From contig QBYF01000001.1 of NCBI GenBank assembly GCA_003282965.1, forward strand, positions 165,236-229,235: DNA of 64,000 nucleotides. The letters are read 5' to 3'. Within the stretch, counting starts at the first letter, position 1. Each line of letters begins with the position of its first letter. Below are positions 1 to 64,000 of the stretch, piece by piece. Origin of the DNA: Pelagibacteraceae bacterium AG-325-E13. GTDB lineage: Bacteria; Pseudomonadota; Alphaproteobacteria; Pelagibacterales; Pelagibacteraceae. The translations under genes and the position numbers were made by a program. Below the pieces are notes generated by a model. The model saw only the letters and a program-made list of their open reading frames with translations. It made no database searches and was not told the DNA's origin.

Positions 1-1
1 C

Positions 2-1246
2 GCAATTAAAAACGGCATAAGTAAAGATGTAGCAAATTTTGTATTTACTAAAATAGAACCATTTGCTCAATATGGATTTAATAAAAGTCATGCAGCTGCA
101 TATGCATTAATTGCCTATCAAACAGCATTTTTGAAAACTTATCATAAAGAAGATTTTATAGCTGCTACAATGTCAACTGAGTTAACAAATACTTCGAAAT
201 TAAGAGAATTTGTTGAGGAACTAAGAAGGTTAAAAATTGAAATAGTTAGACCCAACATCAACAAATGTTTTGCAGAATTTAAGGCAGAAAAAAACAAAAT
301 ATTTTACGGTCTAGGAGCGATTAAAAATGTTGGTTTTGAAGCAATATCAAACATAGTAAATGAGAGAGAAAAAAATGGTAAATTTGAATCTTTAGTTGAC
401 TTTATTTATAGAGCGGACTCCAAAGATGTAAATAAATTACAATTAGAGGGATTAGTTAAGTCTGGGGTGTTTGATGAATTTGATAAAGACAGAAATAAAA
501 TTTTACAATCGATACCAAAAATAATTCAACAAATAAAAAATATTAATGATGATAAATTAAGTAATCAGACAAATTTGTTTGATGATAGTAATGTAAAAGT
601 TGGTTTCGATTTTATTCAGTCGAAAATTTGGACTAAAAAAGAACTTTTATTTGAAGAATTTAAGTCTCTAGGTTTTTATATTTCAGATCATCCCTTGAAT
701 GAATATGCCGAAATTTTTAATCAATTAAAAATAACTACATACAAAGACTTTTTAACCAATAGTGATAGTGAAGCTTTGATTGCTGGGACTATTATGTCTA
801 TACAAGAAAAAAAGAGCGCTAAAGGTACTCCATTTGCTATTGTAAAATTTAGTGATAATAGAGGAGAATTTGAGTTATTTTTATTCGCTGAAGTTTTAAT
901 AAAGAATAGGGATAAAATTAAAGAATCTGAATCATTTGTTTTAACCTTACAAAAAGATAAATCTATAACCGATATAGCTAAGAGAAGAATAAATCTTAGA
1001 AAAATACTTAGTTTAGACGATCTTATTAATAAACCGTACTCGAAAGTTACGATCGAATTAAAAGATAGTTTCAACATAAATGAATTAAAAAAACTTTTAA
1101 TACATGAAGGAAAAACCGAAATAAGTTTAATTATTAATAAAAAAAATCAAAGAATTCATTTTAACCTAAAGAATTCAAGAAAATTTGATTATAATCAGTT
1201 AAAAGCAATAAAAAGTAAGGAATACGTAAAAAAAATAACTGTTTAG
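2..1246 (+). CDS. dnaE: DNA polymerase III alpha subunit, C-terminal part (5' end outside window)
   Basis: Frame open from base 2; FAQYGFNKSHAAAYALIAYQTAFLK and C-terminal OB-fold region typical of DnaE. The ORF-track TTG at 131 is internal. Confidence 0.95.
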   Translation, partial: AIKNGISKDVANFVFTKIEPFAQYGFNKSHAAAYALIAYQTAFLKTYHKEDFIAATMSTELTNTSKLREFVEELRRLKIEIVRPNINKCFAEFKAEKNKIFYGLGAIKNVGFEAISNIVNEREKNGKFESLVDFIYRADSKDVNKLQLEGLVKSGVFDEFDKDRNKILQSIPKIIQQIKNINDDKLSNQTNLFDDSNVKVGFDFIQSKIWTKKELLFEEFKSLGFYISDHPLNEYAEIFNQLKITTYKDFLTNSDSEALIAGTIMSIQEKKSAKGTPFAIVKFSDNRGEFELFLFAEVLIKNRDKIKESESFVLTLQKDKSITDIAKRRINLRKILSLDDLINKPYSKVTIELKDSFNINELKKLLIHEGKTEISLIINKKNQRIHFNLKNSRKFDYNQLKAIKSKEYVKKITV

Positions 1247-1290
1247 AAGGTTGATTTTTTATTTTGGTTGTATATATCAGTAAATAATTT

Positions 1291-1366
1291 CGCACACAGT
1301 TTTAAGGGCATTGCCCTCCCGGTCCATTAATTTGGAGTAGCTGTGGTGGATTAACCGGAAAATATT
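1291..1366 (+). ncRNA. Putative structured leader of rpsB (pseudoknot-capable)
   Basis: CACAG(1295-1299)/CTGTG(1341-1345), GGGC(1306-1309)/GCCC(1313-1316), CCGGT(1319-1323)/ACCGG(1354-1358) just upstream of the rpsB ATG; unusually GC-rich for this genome. Confidence 0.7.
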
Positions 1367-2116
1367 ATGAACGTACCTAAAATAGACATTAAACAATTAT
1401 TAGAAGCGGGAGTACATCTAGGCCACAAAACTCTAAGATGGAATCCTAAAATGAAGCAGTACATTTTTGGAGAAAAAAATTCTATTCACATAATCGACTT
1501 AACACAAACAGTTGAATTTTTAAAAAACGCATTAGTGCAAGTTCATAAAACAATTTCAGGCGGTGGAAAAATTTTGATTGTTTCAACTAAAAAGCAAGCT
1601 TCGGAACAAGTTAGTGAATTGGCAAAAGAAACGGGACAATTTTTTGTAAATTATAGATGGCTTGGAGGAATGCTTACAAACTGGAATACAATACAAAATT
1701 CTATCAAAAGATTAAAAAAATTAAACGAGCAACTATCAAAAGAAAATGTTGGTTTTACAAAAAAAGAAATTTTAAAATTCAGCAAAGAGAAAGAAAAACT
1801 TCAAAGATCATTAGGTGGTATCGCAGACATGAAAAAAACACCTGATTTAATTTTCATTATAGATACTAACATGGAGTCCCTAGCAGTTGCTGAAGCTAAA
1901 AAATTAAGAATTCCCATCATTGCTGTTTTAGATACTAACTCAGACCCGACTGGAATAAATTATCCTATACCAGGGAATGACGATGCAAGAAGATCTATAA
2001 ATCTATATTGCGATTTATTAAAAAATACAATTAAAGATGCTGAAACTTTTATAGAAAAAACTGAAGTAAAAGAAGAAAAGAAATCAGAAAAAAAAACTGA
2101 TAAAAAGAAAAAATAA
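1367..2116 (+). CDS. rpsB: 30S ribosomal protein S2
   Basis: [35 protein letters not shown] motifs. Confidence 0.98.
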
Positions 2117-2133
2117 TCTCAATAAATTATCAA

Positions 2134-3000
2134 ATGCCAAATAAGGATCTATTAGATAACATCAAAAAACTTAGGGAATTAACTGGTGTTGGATTTAAGG
2201 ATTGTAAATTAGCCCTAGATGAATCTGAAGGTGATATAGAAAAATCAGTAGAATTTTTAAGAAAAAAAGGAATTGCAAAAGCCTCTAAAAAGATGAGCAG
2301 AACTGCTTCAGAGGGTTTATCTTTAGTTAAAGAGAATAACAACGAGATATCTATTATTGAAATAAACAGTGAAACAGATTTTGTTGCTAAAAACAAAGAT
2401 TTTATCTCCTTCTGCAAAGAATTATCAGAAATAAATTTTTTAAATAAGGGAAATTTAGATAAAATTAATGTTACACAAATGGGCAATGGTAACTTTGTAA
2501 AAGATAATTTAGTTAATCTAATTGCTAAAATAGGTGAAAAAATTACTATTAGAAGAACAAATTTCTTTAACAACAAACAAGGCTTAAATTTTTTTTATGT
2601 CCATTCTGCGATTGAAAAAAATATAGGAAAAATAATCTCAGTAGTTAAATTAGAGGGCTTAATTAAAGGAAAGAATGATGAAATTGGAAATAAGATTGCC
2701 ATGCATATAACAGCCTCAAATCCTTTAGCAATTGATAAAGAAGGCATAAAAAAAGAAATTATAGATAAAGAATTAGAAATAATTAAAGCAGAAATAACAA
2801 ATTCAGGAAAACCAAAAGAAATGGCAGATAAAATATCAAAGGGTAAAATTGCTAAATTTATTAATGATAATACTCTTCTAAATCAAGTATGGATAATGGA
2901 TCCAAAAAAAAAGGTCTCTGATATACTAAAAGAGAACAAAGTTGACAAAGAAATTAAAGTATTAGATTTTATTAGATATAAAGTTGGTGAAGGGGTTTAA
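2134..3000 (+). CDS. tsf: Translation elongation factor Ts
   Basis: KLRELTGVGFKDCKLALDESEGDIEKSVEFLRKKG; SETDFVAKN. Confidence 0.98.
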   Translation: MPNKDLLDNIKKLRELTGVGFKDCKLALDESEGDIEKSVEFLRKKGIAKASKKMSRTASEGLSLVKENNNEISIIEINSETDFVAKNKDFISFCKELSEINFLNKGNLDKINVTQMGNGNFVKDNLVNLIAKIGEKITIRRTNFFNNKQGLNFFYVHSAIEKNIGKIISVVKLEGLIKGKNDEIGNKIAMHITASNPLAIDKEGIKKEIIDKELEIIKAEITNSGKPKEMADKISKGKIAKFINDNTLLNQVWIMDPKKKVSDILKENKVDKEIKVLDFIRYKVGEGV

Positions 3001-3001
3001 C

Positions 3002-3562
3002 ATGAGTTCAGAATTTAATGAAAAAAGTTATTCATCAAAGATGGATAAAAGCATTCAATCTTTAAGAAAAGATATGTCTACTCTTAGAACAGGTAGAGCT
3101 AATTCAAACATGTTAGATACAATAAAAATAGATGTTTACGGACAACTTATGCCGATAGAACAACTCGGAACAATAAGTGTTCCTGAGGCTAGATTAATAT
3201 CAATTCAAGTTTGGGATAAAGCGAATCTATCTTTAATAGACTCAGCAATTCAAAAATCAGAACTTGGTATTAACCCCCAGATAGATGGACAAATAATAAG
3301 ACTAAGAATTCCTGATTTAACAGAGGAAAGAAGAAAAGATCTGATAAAAATTTTAAAAAATATGGGTGAAAAAGGAAAAGTTTCTATAAGAAATATAAGA
3401 AGAGAAGCAAATGAGGAATTAAAAAAAAAATTAAAAGATAAAAAAATCTCAGAGGATGAAAATAAAAATTTTGAAAAAAATATACAAAAATTAACTGATC
3501 TCAACATTGGCAATATAGATAAAATGTTGTCAGATAAAGAAAAAGAGATACTTCAGATATGA
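3002..3562 (+). CDS. frr: Ribosome recycling factor
   Basis: LRTGRANSNMLDTIKIDVYGQLMPIEQLGTISVPEAR; start set to MSSEF rather than the upstream in-frame ATG at 2984. Confidence 0.97.
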   Translation: MSSEFNEKSYSSKMDKSIQSLRKDMSTLRTGRANSNMLDTIKIDVYGQLMPIEQLGTISVPEARLISIQVWDKANLSLIDSAIQKSELGINPQIDGQIIRLRIPDLTEERRKDLIKILKNMGEKGKVSIRNIRREANEELKKKLKDKKISEDENKNFEKNIQKLTDLNIGNIDKMLSDKEKEILQI

Positions 3563-4227
3563 ACAAACTCAACCATGTTGCCTTTATTATGGACGGTAAT
3601 GGCAGATGGGGGCAGAGGAGAAATAAAGGAAGAAACTTTGGTCATTTTAATGGAGTCAAAACAGTAAAAAAAATTGTAGAGAAATCAATCAAATTAAGAA
3701 TTCCGATAATAACGTTTTATGTTTTTTCAACTGAAAATTGGAAGAGACCTAAATCAGAAATTAATTTCTTATTTCAACTAATAATAAATTATTTTAAAGA
3801 AGAATTAAATAAAGTTATCTCAAATGGAATAAAAGTAAATATCATTGGAAAACTTAATAGGTTACCTAAAAAAATTAAAATTGTTCTCAAAGACGTTACA
3901 AAAAAAACGAAAAAAAATAAAAGGATAATTGTCAATTTAGCGATAAATTATGGTTCAAGGGATGAAATAGTTGATGCATTTAAAAGAGTAAAAAATAAAA
4001 TAAATATTAAATCTTTAAGCAAAGCCCTTTATACAAAAAATATGGAAAATCCTGACATCTTAATTAGAACCGGAGGACATAAAAGGTTAAGCAATTTCAT
4101 GTTGTGGCAATTAGCTTATACTGAGATATATTTTGTTGATAAATTATGGCCAGATTTTAACGGTAAGGATTTTGAGAAAATTACAAATAATTTTAAGAAA
4201 GTAAAAAGAAATTTTGGGTCAATTTAA
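3559..4227 (+). CDS. uppS: Isoprenyl transferase (undecaprenyl diphosphate synthase)
   Basis: HVAFIMDGNGRWGQRR, DILIRTGGHKRLSNFMLWQLAYTEIYF. Confidence 0.96.
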   Translation: MNKLNHVAFIMDGNGRWGQRRNKGRNFGHFNGVKTVKKIVEKSIKLRIPIITFYVFSTENWKRPKSEINFLFQLIINYFKEELNKVISNGIKVNIIGKLNRLPKKIKIVLKDVTKKTKKNKRIIVNLAINYGSRDEIVDAFKRVKNKINIKSLSKALYTKNMENPDILIRTGGHKRLSNFMLWQLAYTEIYFVDKLWPDFNGKDFEKITNNFKKVKRNFGSI

Positions 4228-4879
4228 TATGGAAAAAAACTTAAAAAAAAGAATCTTAACTTCAATTGTGTTATTTTTATTCTTATTTTTTGCATTTATT
4301 AATAATTTTGTTCTAGGTTATTTATTAATGATAATTTCTATATTTTCTGTGCTGGAGTTTGTTAAAATGATGAAAATTTTTTTAAAAAATAATATAGCAT
4401 TACAGTTATTATCTAATTTCGTATTTATATTTTATATTTTCTGCTTTAGCACAATAATACTTACCTTCTCGTTTTCTCTATCTACGAAAATGTTATTTTT
4501 CTTAATTCTACTAATTTGCATAGCTTCAGACATTGGAGGATTTGTCTTTGGTAAGACTTTTAAAGGACCAAAGTTAACAAAAATCAGTCCTAACAAAACA
4601 ATTTCTGGCGTCGCAGGATCTTTAATTTTTTCTTCAGGACTAGCAATAATTTTAATTTATCTTTTTAACAAAAGTTTTGACCTCAACGTTGCAGTTATAG
4701 GACTTATCACTTCATTTGGCTGTCAAACAGGTGACTTATTTTTTTCTCTCTTAAAAAGAAAATCATCATTAAAAGATACAGGAAATTTCCTACCGGGACA
4801 TGGCGGTATACTAGATAGAATAGACGGAATCTTGATAGGCATACCAGTAGGATTCTTTAGTCTATTAGTAATTTATTGA
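4214..4879 (+). CDS. cdsA: Phosphatidate cytidylyltransferase
   Basis: C-terminal S-P-N-K-T...G...GD..FSLLKR..S.KD.G..LPGHGGILDRIDG signature; short and membrane-rich. Confidence 0.94.
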   Translation: MGQFNMEKNLKKRILTSIVLFLFLFFAFINNFVLGYLLMIISIFSVLEFVKMMKIFLKNNIALQLLSNFVFIFYIFCFSTIILTFSFSLSTKMLFFLILLICIASDIGGFVFGKTFKGPKLTKISPNKTISGVAGSLIFSSGLAIILIYLFNKSFDLNVAVIGLITSFGCQTGDLFFSLLKRKSSLKDTGNFLPGHGGILDRIDGILIGIPVGFFSLLVIY

Positions 4880-4880
4880 T

Positions 4881-6065
4881 ATGAAAAAAAATATTTCAAT
4901 TTTAGGATCTACTGGTTCTATTGGTTTAAATGTTTTAAATTTAATAAACAAAAAAAGATCTCTTTTTAGAATAAATATTTTAGCAGCAAATAAAAATTAT
5001 AAATTAATTTGCGATCAAATTGTTAAGTATAAACCTAAAGTTTTTATCATAAGTGACTACAAGATCTTTGAAAAAATTAAAAAAAAATTTATTAAAAAAA
5101 ATATAATAATAATTAATAATCTTGAAAATCAAAGAAATTATTTAAACAAATCTGACATAACTGTAGCTGCAATTCCTGGAATTGCTGGCTTGAGACCGAC
5201 TATTGAACTCACTAAAAAAAGTAAGAGAATTTTAATTGCAAATAAAGAGTCGATTATATGTGGATGGAATTTAATAAAAAGTATTGCCTATAAAAATAAT
5301 ACTAAAATTATTCCAATAGACTCAGAGCATTTTTCCATTATGAAGTTATTAGAAAAACAGAATATAAAAAATGTTAAAAAAATTTATCTTACTGCTTCGG
5401 GAGGTCCTTTTTTAAATTATAAGATTAATAAGTTAAAAAAGGTTAATCCTCAACAAGCAATTAAACATCCAAAATGGAAGATGGGAAAAAAAATTTCTAT
5501 AGACTCGGCAACATTGATGAACAAAATGTTAGAGTTGATTGAGGCTCATAAATTATTTTCAATCGATCTTAAAAAAATTGATATCGTTATTCATCCCGAG
5601 TCCTTGGTTCATGCTATAATAGAATTTAAAAATGGACTCTTTAAGTTTATATATCATGAAACTACTATGTTAATACCATTAGCGAACGCTATGTTTGGTC
5701 AAGATATTGATATTAATGATTACTTAAAACCCAAAAGAAACAGAAGTAATTCTGTATTTTTTAAAAATTTAAATTTTTTAAAAGTTGATATGAAAAGATT
5801 TCCGATTATAAAACTAAAGAGTAGAATAAATGAGCACATTTCTACGCCAATAATCATCAATGCGGCAAATGAAATATTAGTTGATCAATATTTGAAAGAA
5901 AAAATAAGTTTTAATACCTTTTATAAGTATCTAACACAGGTTCTAAACGATAGAAATTACAAGAAATATGCTATAAAAGAACCTAAAAATATTGATCAAA
6001 TATTTCAAGTAGATAAATGGTCAAGAAGTACAGTTTATAAAAAAATAAATTATAAAAATGCGTAA
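4881..6065 (+). CDS. dxr: 1-deoxy-D-xylulose 5-phosphate reductoisomerase
   Basis: ILGSTGSIG; IPIDSEHFSI; LTASGGPF; HPKWKMGKKISIDSATLMNK. Confidence 0.97.
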   Translation: MKKNISILGSTGSIGLNVLNLINKKRSLFRINILAANKNYKLICDQIVKYKPKVFIISDYKIFEKIKKKFIKKNIIIINNLENQRNYLNKSDITVAAIPGIAGLRPTIELTKKSKRILIANKESIICGWNLIKSIAYKNNTKIIPIDSEHFSIMKLLEKQNIKNVKKIYLTASGGPFLNYKINKLKKVNPQQAIKHPKWKMGKKISIDSATLMNKMLELIEAHKLFSIDLKKIDIVIHPESLVHAIIEFKNGLFKFIYHETTMLIPLANAMFGQDIDINDYLKPKRNRSNSVFFKNLNFLKVDMKRFPIIKLKSRINEHISTPIIINAANEILVDQYLKEKISFNTFYKYLTQVLNDRNYKKYAIKEPKNIDQIFQVDKWSRSTVYKKINYKNA

Positions 6066-8292
6066 ATTATTTATTATCTTTGTAATATATCTATTTAACA
6101 CTACACCAATATTTGCAGAGGTAGTTGAAAAAATAAATATTTCAGGAAACAGTAGAGTTAATGAAGAAACTATAAAGATTTATGGTGGAATTAAAATTAA
6201 TGAGGATTATTCGGAACAAGATTTAAACAGAATACTTATCGATTTATATTCAACCAACTTTTTTAAAGATGTAAGGATTGATTTGTCAAATAATAACTTA
6301 AATATTTATTTAATTGAGCACCCAGTCATAAATGAATTAGTTATAATAGGCGAACCGAGTAATAAATATAAAGAGGAAATTAAAAAGATAATTAAATCTA
6401 AGGAGAAAAACTCTTATATCAAAAGCAATGTAGCAAAAGATATTGATCTTATTAAACAACTCTATAGTTCAGTAGGGTACAATTTCAGCGAAATAGATGT
6501 CAAAATTAGAGAAATAGATAAATTAAATTTAGATTTGATATTTGAAATTAAAAAGGGTGAGGAAACAAGAATTTCAAAGATTATATTTATAGGAGATAAA
6601 AAAATTAGAGATAAGAGATTGAGAGATATTGTAGCAAGTGAAGAACATAAATTTTGGAAAATAATCTCAAGAAACACAAAATATAATCAAAATATGATTA
6701 ATATGGATGTGAGGTTATTAAAAAATTACTATAGATCCATTGGATATTATGATGTTCAAATTAAATCTAACTCTGCCCAAATTAGCAATAAAAGTGGTGA
6801 TATTGAATTGATTTATTCGATAGATGCAGGAAACAGATATATCATAAAAAAAATCATTACCAATGCAGATCCAGTCATTGATAAAAATTTATTTTATTCA
6901 CTTAATAAAGAATATCAAAGATACATTGGATCTTATTATTCTCCATTTAAAGTTAAAAAATTATTAGAAAAGATCGATGAATTAATTGCTAATAATAATT
7001 TACAATTTATCGAACATAACGTTGAGGAAATTATAGAAGAAGACTCTATAGTGATTAAGTTTAATATTTACGAAGGGGAAAAAGTTTTAGTAGAGAGAAT
7101 AGATATAATAGGTAATAGTATTACAAATGAATCAGTTATAAGAGCAGAAATGGAGATTGACGAAGGAGATCCGTTTACTAATTTAAGTTTAGAGAAGTCT
7201 ACAGCTAATATAAAATCAAGAAATATATTTAGAAAAGTTGAACATAAAGTTATAGATGGTTCTGCTCAAAATTTAAAAAAGATTGAAATTTTAGTAGAAG
7301 AAAAACCAACAGGTGAAATTAGTGCTGGAGCTGGTATTGGAACTAACGGGGGATCTTTTGCTTTTACAGTAAAAGAAAATAATTATCTTGGAGAAGGTAA
7401 AAATGTAGGTTTTGATATTCAAATTGACCAAGACTCTTTAAAAGGAACACTTAACTACTCAGATCCAAATTATGACTTTTTGGGTAATGAATTGAACTAT
7501 TATTTAACAAGTGAATCAAACGATCAACCAGATAGAGGCTATGAAAATACTATTATGGGCGCAGGTATAAGCACCTCTTTTGAACAATACAATGATGTTT
7601 TTGCATCTTTAGGTATTAGTGCAACGCATGATGATTTACGAACTCTTGACAGTGCCAGCGATTCTTTAAAAAAGCAAAGTGGAACTTTTAATGAAGTTTC
7701 CGGTAATTACGGATTTTCATTTGATAAACGAAATAGATCATTTATGCCTACAGATGGTTCAATAATAGGTTTTAATCAAAGTTTACCGATTTACGCAGAC
7801 AAAAAATTTATTGCCAATACTTTATCAGCAAGCACCTATAGAACTTTGTCACAAGATTTTATCGGTTCTACAAAAGCATTATTTACATCAATTAATGGAT
7901 TGGGTGATGATGATGTTAGGCTAAGTAAAAGAAGATCTTTAAGTAGTAAAAAATTAAGAGGATTTGAAAAAGGAAAAGTAGGTCCTACAGATGGAGCTGA
8001 TCATATTGGAGGAAATTATGCAGCTTCTTTAAATTTTGAGGTAAATCTTCCAAATTTCTTACCAGAAAATACTGGAGCAGACATTGGTTTCTTCTTAGAT
8101 TTTGGAAATGTGTGGGGAGTTGATTACGACTCAACTATAGATGATAGTAATAAGATAAGATCCTCTACTGGTGTGTTAATGAATTGGAATTCTCCGCTAG
8201 GACCAATGAACTTTATTCTAGCAACTAATCTTTCAAAGGCATCTACAGATATTACTGAGAGCTTTAACTTTAATTTAGGAACAACATTCTAA
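6058..8292 (+). CDS. bamA: Outer membrane protein assembly factor BamA
   Basis: N-terminal signal, repeated POTRA-like segments, C-terminal beta-barrel ending in F; RGFEKGKVGP motif. Confidence 0.95.
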   Translation: MRKLFIIFVIYLFNTTPIFAEVVEKINISGNSRVNEETIKIYGGIKINEDYSEQDLNRILIDLYSTNFFKDVRIDLSNNNLNIYLIEHPVINELVIIGEPSNKYKEEIKKIIKSKEKNSYIKSNVAKDIDLIKQLYSSVGYNFSEIDVKIREIDKLNLDLIFEIKKGEETRISKIIFIGDKKIRDKRLRDIVASEEHKFWKIISRNTKYNQNMINMDVRLLKNYYRSIGYYDVQIKSNSAQISNKSGDIELIYSIDAGNRYIIKKIITNADPVIDKNLFYSLNKEYQRYIGSYYSPFKVKKLLEKIDELIANNNLQFIEHNVEEIIEEDSIVIKFNIYEGEKVLVERIDIIGNSITNESVIRAEMEIDEGDPFTNLSLEKSTANIKSRNIFRKVEHKVIDGSAQNLKKIEILVEEKPTGEISAGAGIGTNGGSFAFTVKENNYLGEGKNVGFDIQIDQDSLKGTLNYSDPNYDFLGNELNYYLTSESNDQPDRGYENTIMGAGISTSFEQYNDVFASLGISATHDDLRTLDSASDSLKKQSGTFNEVSGNYGFSFDKRNRSFMPTDGSIIGFNQSLPIYADKKFIANTLSASTYRTLSQDFIGSTKALFTSINGLGDDDVRLSKRRSLSSKKLRGFEKGKVGPTDGADHIGGNYAASLNFEVNLPNFLPENTGADIGFFLDFGNVWGVDYDSTIDDSNKIRSSTGVLMNWNSPLGPMNFILATNLSKASTDITESFNFNLGTTF

Positions 8293-8293
8293 A

Positions 8294-8815
8294 ATGAAAT
8301 CAATTAAAATAATTATAACTTCTTTAGCAATATTACTTTTTTTTCAAGCTAAATTATCTGCAGAAATACGTTATGTAGATTTTAAGTACGTTTTAAATGA
8401 GAGTAAAGCTGGAAAAGAAGCTCAAATTTATCTTAAAAAAAAATTAGACAATGGTATAAAAGACCTAAAGGCAAAAGAAAAATCAATCCAAGAAGAAGAA
8501 AAAAAAATTATTCAACAAAAAAAAGTATTATCAGCGGAAGAATATAAGAAAAAAGTTAAAGCTTTAAGAGAAAAAGTTTCTTCGCTACAAACACAAAGAA
8601 ATAATCTTCTTGATACTGTTGCTAAACAAAGGTCTAAAGCAAGAGCTGAACTTTTAAAAACACTGAATCCAATTATTAAAAATTATATGAAAGAAAATAC
8701 TGTAAGATTAGTTCTAGAAAAAAAAAGTATATTACTAGCTGATGAAAATTTAAATATAACTGAAGAAATAACTGGTTTATTGAATAAAAAACTTAAATCT
8801 ATAAAATTAAATTAA
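8294..8815 (+). CDS. skp: OmpH/Skp family periplasmic chaperone
   Basis: Signal peptide, coiled-coil Lys/Glu-rich core, position between bamA and lpxD. Confidence 0.85.
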
Positions 8816-8823
8816 TTTGTTTA

Positions 8824-9786
8824 ATGAAATTACCTGTTTTTTTTAAAAAGGAAAAATCTATTTCAATTAATAGACTTTTCCCAAAAGTTAAATCAAATAC
8901 AAAAATCAATAATGTTGTGACACTAAGTAAATCCAAAAAATTTGATTTAACATTTTTCGACTCAATTAAATATAAATCTTTTGCCCTCAACACCAAAGCT
9001 TCTTTCTGTATTACTACTGAAAAATTAGAAAAATTTCTACCTACTCACACTCAAAAAATTATTGTTAAAAAAGTGTTATTTGAATTAGCGAAAGTATTAA
9101 AAATTCTTTACCCCTCAGCTGATATAGATTATCCAGATACATCTCTTAAGTCAGTAACTAGAATTAAAATCAAAGGTGTAAAGTTTGGAAATAATGTTTT
9201 AGTTGGTAAAAATGTAAAAATAGGTACTAATACCGTAATAGGCTCTAACTCAATTATAGAACATGATGTTGTTATAGGCAAAAGTTGTGTAGTAGGCTCT
9301 AACGTGGTTTTAAAAAATACAATAATAGGAAATAATGTTGTGATACAAGATGGAACTAAAATAGGTTTAAAAGGATTTGGCTTCATTCCCATAAAAGAAA
9401 ATAATTTTAAATTTCCTCATATTGGAAGAGTAATAATAAATGACAATGTTGAAATTGCATCAGGCTGTACAATAGATAGGGGATCAGTAGATGATACAGA
9501 GATCGGAACAAACACATATCTTGATAATCAAGTCCATGTAGCACACAATGTAAAAATTGGTTCAAACTGTATGATTGCAGGGCAAGTTGGTTTTGCAGGA
9601 AGTTCAAGTATAGGGAACAATGTATCAATAGGTGGGCAAGCAGGAATATCTGGACATTTATCTATTGGAAATAATGTAAAGATCGGCGGAGGTAGTGGTG
9701 TAGTTAAAGATATTGAAGATAATCAAGTTGTTATGGGATATCCCGCTGTTCCTTTTAAAGAATTTATAAAAAATTGGAAAAAATAA
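8824..9786 (+). CDS. lpxD: UDP-3-O-(3-hydroxyacyl)glucosamine N-acyltransferase
   Basis: Left-handed beta-helix hexapeptide repeats; [34 protein letters not shown]. Confidence 0.96.
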
Positions 9787-10238
9787 TGAAAGAAACAGAA
9801 ATAGATAAAAAAAAAATTGAGAGTTTACTTCCTCATAGAGAACCAATGTTATTAATAGACAAGTTAACTAAAATTGTTCCCTTAAAGTCTGCTACTGCGA
9901 TAATGAATGTAAAAAAAGATGGTTTTTATGTACAAGGGCATTTTCCCGGCCAACCAGTTATGCCGGGAGTTTTAATTGTTGAAGCATTTGGACAAGCCGC
10001 TGCTGCTTTGACTGCTCACGGTATTGATCCAAAAGAATATGCTAATAAATTAGTTTATTTAATGAGTGTTGATAAAGCTAGATTTAGAAGTCCAGTTATT
10101 CCAGATTGTGAATTACATTTAGAAATAGAGGCAATAAGATCTCATGGAAGAGTATGGAAATATAAAGGTATAGCTAAAGTTGACGGAAAGAAAATGGCTG
10201 ATGCCGAATGGTCAGCAACAATAGTTGACAGAAAATAA
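9786..10238 (+). CDS. fabZ: 3-hydroxyacyl-ACP dehydratase FabZ
   Basis: LLPHREPMLLIDK, QGHFPGQPVMPGVLIVEAFGQAAA; start set to MKETEID. Confidence 0.97.
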   Translation: MKETEIDKKKIESLLPHREPMLLIDKLTKIVPLKSATAIMNVKKDGFYVQGHFPGQPVMPGVLIVEAFGQAAAALTAHGIDPKEYANKLVYLMSVDKARFRSPVIPDCELHLEIEAIRSHGRVWKYKGIAKVDGKKMADAEWSATIVDRK

Positions 10239-11017
10239 TGATTGATAAATCAAGTGTAGTAGATCCGAAAGCTAAAATTTCAAACAATGTAAAGATTGGG
10301 CCCTTTTGTTATGTTGGCCCAAATGTTGAACTTAATGAAAACGTTGAGCTAGTATCGAACGTACATATAGAGGGATATACAAAAATTGGCAAAGGAACTA
10401 GAGTTTTTCCATTTGCTAGTATTGGCACTCAGCCACAAGATTTAAAATTTAAGGGTGAAAAAAATAGTTTAGATATTGGTGAGAACAACTTAATTCGAGA
10501 GTATGTAACAATAAATCCAGGCACAGAAGGTGGAGGTTCGAAAACAAAAATCGGTAACAACTGCTTATTTATGATTTCTTCCCATGTAGCTCACGATTGT
10601 AAAATTGGTAATAACGTAATAATTGCTAATAATGTTCCTTTAGGAGGCCATGTAACTATTGAGGACTCTGTTGTAATTGGAGGTAACTCAGCGGTTCAAC
10701 AATTTACAAGAATTGGCAGATTGGCAATGATAGGAGGAATGACCGGAGTATTAAAAGACGTTATTCCATTTGGTTTATCTATAGGAAATAGAAATCATCT
10801 CCAAGGATTGAACTTAATAGGATTAAGAAGAAAGAAATATGATAATCAAAAAATAATGGGCTTAAGTAAAGCTTACAAAGAAATTTTTACATCAAAAAAT
10901 TTGCATGAAAATTTAACTAAAATTAATAGCGAACATAAAGGCAACGAGCTGGTAAACGAAGTAATAACTTTCATAGAAAAAGATAAAAAAAGACCTATTT
11001 GTTCACCACTGAGTTAA
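10238..11017 (+). CDS. lpxA: UDP-N-acetylglucosamine acyltransferase
   Basis: Hexapeptide repeats, IGTQPQDLKFKGE, REYVTINPGTEGGG, SSHVAHDCKIGN, GLNLIGLRRK. Confidence 0.97.
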   Translation: MIDKSSVVDPKAKISNNVKIGPFCYVGPNVELNENVELVSNVHIEGYTKIGKGTRVFPFASIGTQPQDLKFKGEKNSLDIGENNLIREYVTINPGTEGGGSKTKIGNNCLFMISSHVAHDCKIGNNVIIANNVPLGGHVTIEDSVVIGGNSAVQQFTRIGRLAMIGGMTGVLKDVIPFGLSIGNRNHLQGLNLIGLRRKKYDNQKIMGLSKAYKEIFTSKNLHENLTKINSEHKGNELVNEVITFIEKDKKRPICSPLS

Positions 11018-11024
11018 AATAATT

Positions 11025-11816
11025 ATGATTGGTCTAATATTTGGAGAAACTGATTTTCCAAAACAAATCCTAAAAAAAATAAAGAATAAAAAAAAATATT
11101 TAATCATTGATCTATCAAAAAAAAAAATTTTTAAAAAAAATAAATTTTCTTATTCCGTATCATTGGGTCAATTTGGAAAGATCATAAAAATTTTAAAAGA
11201 AAACAATTGTAAAAAAGTATTATTTGCTGGAAAAGTAAAAAAACCAAAATTTTCTAAACTGCGGCTAGATTTAACAGCAGTTTATTACATGCCTAGAATT
11301 ATAAAAAGCTCTAAACTAGGTGATGCAGCTATTTTGAAAGAAATAATTTATATTTTTAAAAAAGAAAAAATTAAAACGATTAGTTCCTTAGCATTTAATC
11401 CTGAATTAACATTAAAAAAAGGAAATTATACAATAACAAAGCCTAACAGGTCAGATAAGTTTGATATTAATAAAGCTATAAAAACTTTAAATAATTTAGG
11501 CAAATATACTTTTAGCCAGGGAGCTGTTGTCAGAAATAAAAAAGTGATTGCTATTGAAGGGAAAGGCGGTACTCAAAAAATGCTTAAAAAGTGTAAAAGT
11601 AAAAAATTCAGAAATCAAGGTGTATTAGTTAAATTACCTAAAAAAAAACAGGACTTTAGAATTGATTTGCCTACCGTTGGTTTACAAACTTTTAAACAGT
11701 GTAAATCAGCAGGACTAAAAGGAATTGTATTGAAAAGCAGACAAAACGTTTTTTTGGAAAGAAAAAAATGCATTAATTTTGCTAATAAAAATAGAATGTT
11801 TGTCTCAGTTAAATGA
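11025..11816 (+). CDS. lpxI: UDP-2,3-diacylglucosamine pyrophosphatase LpxI (DUF1009)
   Basis: QGAVVRNKKVIAIEGKGGTQKML, RIDLPTVGLQTFKQCKSAGLKGI; lpxA-lpxI-lpxB neighbourhood. Confidence 0.9.
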   Translation: MIGLIFGETDFPKQILKKIKNKKKYLIIDLSKKKIFKKNKFSYSVSLGQFGKIIKILKENNCKKVLFAGKVKKPKFSKLRLDLTAVYYMPRIIKSSKLGDAAILKEIIYIFKKEKIKTISSLAFNPELTLKKGNYTITKPNRSDKFDINKAIKTLNNLGKYTFSQGAVVRNKKVIAIEGKGGTQKMLKKCKSKKFRNQGVLVKLPKKKQDFRIDLPTVGLQTFKQCKSAGLKGIVLKSRQNVFLERKKCINFANKNRMFVSVK

Positions 11817-12874
11817 AAAAATTAATTATTATCTTATTTTTTTTTGGTTTTTCTAATTTATATGCTTTAGAAATTAAATTAGAAAAAATTGCTGATGGTC
11901 TGAAAAAGCCATGGAGCCACTCTTTTATCGATCAAAAAAATTTGATCATTACGGAAAAGTCAGGAAAATTATTTACTTTAAATTTAATAGATAAAAAAAT
12001 TTCAGAAATAAAACATAATCTTTCAGTTTTAGAAGACGGGCAAGGTGGATTACTTGATGTTTTCTACGATAAAGAACAAGTTTATGTTTCATATTCTGAA
12101 AATAGAGGTGATTGGAAGTCAAGTACTTCCGTAGCAAAAGGTAAATTTAATAAAAAAAATATTGAGTTTAAAAATATTTTTAGAGCAGAACCTCCAATTG
12201 ACTCAGGTTACCACTTTGGTTCAAGATTGGCTATTAAGGGTAATCATTTATATATAACTGCAGGAGAACGTGGACAGGGAATGATAGCTCAAGACGCCAG
12301 TAAACATCCTGGAAGTGTTATTAGAATTAATTTGGACGGTTCCATTCCTAAAGATAATCCAAAATTTAAAGGTAAAAAAGATTGGTTGCCTGAAATTTTT
12401 CAAATTGGAGTTAGAAATCCTCAAGGATTAGCCCTTTCTCCGTTTGATGATAAAATATATATGACTAATCACGGAGCTAAAGGTGGGGATTGGTTTGGTA
12501 CAGCAAATTTTGCAGAAAATTATGGATGGAAAATATTAGGTTGGGGTGGAACCAATTATTCTGGAACCAAAATAGGCCCAAAGTGGAAACCTGGTTTTAC
12601 AAAAGCAATTAAATATTGGGTTCCTTCAATAGCAGTCAGTGCAATGACTATTTATAATGGAACTACATTCAAAGAATGGAATGGTGACGCTTTAGTTGCT
12701 TCATTAAAAGATCAATCTTTGAGAAAAATTAAATTTAAAAACAATAAATTTATAAATGAAGAAATTATTTTTAAAGATAATATAGGTAGAATAAGAGATA
12801 TAAAAATACATAAAGAAACCGGAGACCTTTACATGCTGTCAGATAATGGAGAACTTTGGAGAATGTATAAATGA
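11813..12874 (+). CDS. Periplasmic PQQ-type sugar (glucose/sorbosone, YliI-like) dehydrogenase
   Basis: Signal peptide; HFGSRLAIKGNHLYITAGERG, PGSVIRINLDGSIPKDNP, IGVRNPQGLALSPFDDKIYMTNHGAKGGDW. Confidence 0.88.
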   Translation: MKKLIIILFFFGFSNLYALEIKLEKIADGLKKPWSHSFIDQKNLIITEKSGKLFTLNLIDKKISEIKHNLSVLEDGQGGLLDVFYDKEQVYVSYSENRGDWKSSTSVAKGKFNKKNIEFKNIFRAEPPIDSGYHFGSRLAIKGNHLYITAGERGQGMIAQDASKHPGSVIRINLDGSIPKDNPKFKGKKDWLPEIFQIGVRNPQGLALSPFDDKIYMTNHGAKGGDWFGTANFAENYGWKILGWGGTNYSGTKIGPKWKPGFTKAIKYWVPSIAVSAMTIYNGTTFKEWNGDALVASLKDQSLRKIKFKNNKFINEEIIFKDNIGRIRDIKIHKETGDLYMLSDNGELWRMYK

Positions 12875-14001
12875 AAAAGGTATTTATTCTTACAGGCGAG
12901 ACATCGGGAGACAAATTAGCATCAAAAGTAATTAGTGATTTAAAAAAAATAAATCAAAATATAGAATTTTTATCTGTAGGAGGAGAACACCTTCAATCTT
13001 TGGGTATAAAATCTATTTATGATTTAAAAGAGATTACCTATTTAGGTTTTACTAATGTAATTTTAAATATATTTAAAATAAATAGAAAAATTAATGAAAC
13101 TGTAAAATCAATCATAGATTATAATCCAGATGTACTGTTTACGGTTGATAGTCCTGACTTTACTCTTAGGGTTGCTGAAAAGGTAAAAAAGATAAATACT
13201 AAAATTAAAACTGTTCATTATGTAGCCCCACAAGTTTGGGTTTGGAGAGAAGGAAGAGTTAAAAAGATTAAAAATTTTATAGATCATATTTTATTATTGT
13301 TTAATTTTGAAAAAAAATATTTTGAAAAAGAAAATGTTAGCTGTGAATTTGTTGGCCATCCATTATTACAAAATAAGGAAAGAAGTAAAATTGATATCAA
13401 TCAAATCATAGGTAAAAATAAAGCCTTAATCTCTGTGTTCGCGGGAAGTCGTAAGTCAGAAATTCTTGTGTTAATGCCAATTTTATTAGATTTTATAAAA
13501 TTAATGAATGAGAAGTACACAGATATGACCTATGTGTTTCATTCTACAAAAGAATATTCAGATCTTATCAAATCATTCATCAATGAAACCAGTCTAAAAA
13601 ATTGTGAAATAGTAAGTGACGATAAAATTAAATCTCATATTTTACAAAAGTCTGTGTTTGCTGTTGCTAAATCTGGAACAGTTTCTTTAGAAATCTCAAA
13701 TGCAAAGATACCATCAATTATTCTTTATAAGATGGGTTTTATAAATTTTATGATAGTTAAAAGTCTAATTAAAACAAAATATGCAAATATTATAAACTTT
13801 GCAGCTAATGAAGAAGTCATACCTGAACTTCTTCAATCTAATTGTAATTCTAAAAATATTTTTAAACACGTAAGTAATTTTTTAGAAGATCCAAATAAAA
13901 TTAAAGAACAAGTTAGTAGAGTTCAAAGCATTTTAGATAAACTTAAAATCAATGGATCTTCTTCAGAATTAGCAAGTTTATCATTAAATAAATTTTTGTA
14001 A
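12871..14001 (+). CDS. lpxB: Lipid-A-disaccharide synthase
   Basis: LTGETSGDKLASKVI, FTVDSPDFTLRVA, HYVAPQVWVWREGRVKKI, AGSRKSEI. Confidence 0.96.
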   Translation: MKKVFILTGETSGDKLASKVISDLKKINQNIEFLSVGGEHLQSLGIKSIYDLKEITYLGFTNVILNIFKINRKINETVKSIIDYNPDVLFTVDSPDFTLRVAEKVKKINTKIKTVHYVAPQVWVWREGRVKKIKNFIDHILLLFNFEKKYFEKENVSCEFVGHPLLQNKERSKIDINQIIGKNKALISVFAGSRKSEILVLMPILLDFIKLMNEKYTDMTYVFHSTKEYSDLIKSFINETSLKNCEIVSDDKIKSHILQKSVFAVAKSGTVSLEISNAKIPSIILYKMGFINFMIVKSLIKTKYANIINFAANEEVIPELLQSNCNSKNIFKHVSNFLEDPNKIKEQVSRVQSILDKLKINGSSSELASLSLNKFL

Positions 14002-14927
14002 TGTTGGTTTATAAACATAGTGATTGTTTGCTTAAAGATAATGGATTTAACCATCCCGAAAGAAAAGAAAGAATAAATAGTATCCTAGAATCTATTGAAC
14101 AAATAAAAGATTTTGAGATTAATTTTAAGGATGCTCCTCTAGCTAATATTGAAACAATTTCTTTAGTTCATCCCAAAAAACATATTGAAAAAATATTTTC
14201 TAATATACCTAAATCAGGATTAATAGGTGTAGAAAAAGAACCTTATGCAGACACTATGCTTTGTCCTAATAGTAAAAAAGCTATTTTAAGATCCTGTGGA
14301 GCTGGAATCGCTGCAGCAGATGATTTGATAAAAAAAAATGAAAGAGTATTTTGTGCTATTAGACCTCCAGGACATCATGCAGAGACAACAAAAGCTATGG
14401 GTTTTTGTTTTATAAATAATATTGCAGTTTCGGTTAAATATTTGCAGAATAAATACAAAGTTAACAAAATAGCTATAATAGACTTTGATGTACATCATGG
14501 TAATGGAACACAAGAGATTTTTTATAAGGATGAAACTGTATTATATGCCTCTTCCCATGAATTTCCATTATTTCCGGGAACAGGTTCTGAACAAGAAACT
14601 GGTGTAGGCAATATTTTTAACGCTCCACTTAAAACTGGAATGAAAGGTAAAGAATTTTTGAAAATATTTGATCAAAAAATACTTAGACCAATAGATAAAT
14701 TCAAGCCAGAGATAATTCTCATCTCTGCTGGATTTGATGCCCATGTTAGAGATCCTCTGGCAAATATTAAACTAGAATCAGAGGATTTTTATCAAATAAC
14801 TAAACAAATTGTTGATTTGGCAAATATACATTCTAAAGGTAGAGTAATTTCTTTTTTGGAAGGTGGTTACGATTTGCTAGCTTTATCAGAAAGTATAAAG
14901 CAGCATTTATTAGCATTAAAAAATTAA
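14001..14927 (+). CDS. Histone deacetylase / acetoin utilization family amidohydrolase
   Basis: RPPGHHAETTKAMGFCFINNIAV, DFDVHHGNGTQEIFY, LISAGFDAHVRDPLAN, LEGGYDL. Confidence 0.92.
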   Translation: MLVYKHSDCLLKDNGFNHPERKERINSILESIEQIKDFEINFKDAPLANIETISLVHPKKHIEKIFSNIPKSGLIGVEKEPYADTMLCPNSKKAILRSCGAGIAAADDLIKKNERVFCAIRPPGHHAETTKAMGFCFINNIAVSVKYLQNKYKVNKIAIIDFDVHHGNGTQEIFYKDETVLYASSHEFPLFPGTGSEQETGVGNIFNAPLKTGMKGKEFLKIFDQKILRPIDKFKPEIILISAGFDAHVRDPLANIKLESEDFYQITKQIVDLANIHSKGRVISFLEGGYDLLALSESIKQHLLALKN

Positions 14928-15006
14928 ATATCCACAACACCCCAAATCGTACATAGAGATTATAAAATATAATAGTAATTATTTCTTAATAAAATATAGT
15001 GATTCT

Positions 15007-15638
<632 letters not shown>

Positions 15639-15642
<4 letters not shown>

Positions 15643-15968
15643 TTAAGATTTGTAACGACTCCGATTAACATTCTCAAAACAGAAAGCACAATATACACTT
15701 GAGCTATAGTTCCCCAAGCCCATTGTTTTTTTTTAGGTTTAAACTTTGATGCAGATCTCCATGTACCTACTATAACCAATATTAAGTAAACAAATTGAAA
15801 AGGAACAAAAAATAAAATTGCATAACTAGTCTCTGGAAGCACAATCGCGGGGAGGCTAACAATTGTTCCTCCAATGATGTAAAAAACCCAAAAATTTGTT
15901 ACTAATGACTCATTACCATTCCATAAATTTGTTATAAAATTTTGTTTTTTTGATTTTTTCATAATCAA
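15639..15968 (-). CDS. Small membrane protein, unknown function
   Basis: 109 aa with three hydrophobic segments, plausible codon content. Confidence 0.65.
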
Positions 15969-16053
15969 AATATGGGCAATCTTTTAATATAATGCAACTA
16001 AAAAAAGAAAATAATTGACTTGAATTTAATATATTAATCTGAGAATCTAAATT

Positions 16054-16230
16054 ATGAAAAAAATAATGCAAGGTATAGGATCTTTACTTATAGTATTTGC
16101 TATAGCTGACTTTGGTTTATCATACATGGGATATAATTTAACTCCATTTTTACCAGATGGTATTTCTAGATTCAGTCCAATAATTATAGGATTGATAGGT
16201 GGAGCTTTAGTAAAGGTTGATTGGAAATGA
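16054..16230 (+). CDS. 58-aa membrane protein resembling the N-terminus of the AapM-like permease in this window
   Basis: Manual translation: MKKIMQGIGSLLIVFAIADFGLSYMGYNLTPFLPDGISRFSPIIIGLIGGALVKVDWK; not in the supplied ORF track (below size cut-off). Confidence 0.75.
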   Translation: MKKIMQGIGSLLIVFAIADFGLSYMGYNLTPFLPDGISRFSPIIIGLIGGALVKVDWK

Positions 16231-17152
16231 AATTTTGAAAAAAATATTTTCAATAATATTTTTTTTATTACTTTTTACTCACTTACAAGCTTTAGAAAAA
16301 AAAATTTTAAATAACGATGAGTGGGGCAAGAAGGTTAATACTCTTAATTGGAAAAATCTCGATAATAAAGAACATAATGTTTCTGTAAAAAAAGCGAACG
16401 CTAAAATTCTTATTTTAGGCGATGAAATATACTTAGATAATTTTAATGATATAAATCAATATAGTTGGTGGGCTTTCGGTTACGCAGCAGAAAAAAATGT
16501 AGTAATGCATATAAGAGGCAATGGTTATGATGTGTATCTTGATTATATTGATGATGGTTATGTCAAGTTAGATGATTGGAAAAGTGTTGATCCAAAAAAT
16601 TTGTTATCTCAATTAAGAGAAATTGCGAGATCTAACGTAACTTATCTCAAAGATAAAAACTTAGATTACGTAAACAATATTGATTGGATTTTTAAGCCTA
16701 CTTTAAATGAAACAAATAAATCAGTTAGTTATTCCTACAAAGTAAATTGGAATAGCGGTCAACAGTCTATGGAGTCTAAGAATTTAATTTTAGGTAAAAA
16801 AGGTTATTTAGAAAGTGCATTCGTAGTAAGCTATCAAAAAGATATGGATTTAAAATATCAGTCAGATTTTTCAAAAGATTTTGTCAATGGTGTTATTTTT
16901 GAGGATGGCTTTAGACATTCTGATTATAAGCCTGGAGACAAAGTTGCAGCAGTTGGAATAGGAAGTTTAGTTGCGGGTTCACTAGGTGTTAAAGCTTTAG
17001 CTAAAACAGGAGTTCTTGTTAAACTAGCTAAATTTTGGTGGATATTATTAGCTCCATTAGCTTTTTTAGGAAAATTCTTAAGTGGAAAAGATAATTCAAA
17101 TAATGGATCTAGCGTAAGTAAGGCATCTTCAAGAAAAAGAAGAAAGAAATAA
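16217..17152 (+). CDS. DUF2167-like membrane-anchored protein
   Basis: Signal peptide, WWAFGYAAEKNVVMHIRGNGYDVYLDYIDDGYVKLDDWKSVDPKNLL; C-terminal GDKVAAVGIGSLVAGSLGVKALAKTG...TM. The true start may be the TTG at 16235. Confidence 0.7.
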   Translation: MIGNEILKKIFSIIFFLLLFTHLQALEKKILNNDEWGKKVNTLNWKNLDNKEHNVSVKKANAKILILGDEIYLDNFNDINQYSWWAFGYAAEKNVVMHIRGNGYDVYLDYIDDGYVKLDDWKSVDPKNLLSQLREIARSNVTYLKDKNLDYVNNIDWIFKPTLNETNKSVSYSYKVNWNSGQQSMESKNLILGKKGYLESAFVVSYQKDMDLKYQSDFSKDFVNGVIFEDGFRHSDYKPGDKVAAVGIGSLVAGSLGVKALAKTGVLVKLAKFWWILLAPLAFLGKFLSGKDNSNNGSSVSKASSRKRRKK

Positions 17153-17157
17153 ATAAA

Positions 17158-17946
17158 ATGTATTTTGCATATCTTCTGGCGGCAATTTTACCAGCCGTAA
17201 TGTTAGTATTTTATGCTTATAAACAAGATCAATTTCCAGAACCACCCAGAATAGTTTTTAAAACATTTTTATTTGGATGCGCAACAGTTCTAGCAATAGA
17301 TTTAGTTATCCCAGTTTTAGATAACTATAACAAAGAACATTTTAGTGGCGAAACTTATCATTTTTTTGAAAATTTTATTCGAGCAGCCTTTGTTGAGGAA
17401 TTTTTTAAAGCATGTGTAATAATTTTTTATTGTACTCGTAAAACAGCTTTTGACGAGCCTATGGATGGAATAATTTATGGAATTGCAGCGTCATTAGGTT
17501 TTGCTGCATATGAAAATATTGACTACGTTTTATATTTTGAAAAAGATCCTTCATTTGACATTGCACTAATTAGAGCTTTTACTGCAATACCAATGCATGC
17601 CCTATGTGGAATAATCATGGGATTTTTGATTTCCCAAAGTATATTTGAAAAAAAACATAATTATTTAAATTTATTTCTAGCTTTATTTATACCAGTAGGA
17701 ATACATGGCTTATATAATTATAGCTTTTCAAGTTCTTTAGTAAGCTACCAAATTGCTTATTTTTTATTACTAGTATTTTCTATAAGAGCTTATCTTATAT
17801 TCAAAAACCTAAAGTTAAGGCAAAAACAAAGTATTATATTTAATCAAAGATACTATAATATAACTTTAGCCAGTTTTATAAATATCTCAACTAATACATT
17901 AGTAATATTTTTGATCTTTAATTACTTGGTAAATTTAGTAACTTGA
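17158..17946 (+). CDS. PrsW-like intramembrane metalloprotease family protein
   Basis: FVEEFFKACVIIFY, DEPMDGIIYGIAASLGFAAYENIDY, AIPMHALCGIIMGF, GIHGLYNYSF. Confidence 0.88.
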   Translation: MYFAYLLAAILPAVMLVFYAYKQDQFPEPPRIVFKTFLFGCATVLAIDLVIPVLDNYNKEHFSGETYHFFENFIRAAFVEEFFKACVIIFYCTRKTAFDEPMDGIIYGIAASLGFAAYENIDYVLYFEKDPSFDIALIRAFTAIPMHALCGIIMGFLISQSIFEKKHNYLNLFLALFIPVGIHGLYNYSFSSSLVSYQIAYFLLLVFSIRAYLIFKNLKLRQKQSIIFNQRYYNITLASFINISTNTLVIFLIFNYLVNLVT

Positions 17947-17950
17947 CAAC

Positions 17951-18838
17951 ATGAAACTTTTAAAATTTTCAATGTTGATGAATTATTTTGCTATTGCAAA
18001 AAACTCTAAGCGCGCAATTTTTATAATTAATTTAGGTATTTTTTTGTCAATATTTGCCTTTTCAGCAGCAACAATATCAATTTTTATAGAAAATAAAGTA
18101 AGTCGACTTGAGTTTGAACATATTGAAAATTCGAGATTTAAAAATGAAATGCAAGACACTACAGAATTTATCATATTATATAAAAATAAATTAAGACAAG
18201 CAATTAATAGTGAAGAGACTCACGAGCAATATATTGAATTTTTAAGACTTAATAATTTTGGTAAAGCTATAACTTCACCAAATGATTTACAGGCATATTC
18301 AATATATGATTTTGTACGTGACAAAGATTTTATTTTAGAATTTGCTTTGTTTTTAAAAGAGGAAATTGATTATGAAACTTTCACAGAAGAAGATGAGAAA
18401 AAAATTAAATTATTAATAATCAAATTAGAAAAAACATTCAAAGCAATTGAAAAACTAGACGCAAAGGTATTAAAGAAAATTGTTTATGATAGATCATATC
18501 AGCATATCGGTGACGAAATTATTAAATCACTCAAAAGTGAGAGTAGATATAAATTTTTAAAAGATCAGGGAATATACGAAAAAGAATATAATTTATTAAT
18601 AAAATTAGTTGATGACTTGGAAGAATTATTTAATTTTTTCTTAACTTACTCTAATTCACTCATCATTTTAACTGATGAAAATCTAAAAGCAATTAATGAG
18701 GAGATAATAATTCTCTCAAGTAAAGAGAAAAATATTATATTAGCTGCTTTTTTTCTTCAATTATTAATATTTATTATAATTCAGTTTTTTGAAATTTCAT
18801 CTTTAAAACTTCATTTGAATAAGAGGAAAAAATTATGA
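17951..18838 (+). CDS. Membrane protein with N- and C-terminal TM flanking a helical/coiled-coil domain, unknown
   Basis: Hydropathy of translation; no recognised catalytic motif. Confidence 0.7.
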   Translation: MKLLKFSMLMNYFAIAKNSKRAIFIINLGIFLSIFAFSAATISIFIENKVSRLEFEHIENSRFKNEMQDTTEFIILYKNKLRQAINSEETHEQYIEFLRLNNFGKAITSPNDLQAYSIYDFVRDKDFILEFALFLKEEIDYETFTEEDEKKIKLLIIKLEKTFKAIEKLDAKVLKKIVYDRSYQHIGDEIIKSLKSESRYKFLKDQGIYEKEYNLLIKLVDDLEELFNFFLTYSNSLIILTDENLKAINEEIIILSSKEKNIILAAFFLQLLIFIIIQFFEISSLKLHLNKRKKL

Positions 18839-19728
18839 GGCGAGGTAAAATAAATAAAACTTCTTTTATTCTAATTTTTTTTGTAGCATTTTTTACAATT
18901 CTTTCTTATGGATTTGATCAGTTAGTTATAAGAAGTGAGGATAAAATTAGGAATTTAAAAATAGAATACCAAAATATTGATAATAGTTTTACTAAATTAC
19001 AATCAATTATTAGCACTTTAGATGAAATTTCATTTGCGTCAGATTTAAATTTTTCTCATCTTATTTTGAGACGAAACTTATTAATTAAATCATATTTACT
19101 CTCAAGAATAGAATTAGGGGATAGTCTTAAATTTTTTAATAGAAAAAATGAAAAAGTAAACACAGAAGATTTGGGGCGCATGATGTTAAAAGAATTAATA
19201 AAAGTGGCTGATATGCAATATGAAATGAGACTTCAATATCAAGAATTTTATATTACTCACGAGAAACAATTAAAGAAAATTAATAATGAAAAATTTTCAT
19301 TATCAGATTTATTTGAGAATGATCTAGATCCTTTTATAGATAAAAGAGGTCAATTTTTTAATCAAAACTTAATTAAGTATACAAAACTTTTTGGTTATAA
19401 TTATCACTGGAAAGATAGTTCTTATGAGGAATTAGTTGAGTATAGAAAAAAAGCATTAGAAAATTATACAGAATATGAATGGTTTGATGTTTATAGATAT
19501 AAAATGATGTTATTAAAAGAAATTAAAGAAGATACAATAGAACTAGAAAATTTTACAGAGTCTATGGACTCAAAAACTGAAGATTTAGAGAAAAAATTGA
19601 TTAAAAAATTTGATCAGTTAAAAACTTCAAATGTAAATAAAAACTTCTATATTTTGTTAAGCATAATATCTCAAATATTTTCATTATTGTTTTTGCTTTT
19701 TTTATTCAGATCTTTTTTAACAAAATAA
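18835..19728 (+). CDS. Membrane protein with N- and C-terminal TM flanking a helical/coiled-coil domain, unknown
   Basis: Same architecture and 4-nt overlap with the upstream gene. Confidence 0.7.
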   Translation: MRRGKINKTSFILIFFVAFFTILSYGFDQLVIRSEDKIRNLKIEYQNIDNSFTKLQSIISTLDEISFASDLNFSHLILRRNLLIKSYLLSRIELGDSLKFFNRKNEKVNTEDLGRMMLKELIKVADMQYEMRLQYQEFYITHEKQLKKINNEKFSLSDLFENDLDPFIDKRGQFFNQNLIKYTKLFGYNYHWKDSSYEELVEYRKKALENYTEYEWFDVYRYKMMLLKEIKEDTIELENFTESMDSKTEDLEKKLIKKFDQLKTSNVNKNFYILLSIISQIFSLLFLLFLFRSFLTK

Positions 19729-19812
19729 AAGCAAGGTCTTGAAATTTAAATTTAAATGCTTATATTTGACTGAGTAATATTAGTTTGTTGAAATCCAACA
19801 AGGAGGCTAAAT

Positions 19813-19998
19813 ATGAAATCTACTGACTTTTACCTACTAAAACAAAAATCTATCTCTGAAGGCGATCTTTTCGTTACAGATTATATCAAGACAAAACAAA
19901 GACTAATAAGATTAGAAAAGCAATTGGAGATATTACAATTGCAATTGGAGTCTTTAAAACCTAAAAATAAGGTAATTAAATTATTTGATGAAGAATAA
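19813..19998 (+). CDS. Small (61 aa) coiled-coil-like protein
   Basis: AGGAGG Shine-Dalgarno at 19801-19806; KTKQRLIRLEKQLEILQLQLESL heptad-like. Confidence 0.7.
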   Translation: MKSTDFYLLKQKSISEGDLFVTDYIKTKQRLIRLEKQLEILQLQLESLKPKNKVIKLFDEE

Positions 19999-20015
19999 AC
20001 TAAAGAAAATTAATA

Positions 20016-21542
20016 ATGGGTCGAAAATATAATTATTTAACAAAGAGCAAAGTTGCAAGCGGTCTTCAATGTCACAAAAAACTATGGTTCGATGTTCATG
20101 AACCTTTGAAGAAAGAAAAAGCTGTTTTCAAGGGCGGTAATCGGTTTGGCAATCAAGTAATCAAAAACTACTCTAAAAAAAAATTTAATATTTTAGATTT
20201 GACTGGAGATTTTATAAAACCGGTTGAAAAAACAACTCAAGCTATTAATTCAAATAAAGTTAATATTATTTTTGAAGCTGCTTTTGAATTTTCGAATACT
20301 CAAGTTAGAACAGACGTTTTAATAAAACAAAAAGAAGGCTGGACATTACTTGAAGCAAAATCATCCACCAAATTGAAACCTGAGCATATAGATGACATTT
20401 CTATTCAATCCTATGTCGTAAGAGAAAGCCTAAATAAATTGGGTCAAAAACTAAAAAAAATTAAATTAATACACGTAAATGCAAAATTTATTTTAAAACA
20501 AACAGGAGATTATGAAGGGTTAATTAATGACGAGAATGATCTTACAGAGAGATTAAATGAAAATGAAATTCCTAATAATATTGAAGAACTATTACCATTA
20601 ACAAATAAAGATTCTGTCTGCCCTAAAATTTCTGTCGGCAGTCATTGTAATAAACCTTATTCTTGTGATTATTTTGAAAGGTGTGACACAGCTTCTAATC
20701 TAAAACAAATTACTCCATTTACAATATTACCTTATATAGGAAAGTCAAAAGATCTAATAGATTATATGGCTGCCAAAAAAACAAGCGACTTACAAAAAGT
20801 TCCATCAAGTTTTTTTAAAGATCGAAAAGACTATGCTCCAGGTTATCACCAAATAATTCAAACGGCCCATAAGAAAAATCAACCCTGGATTAATCCTAAC
20901 TTAAAAAATGTATTAAAAGAATTTAAATTCCCAATGTATTTTATGGACTTCGAAACGATAGGCCAAGTAGTTCCAATAATTAGGGGTACAACACCATACT
21001 ATCCTTTACCTTTTCAATGGTCAGTTCATAAATGGCCAACAAAAGATAAGCCAGTAGATAATGGAAAGTCTTTTTTAAAATTTAATGACCAAGATATTGA
21101 AAGAAAGTTTATTGAAACTCTTATCAAAGCTGCTGGTGACAAAGGAACTATATTTGCACACAATGCTAAAGGAACAGAGATCAAAATTTTAGAAAAACTA
21201 AAAGTGAAAGATAATTGTAAAGACCTTATTTCTCAAATAGATAACATAATTGAAAGAGTCGAGGATAGCGCTACTATTGCAAAACATAATTTTTATTCTC
21301 CGCTTATGAATGGCGATTGGGGAATTAAATCGATTGTTAAAGCAATACCAGGTTGTAAAATTAATTATGAAGAAGAAGGTAATATTTCTGGTGGAACCGA
21401 TGCACAGTTGGCTTGGTTTATAAATACAGATCCTAATGAAACAAAGGATAGAAAAGAGAAACAAAAGAAACTATTATTAGAATATTGTTCGAAAGATACC
21501 TTAGCAATCTATTATCTCATAAAATATTTAATAGAATTATAA
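20016..21542 (+). CDS. DUF2779 family protein: Cas4/RecB-like nuclease domain plus DEDD-type exonuclease-like domain
   Basis: SGLQCHKKLWFDV, RTDVLIKQKEGWTLLEAKSS, Cys cluster CPKISVGSHCNKPYSCDYFERC, then FMDFETIG, HNAKGTE, YCSKD. Confidence 0.85.
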   Translation: MGRKYNYLTKSKVASGLQCHKKLWFDVHEPLKKEKAVFKGGNRFGNQVIKNYSKKKFNILDLTGDFIKPVEKTTQAINSNKVNIIFEAAFEFSNTQVRTDVLIKQKEGWTLLEAKSSTKLKPEHIDDISIQSYVVRESLNKLGQKLKKIKLIHVNAKFILKQTGDYEGLINDENDLTERLNENEIPNNIEELLPLTNKDSVCPKISVGSHCNKPYSCDYFERCDTASNLKQITPFTILPYIGKSKDLIDYMAAKKTSDLQKVPSSFFKDRKDYAPGYHQIIQTAHKKNQPWINPNLKNVLKEFKFPMYFMDFETIGQVVPIIRGTTPYYPLPFQWSVHKWPTKDKPVDNGKSFLKFNDQDIERKFIETLIKAAGDKGTIFAHNAKGTEIKILEKLKVKDNCKDLISQIDNIIERVEDSATIAKHNFYSPLMNGDWGIKSIVKAIPGCKINYEEEGNISGGTDAQLAWFINTDPNETKDRKEKQKKLLLEYCSKDTLAIYYLIKYLIEL

Positions 21543-21617
21543 ATAAATGAATCAAGGCGAAAAAAATGAAATACTCATTAAGATATACCTTTGCTATTTA
21601 AGAGACTTCTGCATAAA

Positions 21618-23006
21618 TTAAATATTTTTAAGTCTATTTATTACTTCAACCCTATCTAATGATAAAATAACATCATATAGACCTGGCCCAAATCTTGAAC
21701 CCACTAGTGCTATTCTTAAAGGTTGTCCTATGCCTTTAAAATTAGTCTTATGCTTATCTATTAAAGATTTAATTACAGGCTCTAGAGCTTCTCTAGATAG
21801 AGAGGAAAGTTTTTCATATTCATTGATAAAGTCATTTATTACTTTCTTGGATAAATCATCAATTAGTTTTTTATCATCTGCGCCAACCTCAATTTTATCA
21901 TTAATAATATATTGAGCATTATTCCAAATATCCTCTAGGGTTTTTGCTTTATTTTTTAAAAAACCCATTGATTTTAAAAGGACACTCTCTTTTGCTTGAT
22001 CTATAGGTTTTTTGTATTTCGAAACATATTCTTTGAAAAAATTAAAAAGATCTTTTTCATCTATTGTCTTTATGTATGTTTCATTAATTGAATAAATTCT
22101 ATTCATATCAAGCTTAGAGGGTGATTTACCAACACCACTTAGATCAAATAAATCAATACTTTCCTTCTTAGTAAAAATCTCTTTATCTTTGTAAGACCAA
22201 CCTAATCTTAATAAATAATTTCTCAAAGCGTCTGAAATAATTCCAATTTTAATATAATCTTCAAGGGTGGAGGCGTTATCTCTTTTAGACAACTTTTTCC
22301 CTTGTTCGCTATGAATCAAGGGTATGTGAGCGAAGTTTGGAACTTCCCAACCCATAGCGTCATAAATTTGCTTTTGTTTAAAAGAATTAATCATATGATC
22401 GTCACCTCTAATTACGTGAGTAATTTTCATTTCATGATCATCAACTGTAGCTGATAATTGGTAAGTTGGTGATTTATCTTTTCTTAATATTACAAAATCT
22501 TCAATTGTAGAATTTGAGATGTTTCTTTCTCCTTGAACTAAATCTTTTATAATTGTATTTCCTGAAATTTTACTTTTAAATCTAATTACAGGCTTTACAC
22601 CTTCTGGAATTTTAAGGTCTTTAGCATCTCTCCACTTTCTATTGTAAACATACGGTATACCTTGTTTTTTACACTTATCTTTTTGCTCATTTATTTCTTC
22701 TTCAGAACAATAACACTCATAAGCAAATCCTTTTTTTTTTAATTCTTCAGCTACTGCGACGTGTTTATTGATATTTTTAGATTGAATATGTTCTTTACCA
22801 TCATGTTCAATTCCCAACCAAGCTAGTGATGATATTATCTGTTTTTTAAACTCATCTTTAGATCTTTCCTTATCGGTATCTTCTATTCTTAAGAAATATT
22901 TTCCTTTATTTTTTTTTGCAAGAAGCCAATTAAACAATGCAGTTCTTACACCGCCAATATGAAGAGGCCCAGTAGGAGAGGGCGCGAACCTACAATTAAA
23001 AGACAT
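21618..23006 (-). CDS. gltX: Glutamate--tRNA ligase
   Basis: RFAPSPTGPLHIGGVRTALFNWLLA, LRIEDTDKERS, KLSKRDNAS. Confidence 0.97.
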   Translation of the reverse strand: MSFNCRFAPSPTGPLHIGGVRTALFNWLLAKKNKGKYFLRIEDTDKERSKDEFKKQIISSLAWLGIEHDGKEHIQSKNINKHVAVAEELKKKGFAYECYCSEEEINEQKDKCKKQGIPYVYNRKWRDAKDLKIPEGVKPVIRFKSKISGNTIIKDLVQGERNISNSTIEDFVILRKDKSPTYQLSATVDDHEMKITHVIRGDDHMINSFKQKQIYDAMGWEVPNFAHIPLIHSEQGKKLSKRDNASTLEDYIKIGIISDALRNYLLRLGWSYKDKEIFTKKESIDLFDLSGVGKSPSKLDMNRIYSINETYIKTIDEKDLFNFFKEYVSKYKKPIDQAKESVLLKSMGFLKNKAKTLEDIWNNAQYIINDKIEVGADDKKLIDDLSKKVINDFINEYEKLSSLSREALEPVIKSLIDKHKTNFKGIGQPLRIALVGSRFGPGLYDVILSLDRVEVINRLKNI

Positions 23007-23025
23007 TTGTATTAATTAAACTATT

Positions 23026-23700
23026 TTAATGAAAGTTTCTATACAAAGAAACGAGTTTACCTTGAATCTTTATTCTATTCGCAGCATAAATTTTAGTTCC
23101 ATAATTAGGATTTGCTGCTTCAAGAGCAATTGTATTTCCTTTTTTTCTAATTCTTTTTAAAGTTGCCTCTTGGTCATCTATTAAGACCACTGCAATTTGA
23201 CCACTGTCAACATTCGAAGTTTTTTTAACAATGACTGTATCTCCGTCAGCTATGCCTGCTTCTATCATAGAGTCCCCCTTAACTTTGAGACCATAATGCT
23301 CTCCATTATTCTGTAAGTCTTCTGGCAAAGCAACTTTATCAACTTCTTGTTGTATAGCCTCAATCGGGGTTCCTGCTGCAATACTACCTAAAACAGATAC
23401 ATCAGTAGATTTATTTGTGTTTTTATCTAACCCACCTTTAATTACACTCGGAGTGAAAGTATTGAAAATATCATTTGCGCTTGCATTTTCAGGGAGCTTA
23501 ATTACCTCTAAAGCTCTAGCTTTATGAGCTAATCTTTTAACGAAACCTCTTTCTTCTAATGCTGAAATTAATCTGTGTATTCCAGATTTCGACTTAAGGT
23601 TGAGTGAATTTTTCATTTCCTCATAAGAAGGTGAGATCCCAGAAGATCTAATCTTTCTATTAATAAAAATTAATAAGTTTTTTTGTTTTTTTGTAAGCAT
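23026..23700 (-). CDS. lexA: LexA repressor
   Basis: MLTKKQKNLLIFI, SYEEMKNSL, cleavage region GSIAAGTP, VKGDSMIEAGIADGDTVIV. Start moved from 23718 to the conserved MLTKKQ. Confidence 0.96.
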   Translation of the reverse strand: MLTKKQKNLLIFINRKIRSSGISPSYEEMKNSLNLKSKSGIHRLISALEERGFVKRLAHKARALEVIKLPENASANDIFNTFTPSVIKGGLDKNTNKSTDVSVLGSIAAGTPIEAIQQEVDKVALPEDLQNNGEHYGLKVKGDSMIEAGIADGDTVIVKKTSNVDSGQIAVVLIDDQEATLKRIRKKGNTIALEAANPNYGTKIYAANRIKIQGKLVSLYRNFH

Positions 23701-23722
23701 AGAACAAACCTCGTACATCTAT

Positions 23723-23737
23723 GTTCTATAAAGGTTC
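23723..23737 (-). promoter_or_regulatory. Alphaproteobacterial-type SOS box (GTTC-N7-GTTC)
   Basis: GTTCTATAAAGGTTC, 23 nt upstream of the lexA ATG. Confidence 0.85.
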
Positions 23738-23770
23738 TACCTAAATTACAACTCTAAATAAAGGCCGATT

Positions 23771-24565
23771 TTATTGGTTAATTTGAATAATCTTTTTTAT
23801 AAGCGCTGCAGGATTGTCAGAACTCAAAAGTGATTCTCCTATCAAGAAGTTTTTAATACCAGTTCTATCGTAAATATATTTAGCATCATTCTCATTCTTA
23901 ATCCCGCTCTCAGATATGATAGGAGATTTATGGTCTTTAACAACATCAAAAATAGAAATTGTATTATTAATTGAGATATCTAATGTTTCTAAGTTTCTAT
24001 TATTAATTCCAATTAATGCATTTTGATATTTTAAAGCAATTTCTGCCTCTTTTTTATTATGTACTTCAACAATTACAGTTAAATTTTTTTTATTAGCCTC
24101 ATCATAAATTTCATCTGCTTGATTACCATCAAGCGCAGCCATAATTAAAAGAATACAATCGCAACCATAACTTTTTGACAAAGCAATTTGATAAGGATCA
24201 ATAAAAAAATCTTTTGCTAAAACTGGCACTTTAAATTTTTTTTTAATATCAGTAATAAAATCTAATTTTCCTAAGAAATGTTTTTCTTCTGTGAGCACTG
24301 AAAGACAAGTGGAGCCATTTTCTATAAAAATCTTTGCTATATCTAAATGATTAAAATTTTTAACTAAAATACCTGCAGAGGGGCTAGCTTTCTTAATTTC
24401 AGAAATTAGAGAAACTTTTTTATTATTTTCAATTGCTTCTTTAAAATCATAAAAAAAGTTTAAATTTTTTATCTTTTTTTCTAAAAAATCTAAAGAACTT
24501 TTCTTTTTAATTAAATTTAAAAATTCCTTTTTATCTTCTATAATTTGTTTTAACTTATTTGACAT
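23771..24565 (-). CDS. trpC: Indole-3-glycerol phosphate synthase
   Basis: SLISEIKKASPSAGIL, VLAKDFFIDPYQI, IGINNRNLETL, ISESGI. Confidence 0.97.
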   Translation of the reverse strand: MSNKLKQIIEDKKEFLNLIKKKSSLDFLEKKIKNLNFFYDFKEAIENNKKVSLISEIKKASPSAGILVKNFNHLDIAKIFIENGSTCLSVLTEEKHFLGKLDFITDIKKKFKVPVLAKDFFIDPYQIALSKSYGCDCILLIMAALDGNQADEIYDEANKKNLTVIVEVHNKKEAEIALKYQNALIGINNRNLETLDISINNTISIFDVVKDHKSPIISESGIKNENDAKYIYDRTGIKNFLIGESLLSSDNPAALIKKIIQINQ

Positions 24566-25560
24566 TATTTTGATTGTATCTTAGATAAGAATTCAAAAAC
24601 AGCTCCAGACTTTAAATGATTTAAAGCTTTTTCAAAAGCATCCTTAAAATTCAGTTCTTTACCAGATACAACTAATCCGGCTGCTGCATTTAAAGCTACA
24701 GCTTGCGCAAATTCGTTATTCGTACCTTTATATATTTCAATTATTTTTTGAGCATTGTATGCTGCACTTTTACCTTTTAAATTATTTTTATTGGTAGAGT
24801 TTATTCCAAGTTTTTTTGGATCTATCTTGAATTCATTTATGTTTTTATCATTTAATTCTACAATTGATGTTTTCGCAAAAGGAGAAATCTCATCCATACC
24901 ATCATCACTATGAACTATATAGGCATGCACTACATTGTTTTCTTTTAGAGCTTCTGCAAAAGGCATCATCCATTTTTTATCAAAAACACCAACCACCTGC
25001 CTTTTAACTTGAGCTGGACTACTTAATGGGCCAATAAGGTTAAATATAGTTTTCTTACCCATCTTTTTTCTAGCTGGCGCGACATGTTTCATTGCTGAAT
25101 GATAGTTTGGAGCAAACATAAAAGCAAAATTTAACTTATTAATTGAATGTTCTGCTTCATTAGGTTTTAAATTAATATTTATTTTTAATGCCTCAAGAAC
25201 ATCAGCAGACCCACAATTAGATGAAACAGCTTTGTTACCGTGTTTAGCCACTTTTATACCCATGCTAGCTAGGACAATAGCCGCAGCAGTTGATATATTT
25301 AGAGAGTTTTGTCCATCACCTCCAGTTCCACATGTATCTATTGTACTAGGATCAGTTTTAACTTTATTAGCTTTATCTCTTAATATAAAAATACCACCCG
25401 CAAGCTCATCTTTTGTTTCACCCTTTTTTATAAAAGATTCTAATATTTCTATTATTGAGACCTCTGAGTGCTTGCCTTCCATTAGATCAGTAAAAAGAAC
25501 TTTGCTCTCTTCAAAAGATAGATTTTCACCTCTTTTTAATTTTTCTACAATGTTAGTCAT
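24565..25560 (-). CDS. trpD: Anthranilate phosphoribosyltransferase
   Basis: DTCGTGGDGQNSLNISTAAA, KHGNKAVSSNCGSADVLEAL, NLIGPLSSPA. Confidence 0.98.
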   Translation of the reverse strand: MTNIVEKLKRGENLSFEESKVLFTDLMEGKHSEVSIIEILESFIKKGETKDELAGGIFILRDKANKVKTDPSTIDTCGTGGDGQNSLNISTAAAIVLASMGIKVAKHGNKAVSSNCGSADVLEALKININLKPNEAEHSINKLNFAFMFAPNYHSAMKHVAPARKKMGKKTIFNLIGPLSSPAQVKRQVVGVFDKKWMMPFAEALKENNVVHAYIVHSDDGMDEISPFAKTSIVELNDKNINEFKIDPKKLGINSTNKNNLKGKSAAYNAQKIIEIYKGTNNEFAQAVALNAAAGLVVSGKELNFKDAFEKALNHLKSGAVFEFLSKIQSK

Positions 25561-25561
25561 A

Positions 25562-26128
25562 TTAATTAGCTATAAAATTTTTAATTAATTTCATGCCCAT
25601 TTTAGTATTAATACTCTCAGGATGGAACTGAAACCCATGAATATTATAGTCTTTATGCATTAATCCCATAATTGTCTTGTTTTTTGTTTCAGCTGTAATG
25701 ATCAGATCTCTAGGTAAGCTTTTTTTATCGACAATTAAACTGTGATATCTCGTAGCTTCAAAATTATTTTGAATATTTTTAAATAGACCTTTTCTATTGT
25801 GTTTAATTTTACTTGTTTTACCGTGCATTAAATTTTTAGCCTTAACAATTTTTCCTCCAAAAACTTGACCAATAACTTGATGTCCTAAACACACTCCTAA
25901 AATTGATATTTTTTTGTGAAGATCTTTAACAATTTTTAAACAGTTACCAGCTTGACTTGGATTTCCTGGACCAGGGGAGATAACAATTTTATCATATTTT
26001 TTTCGTAATATAGTTTTGCTGTCTATTTTATCATTTCTAACTACATCAACATTTTTTTTTAATTTTGAAATATAATGATACAAATTGTAGGTAAAGCTGT
26101 CGTAATTATCTATTAGTAAAATTTTCAT
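25562..26128 (-). CDS. trpG: Anthranilate synthase component II (glutamine amidotransferase)
   Basis: IDNYDSFTYNL, ISPGPGNP, ILGVCLGHQVIGQ, GFQFHPES. Confidence 0.97.
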   Translation of the reverse strand: MKILLIDNYDSFTYNLYHYISKLKKNVDVVRNDKIDSKTILRKKYDKIVISPGPGNPSQAGNCLKIVKDLHKKISILGVCLGHQVIGQVFGGKIVKAKNLMHGKTSKIKHNRKGLFKNIQNNFEATRYHSLIVDKKSLPRDLIITAETKNKTIMGLMHKDYNIHGFQFHPESINTKMGMKLIKNFIAN

Positions 26129-27586
26129 TTAATCAACTGCTCTCATTAAAGCTTTGGCCTTATTAACTGTTTCTACATATTCTTTATCAGGTTTACTATC
26201 GGCAACTATACCTGCTCCTGATTGTACGTAAAATTTCTTATCTTTAATCAAAGCAGTTCTTAACGTAATACAAGTATCAAATTCGTTATTAGGAGTAAAA
26301 TATCCAATCCCTCCCGCATATAATTTTCTTTTATTTTTTTCTAACTCATCAATAATTTCCATAGCTCTAATTTTAGGTGCTCCACTAACGGTACCAGCTG
26401 GAAATCCAGATAATAACGTTTCAAATAATGAAACTTTATTATTAAATTTGCCAGTCACATTTGAGACAATATGCATTACGTGTGAATATTTTTCGATTTT
26501 AAATTTTTCTGTTACCTTTACTGAATTAATCTTAGATACTTTACCCACGTCATTTCTTCCAAGATCTAAGAGCATCAGATGCTCAGCTAATTCTTTTTTG
26601 TCCTGAAGTAAATCTATTGCATATTTCTTATCTTCCTTATCATTTTTACCTCTTGGCCTTGTTCCAGCTATAGGTCTAATAGTTACTTCATTCTTTCTTA
26701 ATCTAACTAAAATTTCAGGACTGCTCCCTAATACGTTAAAGTCTTCATAATTAAAAAAAAACATAAAAGGTGAGGGGTTTAATTTCCTAAGATAATTATA
26801 AATTTCAATTGGCTTTTTTTCGAATTTTCTTTCAAAACGCTGACTTAATACTACTTGAAAAATATCACCTTTTTCAATGTATTTTTTTGCAGATTTAACT
26901 AGCGATTTAAATTTTTCTTTTGAAGTGTTTGATTTAATTAAATTTTTATTTTTTTTGAAGGTAAATTTTTCAGGTAGTTTTATATTTTCATAATTTTCAA
27001 ATAAAGAAAATTTACTGATAATTGCATTATAAGTTTCTTTATAATTTTTAATTTTTGTATCTGCATAAATATTTTCAATATAATGAATTTTTTTTTTTAG
27101 ATTATCATAAATTACTAAATTTTTTGGTCTAGATAATCTTATGTCTGGGATCTTTAGATCATCCTTACAATTGTTGGGAATTTTTTCGATATAACGAATA
27201 ATGTCATATGAAAAATATCCAACCAACATAGAAGACATTGAGGGCAGCTGTTTTGGAATTTTAATATTAAAACTCTTAATTAATTTGTTTATATAAATTA
27301 AAGGATTGCTTTTAATTTTAATTTTTTTCCCCAAAGTATTTATTGTAATTATATTATCATTCACATCCCATATTTTGTCTGGGTTTAGACCGATAATTGT
27401 ATACCTGCCTCTAATTTTTCCTTTCTCGACAGACTCAAAAATAAAACTATTTTTTTCTGCTAGTAAAAATCTAAATAAATTTTCTACCTTGTAATATTCT
27501 TTACAAAATTTTGATTTAAACAAAACTTGATGTTTTTTGTTAAAATGATTTTTCTGGAATTCTTTAAAACTAGCACTAATTTTCAT
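26129..27586 (-). CDS. trpE: Anthranilate synthase component I
   Basis: GDIFQVVLSQRFE, IRPIAGTRPRG, HLMLLDLGRNDVG, GTVSGAPKIRAMEII. Confidence 0.97.
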   Translation of the reverse strand: MKISASFKEFQKNHFNKKHQVLFKSKFCKEYYKVENLFRFLLAEKNSFIFESVEKGKIRGRYTIIGLNPDKIWDVNDNIITINTLGKKIKIKSNPLIYINKLIKSFNIKIPKQLPSMSSMLVGYFSYDIIRYIEKIPNNCKDDLKIPDIRLSRPKNLVIYDNLKKKIHYIENIYADTKIKNYKETYNAIISKFSLFENYENIKLPEKFTFKKNKNLIKSNTSKEKFKSLVKSAKKYIEKGDIFQVVLSQRFERKFEKKPIEIYNYLRKLNPSPFMFFFNYEDFNVLGSSPEILVRLRKNEVTIRPIAGTRPRGKNDKEDKKYAIDLLQDKKELAEHLMLLDLGRNDVGKVSKINSVKVTEKFKIEKYSHVMHIVSNVTGKFNNKVSLFETLLSGFPAGTVSGAPKIRAMEIIDELEKNKRKLYAGGIGYFTPNNEFDTCITLRTALIKDKKFYVQSGAGIVADSKPDKEYVETVNKAKALMRAVD

Positions 27587-29040
27587 TAAAATGAATTTTT
27601 TACTCTATCAATTGTTCTTTTATTTAATTCAACTTTGTATTTTTCGTTCAAATTTTCATCAAACGTTTTGTAAATATTATTAATTAAATTTAGTCGAGCT
27701 TTTGCTTCATATTTCTCAAATTCTATGGAACCTTTTTCTATTTTCTTATATTTAGTTTTAATTCCTAGAACTAAAAAGTTTTTTGTTAATTCACTATTCG
27801 TAACTAAGTTTATTTCTCCATCTTTAATTAAAAAAATTCTTTTAATTATACCTTCTGTAAAAATTTCGTTTTGTTTTAAATTTGATATTTCATAATCTTT
27901 TACCTTTAAATTATTATCGTTAGCAAATTTTTCCATTTTAACTTTATCAAATCCACCCATACTTATATCTTTTATAATTGACGTATTATTTTCAATTTTA
28001 TTTTGAAAGTTAAGTTGAGAATTTATTGTTTTTAAAACATTAGAGTCAGTTATAGGCAGGTTATTTAATTCTATAGATTTTATTTCTGCTAAATAGTATT
28101 TGTTATCTACTTTTAAAACTTCGGGTATTTTTTCATTTTTAATTAGATAAATCTTATTAAAAAGATTATCGGATAAATTTTTTACACTCTTATTATTTTT
28201 ATCTTTTTTATTACTATCTATGCTATTAATTGTAATAATCTTTAAATCCTTTTCTACAGAAGACTTCTCAAAAGATTGTCCGTCTAAAACTTTATTCTCC
28301 AAAATATCAAGTTGTTTAAAAAAAGCTTCATCGTATTCATCACTCCCTGAGATCGCCTGAGTAGTCAGCTCTGCAAATTGAATAGATTTAAATTCTTCTA
28401 CAAATAAATTTTTATTTTTATCATATAATTCTTTAATTTTTTCTTGAGATGGTTTTTTATTTGAATGATATTTTTCTAAATCAATAAACTTTATAGTTTT
28501 AGTTTGATTTTCTTTTTTAAATGCATTTTCTACTAGAATATTTGGGATTGTTATTCCTCCTGCTATAAAACTTAAAAATTGTCTTCTAGACTCTTGTTCA
28601 ACAATATTTTGTTCAAATGTTGGGGCCGTTATGTTACTTGTCAAAAGAAACTTTTCGTATTCTGTTCTTGAAAATTTGTTATCTTTAAAAAATGATTTAT
28701 CGTTTTTAATAATATCTCTTAAAGAGTTATCATTTACTGTAATTCCGGACTTTTCTATTTCGAGAGCCATTACTTTTCTACCAATAAATTGTGCTAAAAT
28801 TTTTTCTATTAAATCAGTTTTTGGTAAACTTTTTATTTGTTCTTCATTTAAATTTAGTCGGTTTAAATAATTCATAAATTCTTGAGTACTTACTTTTTTA
28901 GAGTCAATTGTGGCAATCACATTTTGATTTCCACCTCTAAATACATCTCCCATTCCCCAAAATACAAATGGCAAAATGATAATTCCTACTAGAAGTTTTA
29001 CAAAAAACGATTTAGATAATTTTCCTATTGAAGTTGCCAT
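27586..29040 (-). CDS. ppiD: PpiD/SurA-N-type periplasmic folding factor
   Basis: N-terminal TM plus SurA_N-like segment (IDSKKVSTQEFMNYLNRLN, FIGRKVMALEIEKSGITV). Confidence 0.85.
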   Translation of the reverse strand: MATSIGKLSKSFFVKLLVGIIILPFVFWGMGDVFRGGNQNVIATIDSKKVSTQEFMNYLNRLNLNEEQIKSLPKTDLIEKILAQFIGRKVMALEIEKSGITVNDNSLRDIIKNDKSFFKDNKFSRTEYEKFLLTSNITAPTFEQNIVEQESRRQFLSFIAGGITIPNILVENAFKKENQTKTIKFIDLEKYHSNKKPSQEKIKELYDKNKNLFVEEFKSIQFAELTTQAISGSDEYDEAFFKQLDILENKVLDGQSFEKSSVEKDLKIITINSIDSNKKDKNNKSVKNLSDNLFNKIYLIKNEKIPEVLKVDNKYYLAEIKSIELNNLPITDSNVLKTINSQLNFQNKIENNTSIIKDISMGGFDKVKMEKFANDNNLKVKDYEISNLKQNEIFTEGIIKRIFLIKDGEINLVTNSELTKNFLVLGIKTKYKKIEKGSIEFEKYEAKARLNLINNIYKTFDENLNEKYKVELNKRTIDRVKNSF

Positions 29041-29104
29041 TTTAATAATCTAATAAGTGTTAAAATAATACACCTATAAATCAAATTTTAAACTAAGGCA
29101 AATA

Positions 29105-29848
29105 ATGAAGTACTTTATTGGAAATTGGAAAATGTTTGGTGTTCCTAGATCAATTAAAATACTAAATAAGATTAACTCTTTTAGAGCCAAAGATAAAAAC
29201 AGAAATAAATATCGAGTAATTATTACTCCGCCTTACACACTCTTAGAGTATTTTGCGAAGCAATTTAAAAACAAAAGAATTACGATTGGTTCTCAAAACT
29301 GTTATCAAAAAGATAAATTTTCATCTAATACTGCAGCAATAAGTCCATATATGATTAGAAGTGTAGGGGCTAAATATACACTTGTTGGACACTCCGATAA
29401 TAGAGCTGAAGGTGACACAGATTTAATGCTAAAAAATAAAGTCAAATTTGCACTAAAAAATAATTTAAAAGTTGTTTTTTGTATTGGTGAAAATAAAAAA
29501 CAAAAAAAAAATAATCAAACATTTGGTGTTTTAAAAAAACAGTTAGTTAAAGTTTTAGAAAAAAAGCTCAATAAGAATAATATTATTGTTGCTTATGAAC
29601 CGATTTGGTCCATTGGAACAGGCAAAATACCAAAACAGAAAGATTTATTAAAAACAACTATTTATATTAAAAAAGTTTTAAAAAATATTTTTAAAAAGAA
29701 GAGCCCTCCAGTTCTTTATGGCGGTTCAGTAGATGGAGATAATATCGATACGTTTAGGCAAATTAAAGAAATCAATGGTTTTTTAATTGGTGGAGCATCA
29801 AAATCATCTAAAAAATTTATTGATATAATAAAAAATTACTATAGATAA
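29105..29848 (+). CDS. tpiA: Triosephosphate isomerase
   Basis: IGNWKMF, TLVGHSDNRA, VVAYEPIWSIGTG, LYGGSVDGDN, LIGGAS. Confidence 0.97.
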   Translation: MKYFIGNWKMFGVPRSIKILNKINSFRAKDKNRNKYRVIITPPYTLLEYFAKQFKNKRITIGSQNCYQKDKFSSNTAAISPYMIRSVGAKYTLVGHSDNRAEGDTDLMLKNKVKFALKNNLKVVFCIGENKKQKKNNQTFGVLKKQLVKVLEKKLNKNNIIVAYEPIWSIGTGKIPKQKDLLKTTIYIKKVLKNIFKKKSPPVLYGGSVDGDNIDTFRQIKEINGFLIGGASKSSKKFIDIIKNYYR

Positions 29849-29853
29849 GCACT

Positions 29854-30153
29854 ATGGAAAGTTTACTGATTACAATTAACATTATACTTGCAATAATTTT
29901 AATTATTTCTGTTCTATTGCAAAAATCAGAAGGTGGGGCGCTCGGTCTAGGTGTTTCACAAGATAATTTCACGTCAGCCAGATCAGTTGGAAGTTTTTTA
30001 ACTAAATTCACTTCTGTAATTGCAGCTTTATTTATTATTTGTAGTATTGCTATTGTTGCGATTTCAAGAGATGAGCTTCGTGAAACACAATCAGTTCTTG
30101 AGAAACAAGAAGAAGAAGACTCAAGTCTTCCACAAATTCCTCAGTCAAAATAA
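29854..30153 (+). CDS. secG: Preprotein translocase subunit SecG
   Basis: LLQKSEGGALGLG between tpiA and pyrG. Confidence 0.93.
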   Translation: MESLLITINIILAIILIISVLLQKSEGGALGLGVSQDNFTSARSVGSFLTKFTSVIAALFIICSIAIVAISRDELRETQSVLEKQEEEDSSLPQIPQSK

Positions 30154-30199
30154 ATTAAACGCTTTGTGTTTAGCAATTTATAAAGTATAACATACTTCC

Positions 30200-31822
30200 A
30201 TGGCGCGATATATTTTCGTAACTGGCGGCGTGGTCTCATCTTTAGGCAAAGGATTATCATCAGCTTCACTAGCTTATCTTTTACAATCAAGAGGTTACAA
30301 AGTTAGAATTAGAAAACTGGATCCTTATTTAAATGTTGATCCTGGTACTATGAGTCCATTTCAACACGGAGAAGTTTATGTTACTAACGATGGAGCAGAA
30401 ACCGATCTAGATCTGGGACACTACGAAAGATTTTCAGGAATTTCTGCTAAAAAATCTGACAATATAACAACAGGAAAAATTTACAATGATGTACTCAAGA
30501 GAGAGAGACAAGGTAAATATTTAGGCAAAACTGTTCAAGTTATTCCACACATCACTAATAGAATAAAAGAGTTTATTAAGAATGATGTTAAAAAAGAAGA
30601 TTTTGTTATTTGTGAGATAGGAGGAACTGTAGGGGACATAGAAAGCCTTCCTTTTTTAGAGGCTATAAGACAATTTTCAAATGAGTTGGGTAGAAAAAAT
30701 ACTTTGTTTATTCATCTTACTTTAGTTCCTTATATGAAAGCATCTGATGAAATAAAAACAAAACCTACTCAACATTCTGTAAAAGAACTACGAAGCATTG
30801 GTATACAGCCAGATATTATTATTTGTAGATCAGAAAGATCTATTCCTTTAGATCAAAGAAAGAAAATTTCTTTATTTTGCAATGTTTCTATCAAAGATGT
30901 GATCGAAACTGTTGATGTAAAAACAATTTATGAGGCTCCAATAAGCTTTAATAAAGAAAAATTGGATGAAAGAGTATTAAAATTTTTTAAAATTAAATCT
31001 AAAAAGAAAGTCAATCTTCAACCATGGAAGAAAATTACACAATTAGTTTTAAATACAAAGAATAAAGTAAATATTGCAATCATCGGCAAATATGTAGAGC
31101 TTAAAGATGCTTATAAATCTTTAGACGAAGCTTTAACACATGGTGGTATAGCTAACAATTTGAAAGTCAATCTTGTAAGAATTGAGTCTGATCATTTAAA
31201 ACCAAGAGACATAAATAATAAATTGAAAGATGTATCAGGGATCTTAATACCAGGAGGTTTTGGTAAAAGAGGCACCGAAGGAAAAATTGCGGCAATAAAC
31301 TATGCTAGAATAAATGAAATACCTTTTTTAGGTATTTGTTTTGGAATGCAAATGGCTGTTATTGAATTTGCTAGAAATAAGTTGAATATAAAAAATGCAA
31401 CATCTAGTGAATTTGGTTCTTCAAAAGCTTCAGTTGTGGGTTTAATGAGTGAATGGATTAAAGATGGTAAATTAATGAAAGGAACTGATAAAGACCTGGG
31501 TGGAACTATGAGATTAGGAAGTTATGAAGCAAGACTTAAAAAAGACACAAAAATAAGTAAAATTTATAATTCTTTAAAGATTGAAGAAAGACATCGTCAT
31601 AGATATGAAGTTAACATCAATTATAAAGAAGATTTTGAAAACAAAGGAATGATTTTTTCAGGTTTATCTCCAGACAATAAATTGCCAGAAATTATTGAAT
31701 TAGAGGATCATCCTTGGTTTATAGGAGTTCAGTTTCATCCTGAATTTAAATCTAGACCTTTAACACCACATCCTTTATTCTCATCATTTATAAAGGCCGC
31801 AAAAATCAATTCGAAAAAATGA
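30200..31822 (+). CDS. pyrG: CTP synthase
   Basis: [46 protein letters not shown]. Confidence 0.99.
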
Positions 31823-32643
31823 AAAATCAAAAAGTAAAATGTTCTAATTTTGAGATTGCTAATGATAAACCATTTACTTTAATTTCAGGTCCATGTCAGT
31901 TGGAAAATGAAACTCATGCAATGAAAATTTCTACTGAACTTAAAAAAATTACTTCCGATCTTGGAATAAATTTAATTTATAAAACTTCTTTTGATAAAGC
32001 TAACAGAACAAGCCTTAAAGGCAAAAGAGGGATGGGATTAGAAAAATCTTTACCTATCTTTGATAAAATAAGAAAAGAAGTTGATGTTCCAATTTTAACA
32101 GATATTCATACAGCTGAACAATGTTCAATTGTTTCTAATCATGTCGATGTTTTGCAAATACCCGCATTTTTATGTCGTCAAACAGATTTACTTATTGCTG
32201 CAGCAAAAACAGGAAAAATTATTAATGTTAAGAAAGGTCAATTTTTAGCTCCATGGGATATGACTAATGTAATAAAAAAAATTGAAGAATCTGGAAATAA
32301 AAATATTTTAATTACAGAGAGAGGTGCAAGTTTTGGGTATAATACTTTAGTATCAGATATGAGAGCATTACCAATTATGTCAAAATTTGGCTTTCCAATT
32401 GTTTTTGACGCTACACATTCTGTTCAACAACCTGGAGGAATGGGTGAAAAAAGTGGAGGACAAAGAGAATTCGTTCCTTATTTAGCTAGAGCTGCAATTG
32501 CCGTAGGTGTTGGAGCAATTTTTATGGAAACTCACGATGATCCAGATAATGCGCCATCGGACGGTCCAAATATGGTGCCATTAAATGAAATGAAAACTTT
32601 ATTAAAAAAATTAACCGAAATAGATAATTTAATAAAAAAATAA
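31819..32643 (+). CDS. kdsA: 3-deoxy-8-phosphooctulonate (KDO8P) synthase
   Basis: [33 protein letters not shown]. Confidence 0.97.
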
Positions 32644-32647
32644 TTAG

Positions 32648-33904
32648 ATGGCTAAAATTTTCAACGTTAAAGGTCGTCAAGTTTTTGACAGTAGAGGAAA
32701 CCCAACTGTCGAAGCAGAAGTTTTTTTAGATAATGATATTTCTGCAACAGCTATATCACCATCTGGCGCGTCAACAGGAGCTTTTGAAGCTCACGAATTA
32801 AGAGATCAAGATAAAAATAATTTTTTAGGTAAAAGCGTTAATAATGCTGTTGATAATATAAATAAAAAAATTCGATCAAGTTTAAAGGGATTAGATCCGA
32901 CCGACCAATCTAAAATTGATAAAGTTTTATTAGATTTAGATGGTAGTGAAAATAAAAAAAATCTTGGAGCTAACGCCACTTTAGCTGTATCTTTAGCTAA
33001 TTCAAAATCTGCTGCCTTATCAACTAAAAAACCTCTTTATAGAAATTTAGGAAATTCTTTCTCATTACCTATTCCATTAATGAATATCATTAATGGAGGA
33101 GCTCACGCAGACAATGATTTAAACATACAAGAGTTTATGATTAGACCGGATTCAGCAAAAAATTTTATAGATGCAGTGGAAAAATGTTTTTTAGTTATCC
33201 AAAATTTAAAAGATTTATTAAAATCAAAAAAAATGCTTACTAATGTTGGTGACGAGGGAGGTTTTGCACCATCAATTAACACTAATGAAGAAGCACTTGA
33301 ATTAATTGTAAGTGCAATAGAAAAATCAAAGTTAACACCTGGTAAAGACGTTTTAATTTGTTTAGATGTAGCTGCTAACGAATTAATTAATAAAGAAGGC
33401 CAATATTCAATTCAATCAAGTAATTTTACCTCAGCCGACGATGTTATTGGTTATTATAAGAAATTAACTTCGAGTTACCCAATTAAATCTATAGAAGATC
33501 CTTTTGCTGAAGAAGATTGGGAATCTTGGAAAAAAATTACAGCTGAGGTAGGAAACAATGTTCAAATTGTTGGTGATGATTTATTTGTAACAAATTCTAA
33601 AAGATTAAAAAAAGGAATAGATAATAAATCTGCTAATAGTATTCTAGTTAAACCCAATCAAATTGGAACTTTATCTGAAACGTTGGAAGTTGTTTCTATT
33701 GCAAAACAGGCTAATTTTAACACAATTATTTCTCATAGATCAGGAGATACAGAAGATACATTTATTGCTGATTTAGCAGTTGCCACAGAATCATCTCAAA
33801 TAAAAACTGGATCTTTAGCAAGATCTGAAAGAGTAGCTAAATATAATAGGTTGTTACGCATAGAAGAAGAACTTGGAAATCAAGTTAAAATGGCTAAAAT
33901 CTAA
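32648..33904 (+). CDS. eno: Enolase
   Basis: GRQVFDSRGNPTVEAEV, PLMNIINGGAHADN, SHRSGDTEDTFIADLAV. Confidence 0.99.
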   Translation: MAKIFNVKGRQVFDSRGNPTVEAEVFLDNDISATAISPSGASTGAFEAHELRDQDKNNFLGKSVNNAVDNINKKIRSSLKGLDPTDQSKIDKVLLDLDGSENKKNLGANATLAVSLANSKSAALSTKKPLYRNLGNSFSLPIPLMNIINGGAHADNDLNIQEFMIRPDSAKNFIDAVEKCFLVIQNLKDLLKSKKMLTNVGDEGGFAPSINTNEEALELIVSAIEKSKLTPGKDVLICLDVAANELINKEGQYSIQSSNFTSADDVIGYYKKLTSSYPIKSIEDPFAEEDWESWKKITAEVGNNVQIVGDDLFVTNSKRLKKGIDNKSANSILVKPNQIGTLSETLEVVSIAKQANFNTIISHRSGDTEDTFIADLAVATESSQIKTGSLARSERVAKYNRLLRIEEELGNQVKMAKI

Positions 33905-33906
33905 TA

Positions 33907-34200
33907 ATGCGGCTTATTGAAAGTTTTAAAAAGAAAAAACTTATATTATTAAATATATTTTTATCACTTTATGTGGGTATTAACCTTGTAGGTGGTGAGA
34001 GAGGATTAGTTTCATATTTTGAAAAAAAGAAAATACATCAAGAGCTTATTCAAAGAGAAACTTTTCTTAAAGAGGAGATTCAAGACTTAAAACACAAAAT
34101 TAAATTAATAAAAAATAATGATTTAGATTATTTAGACATGCTATATAGAGATAAGCTAAAATACGGAACTAAAGACGAAATTTTGATAAAATTAAAATGA
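33907..34200 (+). CDS. ftsB: Septum formation initiator FtsB/DivIC family
   Basis: N-terminal TM plus coiled coil, position after eno. Confidence 0.85.
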
Positions 34201-35141
34201 GAAATAAAACCAGACATCCAGAAAAAGTTAATAAACCAGTAAACCCTATTAAAAAAAAACCAGAGTGGATTAGGTCTAAAATTGTAGACTCAAAAGTTTT
34301 TTTTCAAACTAAGCAAGTGGTAAATCAAAATAACCTCGTAACAGTATGTCAGGAAGCTAACTGTCCAAATATAACTGAGTGCTGGAGTAAAAAGCACGCT
34401 ACATTTATGATTATGGGAGACACTTGTACGAGAGCTTGTGCATTTTGCGATGTTAAAACTGGAAAACCAAAAAGTCTAGATATCTTTGAACCAGTTAAAA
34501 TTTCAAATGCAGTTAAAAAGTTAAATTTAAAACATGTCGTTATTACCTCAGTAGATAGAGACGATCTTGATGATGGTGGAGCAAATCATTTTTATAAAGT
34601 CGTTGAAACAACAAGAGACAAAAACCCTGATACCTCTATAGAAGTTCTAACTCCAGATTTTTTAAGAAAAGGAGATGCCTATAAAAAAGTTCTTGAGGCA
34701 GATCTTGATGTTTTTAATCATAATATTGAAACTATTCCAAGGCTATATACCAAAGTAAGACCAGGAGCCAGATACTTTGCTTCTTTAGAGCTTTTAAAAA
34801 ATGCAAAACACTACAATAAAAAAGTTTTCACAAAATCTGGTATAATGGTTGGTCTAGGAGAAAATAAAGAGGAAATTATTCAAGTAATGGATGACTTAAG
34901 ATCTGTGGAAGTCGATTTCATAACAATTGGACAGTACTTACAACCATCTGCTAAACATCATCCTCTTCACCGCTATTATCATCCAAAAGAATTTAAAGAG
35001 TTAGAAAATATAGCTAAAACAAAAGGATTTTTATTAGTGTCCTCTTCACCTTTGACCAGATCTTCCTATCATGCTGATGAAGACTTTAGAAAATTACAAG
35101 ACGCAAGAAATAAGCAACTTGAATGTCATCCGCATCAATAA
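34197..35141 (+). CDS. lipA: Lipoyl synthase
   Basis: [40 protein letters not shown]. Confidence 0.98.
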
Positions 35142-35566
35142 AAAAAATTATTCCTTGTAAAAAAGATCAACTTATTAAAATGGTTTTGGATATAGAAAAG
35201 TATCCTGAATTTGTTCCTTGGTGTATAGAAGGTAAAATTTATGATAAAAATGAAAGTGAGGATTTAATTACTTTTAGTGGAGATTTAAAGGTAGGTAAAA
35301 GTCTTTTAAACGAAACTTTCTCTAGCCACGTTTCATACTATAAAGAAAAAGACAAAATAATTGTTACTAATCTTGATGGACCTTTAAAGCATCTTAAAAA
35401 TGAATGGGTTTTTAAAGAAGTAAATAATGCCACACAATTAGAGTTTTTTATTGATTTTGAATTAAAAAATCCTATTTTAAATTCAATTATGAAAAAATCT
35501 TTTGAATTAGGACTTAATAAAATAGCTAAGTCTTTTGAAGAGAGGGCAATTAAATTATATAAATAA
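35123..35566 (+). CDS. Coq10/RatA-like START-domain protein
   Basis: [25 protein letters not shown]; overlaps lipA end. Confidence 0.9.
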
Positions 35567-35880
35567 TGCTAGGTGTTACGTTATTATTAATTTTTTTATC
35601 TATTATTTGTAAATTTTTAGCATCTTATATTAAAAAAATTAGAACTGGGGACTCCAACGAAAGTGATATAACTTATTGGATGTTTTCGTATGATTTTAAA
35701 TCAAAAAATAAAGCTTGGTCGCCTGAAGATAAGAATTTTCTAAAAAGAAAAAGAAAAAGAAATGCTTTAGTATTTGCTCTTTACATAAATGTTTTCTTAA
35801 TCTTTTTGACTTTTAACAGTTTTATAGCTCATTTATTGGATGTTATTGTTGAATTTCAAAAATTTAGTTACCCAGTTTAA
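35566..35880 (+). CDS. Small membrane protein, unknown function
   Basis: 104 aa with two TM segments, TAATG coupling to the upstream gene. Confidence 0.7.
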   Translation: MLGVTLLLIFLSIICKFLASYIKKIRTGDSNESDITYWMFSYDFKSKNKAWSPEDKNFLKRKRKRNALVFALYINVFLIFLTFNSFIAHLLDVIVEFQKFSYPV

Positions 35881-35883
35881 ATA

Positions 35884-36351
35884 TTATAGCTGTTTAAAGA
35901 TTAAACTAAGAGCTTTTTTAACCGTAGCTTTTTGAATTGCATTTCTGCCTTTATTTTTAAATTGGTTTTTACTAACTACAATTTTCTTACCATTTTTCAC
36001 ACCAATATAAACAAGTCCTACTGGTTTTTGCTTAGTGCCACCCTTAGGTCCAGCTATTCCAGTGATCGAGACACACATTTTACTTTTACTAATTTTACTT
36101 AGATTATTAACCATAGACAGACAGCACTGAATACTTACAGCACCATGCTTTTGAATAATTTTTTTAGGAACTTTTAAAATACCCATTTTGGCTTGATTAG
36201 AGTAAGTGACTAAACCCATTGAAAATACTTTAGATGCGCCACTAACAGAAGTAATAGCACTTGAAAGCATTCCACCGGTGCAAGACTCAGTTATAGCTAA
36301 TTTAAGTTTTTTTCTCTTTAGCTGAGATATGATTTTTTTATTTAAGGTCAT
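35884..36351 (-). CDS. CinA C-terminal domain protein (nicotinamide-nucleotide amidase-like)
   Basis: AITESCTGGMLSSAITSVSGASKVF, GIAGPKGGTKQKPVGLVYIG. Confidence 0.93.
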   Translation of the reverse strand: MTLNKKIISQLKRKKLKLAITESCTGGMLSSAITSVSGASKVFSMGLVTYSNQAKMGILKVPKKIIQKHGAVSIQCCLSMVNNLSKISKSKMCVSITGIAGPKGGTKQKPVGLVYIGVKNGKKIVVSKNQFKNKGRNAIQKATVKKALSLIFKQL

Positions 36352-36854
36352 GTAAAAAGTTTTGACTTAATAACCATAAATATGATTAAAGTTAATACAA
36401 CATAAAAGCCTGCAATAACATCATCCATAATAACACCAAAACTATTTTTAAACTTTTTATCAAAAAAGTTTACTGGGAATGGTTTTTTTATATCGAAGAA
36501 TCTAAATAAAATAAAAATATATATATAAAATAAAATAGCTTCTTTAGAGTCTTTGTTGGTTCCGTGTGCTATTTCATAAAGATAAATAGGTATTGATTGT
36601 CCAATCACTTCATCAATAACTACTTCTTTTGGATCTTTGTTAGGGATTTCTTTTATATAATTTGCAATTGCTAGAAAGGAATAAAGAAATATTGCTATTA
36701 ATATTATTAAGATAGTAGCTTTAGATAAATTTAAAATATGGAATGAACTAAATAATAATACAGTAGTGACTAATGAAGTCATTGTGCCAGGAGCATATCT
36801 AATAGTTCCAATGCCAAAAAAAGTTACAAATAAAAAATTTATATTCTTAATCAT
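36348..36854 (-). CDS. pgpA: Phosphatidylglycerophosphatase A
   Basis: GTIRYAPGTMTSLVT, DEVIGQ, RFFDIKKPFP, GVIMDDVIAG. Confidence 0.93.
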   Translation of the reverse strand: MIKNINFLFVTFFGIGTIRYAPGTMTSLVTTVLLFSSFHILNLSKATILIILIAIFLYSFLAIANYIKEIPNKDPKEVVIDEVIGQSIPIYLYEIAHGTNKDSKEAILFYIYIFILFRFFDIKKPFPVNFFDKKFKNSFGVIMDDVIAGFYVVLTLIIFMVIKSKLFT

Positions 36855-37992
36855 ATTTGATTACTGAAGTTATTACTTCACAAGCAATAGCTTTTTCTTT
36901 TCCAACAACACCTAATTTTTCTGTTGTTTTACCTTTTATATTAATTTGATTTTTTGAAATTTCACAAAGTTTAGCAATATTGTCTATCATTTTTTTTTTA
37001 AATTTTTTAATTTTTGGAGTTTGAGTAATAATATTAATATCAATATTATTTATAAAATAACCTTTTTCTTTTATTTTTTCTATTACTTCTCGAAGCAAAA
37101 TTGTTGATCTTATATTTTTAAATTTTTTACTTTTATCTGAAAACATCTGACCTATATCTCCCATTTTACAAGCTCCAAGAATTGCATCAGTAATTGAATG
37201 TAATACTGGATCACCATCTGAATGACCTAGTGTGCCTAAAGGTGATTTAATTTTTAATCCTGCTAAATAAAGTTTTCTTTTTGGAACTAATCTATGAACA
37301 TCAAAACCTATTCCAACGCTTTGATTAGATTTATAAATATTTTTTAAATATTCAAAATCAGATTGATCTGTAATTTTAAAATTATTTTTATCGCCTTCTA
37401 TGAATTTTATTCCATCTAAATTCATATATAATGAAATATCGTCATCTTTATATTTTCCAGAATTAGTTTTGTGTAATTGATAAATTTCTTTAAAATTGAA
37501 AGCTTGCGGAGTTTGCGTAAGAAATAAATTATCTCTACTTTTACCTAAAATATATTCATTTAAGCTAGAGTCTATTTTTTGTTTTATAGCATCCTGAATT
37601 TCTATTTTTGGAACTACAGCTCTACAATTTTTCATGTTTTTTATAATTGAATGAAATAATTTCAGTGAGAAGTTTGGTCTCGCAACATCATGAATTAGAA
37701 CTTTTGAGACACCATTTGTATTGTTTAAATATTTTAATGCATTAAATGTTGATTGTTGTCTAGTTTTTCCACCTAGAACTATTTTAATATTTTTAAGGTT
37801 TAGAGATTTGACTCGTTTTGAATCTTTTTTATTATAGACAAGTACTATCTTTTTTATTTGTTTAAATTTACGTACTTTATGGATATTAATTTCTATTAAT
37901 GATTTACCAGCAATTTTTTGATAAGGTTTGCCTATATTAGACCTAAATCTATGGCTATTACCCCCTGCTAGAATGATTAAACAAAAACTCAT
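36847..37992 (-). CDS. ispDF: Bifunctional IspD/IspF (MEP pathway)
   Basis: LAGGNSHRF...VLIHDVARP (IspD) then GFDVHRL...GHSDGDPVLHSITDAILGA (IspF). Confidence 0.97.
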   Translation of the reverse strand: MSFCLIILAGGNSHRFRSNIGKPYQKIAGKSLIEINIHKVRKFKQIKKIVLVYNKKDSKRVKSLNLKNIKIVLGGKTRQQSTFNALKYLNNTNGVSKVLIHDVARPNFSLKLFHSIIKNMKNCRAVVPKIEIQDAIKQKIDSSLNEYILGKSRDNLFLTQTPQAFNFKEIYQLHKTNSGKYKDDDISLYMNLDGIKFIEGDKNNFKITDQSDFEYLKNIYKSNQSVGIGFDVHRLVPKRKLYLAGLKIKSPLGTLGHSDGDPVLHSITDAILGACKMGDIGQMFSDKSKKFKNIRSTILLREVIEKIKEKGYFINNIDINIITQTPKIKKFKKKMIDNIAKLCEISKNQINIKGKTTEKLGVVGKEKAIACEVITSVIKYD

Positions 37993-38040
37993 GTTATAAA
38001 CTTATATTATATTTATATGAATAATTAACGCTTATTTAAA

Positions 38041-39822
38041 ATGTTTAAAATTATAAAAAACTTTAATTGGATTATTTTATCTTCATTTTTATGTATTTTC
38101 ATGGGGATTGTAACATTTTTAACCTTTATTAATGAAGGATTTGTTCCTTTAACAGATCAAAATTTACAAGCTCTATTAATTATTGATATATTTTTATTAC
38201 TAATCTTTTTTACTTTAATTTTCAAAAACTTTTATAGATTTTATTATACAGGCAAAAAAAACAAAACAGGTTCTCAAACAAATTTAAAATATATTTCAAT
38301 ATTTTCAGTTTTTACTTTAATCCCGTCTTTAGTAGTTGCTGTATTTTCATTATTTCTTTTCAATTTTGGTATTCAAAATTATTTTGATAAACAGATTACA
38401 AATGCAGTCAATAATTCATATGACGTTGCTAAAAATTATTTAGATGAAAGTAAAAAAAATGTAAAGTCAGATATAATTTTAATGAGCGTAGGTTTAAATA
38501 GGGCCTCAGTTTTTTATTATTCAAATCCAAATAGATTTAAGGCAATTATGAAGTCAGAGAAAATTTTAAGAAGAGTTGATGATATTTATCTGATAGACGG
38601 TTTGGGAAATATATTAATATCTGATGTTAGAGATATTACAGATCAATTTGTTTTACCTTCTGATGAAAATTACGATGAAGCCCTTGAGGGAAGACAAGTT
38701 TTTATTACTAATAATTTAGAAAATAAAACAACTGTGATGACTAAATTGACTTCTCTAGTTGATACTTATTTATATATTTCAAGAAATATTGATCCTGAAA
38801 TTTTAAGATATTTAAATGAAACTGAAGAAGCTGTAAGTTTTTACTATTCAGTTGAAAATAGTCAAACAGGCATTAAAGTAACTTTTGCTATAATTTATAT
38901 AATAGTAGTTACTTTATTGTTATTTTTATCTACCTCAATAGCAATTACATTTGCATCAAGGTTAACAAAACCTATTATTAATCTAATTGGAGCATCAGAG
39001 GCTATTAGCAAGGGCACTTTAAACATCAAAGTCCCAAACATTGAAACTGATGAAGAGTTTAAACAGCTTAATAATAACTTTAATTTAATGATAGATAGAC
39101 TTAAAAAACAGCAGGATAAATTACTTGCTGCAGAAAGATATGAAGCATGGGAAAGTGTAGCAAGAAAATTAGCCCATGAAATTAAAAACCCTTTAACACC
39201 AATTCAATTATCTATAGATCGCTTAAGAGATAAATATTCATCTAAATTAAATAACGATTCTGTAGATTTCGAGAAATACTTAGAAACAATTAATAGACAG
39301 ATAAAAGACATTGAGAGTTTAGTTAACGAATTCTCAAACTTTGCGAGAATGCCAAGACCGGTATTTAAACAGATTAATATTGTTGATGTAATAAGTAGGT
39401 CTTTAGATTTTATTAAAATGTCATCAAAAAATTCAATAAATTTTCATACAAATCATAAAAGATTAATAATAAAGGGCGATGCTGAGCAACTAAATCGAGT
39501 ATTTATTAATTTAATTAAAAACTCTGAAGAGGCTTTTTTAGATTTAATTAAAAAAACCCCTAATTTTAAAGGTAAAATTGACATAGAAATTATTAGCAAT
39601 AATGACTATATAGTGATTAGATTGACAGACAATGGTACAGGTATATCAGATACAAAAAAAGTAATGACGCCTTATTTTACCACTAAGACAAAAGGAACTG
39701 GTTTAGGATTACCTATTGTTAGTAAGATTATTAACGAACATTCAGGTGATTTTTTATTAAAAAACAATAAAGATGGTGATGGAGTTAACATTGAAATTTC
39801 GTTTCCGAAAATAAATGCATAA
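38041..39822 (+). CDS. ntrY: NtrY-like membrane sensor histidine kinase
   Basis: N-terminal TMs, HAMP, ARKLAHEIKNPLTPIQLSIDRL, GTGISD, TKTKGTGLGLPIV. Confidence 0.93.
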   Translation: MFKIIKNFNWIILSSFLCIFMGIVTFLTFINEGFVPLTDQNLQALLIIDIFLLLIFFTLIFKNFYRFYYTGKKNKTGSQTNLKYISIFSVFTLIPSLVVAVFSLFLFNFGIQNYFDKQITNAVNNSYDVAKNYLDESKKNVKSDIILMSVGLNRASVFYYSNPNRFKAIMKSEKILRRVDDIYLIDGLGNILISDVRDITDQFVLPSDENYDEALEGRQVFITNNLENKTTVMTKLTSLVDTYLYISRNIDPEILRYLNETEEAVSFYYSVENSQTGIKVTFAIIYIIVVTLLLFLSTSIAITFASRLTKPIINLIGASEAISKGTLNIKVPNIETDEEFKQLNNNFNLMIDRLKKQQDKLLAAERYEAWESVARKLAHEIKNPLTPIQLSIDRLRDKYSSKLNNDSVDFEKYLETINRQIKDIESLVNEFSNFARMPRPVFKQINIVDVISRSLDFIKMSSKNSINFHTNHKRLIIKGDAEQLNRVFINLIKNSEEAFLDLIKKTPNFKGKIDIEIISNNDYIVIRLTDNGTGISDTKKVMTPYFTTKTKGTGLGLPIVSKIINEHSGDFLLKNNKDGDGVNIEISFPKINA

Positions 39823-41182
39823 AGACGTACTAGTTATTGACGATAATCCGGACATACGCTTTTTAATATGTAATATTTTAAAAGAGCAAAATTTTGATGT
39901 TCGCTCAGCAGCTAATTTTGATCAAGCGGTATTAGAAATTAATAAGAAATTACCTGATTTAGCTGTTATAGATATAAAATTAGATAAAGCTGATAAAGAT
40001 GGCATAGATCTTCTAAAATTAATTATAAGTAAGAATAAATTAACCCCAGTCATAATGATTTCAGGTCATGCTACAGTACAAATAGCTGTTGAAGCAATAA
40101 GGTTGGGAGCTTATGAATTTATTGAAAAACCATTTTCTACAGAAAAAATACTGAATTATGTCAATAGGGCCTTAGAAAATGCCTCATTAAAAAAAGAAAA
40201 AGATTTTATAGAAAATAAACTATTTCATTCATTTGAATTAATAGGAAAAAGTTCATCGATTATAAAAATTAAAAAAATTATAGAAAAACTTTCCACATCA
40301 GAAAGTAGAATTTTAATCTCAGGGCCCACAGGATCAGGAAAAGAATTAGTTGCAAGAAAGATACATAAAAATTCAGGAAGATCAAAGCAACCTTTTGTTA
40401 TTTTAAATGCTGCGTTGTTAAAAGAAAAAACTTATGAAAAAGAATTATTTGGTGAGGAATTTGAAGATGGAAATGTTTCGTTTGGAGCTCTCGAGAGGGC
40501 AAATAAGGGGACATTATTGATTGATGAAGTCTCCGAAATTCCTTTCGAAACTCAGGCTAATGTTTTAAGAGTTTTAATTGATCAAAAATTTAAAAGATTA
40601 AATGGATCTAAATACATAAATGTAAACATTCGTTTAATTTCGTCTACTTCAAAAAATCTAAATGAGCTAGTTGAGATAGAAAAATTTAGAGAGGATTTGT
40701 TTCATAGATTAAATGTCGTACCTATTGAACTTACATCACTTAGTTCTAGAACCGAAGATATTCCTTTGTTAATTAAATACTTTAAAGAAAAACTTTCTGA
40801 AATAAATGGGGTCCATGAACCGAAAATAGATATTAAAAACGACAATTTGTATACTTATAGTTGGCCAGGAAATGTTAGAGAATTAAGAAATTTAGTAGAG
40901 AGGGTAACAATTTTATCTGCTAACGAAAGTAAAGAAAATATAAATAAACTATTGGATGATATTTTATCTTCTACTAAATCATTAGAAAACGATCAATCTT
41001 TAATAGAAAAATCTTTCTCATCACCTTTAAAAGAGGCACGAGAGCATTTTGAAAAAGAATATCTAACAACACAACTAAAAAAAAATCACGGCAACATTTC
41101 TAAAACTGCAGATTTTATTGGAATGGAAAGATCTGCACTTCATAGAAAATTAAAATCTCTAGGAATTAAAGGTATCAACTAA
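39815..41182 (+). CDS. ntrX: NtrX-like response regulator (REC-AAA+-HTH)
   Basis: VLVIDDNPDIR, SGPTGSGKELVARKIH, GTLLIDEVSEIPFETQANVLRVL, C-terminal Fis-like HTH. Confidence 0.94.
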   Translation: MHKDVLVIDDNPDIRFLICNILKEQNFDVRSAANFDQAVLEINKKLPDLAVIDIKLDKADKDGIDLLKLIISKNKLTPVIMISGHATVQIAVEAIRLGAYEFIEKPFSTEKILNYVNRALENASLKKEKDFIENKLFHSFELIGKSSSIIKIKKIIEKLSTSESRILISGPTGSGKELVARKIHKNSGRSKQPFVILNAALLKEKTYEKELFGEEFEDGNVSFGALERANKGTLLIDEVSEIPFETQANVLRVLIDQKFKRLNGSKYINVNIRLISSTSKNLNELVEIEKFREDLFHRLNVVPIELTSLSSRTEDIPLLIKYFKEKLSEINGVHEPKIDIKNDNLYTYSWPGNVRELRNLVERVTILSANESKENINKLLDDILSSTKSLENDQSLIEKSFSSPLKEAREHFEKEYLTTQLKKNHGNISKTADFIGMERSALHRKLKSLGIKGIN

Positions 41183-41183
41183 A

Positions 41184-42557
41184 ATGAATATAATAATTTG
41201 TGGAGCCGGCAAGGTAGGCTTTTCAATTAGTAAACAATTATCTGCTCAAGGACATTCAGTGACCGTTATTGATCAATCTTCGGAAGACATTAAAAAGATT
41301 AATGATACTCAAGATGTCAAAGGGATTGTTGGAAGAGCAACGTTACCAACTGTTTTAGAGAATGCTGGGGCAGAAAAAGCGGATATGGTTATCGCAGTAA
41401 CTAGGAATGACGAAACTAATATGATTGTATGTCAGCTTGCTAGCTCACTCTTTAATATTTCGAAAAAAGTTGCACGAATTAGAACTAAAGATTTTTTAGA
41501 GGGAAAATGGGGTAAGCTTTACAATAAATCTAACATTCCAATTGATGTAATTATATCTCCAGAACTAGAAGTTGCTAAATCTTTGTACAGAAGATTAGAG
41601 GCTCCAGGAGCATTAGACAATGTTCCTTTTGGGAATGGGAAAGTTAAAATGCTAGAAATTTCAATTGAAAAAAATTGTCCAATTAAAAATATACCATTAA
41701 AAGATCTAACAAAAAAATTTCCAGACTTTAAAGCAAAAGTTCTAGGGGCTTTACGAAAGGAAAAATTTATATATCTTAAAAAAAATGACAAAATGCTCGA
41801 AGATGATAATGTTTATGTTGTTGTAAGTAGCGATCAATTAAACCCAATACTTAAAGCATTTGGTCACGAAGAAAAAACTGCAAAAAATATTTTAATCATA
41901 GGAGGAGGTAATATTGGTTTAAATTTAGCTAAAATGCTTGAGGCAAATATTGAAGATATTAGAATTAAAATAATTGAAAAAGATAAAAAAAGAGCTGAAG
42001 AAATTGCTAATGAACTATCTTCATCAATTGTAATTAATGGAGACGCTTTAGATGAAGATATTCTTAAAGAAGCAAATTTAGAGGACTCGGAAACAGTTTT
42101 AGCATTAACTAATGATGATGAAAATAATATGATGGCTTGTGTGCTAGCAGAAAAAGCAGGACTTAAAAAAAGAACAATAGCCATTGTGAACAAAACAAAT
42201 TACAACTTATTACAAGATTCATTGAATATAGATGATCTTGTTGATCCGAGAATGACAACAGTTTCAAGAATTATGGAACATGTTCACCGCGGAACAATCG
42301 GAACAGTTTATTCACTTCTCGATGGAGAATATGAATTTATAGAAGCAAAGATTTTAGAAAAATCTGAGTTATTAAACAAAAAAATTAGAGACTCAAATTT
42401 GCCAGATGATATAAGAATAGGTGCAATAGTTAGAAAAGATCAAGTTATTATACCCGGATCAAACTTTATTTTCGAAAAGAATGATTTAGTAGTTTTTCTT
42501 GCAAAAAGAGAGCAGCTAAAAGAAGTTGAAAGTATTTTTAGTATTAGCTCCATCTAA
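41184..42557 (+). CDS. trkA: Trk potassium uptake regulatory protein TrkA
   Basis: IIICGAGKVGFSISKQLSAQGHSVTVID; second Rossmann IIGGGNIGLNLAKML. Confidence 0.96.
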   Translation: MNIIICGAGKVGFSISKQLSAQGHSVTVIDQSSEDIKKINDTQDVKGIVGRATLPTVLENAGAEKADMVIAVTRNDETNMIVCQLASSLFNISKKVARIRTKDFLEGKWGKLYNKSNIPIDVIISPELEVAKSLYRRLEAPGALDNVPFGNGKVKMLEISIEKNCPIKNIPLKDLTKKFPDFKAKVLGALRKEKFIYLKKNDKMLEDDNVYVVVSSDQLNPILKAFGHEEKTAKNILIIGGGNIGLNLAKMLEANIEDIRIKIIEKDKKRAEEIANELSSSIVINGDALDEDILKEANLEDSETVLALTNDDENNMMACVLAEKAGLKKRTIAIVNKTNYNLLQDSLNIDDLVDPRMTTVSRIMEHVHRGTIGTVYSLLDGEYEFIEAKILEKSELLNKKIRDSNLPDDIRIGAIVRKDQVIIPGSNFIFEKNDLVVFLAKREQLKEVESIFSISSI

Positions 42558-42559
42558 TA

Positions 42560-43972
42560 ATGAATTTTAAAGGTATCAGTTATTATTTAAGTTTATTTTG
42601 CTTTCCTATAAGTATCTTATCTTTTATTAATATTTTATATTCTTCTTATTTTGATTATTTTTTAAGTATTAATTCTTACATAATTGCCCTAATTCTATCT
42701 TTATTAATTAGTTTAGCACTTTTTTTTATTGGAAAAAAAACTATTAAAAAAATTAATTTCATAGAACAATTAATTTTAATAATTTTAGTTTACTTACTAG
42801 TTTCTTTTTTTATAGCTTTACCCTTCTACTTAAGTAACTATCAAGTTACTTTTTTAAATTCTTATTTTGAAGCCATTTCAGGTATTACTGGAACAGGCTT
42901 TTCAATTTTTAAAAATATCAGATATCTTGATCCAACTTTGATATTATGGAGATCTTCTTCTCAGTGGTTGGGAGGTTTGTATTTTCTATTTTTTTTGATT
43001 TTGATTTTCTCTAATAAACAATTTAATTACAAAATGAATGATTTAACTTATTCAGGAGATGGCAATATTAACTCAGAGTCAAATATAAAAGACTTATTAT
43101 TAAAGATTTTTATTTTGTATTCTGTATCGAGTTTAGTAATTTTCTTGTTCTTAAATATTTCAGGAATAAGAATGTTCAATTCTTTAAATTTAAGCATGAG
43201 TTTAATTTCTTTAGGTGGATTTTTACCCACCAATTCACTTGACAGAATAATTAAATCAAATCCACAAAAATTAATATTGATATTTTCTTTGCTTATTTCG
43301 ATGTTAAATTTTTTCTTGATCCTTAATATTTTTCAAAAAAGAATAATTATTCGAGATCATAAAGAAGATCTATATCTTGTTTTGATATCTTTTATTTTTA
43401 TTTTGCTTATTTATTTAAGTGGCTATAGTGGATTAGATATAGTTATTAGTGTTTTAAGTAGTTTAAGTAATTCAGGCCTATCCTTAATGAGTTCTAATAA
43501 TAATTTAAGTTTATTCTTTATATTAATCACAATAGTAGGAGGATCTTTAATTTCAAATTCATCTGGAATTAAATTTATGAGAATTTATATTCTTCTAAAA
43601 ACTGTTTTTGCAGAAATAATAAAATTAGTAAGTCCGAATAGTATAATCAATAAAAGTATTTTTAACTCTGAAAAGAAAATTACAGATGAAAATATAAAAA
43701 TTTCTTTTTTAATTTTTATTTCTTTTTTTATAAGTTTATTTATTCTTTCAGGTATTTTAATTTTTGATAATATCGATTTCGAAAAATCATTTAAACTATC
43801 AATTTTAACAATTACTAACACGACAACCTCTGCCATGTTTGGAATGGAGAGCATGGATTTCATAAATTTACTAACAACTTCTAAATTAAGTATGATTATG
43901 TTTATGATTATTGGAAAAATTGAGCTAATATCAATTTTTTTAATTATCAAAAAAATATTTTTTAAAGATTAG
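42560..43972 (+). CDS. trkH: Trk potassium transporter TrkH
   Basis: FEAISGITGTGFSIF, LWRSSSQWLGGLYF, polytopic. Confidence 0.93.
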   Translation: MNFKGISYYLSLFCFPISILSFINILYSSYFDYFLSINSYIIALILSLLISLALFFIGKKTIKKINFIEQLILIILVYLLVSFFIALPFYLSNYQVTFLNSYFEAISGITGTGFSIFKNIRYLDPTLILWRSSSQWLGGLYFLFFLILIFSNKQFNYKMNDLTYSGDGNINSESNIKDLLLKIFILYSVSSLVIFLFLNISGIRMFNSLNLSMSLISLGGFLPTNSLDRIIKSNPQKLILIFSLLISMLNFFLILNIFQKRIIIRDHKEDLYLVLISFIFILLIYLSGYSGLDIVISVLSSLSNSGLSLMSSNNNLSLFFILITIVGGSLISNSSGIKFMRIYILLKTVFAEIIKLVSPNSIINKSIFNSEKKITDENIKISFLIFISFFISLFILSGILIFDNIDFEKSFKLSILTITNTTTSAMFGMESMDFINLLTTSKLSMIMFMIIGKIELISIFLIIKKIFFKD

Positions 43973-43973
43973 T

Positions 43974-45020
43974 ATGTCTAAAATTGTGATTATAGGTGCT
44001 GGAGCCATGGGATCTGCTTTCTCTCTTCCCTGTTTAGACAATAATCATGATGTAAACATTATTGGCACACATCTAGAAAATGAATTTATTGATAATTTAA
44101 AAAAAAATAACAACTTTCACCCAGGTTTAAATACCAAAATTCCTGACAAAATTAAATTTTTTAAATTTGAAAAGTTTAATGAAATTCTTAAATCTAATGT
44201 GGATTTGATTGTTTTAGGAATAAGTTCTAAAGGAATTGACTGGTCAGCAGATGAATTAAGCAAAGTTTTTAAGGTTAGCAATATGCCTAATTTGCTTATG
44301 TTAACTAAGGGTTTGAGTATAAACGAAAACAAATATGAACTTTTAGTTAATAAACTTAAAAGATTGTTATTATCAAAAGGTATATCTAAAATTAATATCT
44401 CAGCTGTTGGCGGACCTTGCTTGGCAGCAGGTTTGGCGAATAGAATTCATAGTAGCGTTGTAATAGCTAATGAAGAAATTCAAACTGCAAAGAAAATAGC
44501 TGATATGCTAAACACTAATTATTATCACACTTCCTATTCTAATGATTTAAATGGAGTAGAAGTTTCAGCAGCAATAAAAAATATTTTTTCAATGGCAGTA
44601 GGAGCTGCAAAAGGCTTAAGTAGCACTAGTGCTTCAGCAGAAGTTAGAGAAAAAAATTATTTAAATACTGCTTCAGCGTTAATTAAACAATCTATTCATG
44701 AGATGGAAATATTTGTTGAACATTTAAATGGTAAAAAAGAAACCGTTAAAGGTTTGGCTGGTTTAGGAGATTTATATGTAAGCTCAGGTGGAGGAAGAAA
44801 CGCAAAAATGGGAGCGTATATAGGTGAAGGATTAACTTTTTCTGAAGCCAAAAAAACTAAAATGAAAAAAGTAACCGTTGAAGGAGCAGACCTTGCAAAT
44901 GAAATAGCCAAAAAAGTTAATCAAGAGTTTGATGAAAAAAAATTACCTTTAATGCTTGGAATGATCAATGCTATTGTTGAAGATAAAAAACTAGAGTTGA
45001 ATTGGGAGTTATTTAGATGA
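43974..45020 (+). CDS. gpsA: Glycerol-3-phosphate dehydrogenase (NAD(P)+)
   Basis: VIIGAGAMGSAFSLP, AVGGPCLAAGLA, GVEVSAAIKNIFSMAVGAAKGL, GLAGLGDLYVS. Confidence 0.96.
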   Translation: MSKIVIIGAGAMGSAFSLPCLDNNHDVNIIGTHLENEFIDNLKKNNNFHPGLNTKIPDKIKFFKFEKFNEILKSNVDLIVLGISSKGIDWSADELSKVFKVSNMPNLLMLTKGLSINENKYELLVNKLKRLLLSKGISKINISAVGGPCLAAGLANRIHSSVVIANEEIQTAKKIADMLNTNYYHTSYSNDLNGVEVSAAIKNIFSMAVGAAKGLSSTSASAEVREKNYLNTASALIKQSIHEMEIFVEHLNGKKETVKGLAGLGDLYVSSGGGRNAKMGAYIGEGLTFSEAKKTKMKKVTVEGADLANEIAKKVNQEFDEKKLPLMLGMINAIVEDKKLELNWELFR

Positions 45021-45205
45021 AAAAATTTTTAACAGTATTTTTTATACTAATTTTTCACTCTCAAGTATTTTCAAACGATAACCAAGAATTAAATGTTACT
45101 GATAGCACTTCTGATCAACTCAAAACTTTACAGGATCTTTATGAAGCAGGTACATTAAGTGGGTATGAATATGAAAAAGAAAAAAAAAAAATTTTAAATA
45201 AATAA
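45017..45205 (+). CDS. Small secreted protein with SHOCT-like domain
   Basis: Signal peptide then SDQLKTLQDLYEAGTLSGYEYEKEKKKIL. Confidence 0.75.
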   Translation: MKKFLTVFFILIFHSQVFSNDNQELNVTDSTSDQLKTLQDLYEAGTLSGYEYEKEKKKILNK

Positions 45206-45206
45206 T

Positions 45207-46688
45207 ATGAAAGAATTTATAATTTCAATTGATGCAGGCACTACATCAAACAGATCAATTTTATTTGATTTAAGAGGAAAACCTGTTTATTCATCTCAAA
45301 AAGAATTTACTCAATATTTTCCTAAAAGCGGATGGGTGGAACACAACCCCGAAGAAATATGGAGAACTACTGTCAAAACTTTAAAAGATGTTATTCAGAA
45401 AGCAAAAAGGTTAAACGGAAAAATTTTAACTATAGGAATTACAAACCAAAGAGAAACAACTGTTCTTTGGGACAAAAAGACTGGCAAACCAGTTTATAAT
45501 GCAATCGTTTGGCAGGATAGAAGGCAAGAAGACTACTGTAAAAATTTGAGAAAACAAAATAAAGAAAATATGATTTTTAATAAAACTGGCCTTTTAATTG
45601 ACTCATATTTTTCAGGCACAAAAATCAAATGGATTTTAGATAATATACCTAAAGCAAAACAATTGATGAATAAAAAACAATTGATGTTTGGGACTATCGA
45701 TAGCTTTTTAATATGGAGATTAACTCGAGGCAGTGTTCATGCTACTGATGCCACTAATGCTAGCAGAACAATGATTTTTAATATTACGACTAATAAATGG
45801 GATGATGCAATTTTAAAGATTTTAAAAATTAAAAAACATATTTTACCAATTGTTAAAGACTGCGCAGATAATTATGGTCAAACACATTCTTCTATTACTG
45901 GAAAATCTATTCCTATTAATGGTGTAGTAGGAGATCAACAATCAGCTACAATAGGTCAATGTTGTTTTGAACCAGGTTCTTTAAAAAGCACTTATGGAAC
46001 TGGAGCTTTTGTCTTATTGAATACTGGAAATAAAAAGATTTATTCAACCAACAGGTTATTAACTACAATTGCTTACAGAATAAGAGGTAAAACTACTTAT
46101 GCAATGGAAGGTTCTATATTTGTTGCTGGTGCTGGAGTTCAATGGCTACGAGATAGAATGAAATTTATAAAGAAAGCTCCAGAAACTGAAAAGATTGTTA
46201 ATTCTCTTAAAGGAAACAATGGAATATATTTAGTGCCTGCATTTACTGGCTTAGGAGCTCCTTATTGGAACGCTAATTCAAGAGGTGTATTAAGCGGTAT
46301 AACGAGAGATACAAATCCAAAAGAGATTATAAGAGCCACAATAGAGTCTGTAGCCTACCAAACTTACGATTTATTTGAAGCAATGAAGCATGATGGACTG
46401 AGGCCAAGAATAGTAAAAGTTGATGGAGGCATGGTAATGAATAATTGGTTTTCTCAATTTTTATCTGATGTTGTGAATGTGAAAGTTCTAAGGCCCGATG
46501 TACAAGAAACAACCGCAGCAGGTGCGGCTTTTATGGCAGGTTTAAAAATTGGAGTTTATAAATCTTTAAAAGATATTTCTAAGAATTGGCATTTAAATAG
46601 AAAATTTTCTCCAAAAATGAAAAGTATCAATAGAAAAAAGCTAATTAAAGGATGGTCAAAAGCAATCGAGAGAGCTTTGATTAATTAA
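45207..46688 (+). CDS. glpK: Glycerol kinase
   Basis: SIDAGTTSNRSILFD, GITNQRETTVLWDKKTGKPVYNAIVWQDRR, STYGTGAFVLLNTG, KVDGGMVMNNWFSQFLSD. Confidence 0.98.
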   Translation: MKEFIISIDAGTTSNRSILFDLRGKPVYSSQKEFTQYFPKSGWVEHNPEEIWRTTVKTLKDVIQKAKRLNGKILTIGITNQRETTVLWDKKTGKPVYNAIVWQDRRQEDYCKNLRKQNKENMIFNKTGLLIDSYFSGTKIKWILDNIPKAKQLMNKKQLMFGTIDSFLIWRLTRGSVHATDATNASRTMIFNITTNKWDDAILKILKIKKHILPIVKDCADNYGQTHSSITGKSIPINGVVGDQQSATIGQCCFEPGSLKSTYGTGAFVLLNTGNKKIYSTNRLLTTIAYRIRGKTTYAMEGSIFVAGAGVQWLRDRMKFIKKAPETEKIVNSLKGNNGIYLVPAFTGLGAPYWNANSRGVLSGITRDTNPKEIIRATIESVAYQTYDLFEAMKHDGLRPRIVKVDGGMVMNNWFSQFLSDVVNVKVLRPDVQETTAAGAAFMAGLKIGVYKSLKDISKNWHLNRKFSPKMKSINRKKLIKGWSKAIERALIN

Positions 46689-46779
46689 ATTCATCTATAG
46701 GTTGTAAAATTAAAACTTTACTTACTTGCTCCGTTTTGGTCCAATTATAAAAATAATAATAACAACAACGGGGGAATTA

Positions 46780-48498
46780 ATGTTTAAAACATTTAAAACT
46801 ATTTTAGCTGTTGCTGTTTCATTTTCAATCGTAACTATTTCTAGTGCATCCGCAGATGCAATTAAGAAATGGTCAGACGGTGAGTTTAGTCTTTCTGTTT
46901 TATCTGCTAAAGATAGAGAGAAAGAGCTAAAGTGGTTTCAAGATGCTGCAAAGCCATTCAAAGGAATGTCTTTAAAAGTAGTATCCGAAGGAATACCTAC
47001 TCACGTGTATGAGTCAAAAACTCTTACAAAAGCGTTTGAAGAGATAACAGGCATCAAAGTACAGCACCAAATAATTGGTGAGGGAGATGTTGTAATGGCT
47101 GTTCAAACTCAAATGCAAACGAACGTAAGTATTTACGATGCGTATGTTAATGACTCAGACTTAATTGGTACGCACGCGCGTATGCAACAAGCTGTAAACT
47201 TAACTGAATGGATGAAAGGTGAAGGTAAAGCTGTTACTAATCCAATGTTGGATTTAGACGATTTCATAGGACTTCAATTTACTACAGGTCCAGATGGAAA
47301 TCTTTATCAACTACCAGACCAACAATTTGCTAACCTTTATTGGTTTAGAAAAGACTGGTTTGATAGACCTGAAATTCAAAAAGCATTTAAGAAAAAATAC
47401 GGTTATAATTTAGGTGTACCAGTAAACTGGTCTGCTTATGAAGATATAGCTAAATTCTTTTCTGAAGATGTAAAAAATATCGATGGCGTAAGAATATATG
47501 GTCACATGGACTATGGAAAAAGAGCTCCTGACTTAGGTTGGAGAATGACTGATGCATGGTTATCAATGGCTGGCGCAGGAAGCAAAGGATTACCTAATGG
47601 TGTTCCAGTAGATGAATGGGGTATTAGAATGGAACCTGGTTCTTGTAATCCAGTAGGTGCAAATGTATCAAGAGGTGGAGCAACAAATGGACCTGCTGCA
47701 GTATACGCAATTAGAAAATGGGATGAGTGGTTAAGACAGTATGCACCTCCAGGTGCTGCTGCTATGGACTTTTACCAGTCTCTACCGTCACTATCTTCTG
47801 GAAACGTTGCTCAGCAAATATTCTGGTACACAGCTTTCACAGCTTCTTTAGTAGGAAAAAATCCTAACAATAAAGTTGTTGATGCAAACGGTATGCCATT
47901 ATGGAGAATGGGTCCTTCACCAAAAGGACCATATTGGGAACAAGGTATGAAGCTTGGTTATCAAGACGTTGGATCATGGACTTTATTTAAGTCTACTGAC
48001 GTTAAGAGAAGAAAAGCTGCATGGTTGTACGCTCAATTTGCTGTTTCAAAAACAGTATCTCTTAAAAAAGCTGATGTTGGTATAACATTTGTGAGAAAAA
48101 GTACTATCAATCACAAGCACTTTACTAAGAGAGCGCCTGAACTTGGTGGACTTGTAGAATTCTACAGATCAAAAAACAGAAATGTTTGGTCACCAACAGG
48201 TATTAACGTTCCAGACTATCCGAAGCTAGCACAATTATGGTGGCAGCATATCGGAGAAGTTAACTCTGGCACATTTACTCCACAACAAACTATGGATCGT
48301 CTTGCTGATGAGATGGACTTAGTTATGTCTCGTATGGAAGCTGCAGATAAAGGTAGCAACGCTTATGGTGGATGTGGACCTAGACTTAATAAACCAAGAG
48401 AAGCATCTTATTGGTTAAATAAAAAAGGTTCACCAAAAGCTAAAGTTAATGAAAAACCTCAAGGCAAAACCGTAGCATTTAAAGACGCTTGGAAGTAA
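46780..48498 (+). CDS. glpV: ABC transporter substrate-binding protein, glycerol-type (GlpV-like)
   Basis: Start set to MFKTFKT after GGGGGAA SD; signal peptide; large SBP beside glpK and the GlpSTPQ-like components. Confidence 0.85.
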   Translation: MFKTFKTILAVAVSFSIVTISSASADAIKKWSDGEFSLSVLSAKDREKELKWFQDAAKPFKGMSLKVVSEGIPTHVYESKTLTKAFEEITGIKVQHQIIGEGDVVMAVQTQMQTNVSIYDAYVNDSDLIGTHARMQQAVNLTEWMKGEGKAVTNPMLDLDDFIGLQFTTGPDGNLYQLPDQQFANLYWFRKDWFDRPEIQKAFKKKYGYNLGVPVNWSAYEDIAKFFSEDVKNIDGVRIYGHMDYGKRAPDLGWRMTDAWLSMAGAGSKGLPNGVPVDEWGIRMEPGSCNPVGANVSRGGATNGPAAVYAIRKWDEWLRQYAPPGAAAMDFYQSLPSLSSGNVAQQIFWYTAFTASLVGKNPNNKVVDANGMPLWRMGPSPKGPYWEQGMKLGYQDVGSWTLFKSTDVKRRKAAWLYAQFAVSKTVSLKKADVGITFVRKSTINHKHFTKRAPELGGLVEFYRSKNRNVWSPTGINVPDYPKLAQLWWQHIGEVNSGTFTPQQTMDRLADEMDLVMSRMEAADKGSNAYGGCGPRLNKPREASYWLNKKGSPKAKVNEKPQGKTVAFKDAWK

Positions 48499-48517
48499 CC
48501 TAAGGTTATCTAAATTT

Positions 48518-48547
48518 AAAAAGGGGGCCTTTGCGCCCCCTTTTTTT
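48518..48547 (+). terminator. GC-rich hairpin with T tract between SBP and ATPase genes
   Basis: AAAGGGGGC-CTTTGC-GCCCCCTTTTTTT. Confidence 0.93.
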
Positions 48548-48571
48548 AAAACCTAAATAATAAATAAAAAT

Positions 48572-49636
48572 ATGAGTTTAGAATTAAAAGATGTTGAAAA
48601 AAAAGTAGGAATTGAGACTCATATACACTCAACTAATATAAAATTAGAGAAAAATACTATAAATATTTTGCTTGGCTCAACTTTAGCTGGCAAAACTACT
48701 TTAATGCAAATTATGGCCGGTTTAGACAAACCAACAAATGGTGAAATTTGGTTTAACGGTGAAAATGTAACTGGCAAAGAGGTCCAAAAAAGGAATTGTT
48801 CAATGGTTTATCAACAATTTATTAATTATCCAAATTTTACTGTTTTTGAAAATATTGCATCTCCATTAAAAATAACTGGAATTAAGTCTAATGAAATAAA
48901 GGAAAGAGTCGGAAAGGTTGCTGAACTCTTAAAATTATCAGCAATGTTAAATAAAAAACCAGATGAATTATCTGGTGGTCAACAGCAAAGAACTGCTTTA
49001 GCTAGAGCGTTAGTTAAAGATTCTGATTTAATATTATTAGACGAACCATTAGCCAATTTAGACTTTAAATTAAGAGAAGAACTCAGAGAAGAGCTGCCTA
49101 AATTATTTGAAGATAGAGATTGCATAGTAGTTTATGCTACAACAGAACCTCAAGATGCATTAATGATAGGTGGAAACACAGCAACTTTATTAGAGGGTAA
49201 AGTTATTCAGTACGGAAAAACATTAGATGTTTATAACAAACCTGAAAATCTTACTTCTGCTAGAGTATTTAGTGATCCTCCAATGAATATAGCTGAAATA
49301 AATAAAAATGGTGAAACATTTAAAATAAACAATAATAATGTTGAGTGGAAATCAAATTTGAAAATTAAGGACGGGAAATACAAAATAGGTATAAGACCTC
49401 ATAATATTACTACATATAAAGAGGGAAATAATTCAGTTGAAATAAATGGAAAAGTTTTAATTTCAGAACTAAGTGGTTCTGAAAGTTTAATACATTTTAC
49501 AAACGGAAAACTTAATTGGGTTTCTTTGTCTAACGGCATTCAATCAAAAAATATTGGAGAAGAAACGAAATTATATATGAATATAGATGAATTTTTATAT
49601 TTTGATCAAAATAACAGACTGGTTAATCATGGCTAA
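48572..49636 (+). CDS. glpS: Glycerol-type ABC transporter ATPase 1 (GlpS-like)
   Basis: GSTLAGKTT Walker A, LSGGQQQR, LILLDEPLANLD; H-loop region YATTEPQDAL. Confidence 0.88.
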   Translation: MSLELKDVEKKVGIETHIHSTNIKLEKNTINILLGSTLAGKTTLMQIMAGLDKPTNGEIWFNGENVTGKEVQKRNCSMVYQQFINYPNFTVFENIASPLKITGIKSNEIKERVGKVAELLKLSAMLNKKPDELSGGQQQRTALARALVKDSDLILLDEPLANLDFKLREELREELPKLFEDRDCIVVYATTEPQDALMIGGNTATLLEGKVIQYGKTLDVYNKPENLTSARVFSDPPMNIAEINKNGETFKINNNNVEWKSNLKIKDGKYKIGIRPHNITTYKEGNNSVEINGKVLISELSGSESLIHFTNGKLNWVSLSNGIQSKNIGEETKLYMNIDEFLYFDQNNRLVNHG

Positions 49637-50693
49637 GATTACTTTAAAAAACTTAAGTCATAGCTATTTATCAAAACAGAATAGCGATGTTGATTGGGCG
49701 CTAAGAGATATTAACATAGATTGGAAAGACGGAGGCGCATATGCTTTATTAGGTCCATCTGGTTGCGGTAAGACTACATTGTTAAATATAATTTCAGGGT
49801 TACTAAAACCTACAAAAGGTGAAGTGTTATTTGATGATAAAGACATGACTGCACTTAACCCTGTTGAAAGAGATATTGCACAAATATTTCAATTTCCAGT
49901 TATCTACGACACTATGACAGTTTATGATAATTTAGCATTTCCTCTAAAGAATAGAGGTCTCTCCCAAACAGAAATAGACACAAAAGTAAAAGAAATTGGA
50001 GACATGTTAGAACTAACACCAACTTTAAATAATAAAGCCGCAGGATTAACTGCAGACGGTAAACAAAAAATTTCATTAGGTAGAGGATTGGTAAGATCTG
50101 ATGTTAATGTAATTATGTTTGACGAACCTTTGACTGTTATTGATCCACATTTGAAATGGGTTTTGAGATCAAAATTAAAAGAACTACATCAAAAAATTAA
50201 TCGCACCATGATTTATGTTACTCACGATCAAATAGAGGCTTTAACATTTGCTGACCAAGTTGTCGTGATGCATGAAGGTCAAATTGTTCAAACAGGAACT
50301 CCTGTCGAATTATTTGAAAAACCCAAACATACTTTTGTAGGACATTTTATTGGCTCACCAGGCATGAATATTCTTCCCTGTGATATTGAAAATGGTCAAA
50401 TTAATTTAGGAGGTAAAATATTACCAAATAAAATTAATTTAAAAAATAATAATTTTAAGAAAACTCAGGTAGGAATTAGACCAGAGTTTATTAACTTCTC
50501 TAATGATGGCATTCAAGTTAAAATTAACAGAGTTAGTGATACGGGTAGACATAAAGTAATTGATGCAGAATGCAGTAGTGGCAACATTAAAATCCTAGCA
50601 AATTCTTCAACACAAATACCAAGTGGAAGCGCTCATATTACTTTTGATCAAAAATATACCTATGCTTATGGAGATAATTGGATAATTGAATAA
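49629..50693 (+). CDS. glpT: Glycerol-type ABC transporter ATPase 2 (GlpT-like)
   Basis: GPSGCGKTT, signature region LTADGKQKISLGRGLVR, VIMFDEPLTVIDPHLK, YVTHDQIEAL; start set to MAKITLKN. Confidence 0.88.
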   Translation: MAKITLKNLSHSYLSKQNSDVDWALRDINIDWKDGGAYALLGPSGCGKTTLLNIISGLLKPTKGEVLFDDKDMTALNPVERDIAQIFQFPVIYDTMTVYDNLAFPLKNRGLSQTEIDTKVKEIGDMLELTPTLNNKAAGLTADGKQKISLGRGLVRSDVNVIMFDEPLTVIDPHLKWVLRSKLKELHQKINRTMIYVTHDQIEALTFADQVVVMHEGQIVQTGTPVELFEKPKHTFVGHFIGSPGMNILPCDIENGQINLGGKILPNKINLKNNNFKKTQVGIRPEFINFSNDGIQVKINRVSDTGRHKVIDAECSSGNIKILANSSTQIPSGSAHITFDQKYTYAYGDNWIIE

Positions 50694-51559
50694 TGAATAA
50701 AACTTTAAATCAAAGAGCATGGTTATTTGTAATTCCAGTGTTTGTATTAGTAGCTTTTAATGCAGCAGTTCCATTAATGACAGTTGTTAATTATTCTTTC
50801 CAGGAAACTTTTGGAAGTAACGTTTTTGCATGGGAAGGAACTAGATGGTTTAAGGAAATTTTACATTCAGAAAGATTCCATGCTTCCTTAGGAAGACAAG
50901 TTATATTCACTTTTATAATTTTGTTAATACAATTACCACTAGGAATAGGTATCGCTCTTACCATGCCAAAAAAGGGTTGGGGAGTTCCAGTCTGTCTAAT
51001 TTTAATGTCTATGCCATTATTAATTCCTTGGAACGTAGTGGGTGCTATGTGGAATATATTTGCACTCCCAGACATAGGTTTTCTAGGAAATTCTTTGAAC
51101 TCATTAGGTTTTGATTATAATTTTACTCAACAAAGCGGTGATGCTTGGTTTACAACTATTTTAATGGATGTTTGGCATTGGACTTCTTTAGTAGTTTTAT
51201 TATCGTACGCAGGTTTAAATTCTATACAGCCTGCCTATTATCAGGCTGCTGAAATAGATGGGGCTAGCAGGTGGGATATATTTAGGTACATCGAGCTTCC
51301 AAAAATGAAAAAAGTTTTGACTTTAGCTATTCTACTAAGATTTATGGATAGTTTCATGATTTACACTGAGCCATTTGTTTTAACTGGAGGTGGACCAGGT
51401 AATGCTACAAATTTTCTATCCTTAGATCTTGTTAAAATGGCTTTAGGTCAATTCGACCTTGGTCCAGCAGCCGCCATGTCTCTCATATATTTTTTAATAG
51501 TATTGTTAATTTGTTGGATTTTTTACACCATAATGATGAAAGATGAGGGTAGAACATGA
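50693..51559 (+). CDS. glpP: Glycerol-type ABC transporter permease 1 (GlpP-like)
   Basis: Polytopic, EIDGASRWDIFRYIELPKMK EAA-like loop. Confidence 0.88.
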   Translation: MNKTLNQRAWLFVIPVFVLVAFNAAVPLMTVVNYSFQETFGSNVFAWEGTRWFKEILHSERFHASLGRQVIFTFIILLIQLPLGIGIALTMPKKGWGVPVCLILMSMPLLIPWNVVGAMWNIFALPDIGFLGNSLNSLGFDYNFTQQSGDAWFTTILMDVWHWTSLVVLLSYAGLNSIQPAYYQAAEIDGASRWDIFRYIELPKMKKVLTLAILLRFMDSFMIYTEPFVLTGGGPGNATNFLSLDLVKMALGQFDLGPAAAMSLIYFLIVLLICWIFYTIMMKDEGRT

Positions 51560-52356
51560 AAAAAATAAAATGGTTAGTTCCAACTGTATATATAATATTC
51601 TTAATGTTGCCAATCTACTGGTTGCTAAACATGTCATTTAAAACAACCACTGAAATTATTAATGTTTATTCTTTATGGCCTAAAGATTTTACTTTGGAGA
51701 ATTATGTAACGATATTTACAGATAGCACATGGTATATGGGGTATGTGAATTCAATTACCTATACAGTTTTTAATACTTTAATTTCAGTTTCTGCTGCTTT
51801 GCCTGCAGCATATGCTTTTTCAAGATATAAATTCTTAGGTGATAAACACTTATTCTTCTGGCTATTAACAAATAGAATGGCTCCGCCTGCTGTTTTTGCT
51901 TTACCATTTTTTCAATTTTATTCATCTGTAAATTTATTTGATACTCATATAGCAATTGCTTTATCTCACTGTCTATTTAATATACCTCTTGCTGTTTGGA
52001 TATTAGAAGGTTTTATGTCAGCTGTACCAAAAGAGTTGGATGAGACTGCATATGTTGACGGTTATTCTTTTGGAAGATTTTTCTTTAAAATATTTATTCC
52101 AACAATAGCTGCCGGTATAGGCATTACTATGTTCTTTTGTTTTATGTTTTCTTGGGTTGAGCTCTTACTTGCAAAAACACTTACAGCAACGGTAGCCAAA
52201 CCTATAGCAGCGATAATGACGAGAACCTCAAGTACTTCTGGTTACGAACTTGGCTTACTTGCTGCAGCAGGAAGTTTAACTATCATTCCTGGAGCTGTTG
52301 TTATCTATTTCGTAAGAAACTATATTGCAAAAGGATTTGCAATGGGGAGAGTATAA
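51556..52356 (+). CDS. glpQ: Glycerol-type ABC transporter permease 2 (GlpQ-like)
   Basis: Polytopic, ELDETAYVDGYSFGRFFFKIFIPTIAAG EAA loop. Confidence 0.88.
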   Translation: MKKIKWLVPTVYIIFLMLPIYWLLNMSFKTTTEIINVYSLWPKDFTLENYVTIFTDSTWYMGYVNSITYTVFNTLISVSAALPAAYAFSRYKFLGDKHLFFWLLTNRMAPPAVFALPFFQFYSSVNLFDTHIAIALSHCLFNIPLAVWILEGFMSAVPKELDETAYVDGYSFGRFFFKIFIPTIAAGIGITMFFCFMFSWVELLLAKTLTATVAKPIAAIMTRTSSTSGYELGLLAAAGSLTIIPGAVVIYFVRNYIAKGFAMGRV

Positions 52357-52709
52357 TGTTTACAAAATTATATGCAGCAACTTGGGGTGAAGTTGGAAAA
52401 GCTAAGGAAAAAGGATTATTTGATTTTGATTTATTTTCTTGGATGGCTTGGACCTGGCAAACAGCAGCTTTTTTTATTTTCATAGCTTTATGTATTACCG
52501 TCATGTTAATTTGGGAAAAAAAAGTACCAGGAGGATCACCTAGAAAAGGAATTTTAGGTTTAGACACAACTAGAGGTGACAGATTATTTGTTTCGTTACT
52601 AGGTAGTGCATTTATTCATTTAGCGTGGTTAGGATTAGTCGGTAGTGTCCTGTGGATAGCATCAATTATTTGTGTTGCTTATTTTATTGTTGTATTTAAA
52701 TACGTATAA
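52356..52709 (+). CDS. glpU: DUF2160 small membrane protein (GlpU-like)
   Basis: FSWMAWTWQTAAFFIFIA...WEKKVPGGSPRKGILGLDTTRGDRLFVSLLGSAFIHLAWLG. Confidence 0.88.
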   Translation: MFTKLYAATWGEVGKAKEKGLFDFDLFSWMAWTWQTAAFFIFIALCITVMLIWEKKVPGGSPRKGILGLDTTRGDRLFVSLLGSAFIHLAWLGLVGSVLWIASIICVAYFIVVFKYV

Positions 52710-52714
52710 AAAAT

Positions 52715-53719
52715 ATGGTTAAAGTTGGAATTAATGGTTTTGGAAGAATAGGGCGATTAATCTTAAGAGCTCTTTTGGAAAATTATAAAGGAAAAATTCA
52801 AGTTGTAGGTATTAATGATCTAGGTTCGATAGAAGCTAACGCACATCTAATAAAATTTGATAGTACACACGGCACATTAAATCATGAAGTTAATATATCT
52901 AAAGATGGTTTTAAAATAGGAGATCAAAACATAAAAGTTTTTGCTGAGAGAGATCCAGCTAGATTGCCTTGGGGAAAAATTGGAGCTGATGTTGTGCTAG
53001 AGTGCACCGGATTTTTTCTAGATAAAAAAACTGCTGGCAAGCATTTGGAAGCTGGAGCTAAAAAAGTAATTATTTCTGCACCAGCTAAAGAAGTAGATTT
53101 TACCGTAGTACAAGGAGTAAATAGTAAAGATTTAAAAAAAGACCATAATGTAATCTCAAATGGTTCGTGCACAACTAATTGCTTAGCACCAGTAGCAATG
53201 GTTTTAGAAAATGCTTTTGGAATTGAGTATGGTTATATGACAACCATTCACAGTTATACAGGAGATCAAAAACTCTTAGATACTCTTCATAAAGATTTAA
53301 GAAGGGCGAGGGCATCAGGTGATGCGATGATACCAACATCCACAGGGGCAGCCAAAGCTATGAGTTTAGTGCTTCCAAGTTTAAAAGGAAAACTAGATGG
53401 TACTGCTATAAGAGTACCAACTCCTAATGTTTCCTTAATTGACCTTACTTTTGTTCCAAATAAAGAAGTGACTACGGAGAGTATTAATGATGCGATGAGT
53501 AAAGCTGCTCAAGGTCCTTTAAAAGGAATTTTAGCAACAAATTCCGCTCCATTAGTTTCAAAAGATTTCAATCATAATCCTCACAGCTCAATTTTTGATC
53601 TAACACAAACTCAAGTGATTAAAGGAAAATTTAGTAGAGTTCTCTCATGGTACGATAATGAGTGGGGCTTTTCTAATCGTATGTGCGATACAGCTATTCA
53701 GATTTCAACTTTGATTTAA
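52715..53719 (+). CDS. gap: Glyceraldehyde-3-phosphate dehydrogenase
   Basis: VGINGFGRIGRLILRA, SNGSCTTNCLAP, TIHSYTGDQ, WYDNEWGFSNRM. Confidence 0.98.
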   Translation: MVKVGINGFGRIGRLILRALLENYKGKIQVVGINDLGSIEANAHLIKFDSTHGTLNHEVNISKDGFKIGDQNIKVFAERDPARLPWGKIGADVVLECTGFFLDKKTAGKHLEAGAKKVIISAPAKEVDFTVVQGVNSKDLKKDHNVISNGSCTTNCLAPVAMVLENAFGIEYGYMTTIHSYTGDQKLLDTLHKDLRRARASGDAMIPTSTGAAKAMSLVLPSLKGKLDGTAIRVPTPNVSLIDLTFVPNKEVTTESINDAMSKAAQGPLKGILATNSAPLVSKDFNHNPHSSIFDLTQTQVIKGKFSRVLSWYDNEWGFSNRMCDTAIQISTLI

Positions 53720-53888
53720 TCGTATTTTCTGCGTCTTCAATTAATCGCAATGTATTAGGAGGAATATCAGTTTTATCTATCGTATTTTTTTTATTTGTTG
53801 ACACAAGATTAATTTTTTTCTCTCTTTTAAAATTTTGTAATTCGTTTACTGCGCTTAAAATTTCATCAACACTATAGTTTTCTTCCAT
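53694..53888 (-). CDS. Small protein, unknown function
   Basis: 64 aa hydrophilic MEENYSVDEILSAVNELQNF...; overlaps the gap 3' end tail-to-tail by 26 nt. Confidence 0.55.
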   Translation of the reverse strand: MEENYSVDEILSAVNELQNFKREKKINLVSTNKKNTIDKTDIPPNTLRLIEDAENTIKSKLKSE

Positions 53889-53933
53889 TGATTATTTATA
53901 TCATTAATTATATAAAGTTAAAACAGTTATAAC

Positions 53934-54710
53934 ATGAACGATAAAAATATAAATTCAGTTGCAAATAAATTAGTCAAAGCTTTTTTGAATAATAAAATTA
54001 TTTCTGCTATTCCCGGCCGTTATTCAAAAAAAATGTCACAAGCTGACAAATTAAGAAAACTTTGTGAAAAAAAAATTACAAAACCTGTTATTGGTTTCAA
54101 AGCTGGAGGCACTGGAATTCCTTTATTAAAAAAATTAAAAGAAAAAGAACCTTTTTATGCATCGGTTTATAAACATAATTTTTTAAAAAATAAAAAATCT
54201 GTTAGAATTAATAAATTCACTTTAGGTATTGAACTCGAAGTTTGCTATTTAATTAAAAAAAAATTTTTTGATTCAAAAAATACCATCACTAAAAAAAATA
54301 TTGTAAAATATATAACCCATATGGCTCCTTGCATTGAAGTCGTTGGATATAGACAAAGAAAAAAGGGAATTAAATCGCTTGGCGACTTAGCGTCTGACTT
54401 TGGCGCTAATGTAAAATTTATAATTGGATCAAAAAAAAAATATAGAAACATTAAAGCTAATAATTTGAAAACAAATATTTCTAATAAAAAGATCAGTCAA
54501 TCGGTAAATGGCAACACAGGGACTGTTTATATCGATCCTATTAATGCTTTAAGATTTGTTTTAACAAAACTTAAAAAGGATAAAGTTATTTTAAATAAAA
54601 ACTTTTATGTCTTTACTGGATCAACTGTTGGAGTTGTTCCTATTTTAGGAAAAGGAATTTACAAGGGAAGTATAGAGAAATTAGGTTCTGTTCAAACTAA
54701 AATAATTTAA
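53934..54710 (+). CDS. 2-keto-4-pentenoate hydratase / FAH-superfamily protein
   Basis: PVIGFKAGGTGIPLL, GIELEVCYLI, HMAPCIEVVGYR, SLGDLASDFGANVKFIIG. Confidence 0.8.
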   Translation: MNDKNINSVANKLVKAFLNNKIISAIPGRYSKKMSQADKLRKLCEKKITKPVIGFKAGGTGIPLLKKLKEKEPFYASVYKHNFLKNKKSVRINKFTLGIELEVCYLIKKKFFDSKNTITKKNIVKYITHMAPCIEVVGYRQRKKGIKSLGDLASDFGANVKFIIGSKKKYRNIKANNLKTNISNKKISQSVNGNTGTVYIDPINALRFVLTKLKKDKVILNKNFYVFTGSTVGVVPILGKGIYKGSIEKLGSVQTKII

Positions 54711-54922
54711 TTAGATAAGTAGTAACCACCAATACCTAAGACTAGTATTGATATAAATAATTTTATTCTTTTATTTAATTGTTCTCTTTTTTTTCCATCA
54801 AATTTTCTTTTAGACAAAAAATAAATATTTGTTTGATCGCTATTTCTAAATTTAGGTCTTAGCGGCGAAGGAATAGTTTTATTTTGTATGTGTTTAAATT
54901 TTTTTGGGTTAATTTTAAGCAT
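54707..54922 (-). CDS. Small membrane-anchored protein, unknown
   Basis: 71 aa, basic, C-terminal TM. Confidence 0.55.
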   Translation of the reverse strand: MLKINPKKFKHIQNKTIPSPLRPKFRNSDQTNIYFLSKRKFDGKKREQLNKRIKLFISILVLGIGGYYLSN

Positions 54923-54987
54923 GCCTATTTAAACCCTATTTGTTTTAAGTTATCAACAAGTCTTCTACTATAGACTGCGTCAATTAT

Positions 54988-55006
54988 GCTAATGATAATC
55001 ATTATC
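54988..55006. promoter_or_regulatory. Fur box 1
   Basis: GCTAATGATAATCATTATC, 18/19 match to GATAATGATAATCATTATC. Confidence 0.9.
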
Positions 55007-55014
55007 ATTATAAT

Positions 55015-55033
55015 GTAAATGATAATCATTATC
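55015..55033. promoter_or_regulatory. Fur box 2
   Basis: GTAAATGATAATCATTATC, 17/19 match; 27 nt downstream of box 1. Confidence 0.88.
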
Positions 55034-55048
55034 AATAATGGAGGGAAA

Positions 55049-56068
55049 ATGAAGAAAATTATAATATTAACATATGCTTTATTATTAGCATTTAGCGTAA
55101 GTTTGTTCGCAAATGAAGTAAACATATTTAGTGCAAGGCATTATGATTCAGATGTTCAACTTTACGAAAAATTCACTGCTAAAACTGGAATTAAAGTAAA
55201 TGTTATATCTGGAAAAACTGGTGCTTTAGAAAAAAGGATTATTGAGGAAGGCTCAGACAGTCAAGCCGACTTATATATTACAGCCGATGCCGGAAGATTA
55301 GGAGCATTTGCTTCTAATTTACAAGGAGGTCTTACAAGTGACTACATAAAATCTGTAGTTCCAAGTAATTTTAGAACATCTAAATGGGTTGGGATAGCGA
55401 AAAGAGCAAGAATAGTTTATTTTGCTCCTGAAAGAGTTAGCGGTGCAGAGTTAGCGGGATTAACTTATGAAAGTTTAGCTGATCCAAAATGGAAAGGTAG
55501 ATTAGTAATAAGAGCTTCAAATAATATTTATAACCAATCACTTGTAGCTTCATTAATTAAGAATAATGGAAAAGGTAAAGTTGCAGAGTGGTCAAAAGGA
55601 ATGGTTTCTAATATGGCTAGAGCTCCAAAGGGAAATGACAGAGCTCAAATACTAGCGGTAGCAGCTGGAGAAGCTGATATTGCTGTAGCAAACACATATT
55701 ATTTAGCATTAATGTTATCTGGATCAAAAGGACCAGAACAACAGGCTGCTGCTAAAAAAGTAAAACCATTTTTTCCTAATCAAGATGGAAGAGGAACACA
55801 CATGAATATTAGTGGAGCTGGTTTAGTTAAAGGAGCTCCAAATAAAGCAAATGCAATTAGATTGGTAGAATTTTTACTAAGTGGAGAAGCTCAAAATCAT
55901 ATAGTAAATAATACTTTCGAATATCCAATGATTGCAGGAATTTCTCCGCATCCATTAGTAGTGAACATGGGATTAGATTTTAAACAAGATCTAAAAACTA
56001 AAGTTGTTAATTACGGAAAAAGACAAGCTGATGCTTTAGAAGTAATGACTGCTGCAGGTTGGAAATAG
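55049..56068 (+). CDS. fbpA: Iron(III) ABC transporter substrate-binding protein (FbpA/IdiA-like)
   Basis: Signal peptide; NIFSARHYDSDVQLYEKFTAKTGIKVNVISGK; start MKKIIIL after GGAGGG (the track start at 55019 lies inside Fur box 2). Confidence 0.92.
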   Translation: MKKIIILTYALLLAFSVSLFANEVNIFSARHYDSDVQLYEKFTAKTGIKVNVISGKTGALEKRIIEEGSDSQADLYITADAGRLGAFASNLQGGLTSDYIKSVVPSNFRTSKWVGIAKRARIVYFAPERVSGAELAGLTYESLADPKWKGRLVIRASNNIYNQSLVASLIKNNGKGKVAEWSKGMVSNMARAPKGNDRAQILAVAAGEADIAVANTYYLALMLSGSKGPEQQAAAKKVKPFFPNQDGRGTHMNISGAGLVKGAPNKANAIRLVEFLLSGEAQNHIVNNTFEYPMIAGISPHPLVVNMGLDFKQDLKTKVVNYGKRQADALEVMTAAGWK

Positions 56069-56087
56069 TTAAACGTTTGTTAATCGT

Positions 56088-56258
56088 ATGAGGCGAACAA
56101 AAGCAAAAGTAATTAATTTAAATAAATTAAGAACTGGTTGTTCGCCTTGTATGAATCAAGCAAAGAAGATGGAAAAAAAAATCTCAAAAAGAAATATTTC
56201 AGAGATAAACAGTAAAGAATTTAAAATAATTGTATCTTCCTTATTTAAAAAAGATTAA
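56088..56258 (+). CDS. 56-aa CxxC-containing small protein (candidate)
   Basis: Manual translation: MRRTKAKVINLNKLRTGCSPCMNQAKKMEKKISKRNISEINSKEFKIIVSSLFKKD; fills most of the fbpA-fbpB gap. Confidence 0.5.
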   Translation: MRRTKAKVINLNKLRTGCSPCMNQAKKMEKKISKRNISEINSKEFKIIVSSLFKKD

Positions 56259-56271
56259 GTTTGACGTCAAG

Positions 56272-56318
56272 ATCTCTGACTTAAATGCAAGCTTTATAAA
56301 GCCGCTTTAGTCAGAGAT
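56272..56318 (+). other. Stem-loop in fbpA-fbpB intergenic region
   Basis: ATCTCTGACT(56272-56281)/AGTCAGAGAT(56309-56318), 10-bp perfect stem; loop holds palindrome GCTTTATAAAGC (56291-56302). Confidence 0.75.
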
Positions 56319-56337
56319 TTAAAATGATAGCAGCTTT

Positions 56338-57954
56338 ATGACAAAATATAATATTTGGTTTTTTAGTTCTTTTTTTATTGCTTTAATAGTCGCATTACCA
56401 ATTATTACTATTTTTTTTAGTTTTTTTTCAGAAACGAGTAATTATTTTATAGTTCTTAAAAATACTTTTCTTTTTGACTATATAAATAATTCTTTAATTA
56501 TTCTCATATCTGTTTTAATTATAACTTTTTTATTAGGAGTTATTTCAGCATATTTTATATCTTTTTATGAATTCCCTTTAAGTAAATTTTTTAGCTGGGC
56601 TTTAATTTTAGCTTTTGCAATACCAGGCTATATTTTTGCTTTTTCTATAATTGCTTTTTTCGAGAATTACGGAACTGCTTACTCAATACTCACAAGTCTA
56701 TTTGGTGAGTACAATTATAATCCATATATACCTAAACTAGATGGAACAGTCGGGTCCATTGTGGCTATTAGTTTTTCGTTATTTCCATATGTATATGTTT
56801 TAACAAGATCATCATTTTTCTTTCAATCAAACAATTATATTGAAGTAGGTCAAAATTTAGGACTATCAGAAAAAGAAACTTTATTTAGAATTATTCTTCC
56901 TTCTGCTAGGCCAGCTATAATTGCTGGTTTAGCGCTAGTTGCAATGGAGTGTTTATCCGATTTTGGAACAGTATCAACTTTTAGTGTCTCAACATTAACT
57001 ACCGGTATTTATAATTCTTGGCTTTCTTTTGATGATCTTAATTCAGCAAACCAAATTTCATTTATTCTATTAATATTTATATTAGCCCTATTGTCTATAG
57101 AAATTTATTCGAGAAAAGAAGCTAGGTATCATCAGCCAGGCAGAGGATTTAAACCTATAAATAAAATAAAGCTAAGTGGAAAAAAATCTGTGCTAGCTTT
57201 TTCTTTCTGTTCTTTAGTTTTTCTTATCAGTTTTATATTTCCCGTTTCTCAGATGATATATTGGACTTTAAAATTTCCTAAATACATACAGGATATCGAT
57301 ATATTAAAAATTAATTTAAATACTATGTATTTAGTTGGTTTATCAAGTTTAGTTTTAGTTTTTATTTCACTATTTATTAATTATGGAAGCAGAATATCAA
57401 AAAGTAAAATTTTAAATTATCTAACTAATTTTTCAATTTCTGGATACGCTATACCAGGAGTAATTTTAGCAGTTGCATTTATTACTTTATTCTCTAATCT
57501 TAGTGATATAATTAATGAAAATACTAATCTTGGAAGTACTAAAAAACTATTTATTGGTTCGATCTTTGGTTTAATTTTGGCTTATTTCATAAGATTCTTT
57601 TCTCTATCTTTTAATGGAATTAAATCTAGCTATGAAAAGATAAATAATTCAATAGACGAAACTGCTTATTTACTTGGTTATTCAAAAATTAAGACGTTCT
57701 CTAGAATTCATGTTCCGTATCTAAAAAATAACATTATTTTAATTATAGTGTTAATATCTTTAGAAATTATTAAAGAGTTACCTATCACAATGATATTGAG
57801 GCCTTTCAATTTTGAAACATTTGCCACGCAAGCGTACGTATATGCATCTCAAGATTTATTAGAGGCTGCAGCTTTACCTTCCTTATTTTTAATAAGTTGG
57901 GCAACAATTCTTATATTATTTTCTTCAAAATATATACTTTCGCAAAAAAACTAA
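56338..57954 (+). CDS. fbpB: Iron(III) ABC transporter permease (FbpB-like, fused double permease)
   Basis: About 12 TM; two EAA-type loops (EVGQNLGLSEKETLFRIILPSARPAI, DETAYLLGYSKIKTFSRIHVPYLKN). Confidence 0.92.
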   Translation: MTKYNIWFFSSFFIALIVALPIITIFFSFFSETSNYFIVLKNTFLFDYINNSLIILISVLIITFLLGVISAYFISFYEFPLSKFFSWALILAFAIPGYIFAFSIIAFFENYGTAYSILTSLFGEYNYNPYIPKLDGTVGSIVAISFSLFPYVYVLTRSSFFFQSNNYIEVGQNLGLSEKETLFRIILPSARPAIIAGLALVAMECLSDFGTVSTFSVSTLTTGIYNSWLSFDDLNSANQISFILLIFILALLSIEIYSRKEARYHQPGRGFKPINKIKLSGKKSVLAFSFCSLVFLISFIFPVSQMIYWTLKFPKYIQDIDILKINLNTMYLVGLSSLVLVFISLFINYGSRISKSKILNYLTNFSISGYAIPGVILAVAFITLFSNLSDIINENTNLGSTKKLFIGSIFGLILAYFIRFFSLSFNGIKSSYEKINNSIDETAYLLGYSKIKTFSRIHVPYLKNNIILIIVLISLEIIKELPITMILRPFNFETFATQAYVYASQDLLEAAALPSLFLISWATILILFSSKYILSQKN

Positions 57955-57966
57955 TATAATATAATA

Positions 57967-59037
57967 ATGTCTAAACATTTTCTTGAAATCCAAAAAGGTG
58001 ATTTTATTGCTAGTGAAAAAAATAAAGTAAATGATGTAAATCTTATAATCGAAGAACAAGGCCAGATTGTCTCTTTATTGGGCCCTTCTGGTATTGGAAA
58101 AACAACAATACTAAGAACATTAGCAGGATTGCAAAAACTCAATTCAGGTAAAATATTTCTTAAAGGTAAATTAATTGCCTCTAATAAAGTTCATATAGAG
58201 CCTGAAAAAAGAAATATAGCATTATCCTTTCAAGACAATTCTTTATTCCCTAATTATAAAGTTATTGACAATATTAATTTTGGAAAAAAAAGATCTAATG
58301 GAAATGGGTTTTCTTTAGATGCAAAAGAAATTATTGAAATATTACATATAGAACCTATTTTAGATAAATTCCCTCACCAAATAAGCGCTGGGGAGGCTCA
58401 AAGAGTCTCAATCGCAAGATCTTTAATTTCTAAGCCCGACTTACTTTTATTGGATGAACCTTTTTCAAATATTGATCAAAGCTTAAAAGAAGAAATTCAG
58501 GTTTCTGTAAAAAAACTTTTAAAAAGAATTAATCTTACTACTATTATTGTGACACATGACTCTTACGAGGCTTTTTCTATGGCAGACAAATGCGGGATTA
58601 TTTTAAATCAAGAATTAAAACAATATGATCTTCCATATAATGTTCATCATGAACCAAACTCTGTTGAGGTAGCAAATTTTTTAAATAAAGGCATATTTAT
58701 TGATGTAAAAGTTGTTGATAGTGAATGCGCAGTTCATAGGCTTAAACATGAAGAATTAGGTGAAATAAGGGGTAAATTATCAAATAATTTTCCTTCCGGT
58801 TCGAAGGTAAAGTTGCTATTGCAACCGGAGGATCTAATTCATGATGATCAAAGTAAATTAAAGTTAGAAGTTGTTGATAGAAAATTTAGAGGAACTAACT
58901 TTGTTTACACATTAAAAACGAGTAAAGGTGAACATTTGCCTGTATTTGTTCACTCGCACCACATTCATCAACACGAAAAGTCAGAAAAATTTGGTATCAA
59001 AACCCCGATTTATATTGACCATTTGGTGTGTTTTTAA
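57967..59037 (+). CDS. fbpC: Iron(III) ABC transporter ATPase (FbpC-like)
   Basis: LLGPSGIGKTTILRTLAGL, QISAGEAQRVSIARSL, LLLLDEPFSNID, VTHDSYEA. Confidence 0.92.
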   Translation: MSKHFLEIQKGDFIASEKNKVNDVNLIIEEQGQIVSLLGPSGIGKTTILRTLAGLQKLNSGKIFLKGKLIASNKVHIEPEKRNIALSFQDNSLFPNYKVIDNINFGKKRSNGNGFSLDAKEIIEILHIEPILDKFPHQISAGEAQRVSIARSLISKPDLLLLDEPFSNIDQSLKEEIQVSVKKLLKRINLTTIIVTHDSYEAFSMADKCGIILNQELKQYDLPYNVHHEPNSVEVANFLNKGIFIDVKVVDSECAVHRLKHEELGEIRGKLSNNFPSGSKVKLLLQPEDLIHDDQSKLKLEVVDRKFRGTNFVYTLKTSKGEHLPVFVHSHHIHQHEKSEKFGIKTPIYIDHLVCF

Positions 59038-59061
59038 GTAAATATAGCTACTAATTTAATT

Positions 59062-59138
59062 GCGCCCTTAGCTCAGTTGGATAGAGCATCGGTTTTCTAA
59101 ACCGAGGGTCGTAGGTTCGAATCCTTCAGGGCGCGCCA
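59062..59138 (+). tRNA. tRNA-Arg(TCT), CCA encoded
   Basis: 7-bp acceptor GCGCCCT/AGGGCGC, anticodon arm TCGGT-TTTCTAA-ACCGA (anticodon TCT), GGTTCGAATCC T-arm, G-CCA end. Confidence 0.98.
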
Positions 59139-59147
59139 AAAATTTTA

Positions 59148-60128
59148 ATGACAAAAAACATTCTTATCTCAGGAGGCGCTGGTTATATCGGCTCTCACGT
59201 TGCAGAAATACTAGTTAAAAATAAAAAAAATATTTTTATTATTGATAATCTGTCTACTGGTTATAAAAGATTGATTAATAAAAAAGCTAAATTTTATAAA
59301 ACAGATATTAATAATAACAAAAAAATAAAATCAATTATTATAAAAGATAAGATTGATACCGTAATACATTTGGCAGCAAGTCTTATAATTGCTGAGGGTG
59401 AAAAATATCCGAAATTTTATTATAAAAACAATGTAATAGGTACTCAAAATTTAATGTCTGCCTGTATAGGAACAAAGGTCAAAAATTTCATATTTTCTTC
59501 AACAGCAGCTGTTTACAAAGACGGATTATATAAGGTTACAGAAAAATCAATTACAAGACCTAAAAGTGTATATGGAAAAACAAAATTAAAAGCCGAAAAG
59601 ATAATAATAAAAAATTGTAAAAAAAATAAAATCAATTACGGAATTCTAAGATATTTTAATATTGTTGGTTCAAGTCCTTCAGGCAAGATTGGATTAATTA
59701 ACAAAGGAGATCACCTATTTAAAAATTTATCAATTCAGACATATAAAAAAAATCCTGTTTTTAAAATTTATGGAACTAATTACAAAACCGAAGACGGCTC
59801 TTGCATAAGAGATTTTATACATGTTTATGATATAGCTGAATTACATTTCAAAATTCTAGAAAAAATAGATAAAGCCGGCAAGTCTAAAATTTTTAATTGT
59901 GGTTACGGTAAAGGGATATCTGTTAAGAGTGTTGTTAAAGAATTTAAAAAATATACCAATAAAAATTTAAAGATTATTGAAGCGCCAAGAAGAAAAGGTG
60001 ATTTAGTAAAAATTATTTCCTCAAATGATAATTTAAATAAATTCATTAGTTGGAGACCAAAATTTAACAACTTAAAAAAAATGGTTAAAAGCTCACTAAA
60101 ATGGGAAAAATCATTATTTCACAAATAA
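59148..60128 (+). CDS. galE: UDP-glucose 4-epimerase family (SDR)
   Basis: ISGGAGYIGSHVAEIL, VIHLAASLIIAEGEKYP, SVYGKTKLKAE, GILRYFNIVGS, RDFIHVYDIAELH, RRKGD. Confidence 0.9.
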   Translation: MTKNILISGGAGYIGSHVAEILVKNKKNIFIIDNLSTGYKRLINKKAKFYKTDINNNKKIKSIIIKDKIDTVIHLAASLIIAEGEKYPKFYYKNNVIGTQNLMSACIGTKVKNFIFSSTAAVYKDGLYKVTEKSITRPKSVYGKTKLKAEKIIIKNCKKNKINYGILRYFNIVGSSPSGKIGLINKGDHLFKNLSIQTYKKNPVFKIYGTNYKTEDGSCIRDFIHVYDIAELHFKILEKIDKAGKSKIFNCGYGKGISVKSVVKEFKKYTNKNLKIIEAPRRKGDLVKIISSNDNLNKFISWRPKFNNLKKMVKSSLKWEKSLFHK

Positions 60129-60131
60129 TTA

Positions 60132-61181
60132 ATGAGCATTAAATCTTTTAAAGACTCTTTTATTAAATTTTGTGAAAAAAATAAGTACGAAAAAAATGTT
60201 GATCAATTAAAAATCGTTGATTTACTTGTTAGTTTTGAAGGTCCTAAAAGTAACTTTCTTAACTTTTTTTTTAAATCAAAAGAAAAAAAATGTTTTTACC
60301 TTTTTGGAGGTGTTGGGGTCGGCAAAACAATGATTCTTAATCATTTTTATGAATATTTAGAAATTCCAAAACAAAGATTACATTTTAATGAATTCATGAT
60401 AAATTTTCATGATTTTCGTTTTAAAAACAACGAAAATTCAATTTTTTCATTTGTCAATAAATTGAAAAATAAAACTGAATTAATCTACTTAGACGAATTT
60501 CAAGTAACCAATATTGTAGATGCCATGATTTTAGGCAAGTTATTCGAGACTATTTTTAAGGCAAATATCAAAGTTTTGATTACATCTAATACTAAAATTG
60601 ATGATTTGTATAAAGATGGTCTACAAAGAGAACAATTCTTACCTTTTATCTCTACTATTAAAAAAAATTCCATACAAAAAGAATTAATTATAGATGAAGA
60701 TTATAGAAAGCTATCACCAAATAAAATGCAAAGAGCTTTCTTTCCTATAAATGAAAAGACTACTTTTAAAATTAATAAGTTTTTTAGAGAATTAACTAAA
60801 GACAAAAAATTAAAAGAAATTAAATTGAGCATAAAAGGAAGAGAGTTAATTATCCCTCATTTTTATGAAGGAATTATTAAATTTGATTTTACAGATTTGT
60901 GTGATAGAAATATTGGAGCAGAAGATTATTTAAAGTTAGCTGAAATCAGTAAATTTATTGTAATTCTAAACATTCCAAATTTTACCGATGTAAATTCTAA
61001 TCAACAGCAAAGATTTATAACTTTCGTTGATATTATTTACGAAAAGAAAATTTCTTTAATGATTTCACTAGAAAAAAATTTAGAAAATATTTCATCTTCT
61101 AAAAAACTTGTCGAACCTTTTAAAAGAACTTTAAGCAGATTATACGAACTTACTTCTCCAAAGTATGATTTTACTAATTAG
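60132..61181 (+). CDS. zapE: ZapE/AFG1-like ATPase
   Basis: YLFGGVGVGKTMILNHFY, LIYLDEFQVTNIVDAMILGKLFE, LITSNTKIDDLY. Confidence 0.93.
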   Translation: MSIKSFKDSFIKFCEKNKYEKNVDQLKIVDLLVSFEGPKSNFLNFFFKSKEKKCFYLFGGVGVGKTMILNHFYEYLEIPKQRLHFNEFMINFHDFRFKNNENSIFSFVNKLKNKTELIYLDEFQVTNIVDAMILGKLFETIFKANIKVLITSNTKIDDLYKDGLQREQFLPFISTIKKNSIQKELIIDEDYRKLSPNKMQRAFFPINEKTTFKINKFFRELTKDKKLKEIKLSIKGRELIIPHFYEGIIKFDFTDLCDRNIGAEDYLKLAEISKFIVILNIPNFTDVNSNQQQRFITFVDIIYEKKISLMISLEKNLENISSSKKLVEPFKRTLSRLYELTSPKYDFTN

Positions 61182-61359
61182 GTTGTTAAATTGTATATAT
61201 ATACTATTGAAGATCTGAATTTCAAGATATAGTAGGCCAAGATACTAATATGACCTTAAATCATATTGATCAGGAAGATAGATTAATCCATAATAATTTT
61301 TTTGAAATTTAATTTTCAAAATATTGTTAACAATAAGATAAAGAGAGGAAATCATAATT

Positions 61360-62406
61360 ATGATGAAATCAATTAAAACTTGGATTTTAGTTGTACTTGC
61401 TTCCTCATTACTTGTGGCTTGTGGCCAAGGTGGTGGAGGTGCTGGTTCAAAAAAATCTAAGACTTTAGACAACACAAAGAAAGCCGGTTTTGTAAAATGT
61501 GGAGTTTCACAAGGACTTCCTGGGTTTTCAAATGCTGATGCATCTGGAAATTGGACTGGTATAGACGTTGATGTATGTAGAGCTGTTGCAGCTGCTGTAT
61601 TAGGCGATGCTGACAAAGTTAAATATACTCCGTTAAGTGCAAAAGAAAGATTCACTGCTTTAACATCTGGTGAAGTCGATGTACTTTCACGAAACACAAC
61701 TTGGACATTATCAAGGGATGCTGACATTGGTTTAACTTTTGTTGGTGTAAACTTTTATGACGGCCAAGGATTCATGGTTAGAAAAAATTCTGGAATCAAT
61801 TCAGTTAATGATTTCAAAGATGGTATATCTGCATGTACAAACACAGGTACTACTACAGAGCTAAACATGAGAGACTTCTTTAATTCCAAAAACATTAAGT
61901 ACGAACCAATCGCTTTTGAAAAAGCTGATGAAGTAGTTCAAGCTTATGATGCTGGAAGATGTGATACTTACACAACTGATAAATCTGGATTAGCTGCTCA
62001 AAGAACTAAATTGAGTGCGCCGGATGATCATAAAGTATTACCAGAAACAATTTCTAAAGAACCACTAGGACCTGTTGTAAGACAAGGTGACTCAGTGTGG
62101 GAAGATATTGTTAGATGGTCTCTAAACGTAATGATCGAAGCCGAAGAGTATGGTGTTAATTCATCAAACGCATCAAGCTTAAAAGACTCTGAAAACCCAG
62201 CTATCAAGAGATTAGTTGGTGCTGAAGGAGAATTAGGTGCTGCTTTTGGTTTAGATAATGAGTGGAGCTTAAGAATTATCGAGCAAGTTGGAAACTATGG
62301 TGAAATCTATAAAAAACATATAGCGGACACTAATATTTTACCAAATAGAGGTCCAAATCAACTTTGGACTAAAGGCGGTATTCTTTACGTACCACCTGCG
62401 AGATAA
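61360..62406 (+). CDS. aapJ: General L-amino-acid ABC transporter substrate-binding protein (AapJ-like)
   Basis: GFVKCGVSQGLPGFSNADASGNWTGIDVDVCRAVAAAVLGDADKVKYTPLSAKERFTALTSGEVDVLSRNTTWT. Confidence 0.95.
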   Translation: MMKSIKTWILVVLASSLLVACGQGGGGAGSKKSKTLDNTKKAGFVKCGVSQGLPGFSNADASGNWTGIDVDVCRAVAAAVLGDADKVKYTPLSAKERFTALTSGEVDVLSRNTTWTLSRDADIGLTFVGVNFYDGQGFMVRKNSGINSVNDFKDGISACTNTGTTTELNMRDFFNSKNIKYEPIAFEKADEVVQAYDAGRCDTYTTDKSGLAAQRTKLSAPDDHKVLPETISKEPLGPVVRQGDSVWEDIVRWSLNVMIEAEEYGVNSSNASSLKDSENPAIKRLVGAEGELGAAFGLDNEWSLRIIEQVGNYGEIYKKHIADTNILPNRGPNQLWTKGGILYVPPAR

Positions 62407-62419
62407 TCGCTAATTAATT

Positions 62420-62452
62420 AAAAAGGGCTGGATTTATCCGGCCCTTTTTTTT
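62420..62452 (+). terminator. Hairpin with T tract between aapJ and aapQ
   Basis: AAAAAGGGCTGG-ATTTAT-CCGGCCCTTTTTTTT. Confidence 0.92.
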
Positions 62453-62465
62453 ACTCTCCATTTTA

Positions 62466-63644
62466 ATGAATTTTAAAAACTTTAAATTTGATGTGAGCAA
62501 TAAGAACAAGGATTTAATTCCGCAAGTTCTTACCGTCTTATTTATAGTTTTAGTAATAATTTATTTTACCATTAATGCCCAGAACAACATGGGAAACAGA
62601 GGAATCTCATTTGGTTTTGGATTCCTATCTCAAGAATCTTCTTTTGATATTGCTTTTTCATTAATTGATTATGATGGTTCTTATTCATACGCAAGAGCAT
62701 TTTTAGTAGGTCTTTTAAATACAATTTTAGTTTCAGTTATAGGAATTTTTTTCGCAACAATTTTAGGAGTAACCGTTGGTATATCAAGGTTATCTCAAAA
62801 TTATCTAATTTCAAAAGCTGCAGAATGGTATGTAGAAATTTTTAGAAATATACCCTTAATACTCCAAATTTTTTTTTGGTACTTTGCTGCGTTAAGAGCA
62901 TTACCACTTACAATAGATTCAATAAATTTTTACGATATTAGTTTTTTAAATGTCAAAGGTTGGTATGTTCCTAGATTTATATGGACAAATTTTTCATTGT
63001 TTTTCAACTCGATTATTGCTGCGGTCATCTTAATATTTTTTCTTTCTAAATACGCAAGAAAACAAAGGGATGAATTTGGAAAACAGATTCCAATATTCTA
63101 TATGTCACTTGGAATTTTGTTTGGTTTACCTCTTTTAACATTTTTAATTGGTGGAGTGAGTTTATCTTTTCAAATACCAGAATTAACTCAATTATCTAAA
63201 ACTATTTATGTTTATCAGGGGGGAGTCACTATTATCCCAGAATTAATTTCTTTAGCATTAGCATTATCTATGTATACAGCCACATTTATTGCTGAAAATG
63301 TAAGAGCAGGAATATTGGGGGTTAATAAAGGTCAAAAAGAAGCAGCCGCTTCAATTGGTTTAACAAAAGGACAAATTTTAAAACTTGTTGTAATGCCTCA
63401 AGCATTAAGAATAATAATCCCACCAACTACTAACCAATACTTGAATTTAACGAAAAATTCATCTTTAGCAGCAGCTATAGCCTATCCAGATATTGTTTTA
63501 GTTTTTGCTGGTACAGCTTTAATGCAAACTGGACGAGCAATTGAAATTATTTCAATTACTATGCTTACGTACTTATCATTAAGCTTATCAATCTCAGTAT
63601 TTATGAATTGGTATAACAAAAAAATGGCGATTAAGGAAAAATAA
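62466..63644 (+). CDS. aapQ: General L-amino-acid ABC transporter permease (AapQ-like)
   Basis: EWYVEIFRNIPLILQIFFWYFA; EAAASIGLTKGQILKLVVMPQALRIIIPPTTNQYLNLTKNSSLA. Confidence 0.95.
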   Translation: MNFKNFKFDVSNKNKDLIPQVLTVLFIVLVIIYFTINAQNNMGNRGISFGFGFLSQESSFDIAFSLIDYDGSYSYARAFLVGLLNTILVSVIGIFFATILGVTVGISRLSQNYLISKAAEWYVEIFRNIPLILQIFFWYFAALRALPLTIDSINFYDISFLNVKGWYVPRFIWTNFSLFFNSIIAAVILIFFLSKYARKQRDEFGKQIPIFYMSLGILFGLPLLTFLIGGVSLSFQIPELTQLSKTIYVYQGGVTIIPELISLALALSMYTATFIAENVRAGILGVNKGQKEAAASIGLTKGQILKLVVMPQALRIIIPPTTNQYLNLTKNSSLAAAIAYPDIVLVFAGTALMQTGRAIEIISITMLTYLSLSLSISVFMNWYNKKMAIKEK

Positions 63645-64000
63645 TGAAATTAAATCTAGTCAAACCAAATAAGGAAAATCTAAATACTTTTGTTGCCATA
63701 GGTAGCGCTCTTATTTTAGTGGGTTTTTTTGATTTTTTAGCTAATACTTTTCTAGATTTAAATTTTACTGGATTTTTACCAGGTGGAATTAGTTTTCTAA
63801 CTCCTATTATCTTCGGTGTTATAGGACTTTATTTTATTAGAATTGAATTTAGTGGAAATAGATTGCTTGATAAAATAAATACTAACTTTAATTCAAGTAA
63901 TTTTAATGCTGTTTTAAGTTTATTAGTAATTTTTGCCCTAATCAAATATATTCCTTCTATTTTAAATTGGTTTATTTTTGATGCTGACTTTGCAGGTAAC
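63644..64000 (+). CDS. aapM: General L-amino-acid ABC transporter permease (AapM-like), N-terminal part, cut by window end
   Basis: TAATG-coupled to aapQ; MKLNLVKPNKENLNTFVAIGSALILVGFFDFLANTFLDLNFTGFLPGGISFLTPIIFGVIGLYFIRIEF... Confidence 0.75.
   Translation, partial: MKLNLVKPNKENLNTFVAIGSALILVGFFDFLANTFLDLNFTGFLPGGISFLTPIIFGVIGLYFIRIEFSGNRLLDKINTNFNSSNFNAVLSLLVIFALIKYIPSILNWFIFDADFAGN

What the first reader, a model, noticed from the sequence alone, without database searches (positions are those of the whole stretch)
16054..16230. Unlisted 58-aa membrane protein is a stand-alone version of the N-terminal segment of the AapM-like permease
Aligning IGSLLIVFAIADFGLSYMGYNLTPFLPDGISRFSPIIIGLIG (this ORF) with IGSALILVGFFDFLANTFLDLNFTGFLPGGISFLTPIIFGVIG (start of the permease at 63644) shows a shared N.T.FLP.GIS...PII.G.IG block, 14 of 21 identical by eye, plus IGS.LI and DF. 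The small ORF lies outside the ORF track and beside the DUF2167/PrsW cluster. It may be a mobile membrane module or a partner that mimics or regulates the permease.
Basis: seen in the sequence. Interest (0 to 1): 0.65.

Follow-up and report, generated by a model that had tools for sequence, protein, structure and literature searches.

The report
Small membrane hairpin shared with permease
A 58-amino-acid membrane protein in a SAR11 ocean bacterium is a genuine, conserved relative of a two-helix piece that SAR11 bacteria added to the front of their amino-acid importer AapM; as a separate gene it sits in a tight operon with a DUF2167 protein and a membrane protease, which suggests it is a small building block that helps membrane proteins assemble or be regulated.

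Summary
The ORF at 16054-16230 is real, under purifying selection (dN/dS about 0.1), and homologous to the first ~60 residues of the AapM-like permease (own-genome tblastn E 1.9e-6; profile-profile E 9.6e-12). AlphaFold2 gives a confident two-helix hairpin (pLDDT 93). No Pfam, NCBIfam or PHROGs family covers it.

The segment is not ordinary AapM sequence. It is an extra two-helix module carried only by AapM of one Pelagibacteraceae clade, gained once (support 100/99). Stand-alone copies form a separate, equally well-supported group. They occur in at least five genomes in which no AapM orthologue was found, so a role as obligatory permease mimic or regulator is not favoured.

The best functional clue is linkage. 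DUF2167 occurs in 10 of 397 Pelagibacterales genomes, and 8 of the 10 genes have a stand-alone module beside them, usually with a PrsW protease, in two genera. In the window the module opens a five-gene unit with gaps of at most 5 bp.

Close relatives elsewhere are mobile, lying between direct repeats of the tmRNA 3' end. The window copy shows no such repeat.

Most likely role: a helix-hairpin adaptor, in trans for DUF2167/PrsW and in cis for AapM. The biochemical function is inferred.

The parts
16054..16230 (+). Stand-alone two-TM module protein, 58 aa; first gene of a five-gene unit
   Evidence: dN/dS about 0.1; AF2 pLDDT 92.7, helices 2-24, 35-38, 41-54
16235..17152 (+). DUF2167 protein (PF09935), TTG start 4 bp after the module stop; leader-like N-terminus and hydrophobic C-terminal region by eye
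   Evidence: E 5.1e-29, above cut-off
17158..17946 (+). PrsW-family intramembrane protease (PF13367); carries EExxK, a YEN motif and a conserved His by eye
   Evidence: E 1.2e-35; below the NCBIfam PrsW equivalog cut-off
17951..18838 (+). Predicted TM-helical domain-TM protein (by eye), context cluster C30; no family above cut-off
18835..19728 (+). Predicted TM-helical domain-TM protein (by eye), context cluster C31; overlaps the previous gene by 4 bp
62466..63644 (+). AapQ-like amino-acid ABC permease, immediately upstream of aapM
   Evidence: TIGR01726 above cut-off
63644..64000 (+). AapM-like permease, first 119 codons; cut off by the contig end
63695..63850 (+). The fused copy of the module at the permease N-terminus
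   Evidence: E 1.9e-6, 41% identity, query residues 7-57

Best explanation
The ORF encodes a small inner-membrane helical hairpin. It belongs to an undescribed family found here only in Pelagibacteraceae, with about 50 core residues G-x9-DF-x8/9-N-x-T-x-F-x8/9-P-x3-G-x2-G. The family exists as (i) stand-alone proteins of roughly 54-93 aa and (ii) an N-terminal extension fused once to the amino-acid ABC permease AapM. I infer that the hairpin is an adaptor or assembly subunit: it inserts N-in/C-in and packs against partner membrane helices through its intramembrane Asp and its glycine-rich second helix. In trans it would serve the DUF2167-PrsW membrane unit encoded by the next genes; in cis it would serve the AapM core, whose topology is preserved because two helices are added. 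SHOWN: homology of the two forms, conservation, single origin on AapM, linkage to DUF2167/PrsW, hairpin prediction. INFERRED: co-transcription, topology, physical contact, adaptor role.
For: Homology. Purifying selection: pooled pS 0.485 vs pN 0.100 over nine 58-aa members; the same trend in two longer groups. Confident hairpin model. Extra module on AapM: complete module-bearing AapM is about 417-481 aa from the first Met, standard AapM of sister genera about 347-350 aa, starting where the module ends; module-bearing AapM is one side of one branch, 100/99; no hits in about 380 Alphaproteobacteria outside the family. Linkage: 8 of 10 Pelagibacterales DUF2167 genes have a stand-alone module beside them (seven same strand, one divergent), most have PrsW beside them, in two genera and more than one arrangement. 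PrsW is in 8 of 56 same-genus genomes and six of these eight carry a stand-alone module within 2.7 kb (hypergeometric 2e-5). In the window five genes are spaced by 5 bp or less.
Against: No direct evidence of contact or activity. Two of the ten DUF2167 loci lack the module (L160, L165), and DUF2167 outside the family has no module next to it in the 29 loci checked, so it is not essential to DUF2167. The longer stand-alone group has other neighbours, and G013 carries both groups within 5 kb, so part of the PrsW association may reflect a shared insertion hotspot. AF2 of the permease N-terminus is weak (pLDDT 69). Foldseek against PDB finds nothing with E <= 0.001.
Confidence: 0.45

Rival explanations
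1. The small protein is a substrate or regulator of PrsW (regulated intramembrane proteolysis): PrsW cleaves it to switch the DUF2167 unit on or off.
For: PrsW is next to the module in most DUF2167 loci and in the window operon. The Bacillus PrsW is known to cleave a small membrane anti-sigma factor (established knowledge).
Against: The module has no soluble regulatory domain; ssrA-cassette copies and some loci lack an adjacent PrsW; the module fused to AapM has no adjacent PrsW in the window.
Confidence: 0.2
2. It is a partner, mimic or regulator of AapM, exchanging with or binding the fused module.
For: Clear sequence homology; both forms are encoded in the window genome.
Against: Five genomes with the stand-alone gene have no AapM orthologue; four show only generic permease matches of 28-33% identity, one none (genomes 58-87% complete). 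Stand-alone and fused modules are separate clades. Linkage is to DUF2167/PrsW.
Confidence: 0.1
3. A small membrane protein whose own activity (stress response, ion leak, phage exclusion) is unrelated to any partner, carried as cargo in hypervariable regions.
For: Patchy occurrence, ssrA-bounded cassettes with other small secreted or membrane genes, variable-region neighbours.
Against: Frequent adjacency to DUF2167 for the 58-aa type outside the cassettes, and stable fusion to AapM, suggest a protein-partner role.
Confidence: 0.2
4. Chance similarity between two hydrophobic hairpins.
For: Both are short and hydrophobic.
Against: Shuffles keeping the hydrophobic pattern do not reach the score; polar and Gly/Pro positions coincide; profile E 9.6e-12.
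Confidence: 0.02

Closest known systems
AapM / YhdY, general L-amino-acid ABC permease (TIGR01726 domain)
   Same: The window permease and its relatives are AapM-type in the permease core and lie in aapJ-aapQ-aapM order; the SAR11 yhd operon is named in PMC3090418.
   Different: AapM of this clade carries an extra N-terminal two-helix module of about 70 residues that standard AapM lacks. The 58-aa protein has only the module and no permease core.
DUF2167 (PF09935) and PrsW (PF13367) gene neighbourhoods
   Same: The genes beside the small ORF belong to these families by Pfam.
   Different: Outside this family the small module is not found next to DUF2167. No paper describing the pair was found in the held library.
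ssrA (tmRNA)-specific tandem genomic islands of Dehalococcoides (PMC2764846)
   Same: Repeated copies of an ssrA fragment downstream of ssrA, bounding inserted genes.
   Different: In SAR11 the units seen are often 0.2-2 kb with one or a few genes, and no integrase was noticed in the arrays read. Concerns relatives of the module, not the window copy.

Membership tests
AapM-like amino-acid ABC permease | Permease core (TIGR01726 / BPD-type) in the protein | tested here: not met
   The 58-aa ORF has no core and no family match. It shares the extra module only, so it is not an AapM. The window permease itself is truncated; its relative L020 has the core.
DUF2167-linked gene unit of Pelagibacteraceae (defined here) | Stand-alone module gene adjacent to a DUF2167 gene | tested here: met
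   4 bp gap in the window; 8 of 10 Pelagibacterales loci
Any Pfam, NCBIfam or PHROGs family | Match above the curated cut-off | tested here: not met
   58-aa protein: zero families in all three; 26 members against Pfam: best E 0.022, scattered over unrelated families
PrsW substrate | Cleaved by PrsW | not testable with these tools
   Needs co-expression or proteomics
ssrA-cassette cargo | Gene bounded on both sides by tmRNA 3'-end repeats | tested here: not met
   No repeat within 4 mismatches in the window. Met in relatives L067-L069; L070 has the upstream repeat.

The most novel reading that the evidence does not exclude
The module is a portable intramembrane adaptor that lets a DUF2167-PrsW protease unit recognise membrane partners. 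Because AapM carries the same module in cis, the unit could also bind and control the amino-acid transporter, linking membrane proteolysis to nutrient uptake in SAR11.
Probability: 0.07. Interest if true: 0.75.

Novelty: new variant of a known kind. Interest (0 to 1): 0.5.

Why it matters
SAR11 are among the most abundant cells in the ocean, and amino-acid uptake is central to them. A lineage-specific two-helix module fused to their AapM, and kept separately as a small protein beside a conserved DUF2167-PrsW pair, gives a defined and testable unit for two families with little known function, and a case of a small protein overlooked because of its length. The mobile copies at ssrA also give a handle on how streamlined genomes exchange genes.

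Tried and rejected
Chance TM similarity: rejected. Pseudogene or AapM fragment: rejected by selection and the clade split; the apparent internal TGA in G007 is upstream of an intact 56-aa ORF. Viral origin: no relative in IMG/VR by the patterns tried and no PHROG. Known fold or PDB relative: none significant. Module beyond Pelagibacteraceae: no convincing hit (one weak f2 hit, E 0.009). Module next to DUF2167 in other Pseudomonadota: none. First genome-contig query with the joint alignment failed for lack of a conserved stretch; repeated with small proteins only. Weak hits in L157/L158 lie in core-gene regions, were not recovered by the profile and were dropped. AF2 of the permease N-terminus was too weak to compare folds.

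Full report
OBSERVATION. The similarity is real: tblastn in the own genome returns only these two places, the second at E 1.9e-6 and 41% identity over 51 residues. The Smith-Waterman score of 95 exceeds every one of 80,000 shuffles, including those keeping the hydrophobic pattern, best 74. Profiles of ten small proteins and twelve permease starts align at E 9.6e-12, and invariant positions shared by both groups fall on the same columns.

FAMILY. Among 150 relatives the module is found at the start of permease-sized frames in many same-genus genomes and as stand-alone frames in about fifteen. A search of named genomes returned 36 stand-alone loci, all Pelagibacteraceae. In the order 269 of 397 genomes match, almost all in four genera of one family; in the class, nothing outside the family. 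The 58-aa group and a longer group with a lysine-rich N-terminal tail are under purifying selection where tested. No database family covers them.

THE PERMEASE SIDE. Module-bearing AapM forms one side of one branch with 100/99 support, so the module was added once. The module tree separates fused from stand-alone copies, 100/100, with a long branch between them; whether AapM acquired a pre-existing small gene, or the small gene split off, is not resolved. Five genomes of the same genus without the module match lack an AapM orthologue altogether, and five genomes with the stand-alone gene show generic permeases at best, though they are incomplete.

THE SMALL-PROTEIN SIDE. In the window the ORF is followed after 4 bp by a DUF2167 gene, then after 5 bp by PrsW, after 4 bp by a TM-helical-TM protein, and by a second such protein overlapping by 4 bp. 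DUF2167 is rare in the order, 10 of 397 genomes, yet 8 of the 10 genes have a stand-alone module directly beside them, in two genera, seven on the same strand and one divergent; PrsW is beside most. In genus g13 PrsW can be divergently oriented while the module stays upstream of DUF2167. PrsW occurs in 8 of 56 same-genus genomes and six of these have a stand-alone module within 2.7 kb. This is confounded in part by a shared variable region, since the longer group has different neighbours but often also PrsW. DUF2167 in other Pseudomonadota has no module next to it.

STRUCTURE AND MECHANISM. AlphaFold2 gives a hairpin with mean pLDDT 92.7: helix 2-24, a loop with a short helix 35-38, helix 41-54. 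Basic residues lie at both ends and the loop carries D35 and R39, which I read as N-in/C-in; the permease module is similar, and adding two helices would keep the AapM core's topology. From this I infer an adaptor hairpin working in cis on AapM and in trans with DUF2167/PrsW. Direct contact has not been shown.

MOBILITY. In L067-L069 the module gene lies between copies of the 3' end of the permuted tmRNA gene, in the same register each time and among different neighbours; L070 has the repeat upstream. Such repeats occur in 71 of 150 relatives, all in this genus; by my count of the table 48 of 91 genus genomes have two or more. The window's genome has four of its own on another contig. A distant relative of the module sits in such a unit in G015. 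Dehalococcoides gives a precedent for repeated ssrA fragments bounding inserted genes (PMC2764846). A SAR11 study reports hypervariable regions without attC sites and does not mention tmRNA in its main text (PMC2217521). The window's copy has no such repeat.

VERDICT. A real, conserved, undescribed small membrane-protein family with a fused and a stand-alone form.

Noticed in passing
L067, L068, L069, L070, L145-L152 (e.g. L145:1235-4135; G000:C12): Arrays of small genes bounded by repeats of the alpha-tmRNA 3' end (GGCACCTGGCAACAGAACGCC), in this genus only among the relatives searched; no integrase noticed in the arrays read.
   Followed up: partly
L151:2054-2346 (G035:C2); repeat pairs of the same spacing at G057:C18, G052:C7, G023:C4, G006:C6: A 272-bp repeat-bounded unit with a 71-aa ORF; in L151 no tmRNA gene was found nearby, so it may lie at a site other than ssrA.
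   Followed up: no
L156:3028-3240: Distant module-like protein (E 0.0036) inside an ssrA-bounded unit of about 270 bp in G015.
   Followed up: partly
window 15007-15642: Membrane protein with long Pro-Glu repeats, TonB/TolA-like in composition only, upstream of the module gene here and in several relatives.
   Followed up: no
window 20016-21542: 508-aa ORF that looks to me like a DUF2779-type predicted nuclease; from memory, not tested.
   Followed up: no
L071-L095 (context clusters C3, C4): The longer stand-alone group lies near a MORN-repeat protein with a caspase-like C-terminus and a trypsin-like protease, as read by eye; family searches not run on them.
   Followed up: no
L096, L097, L099 (context cluster C5): Protein next to PrsW that looks like a PDZ domain plus a pentameric-channel-like region, by eye only.
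   Followed up: no
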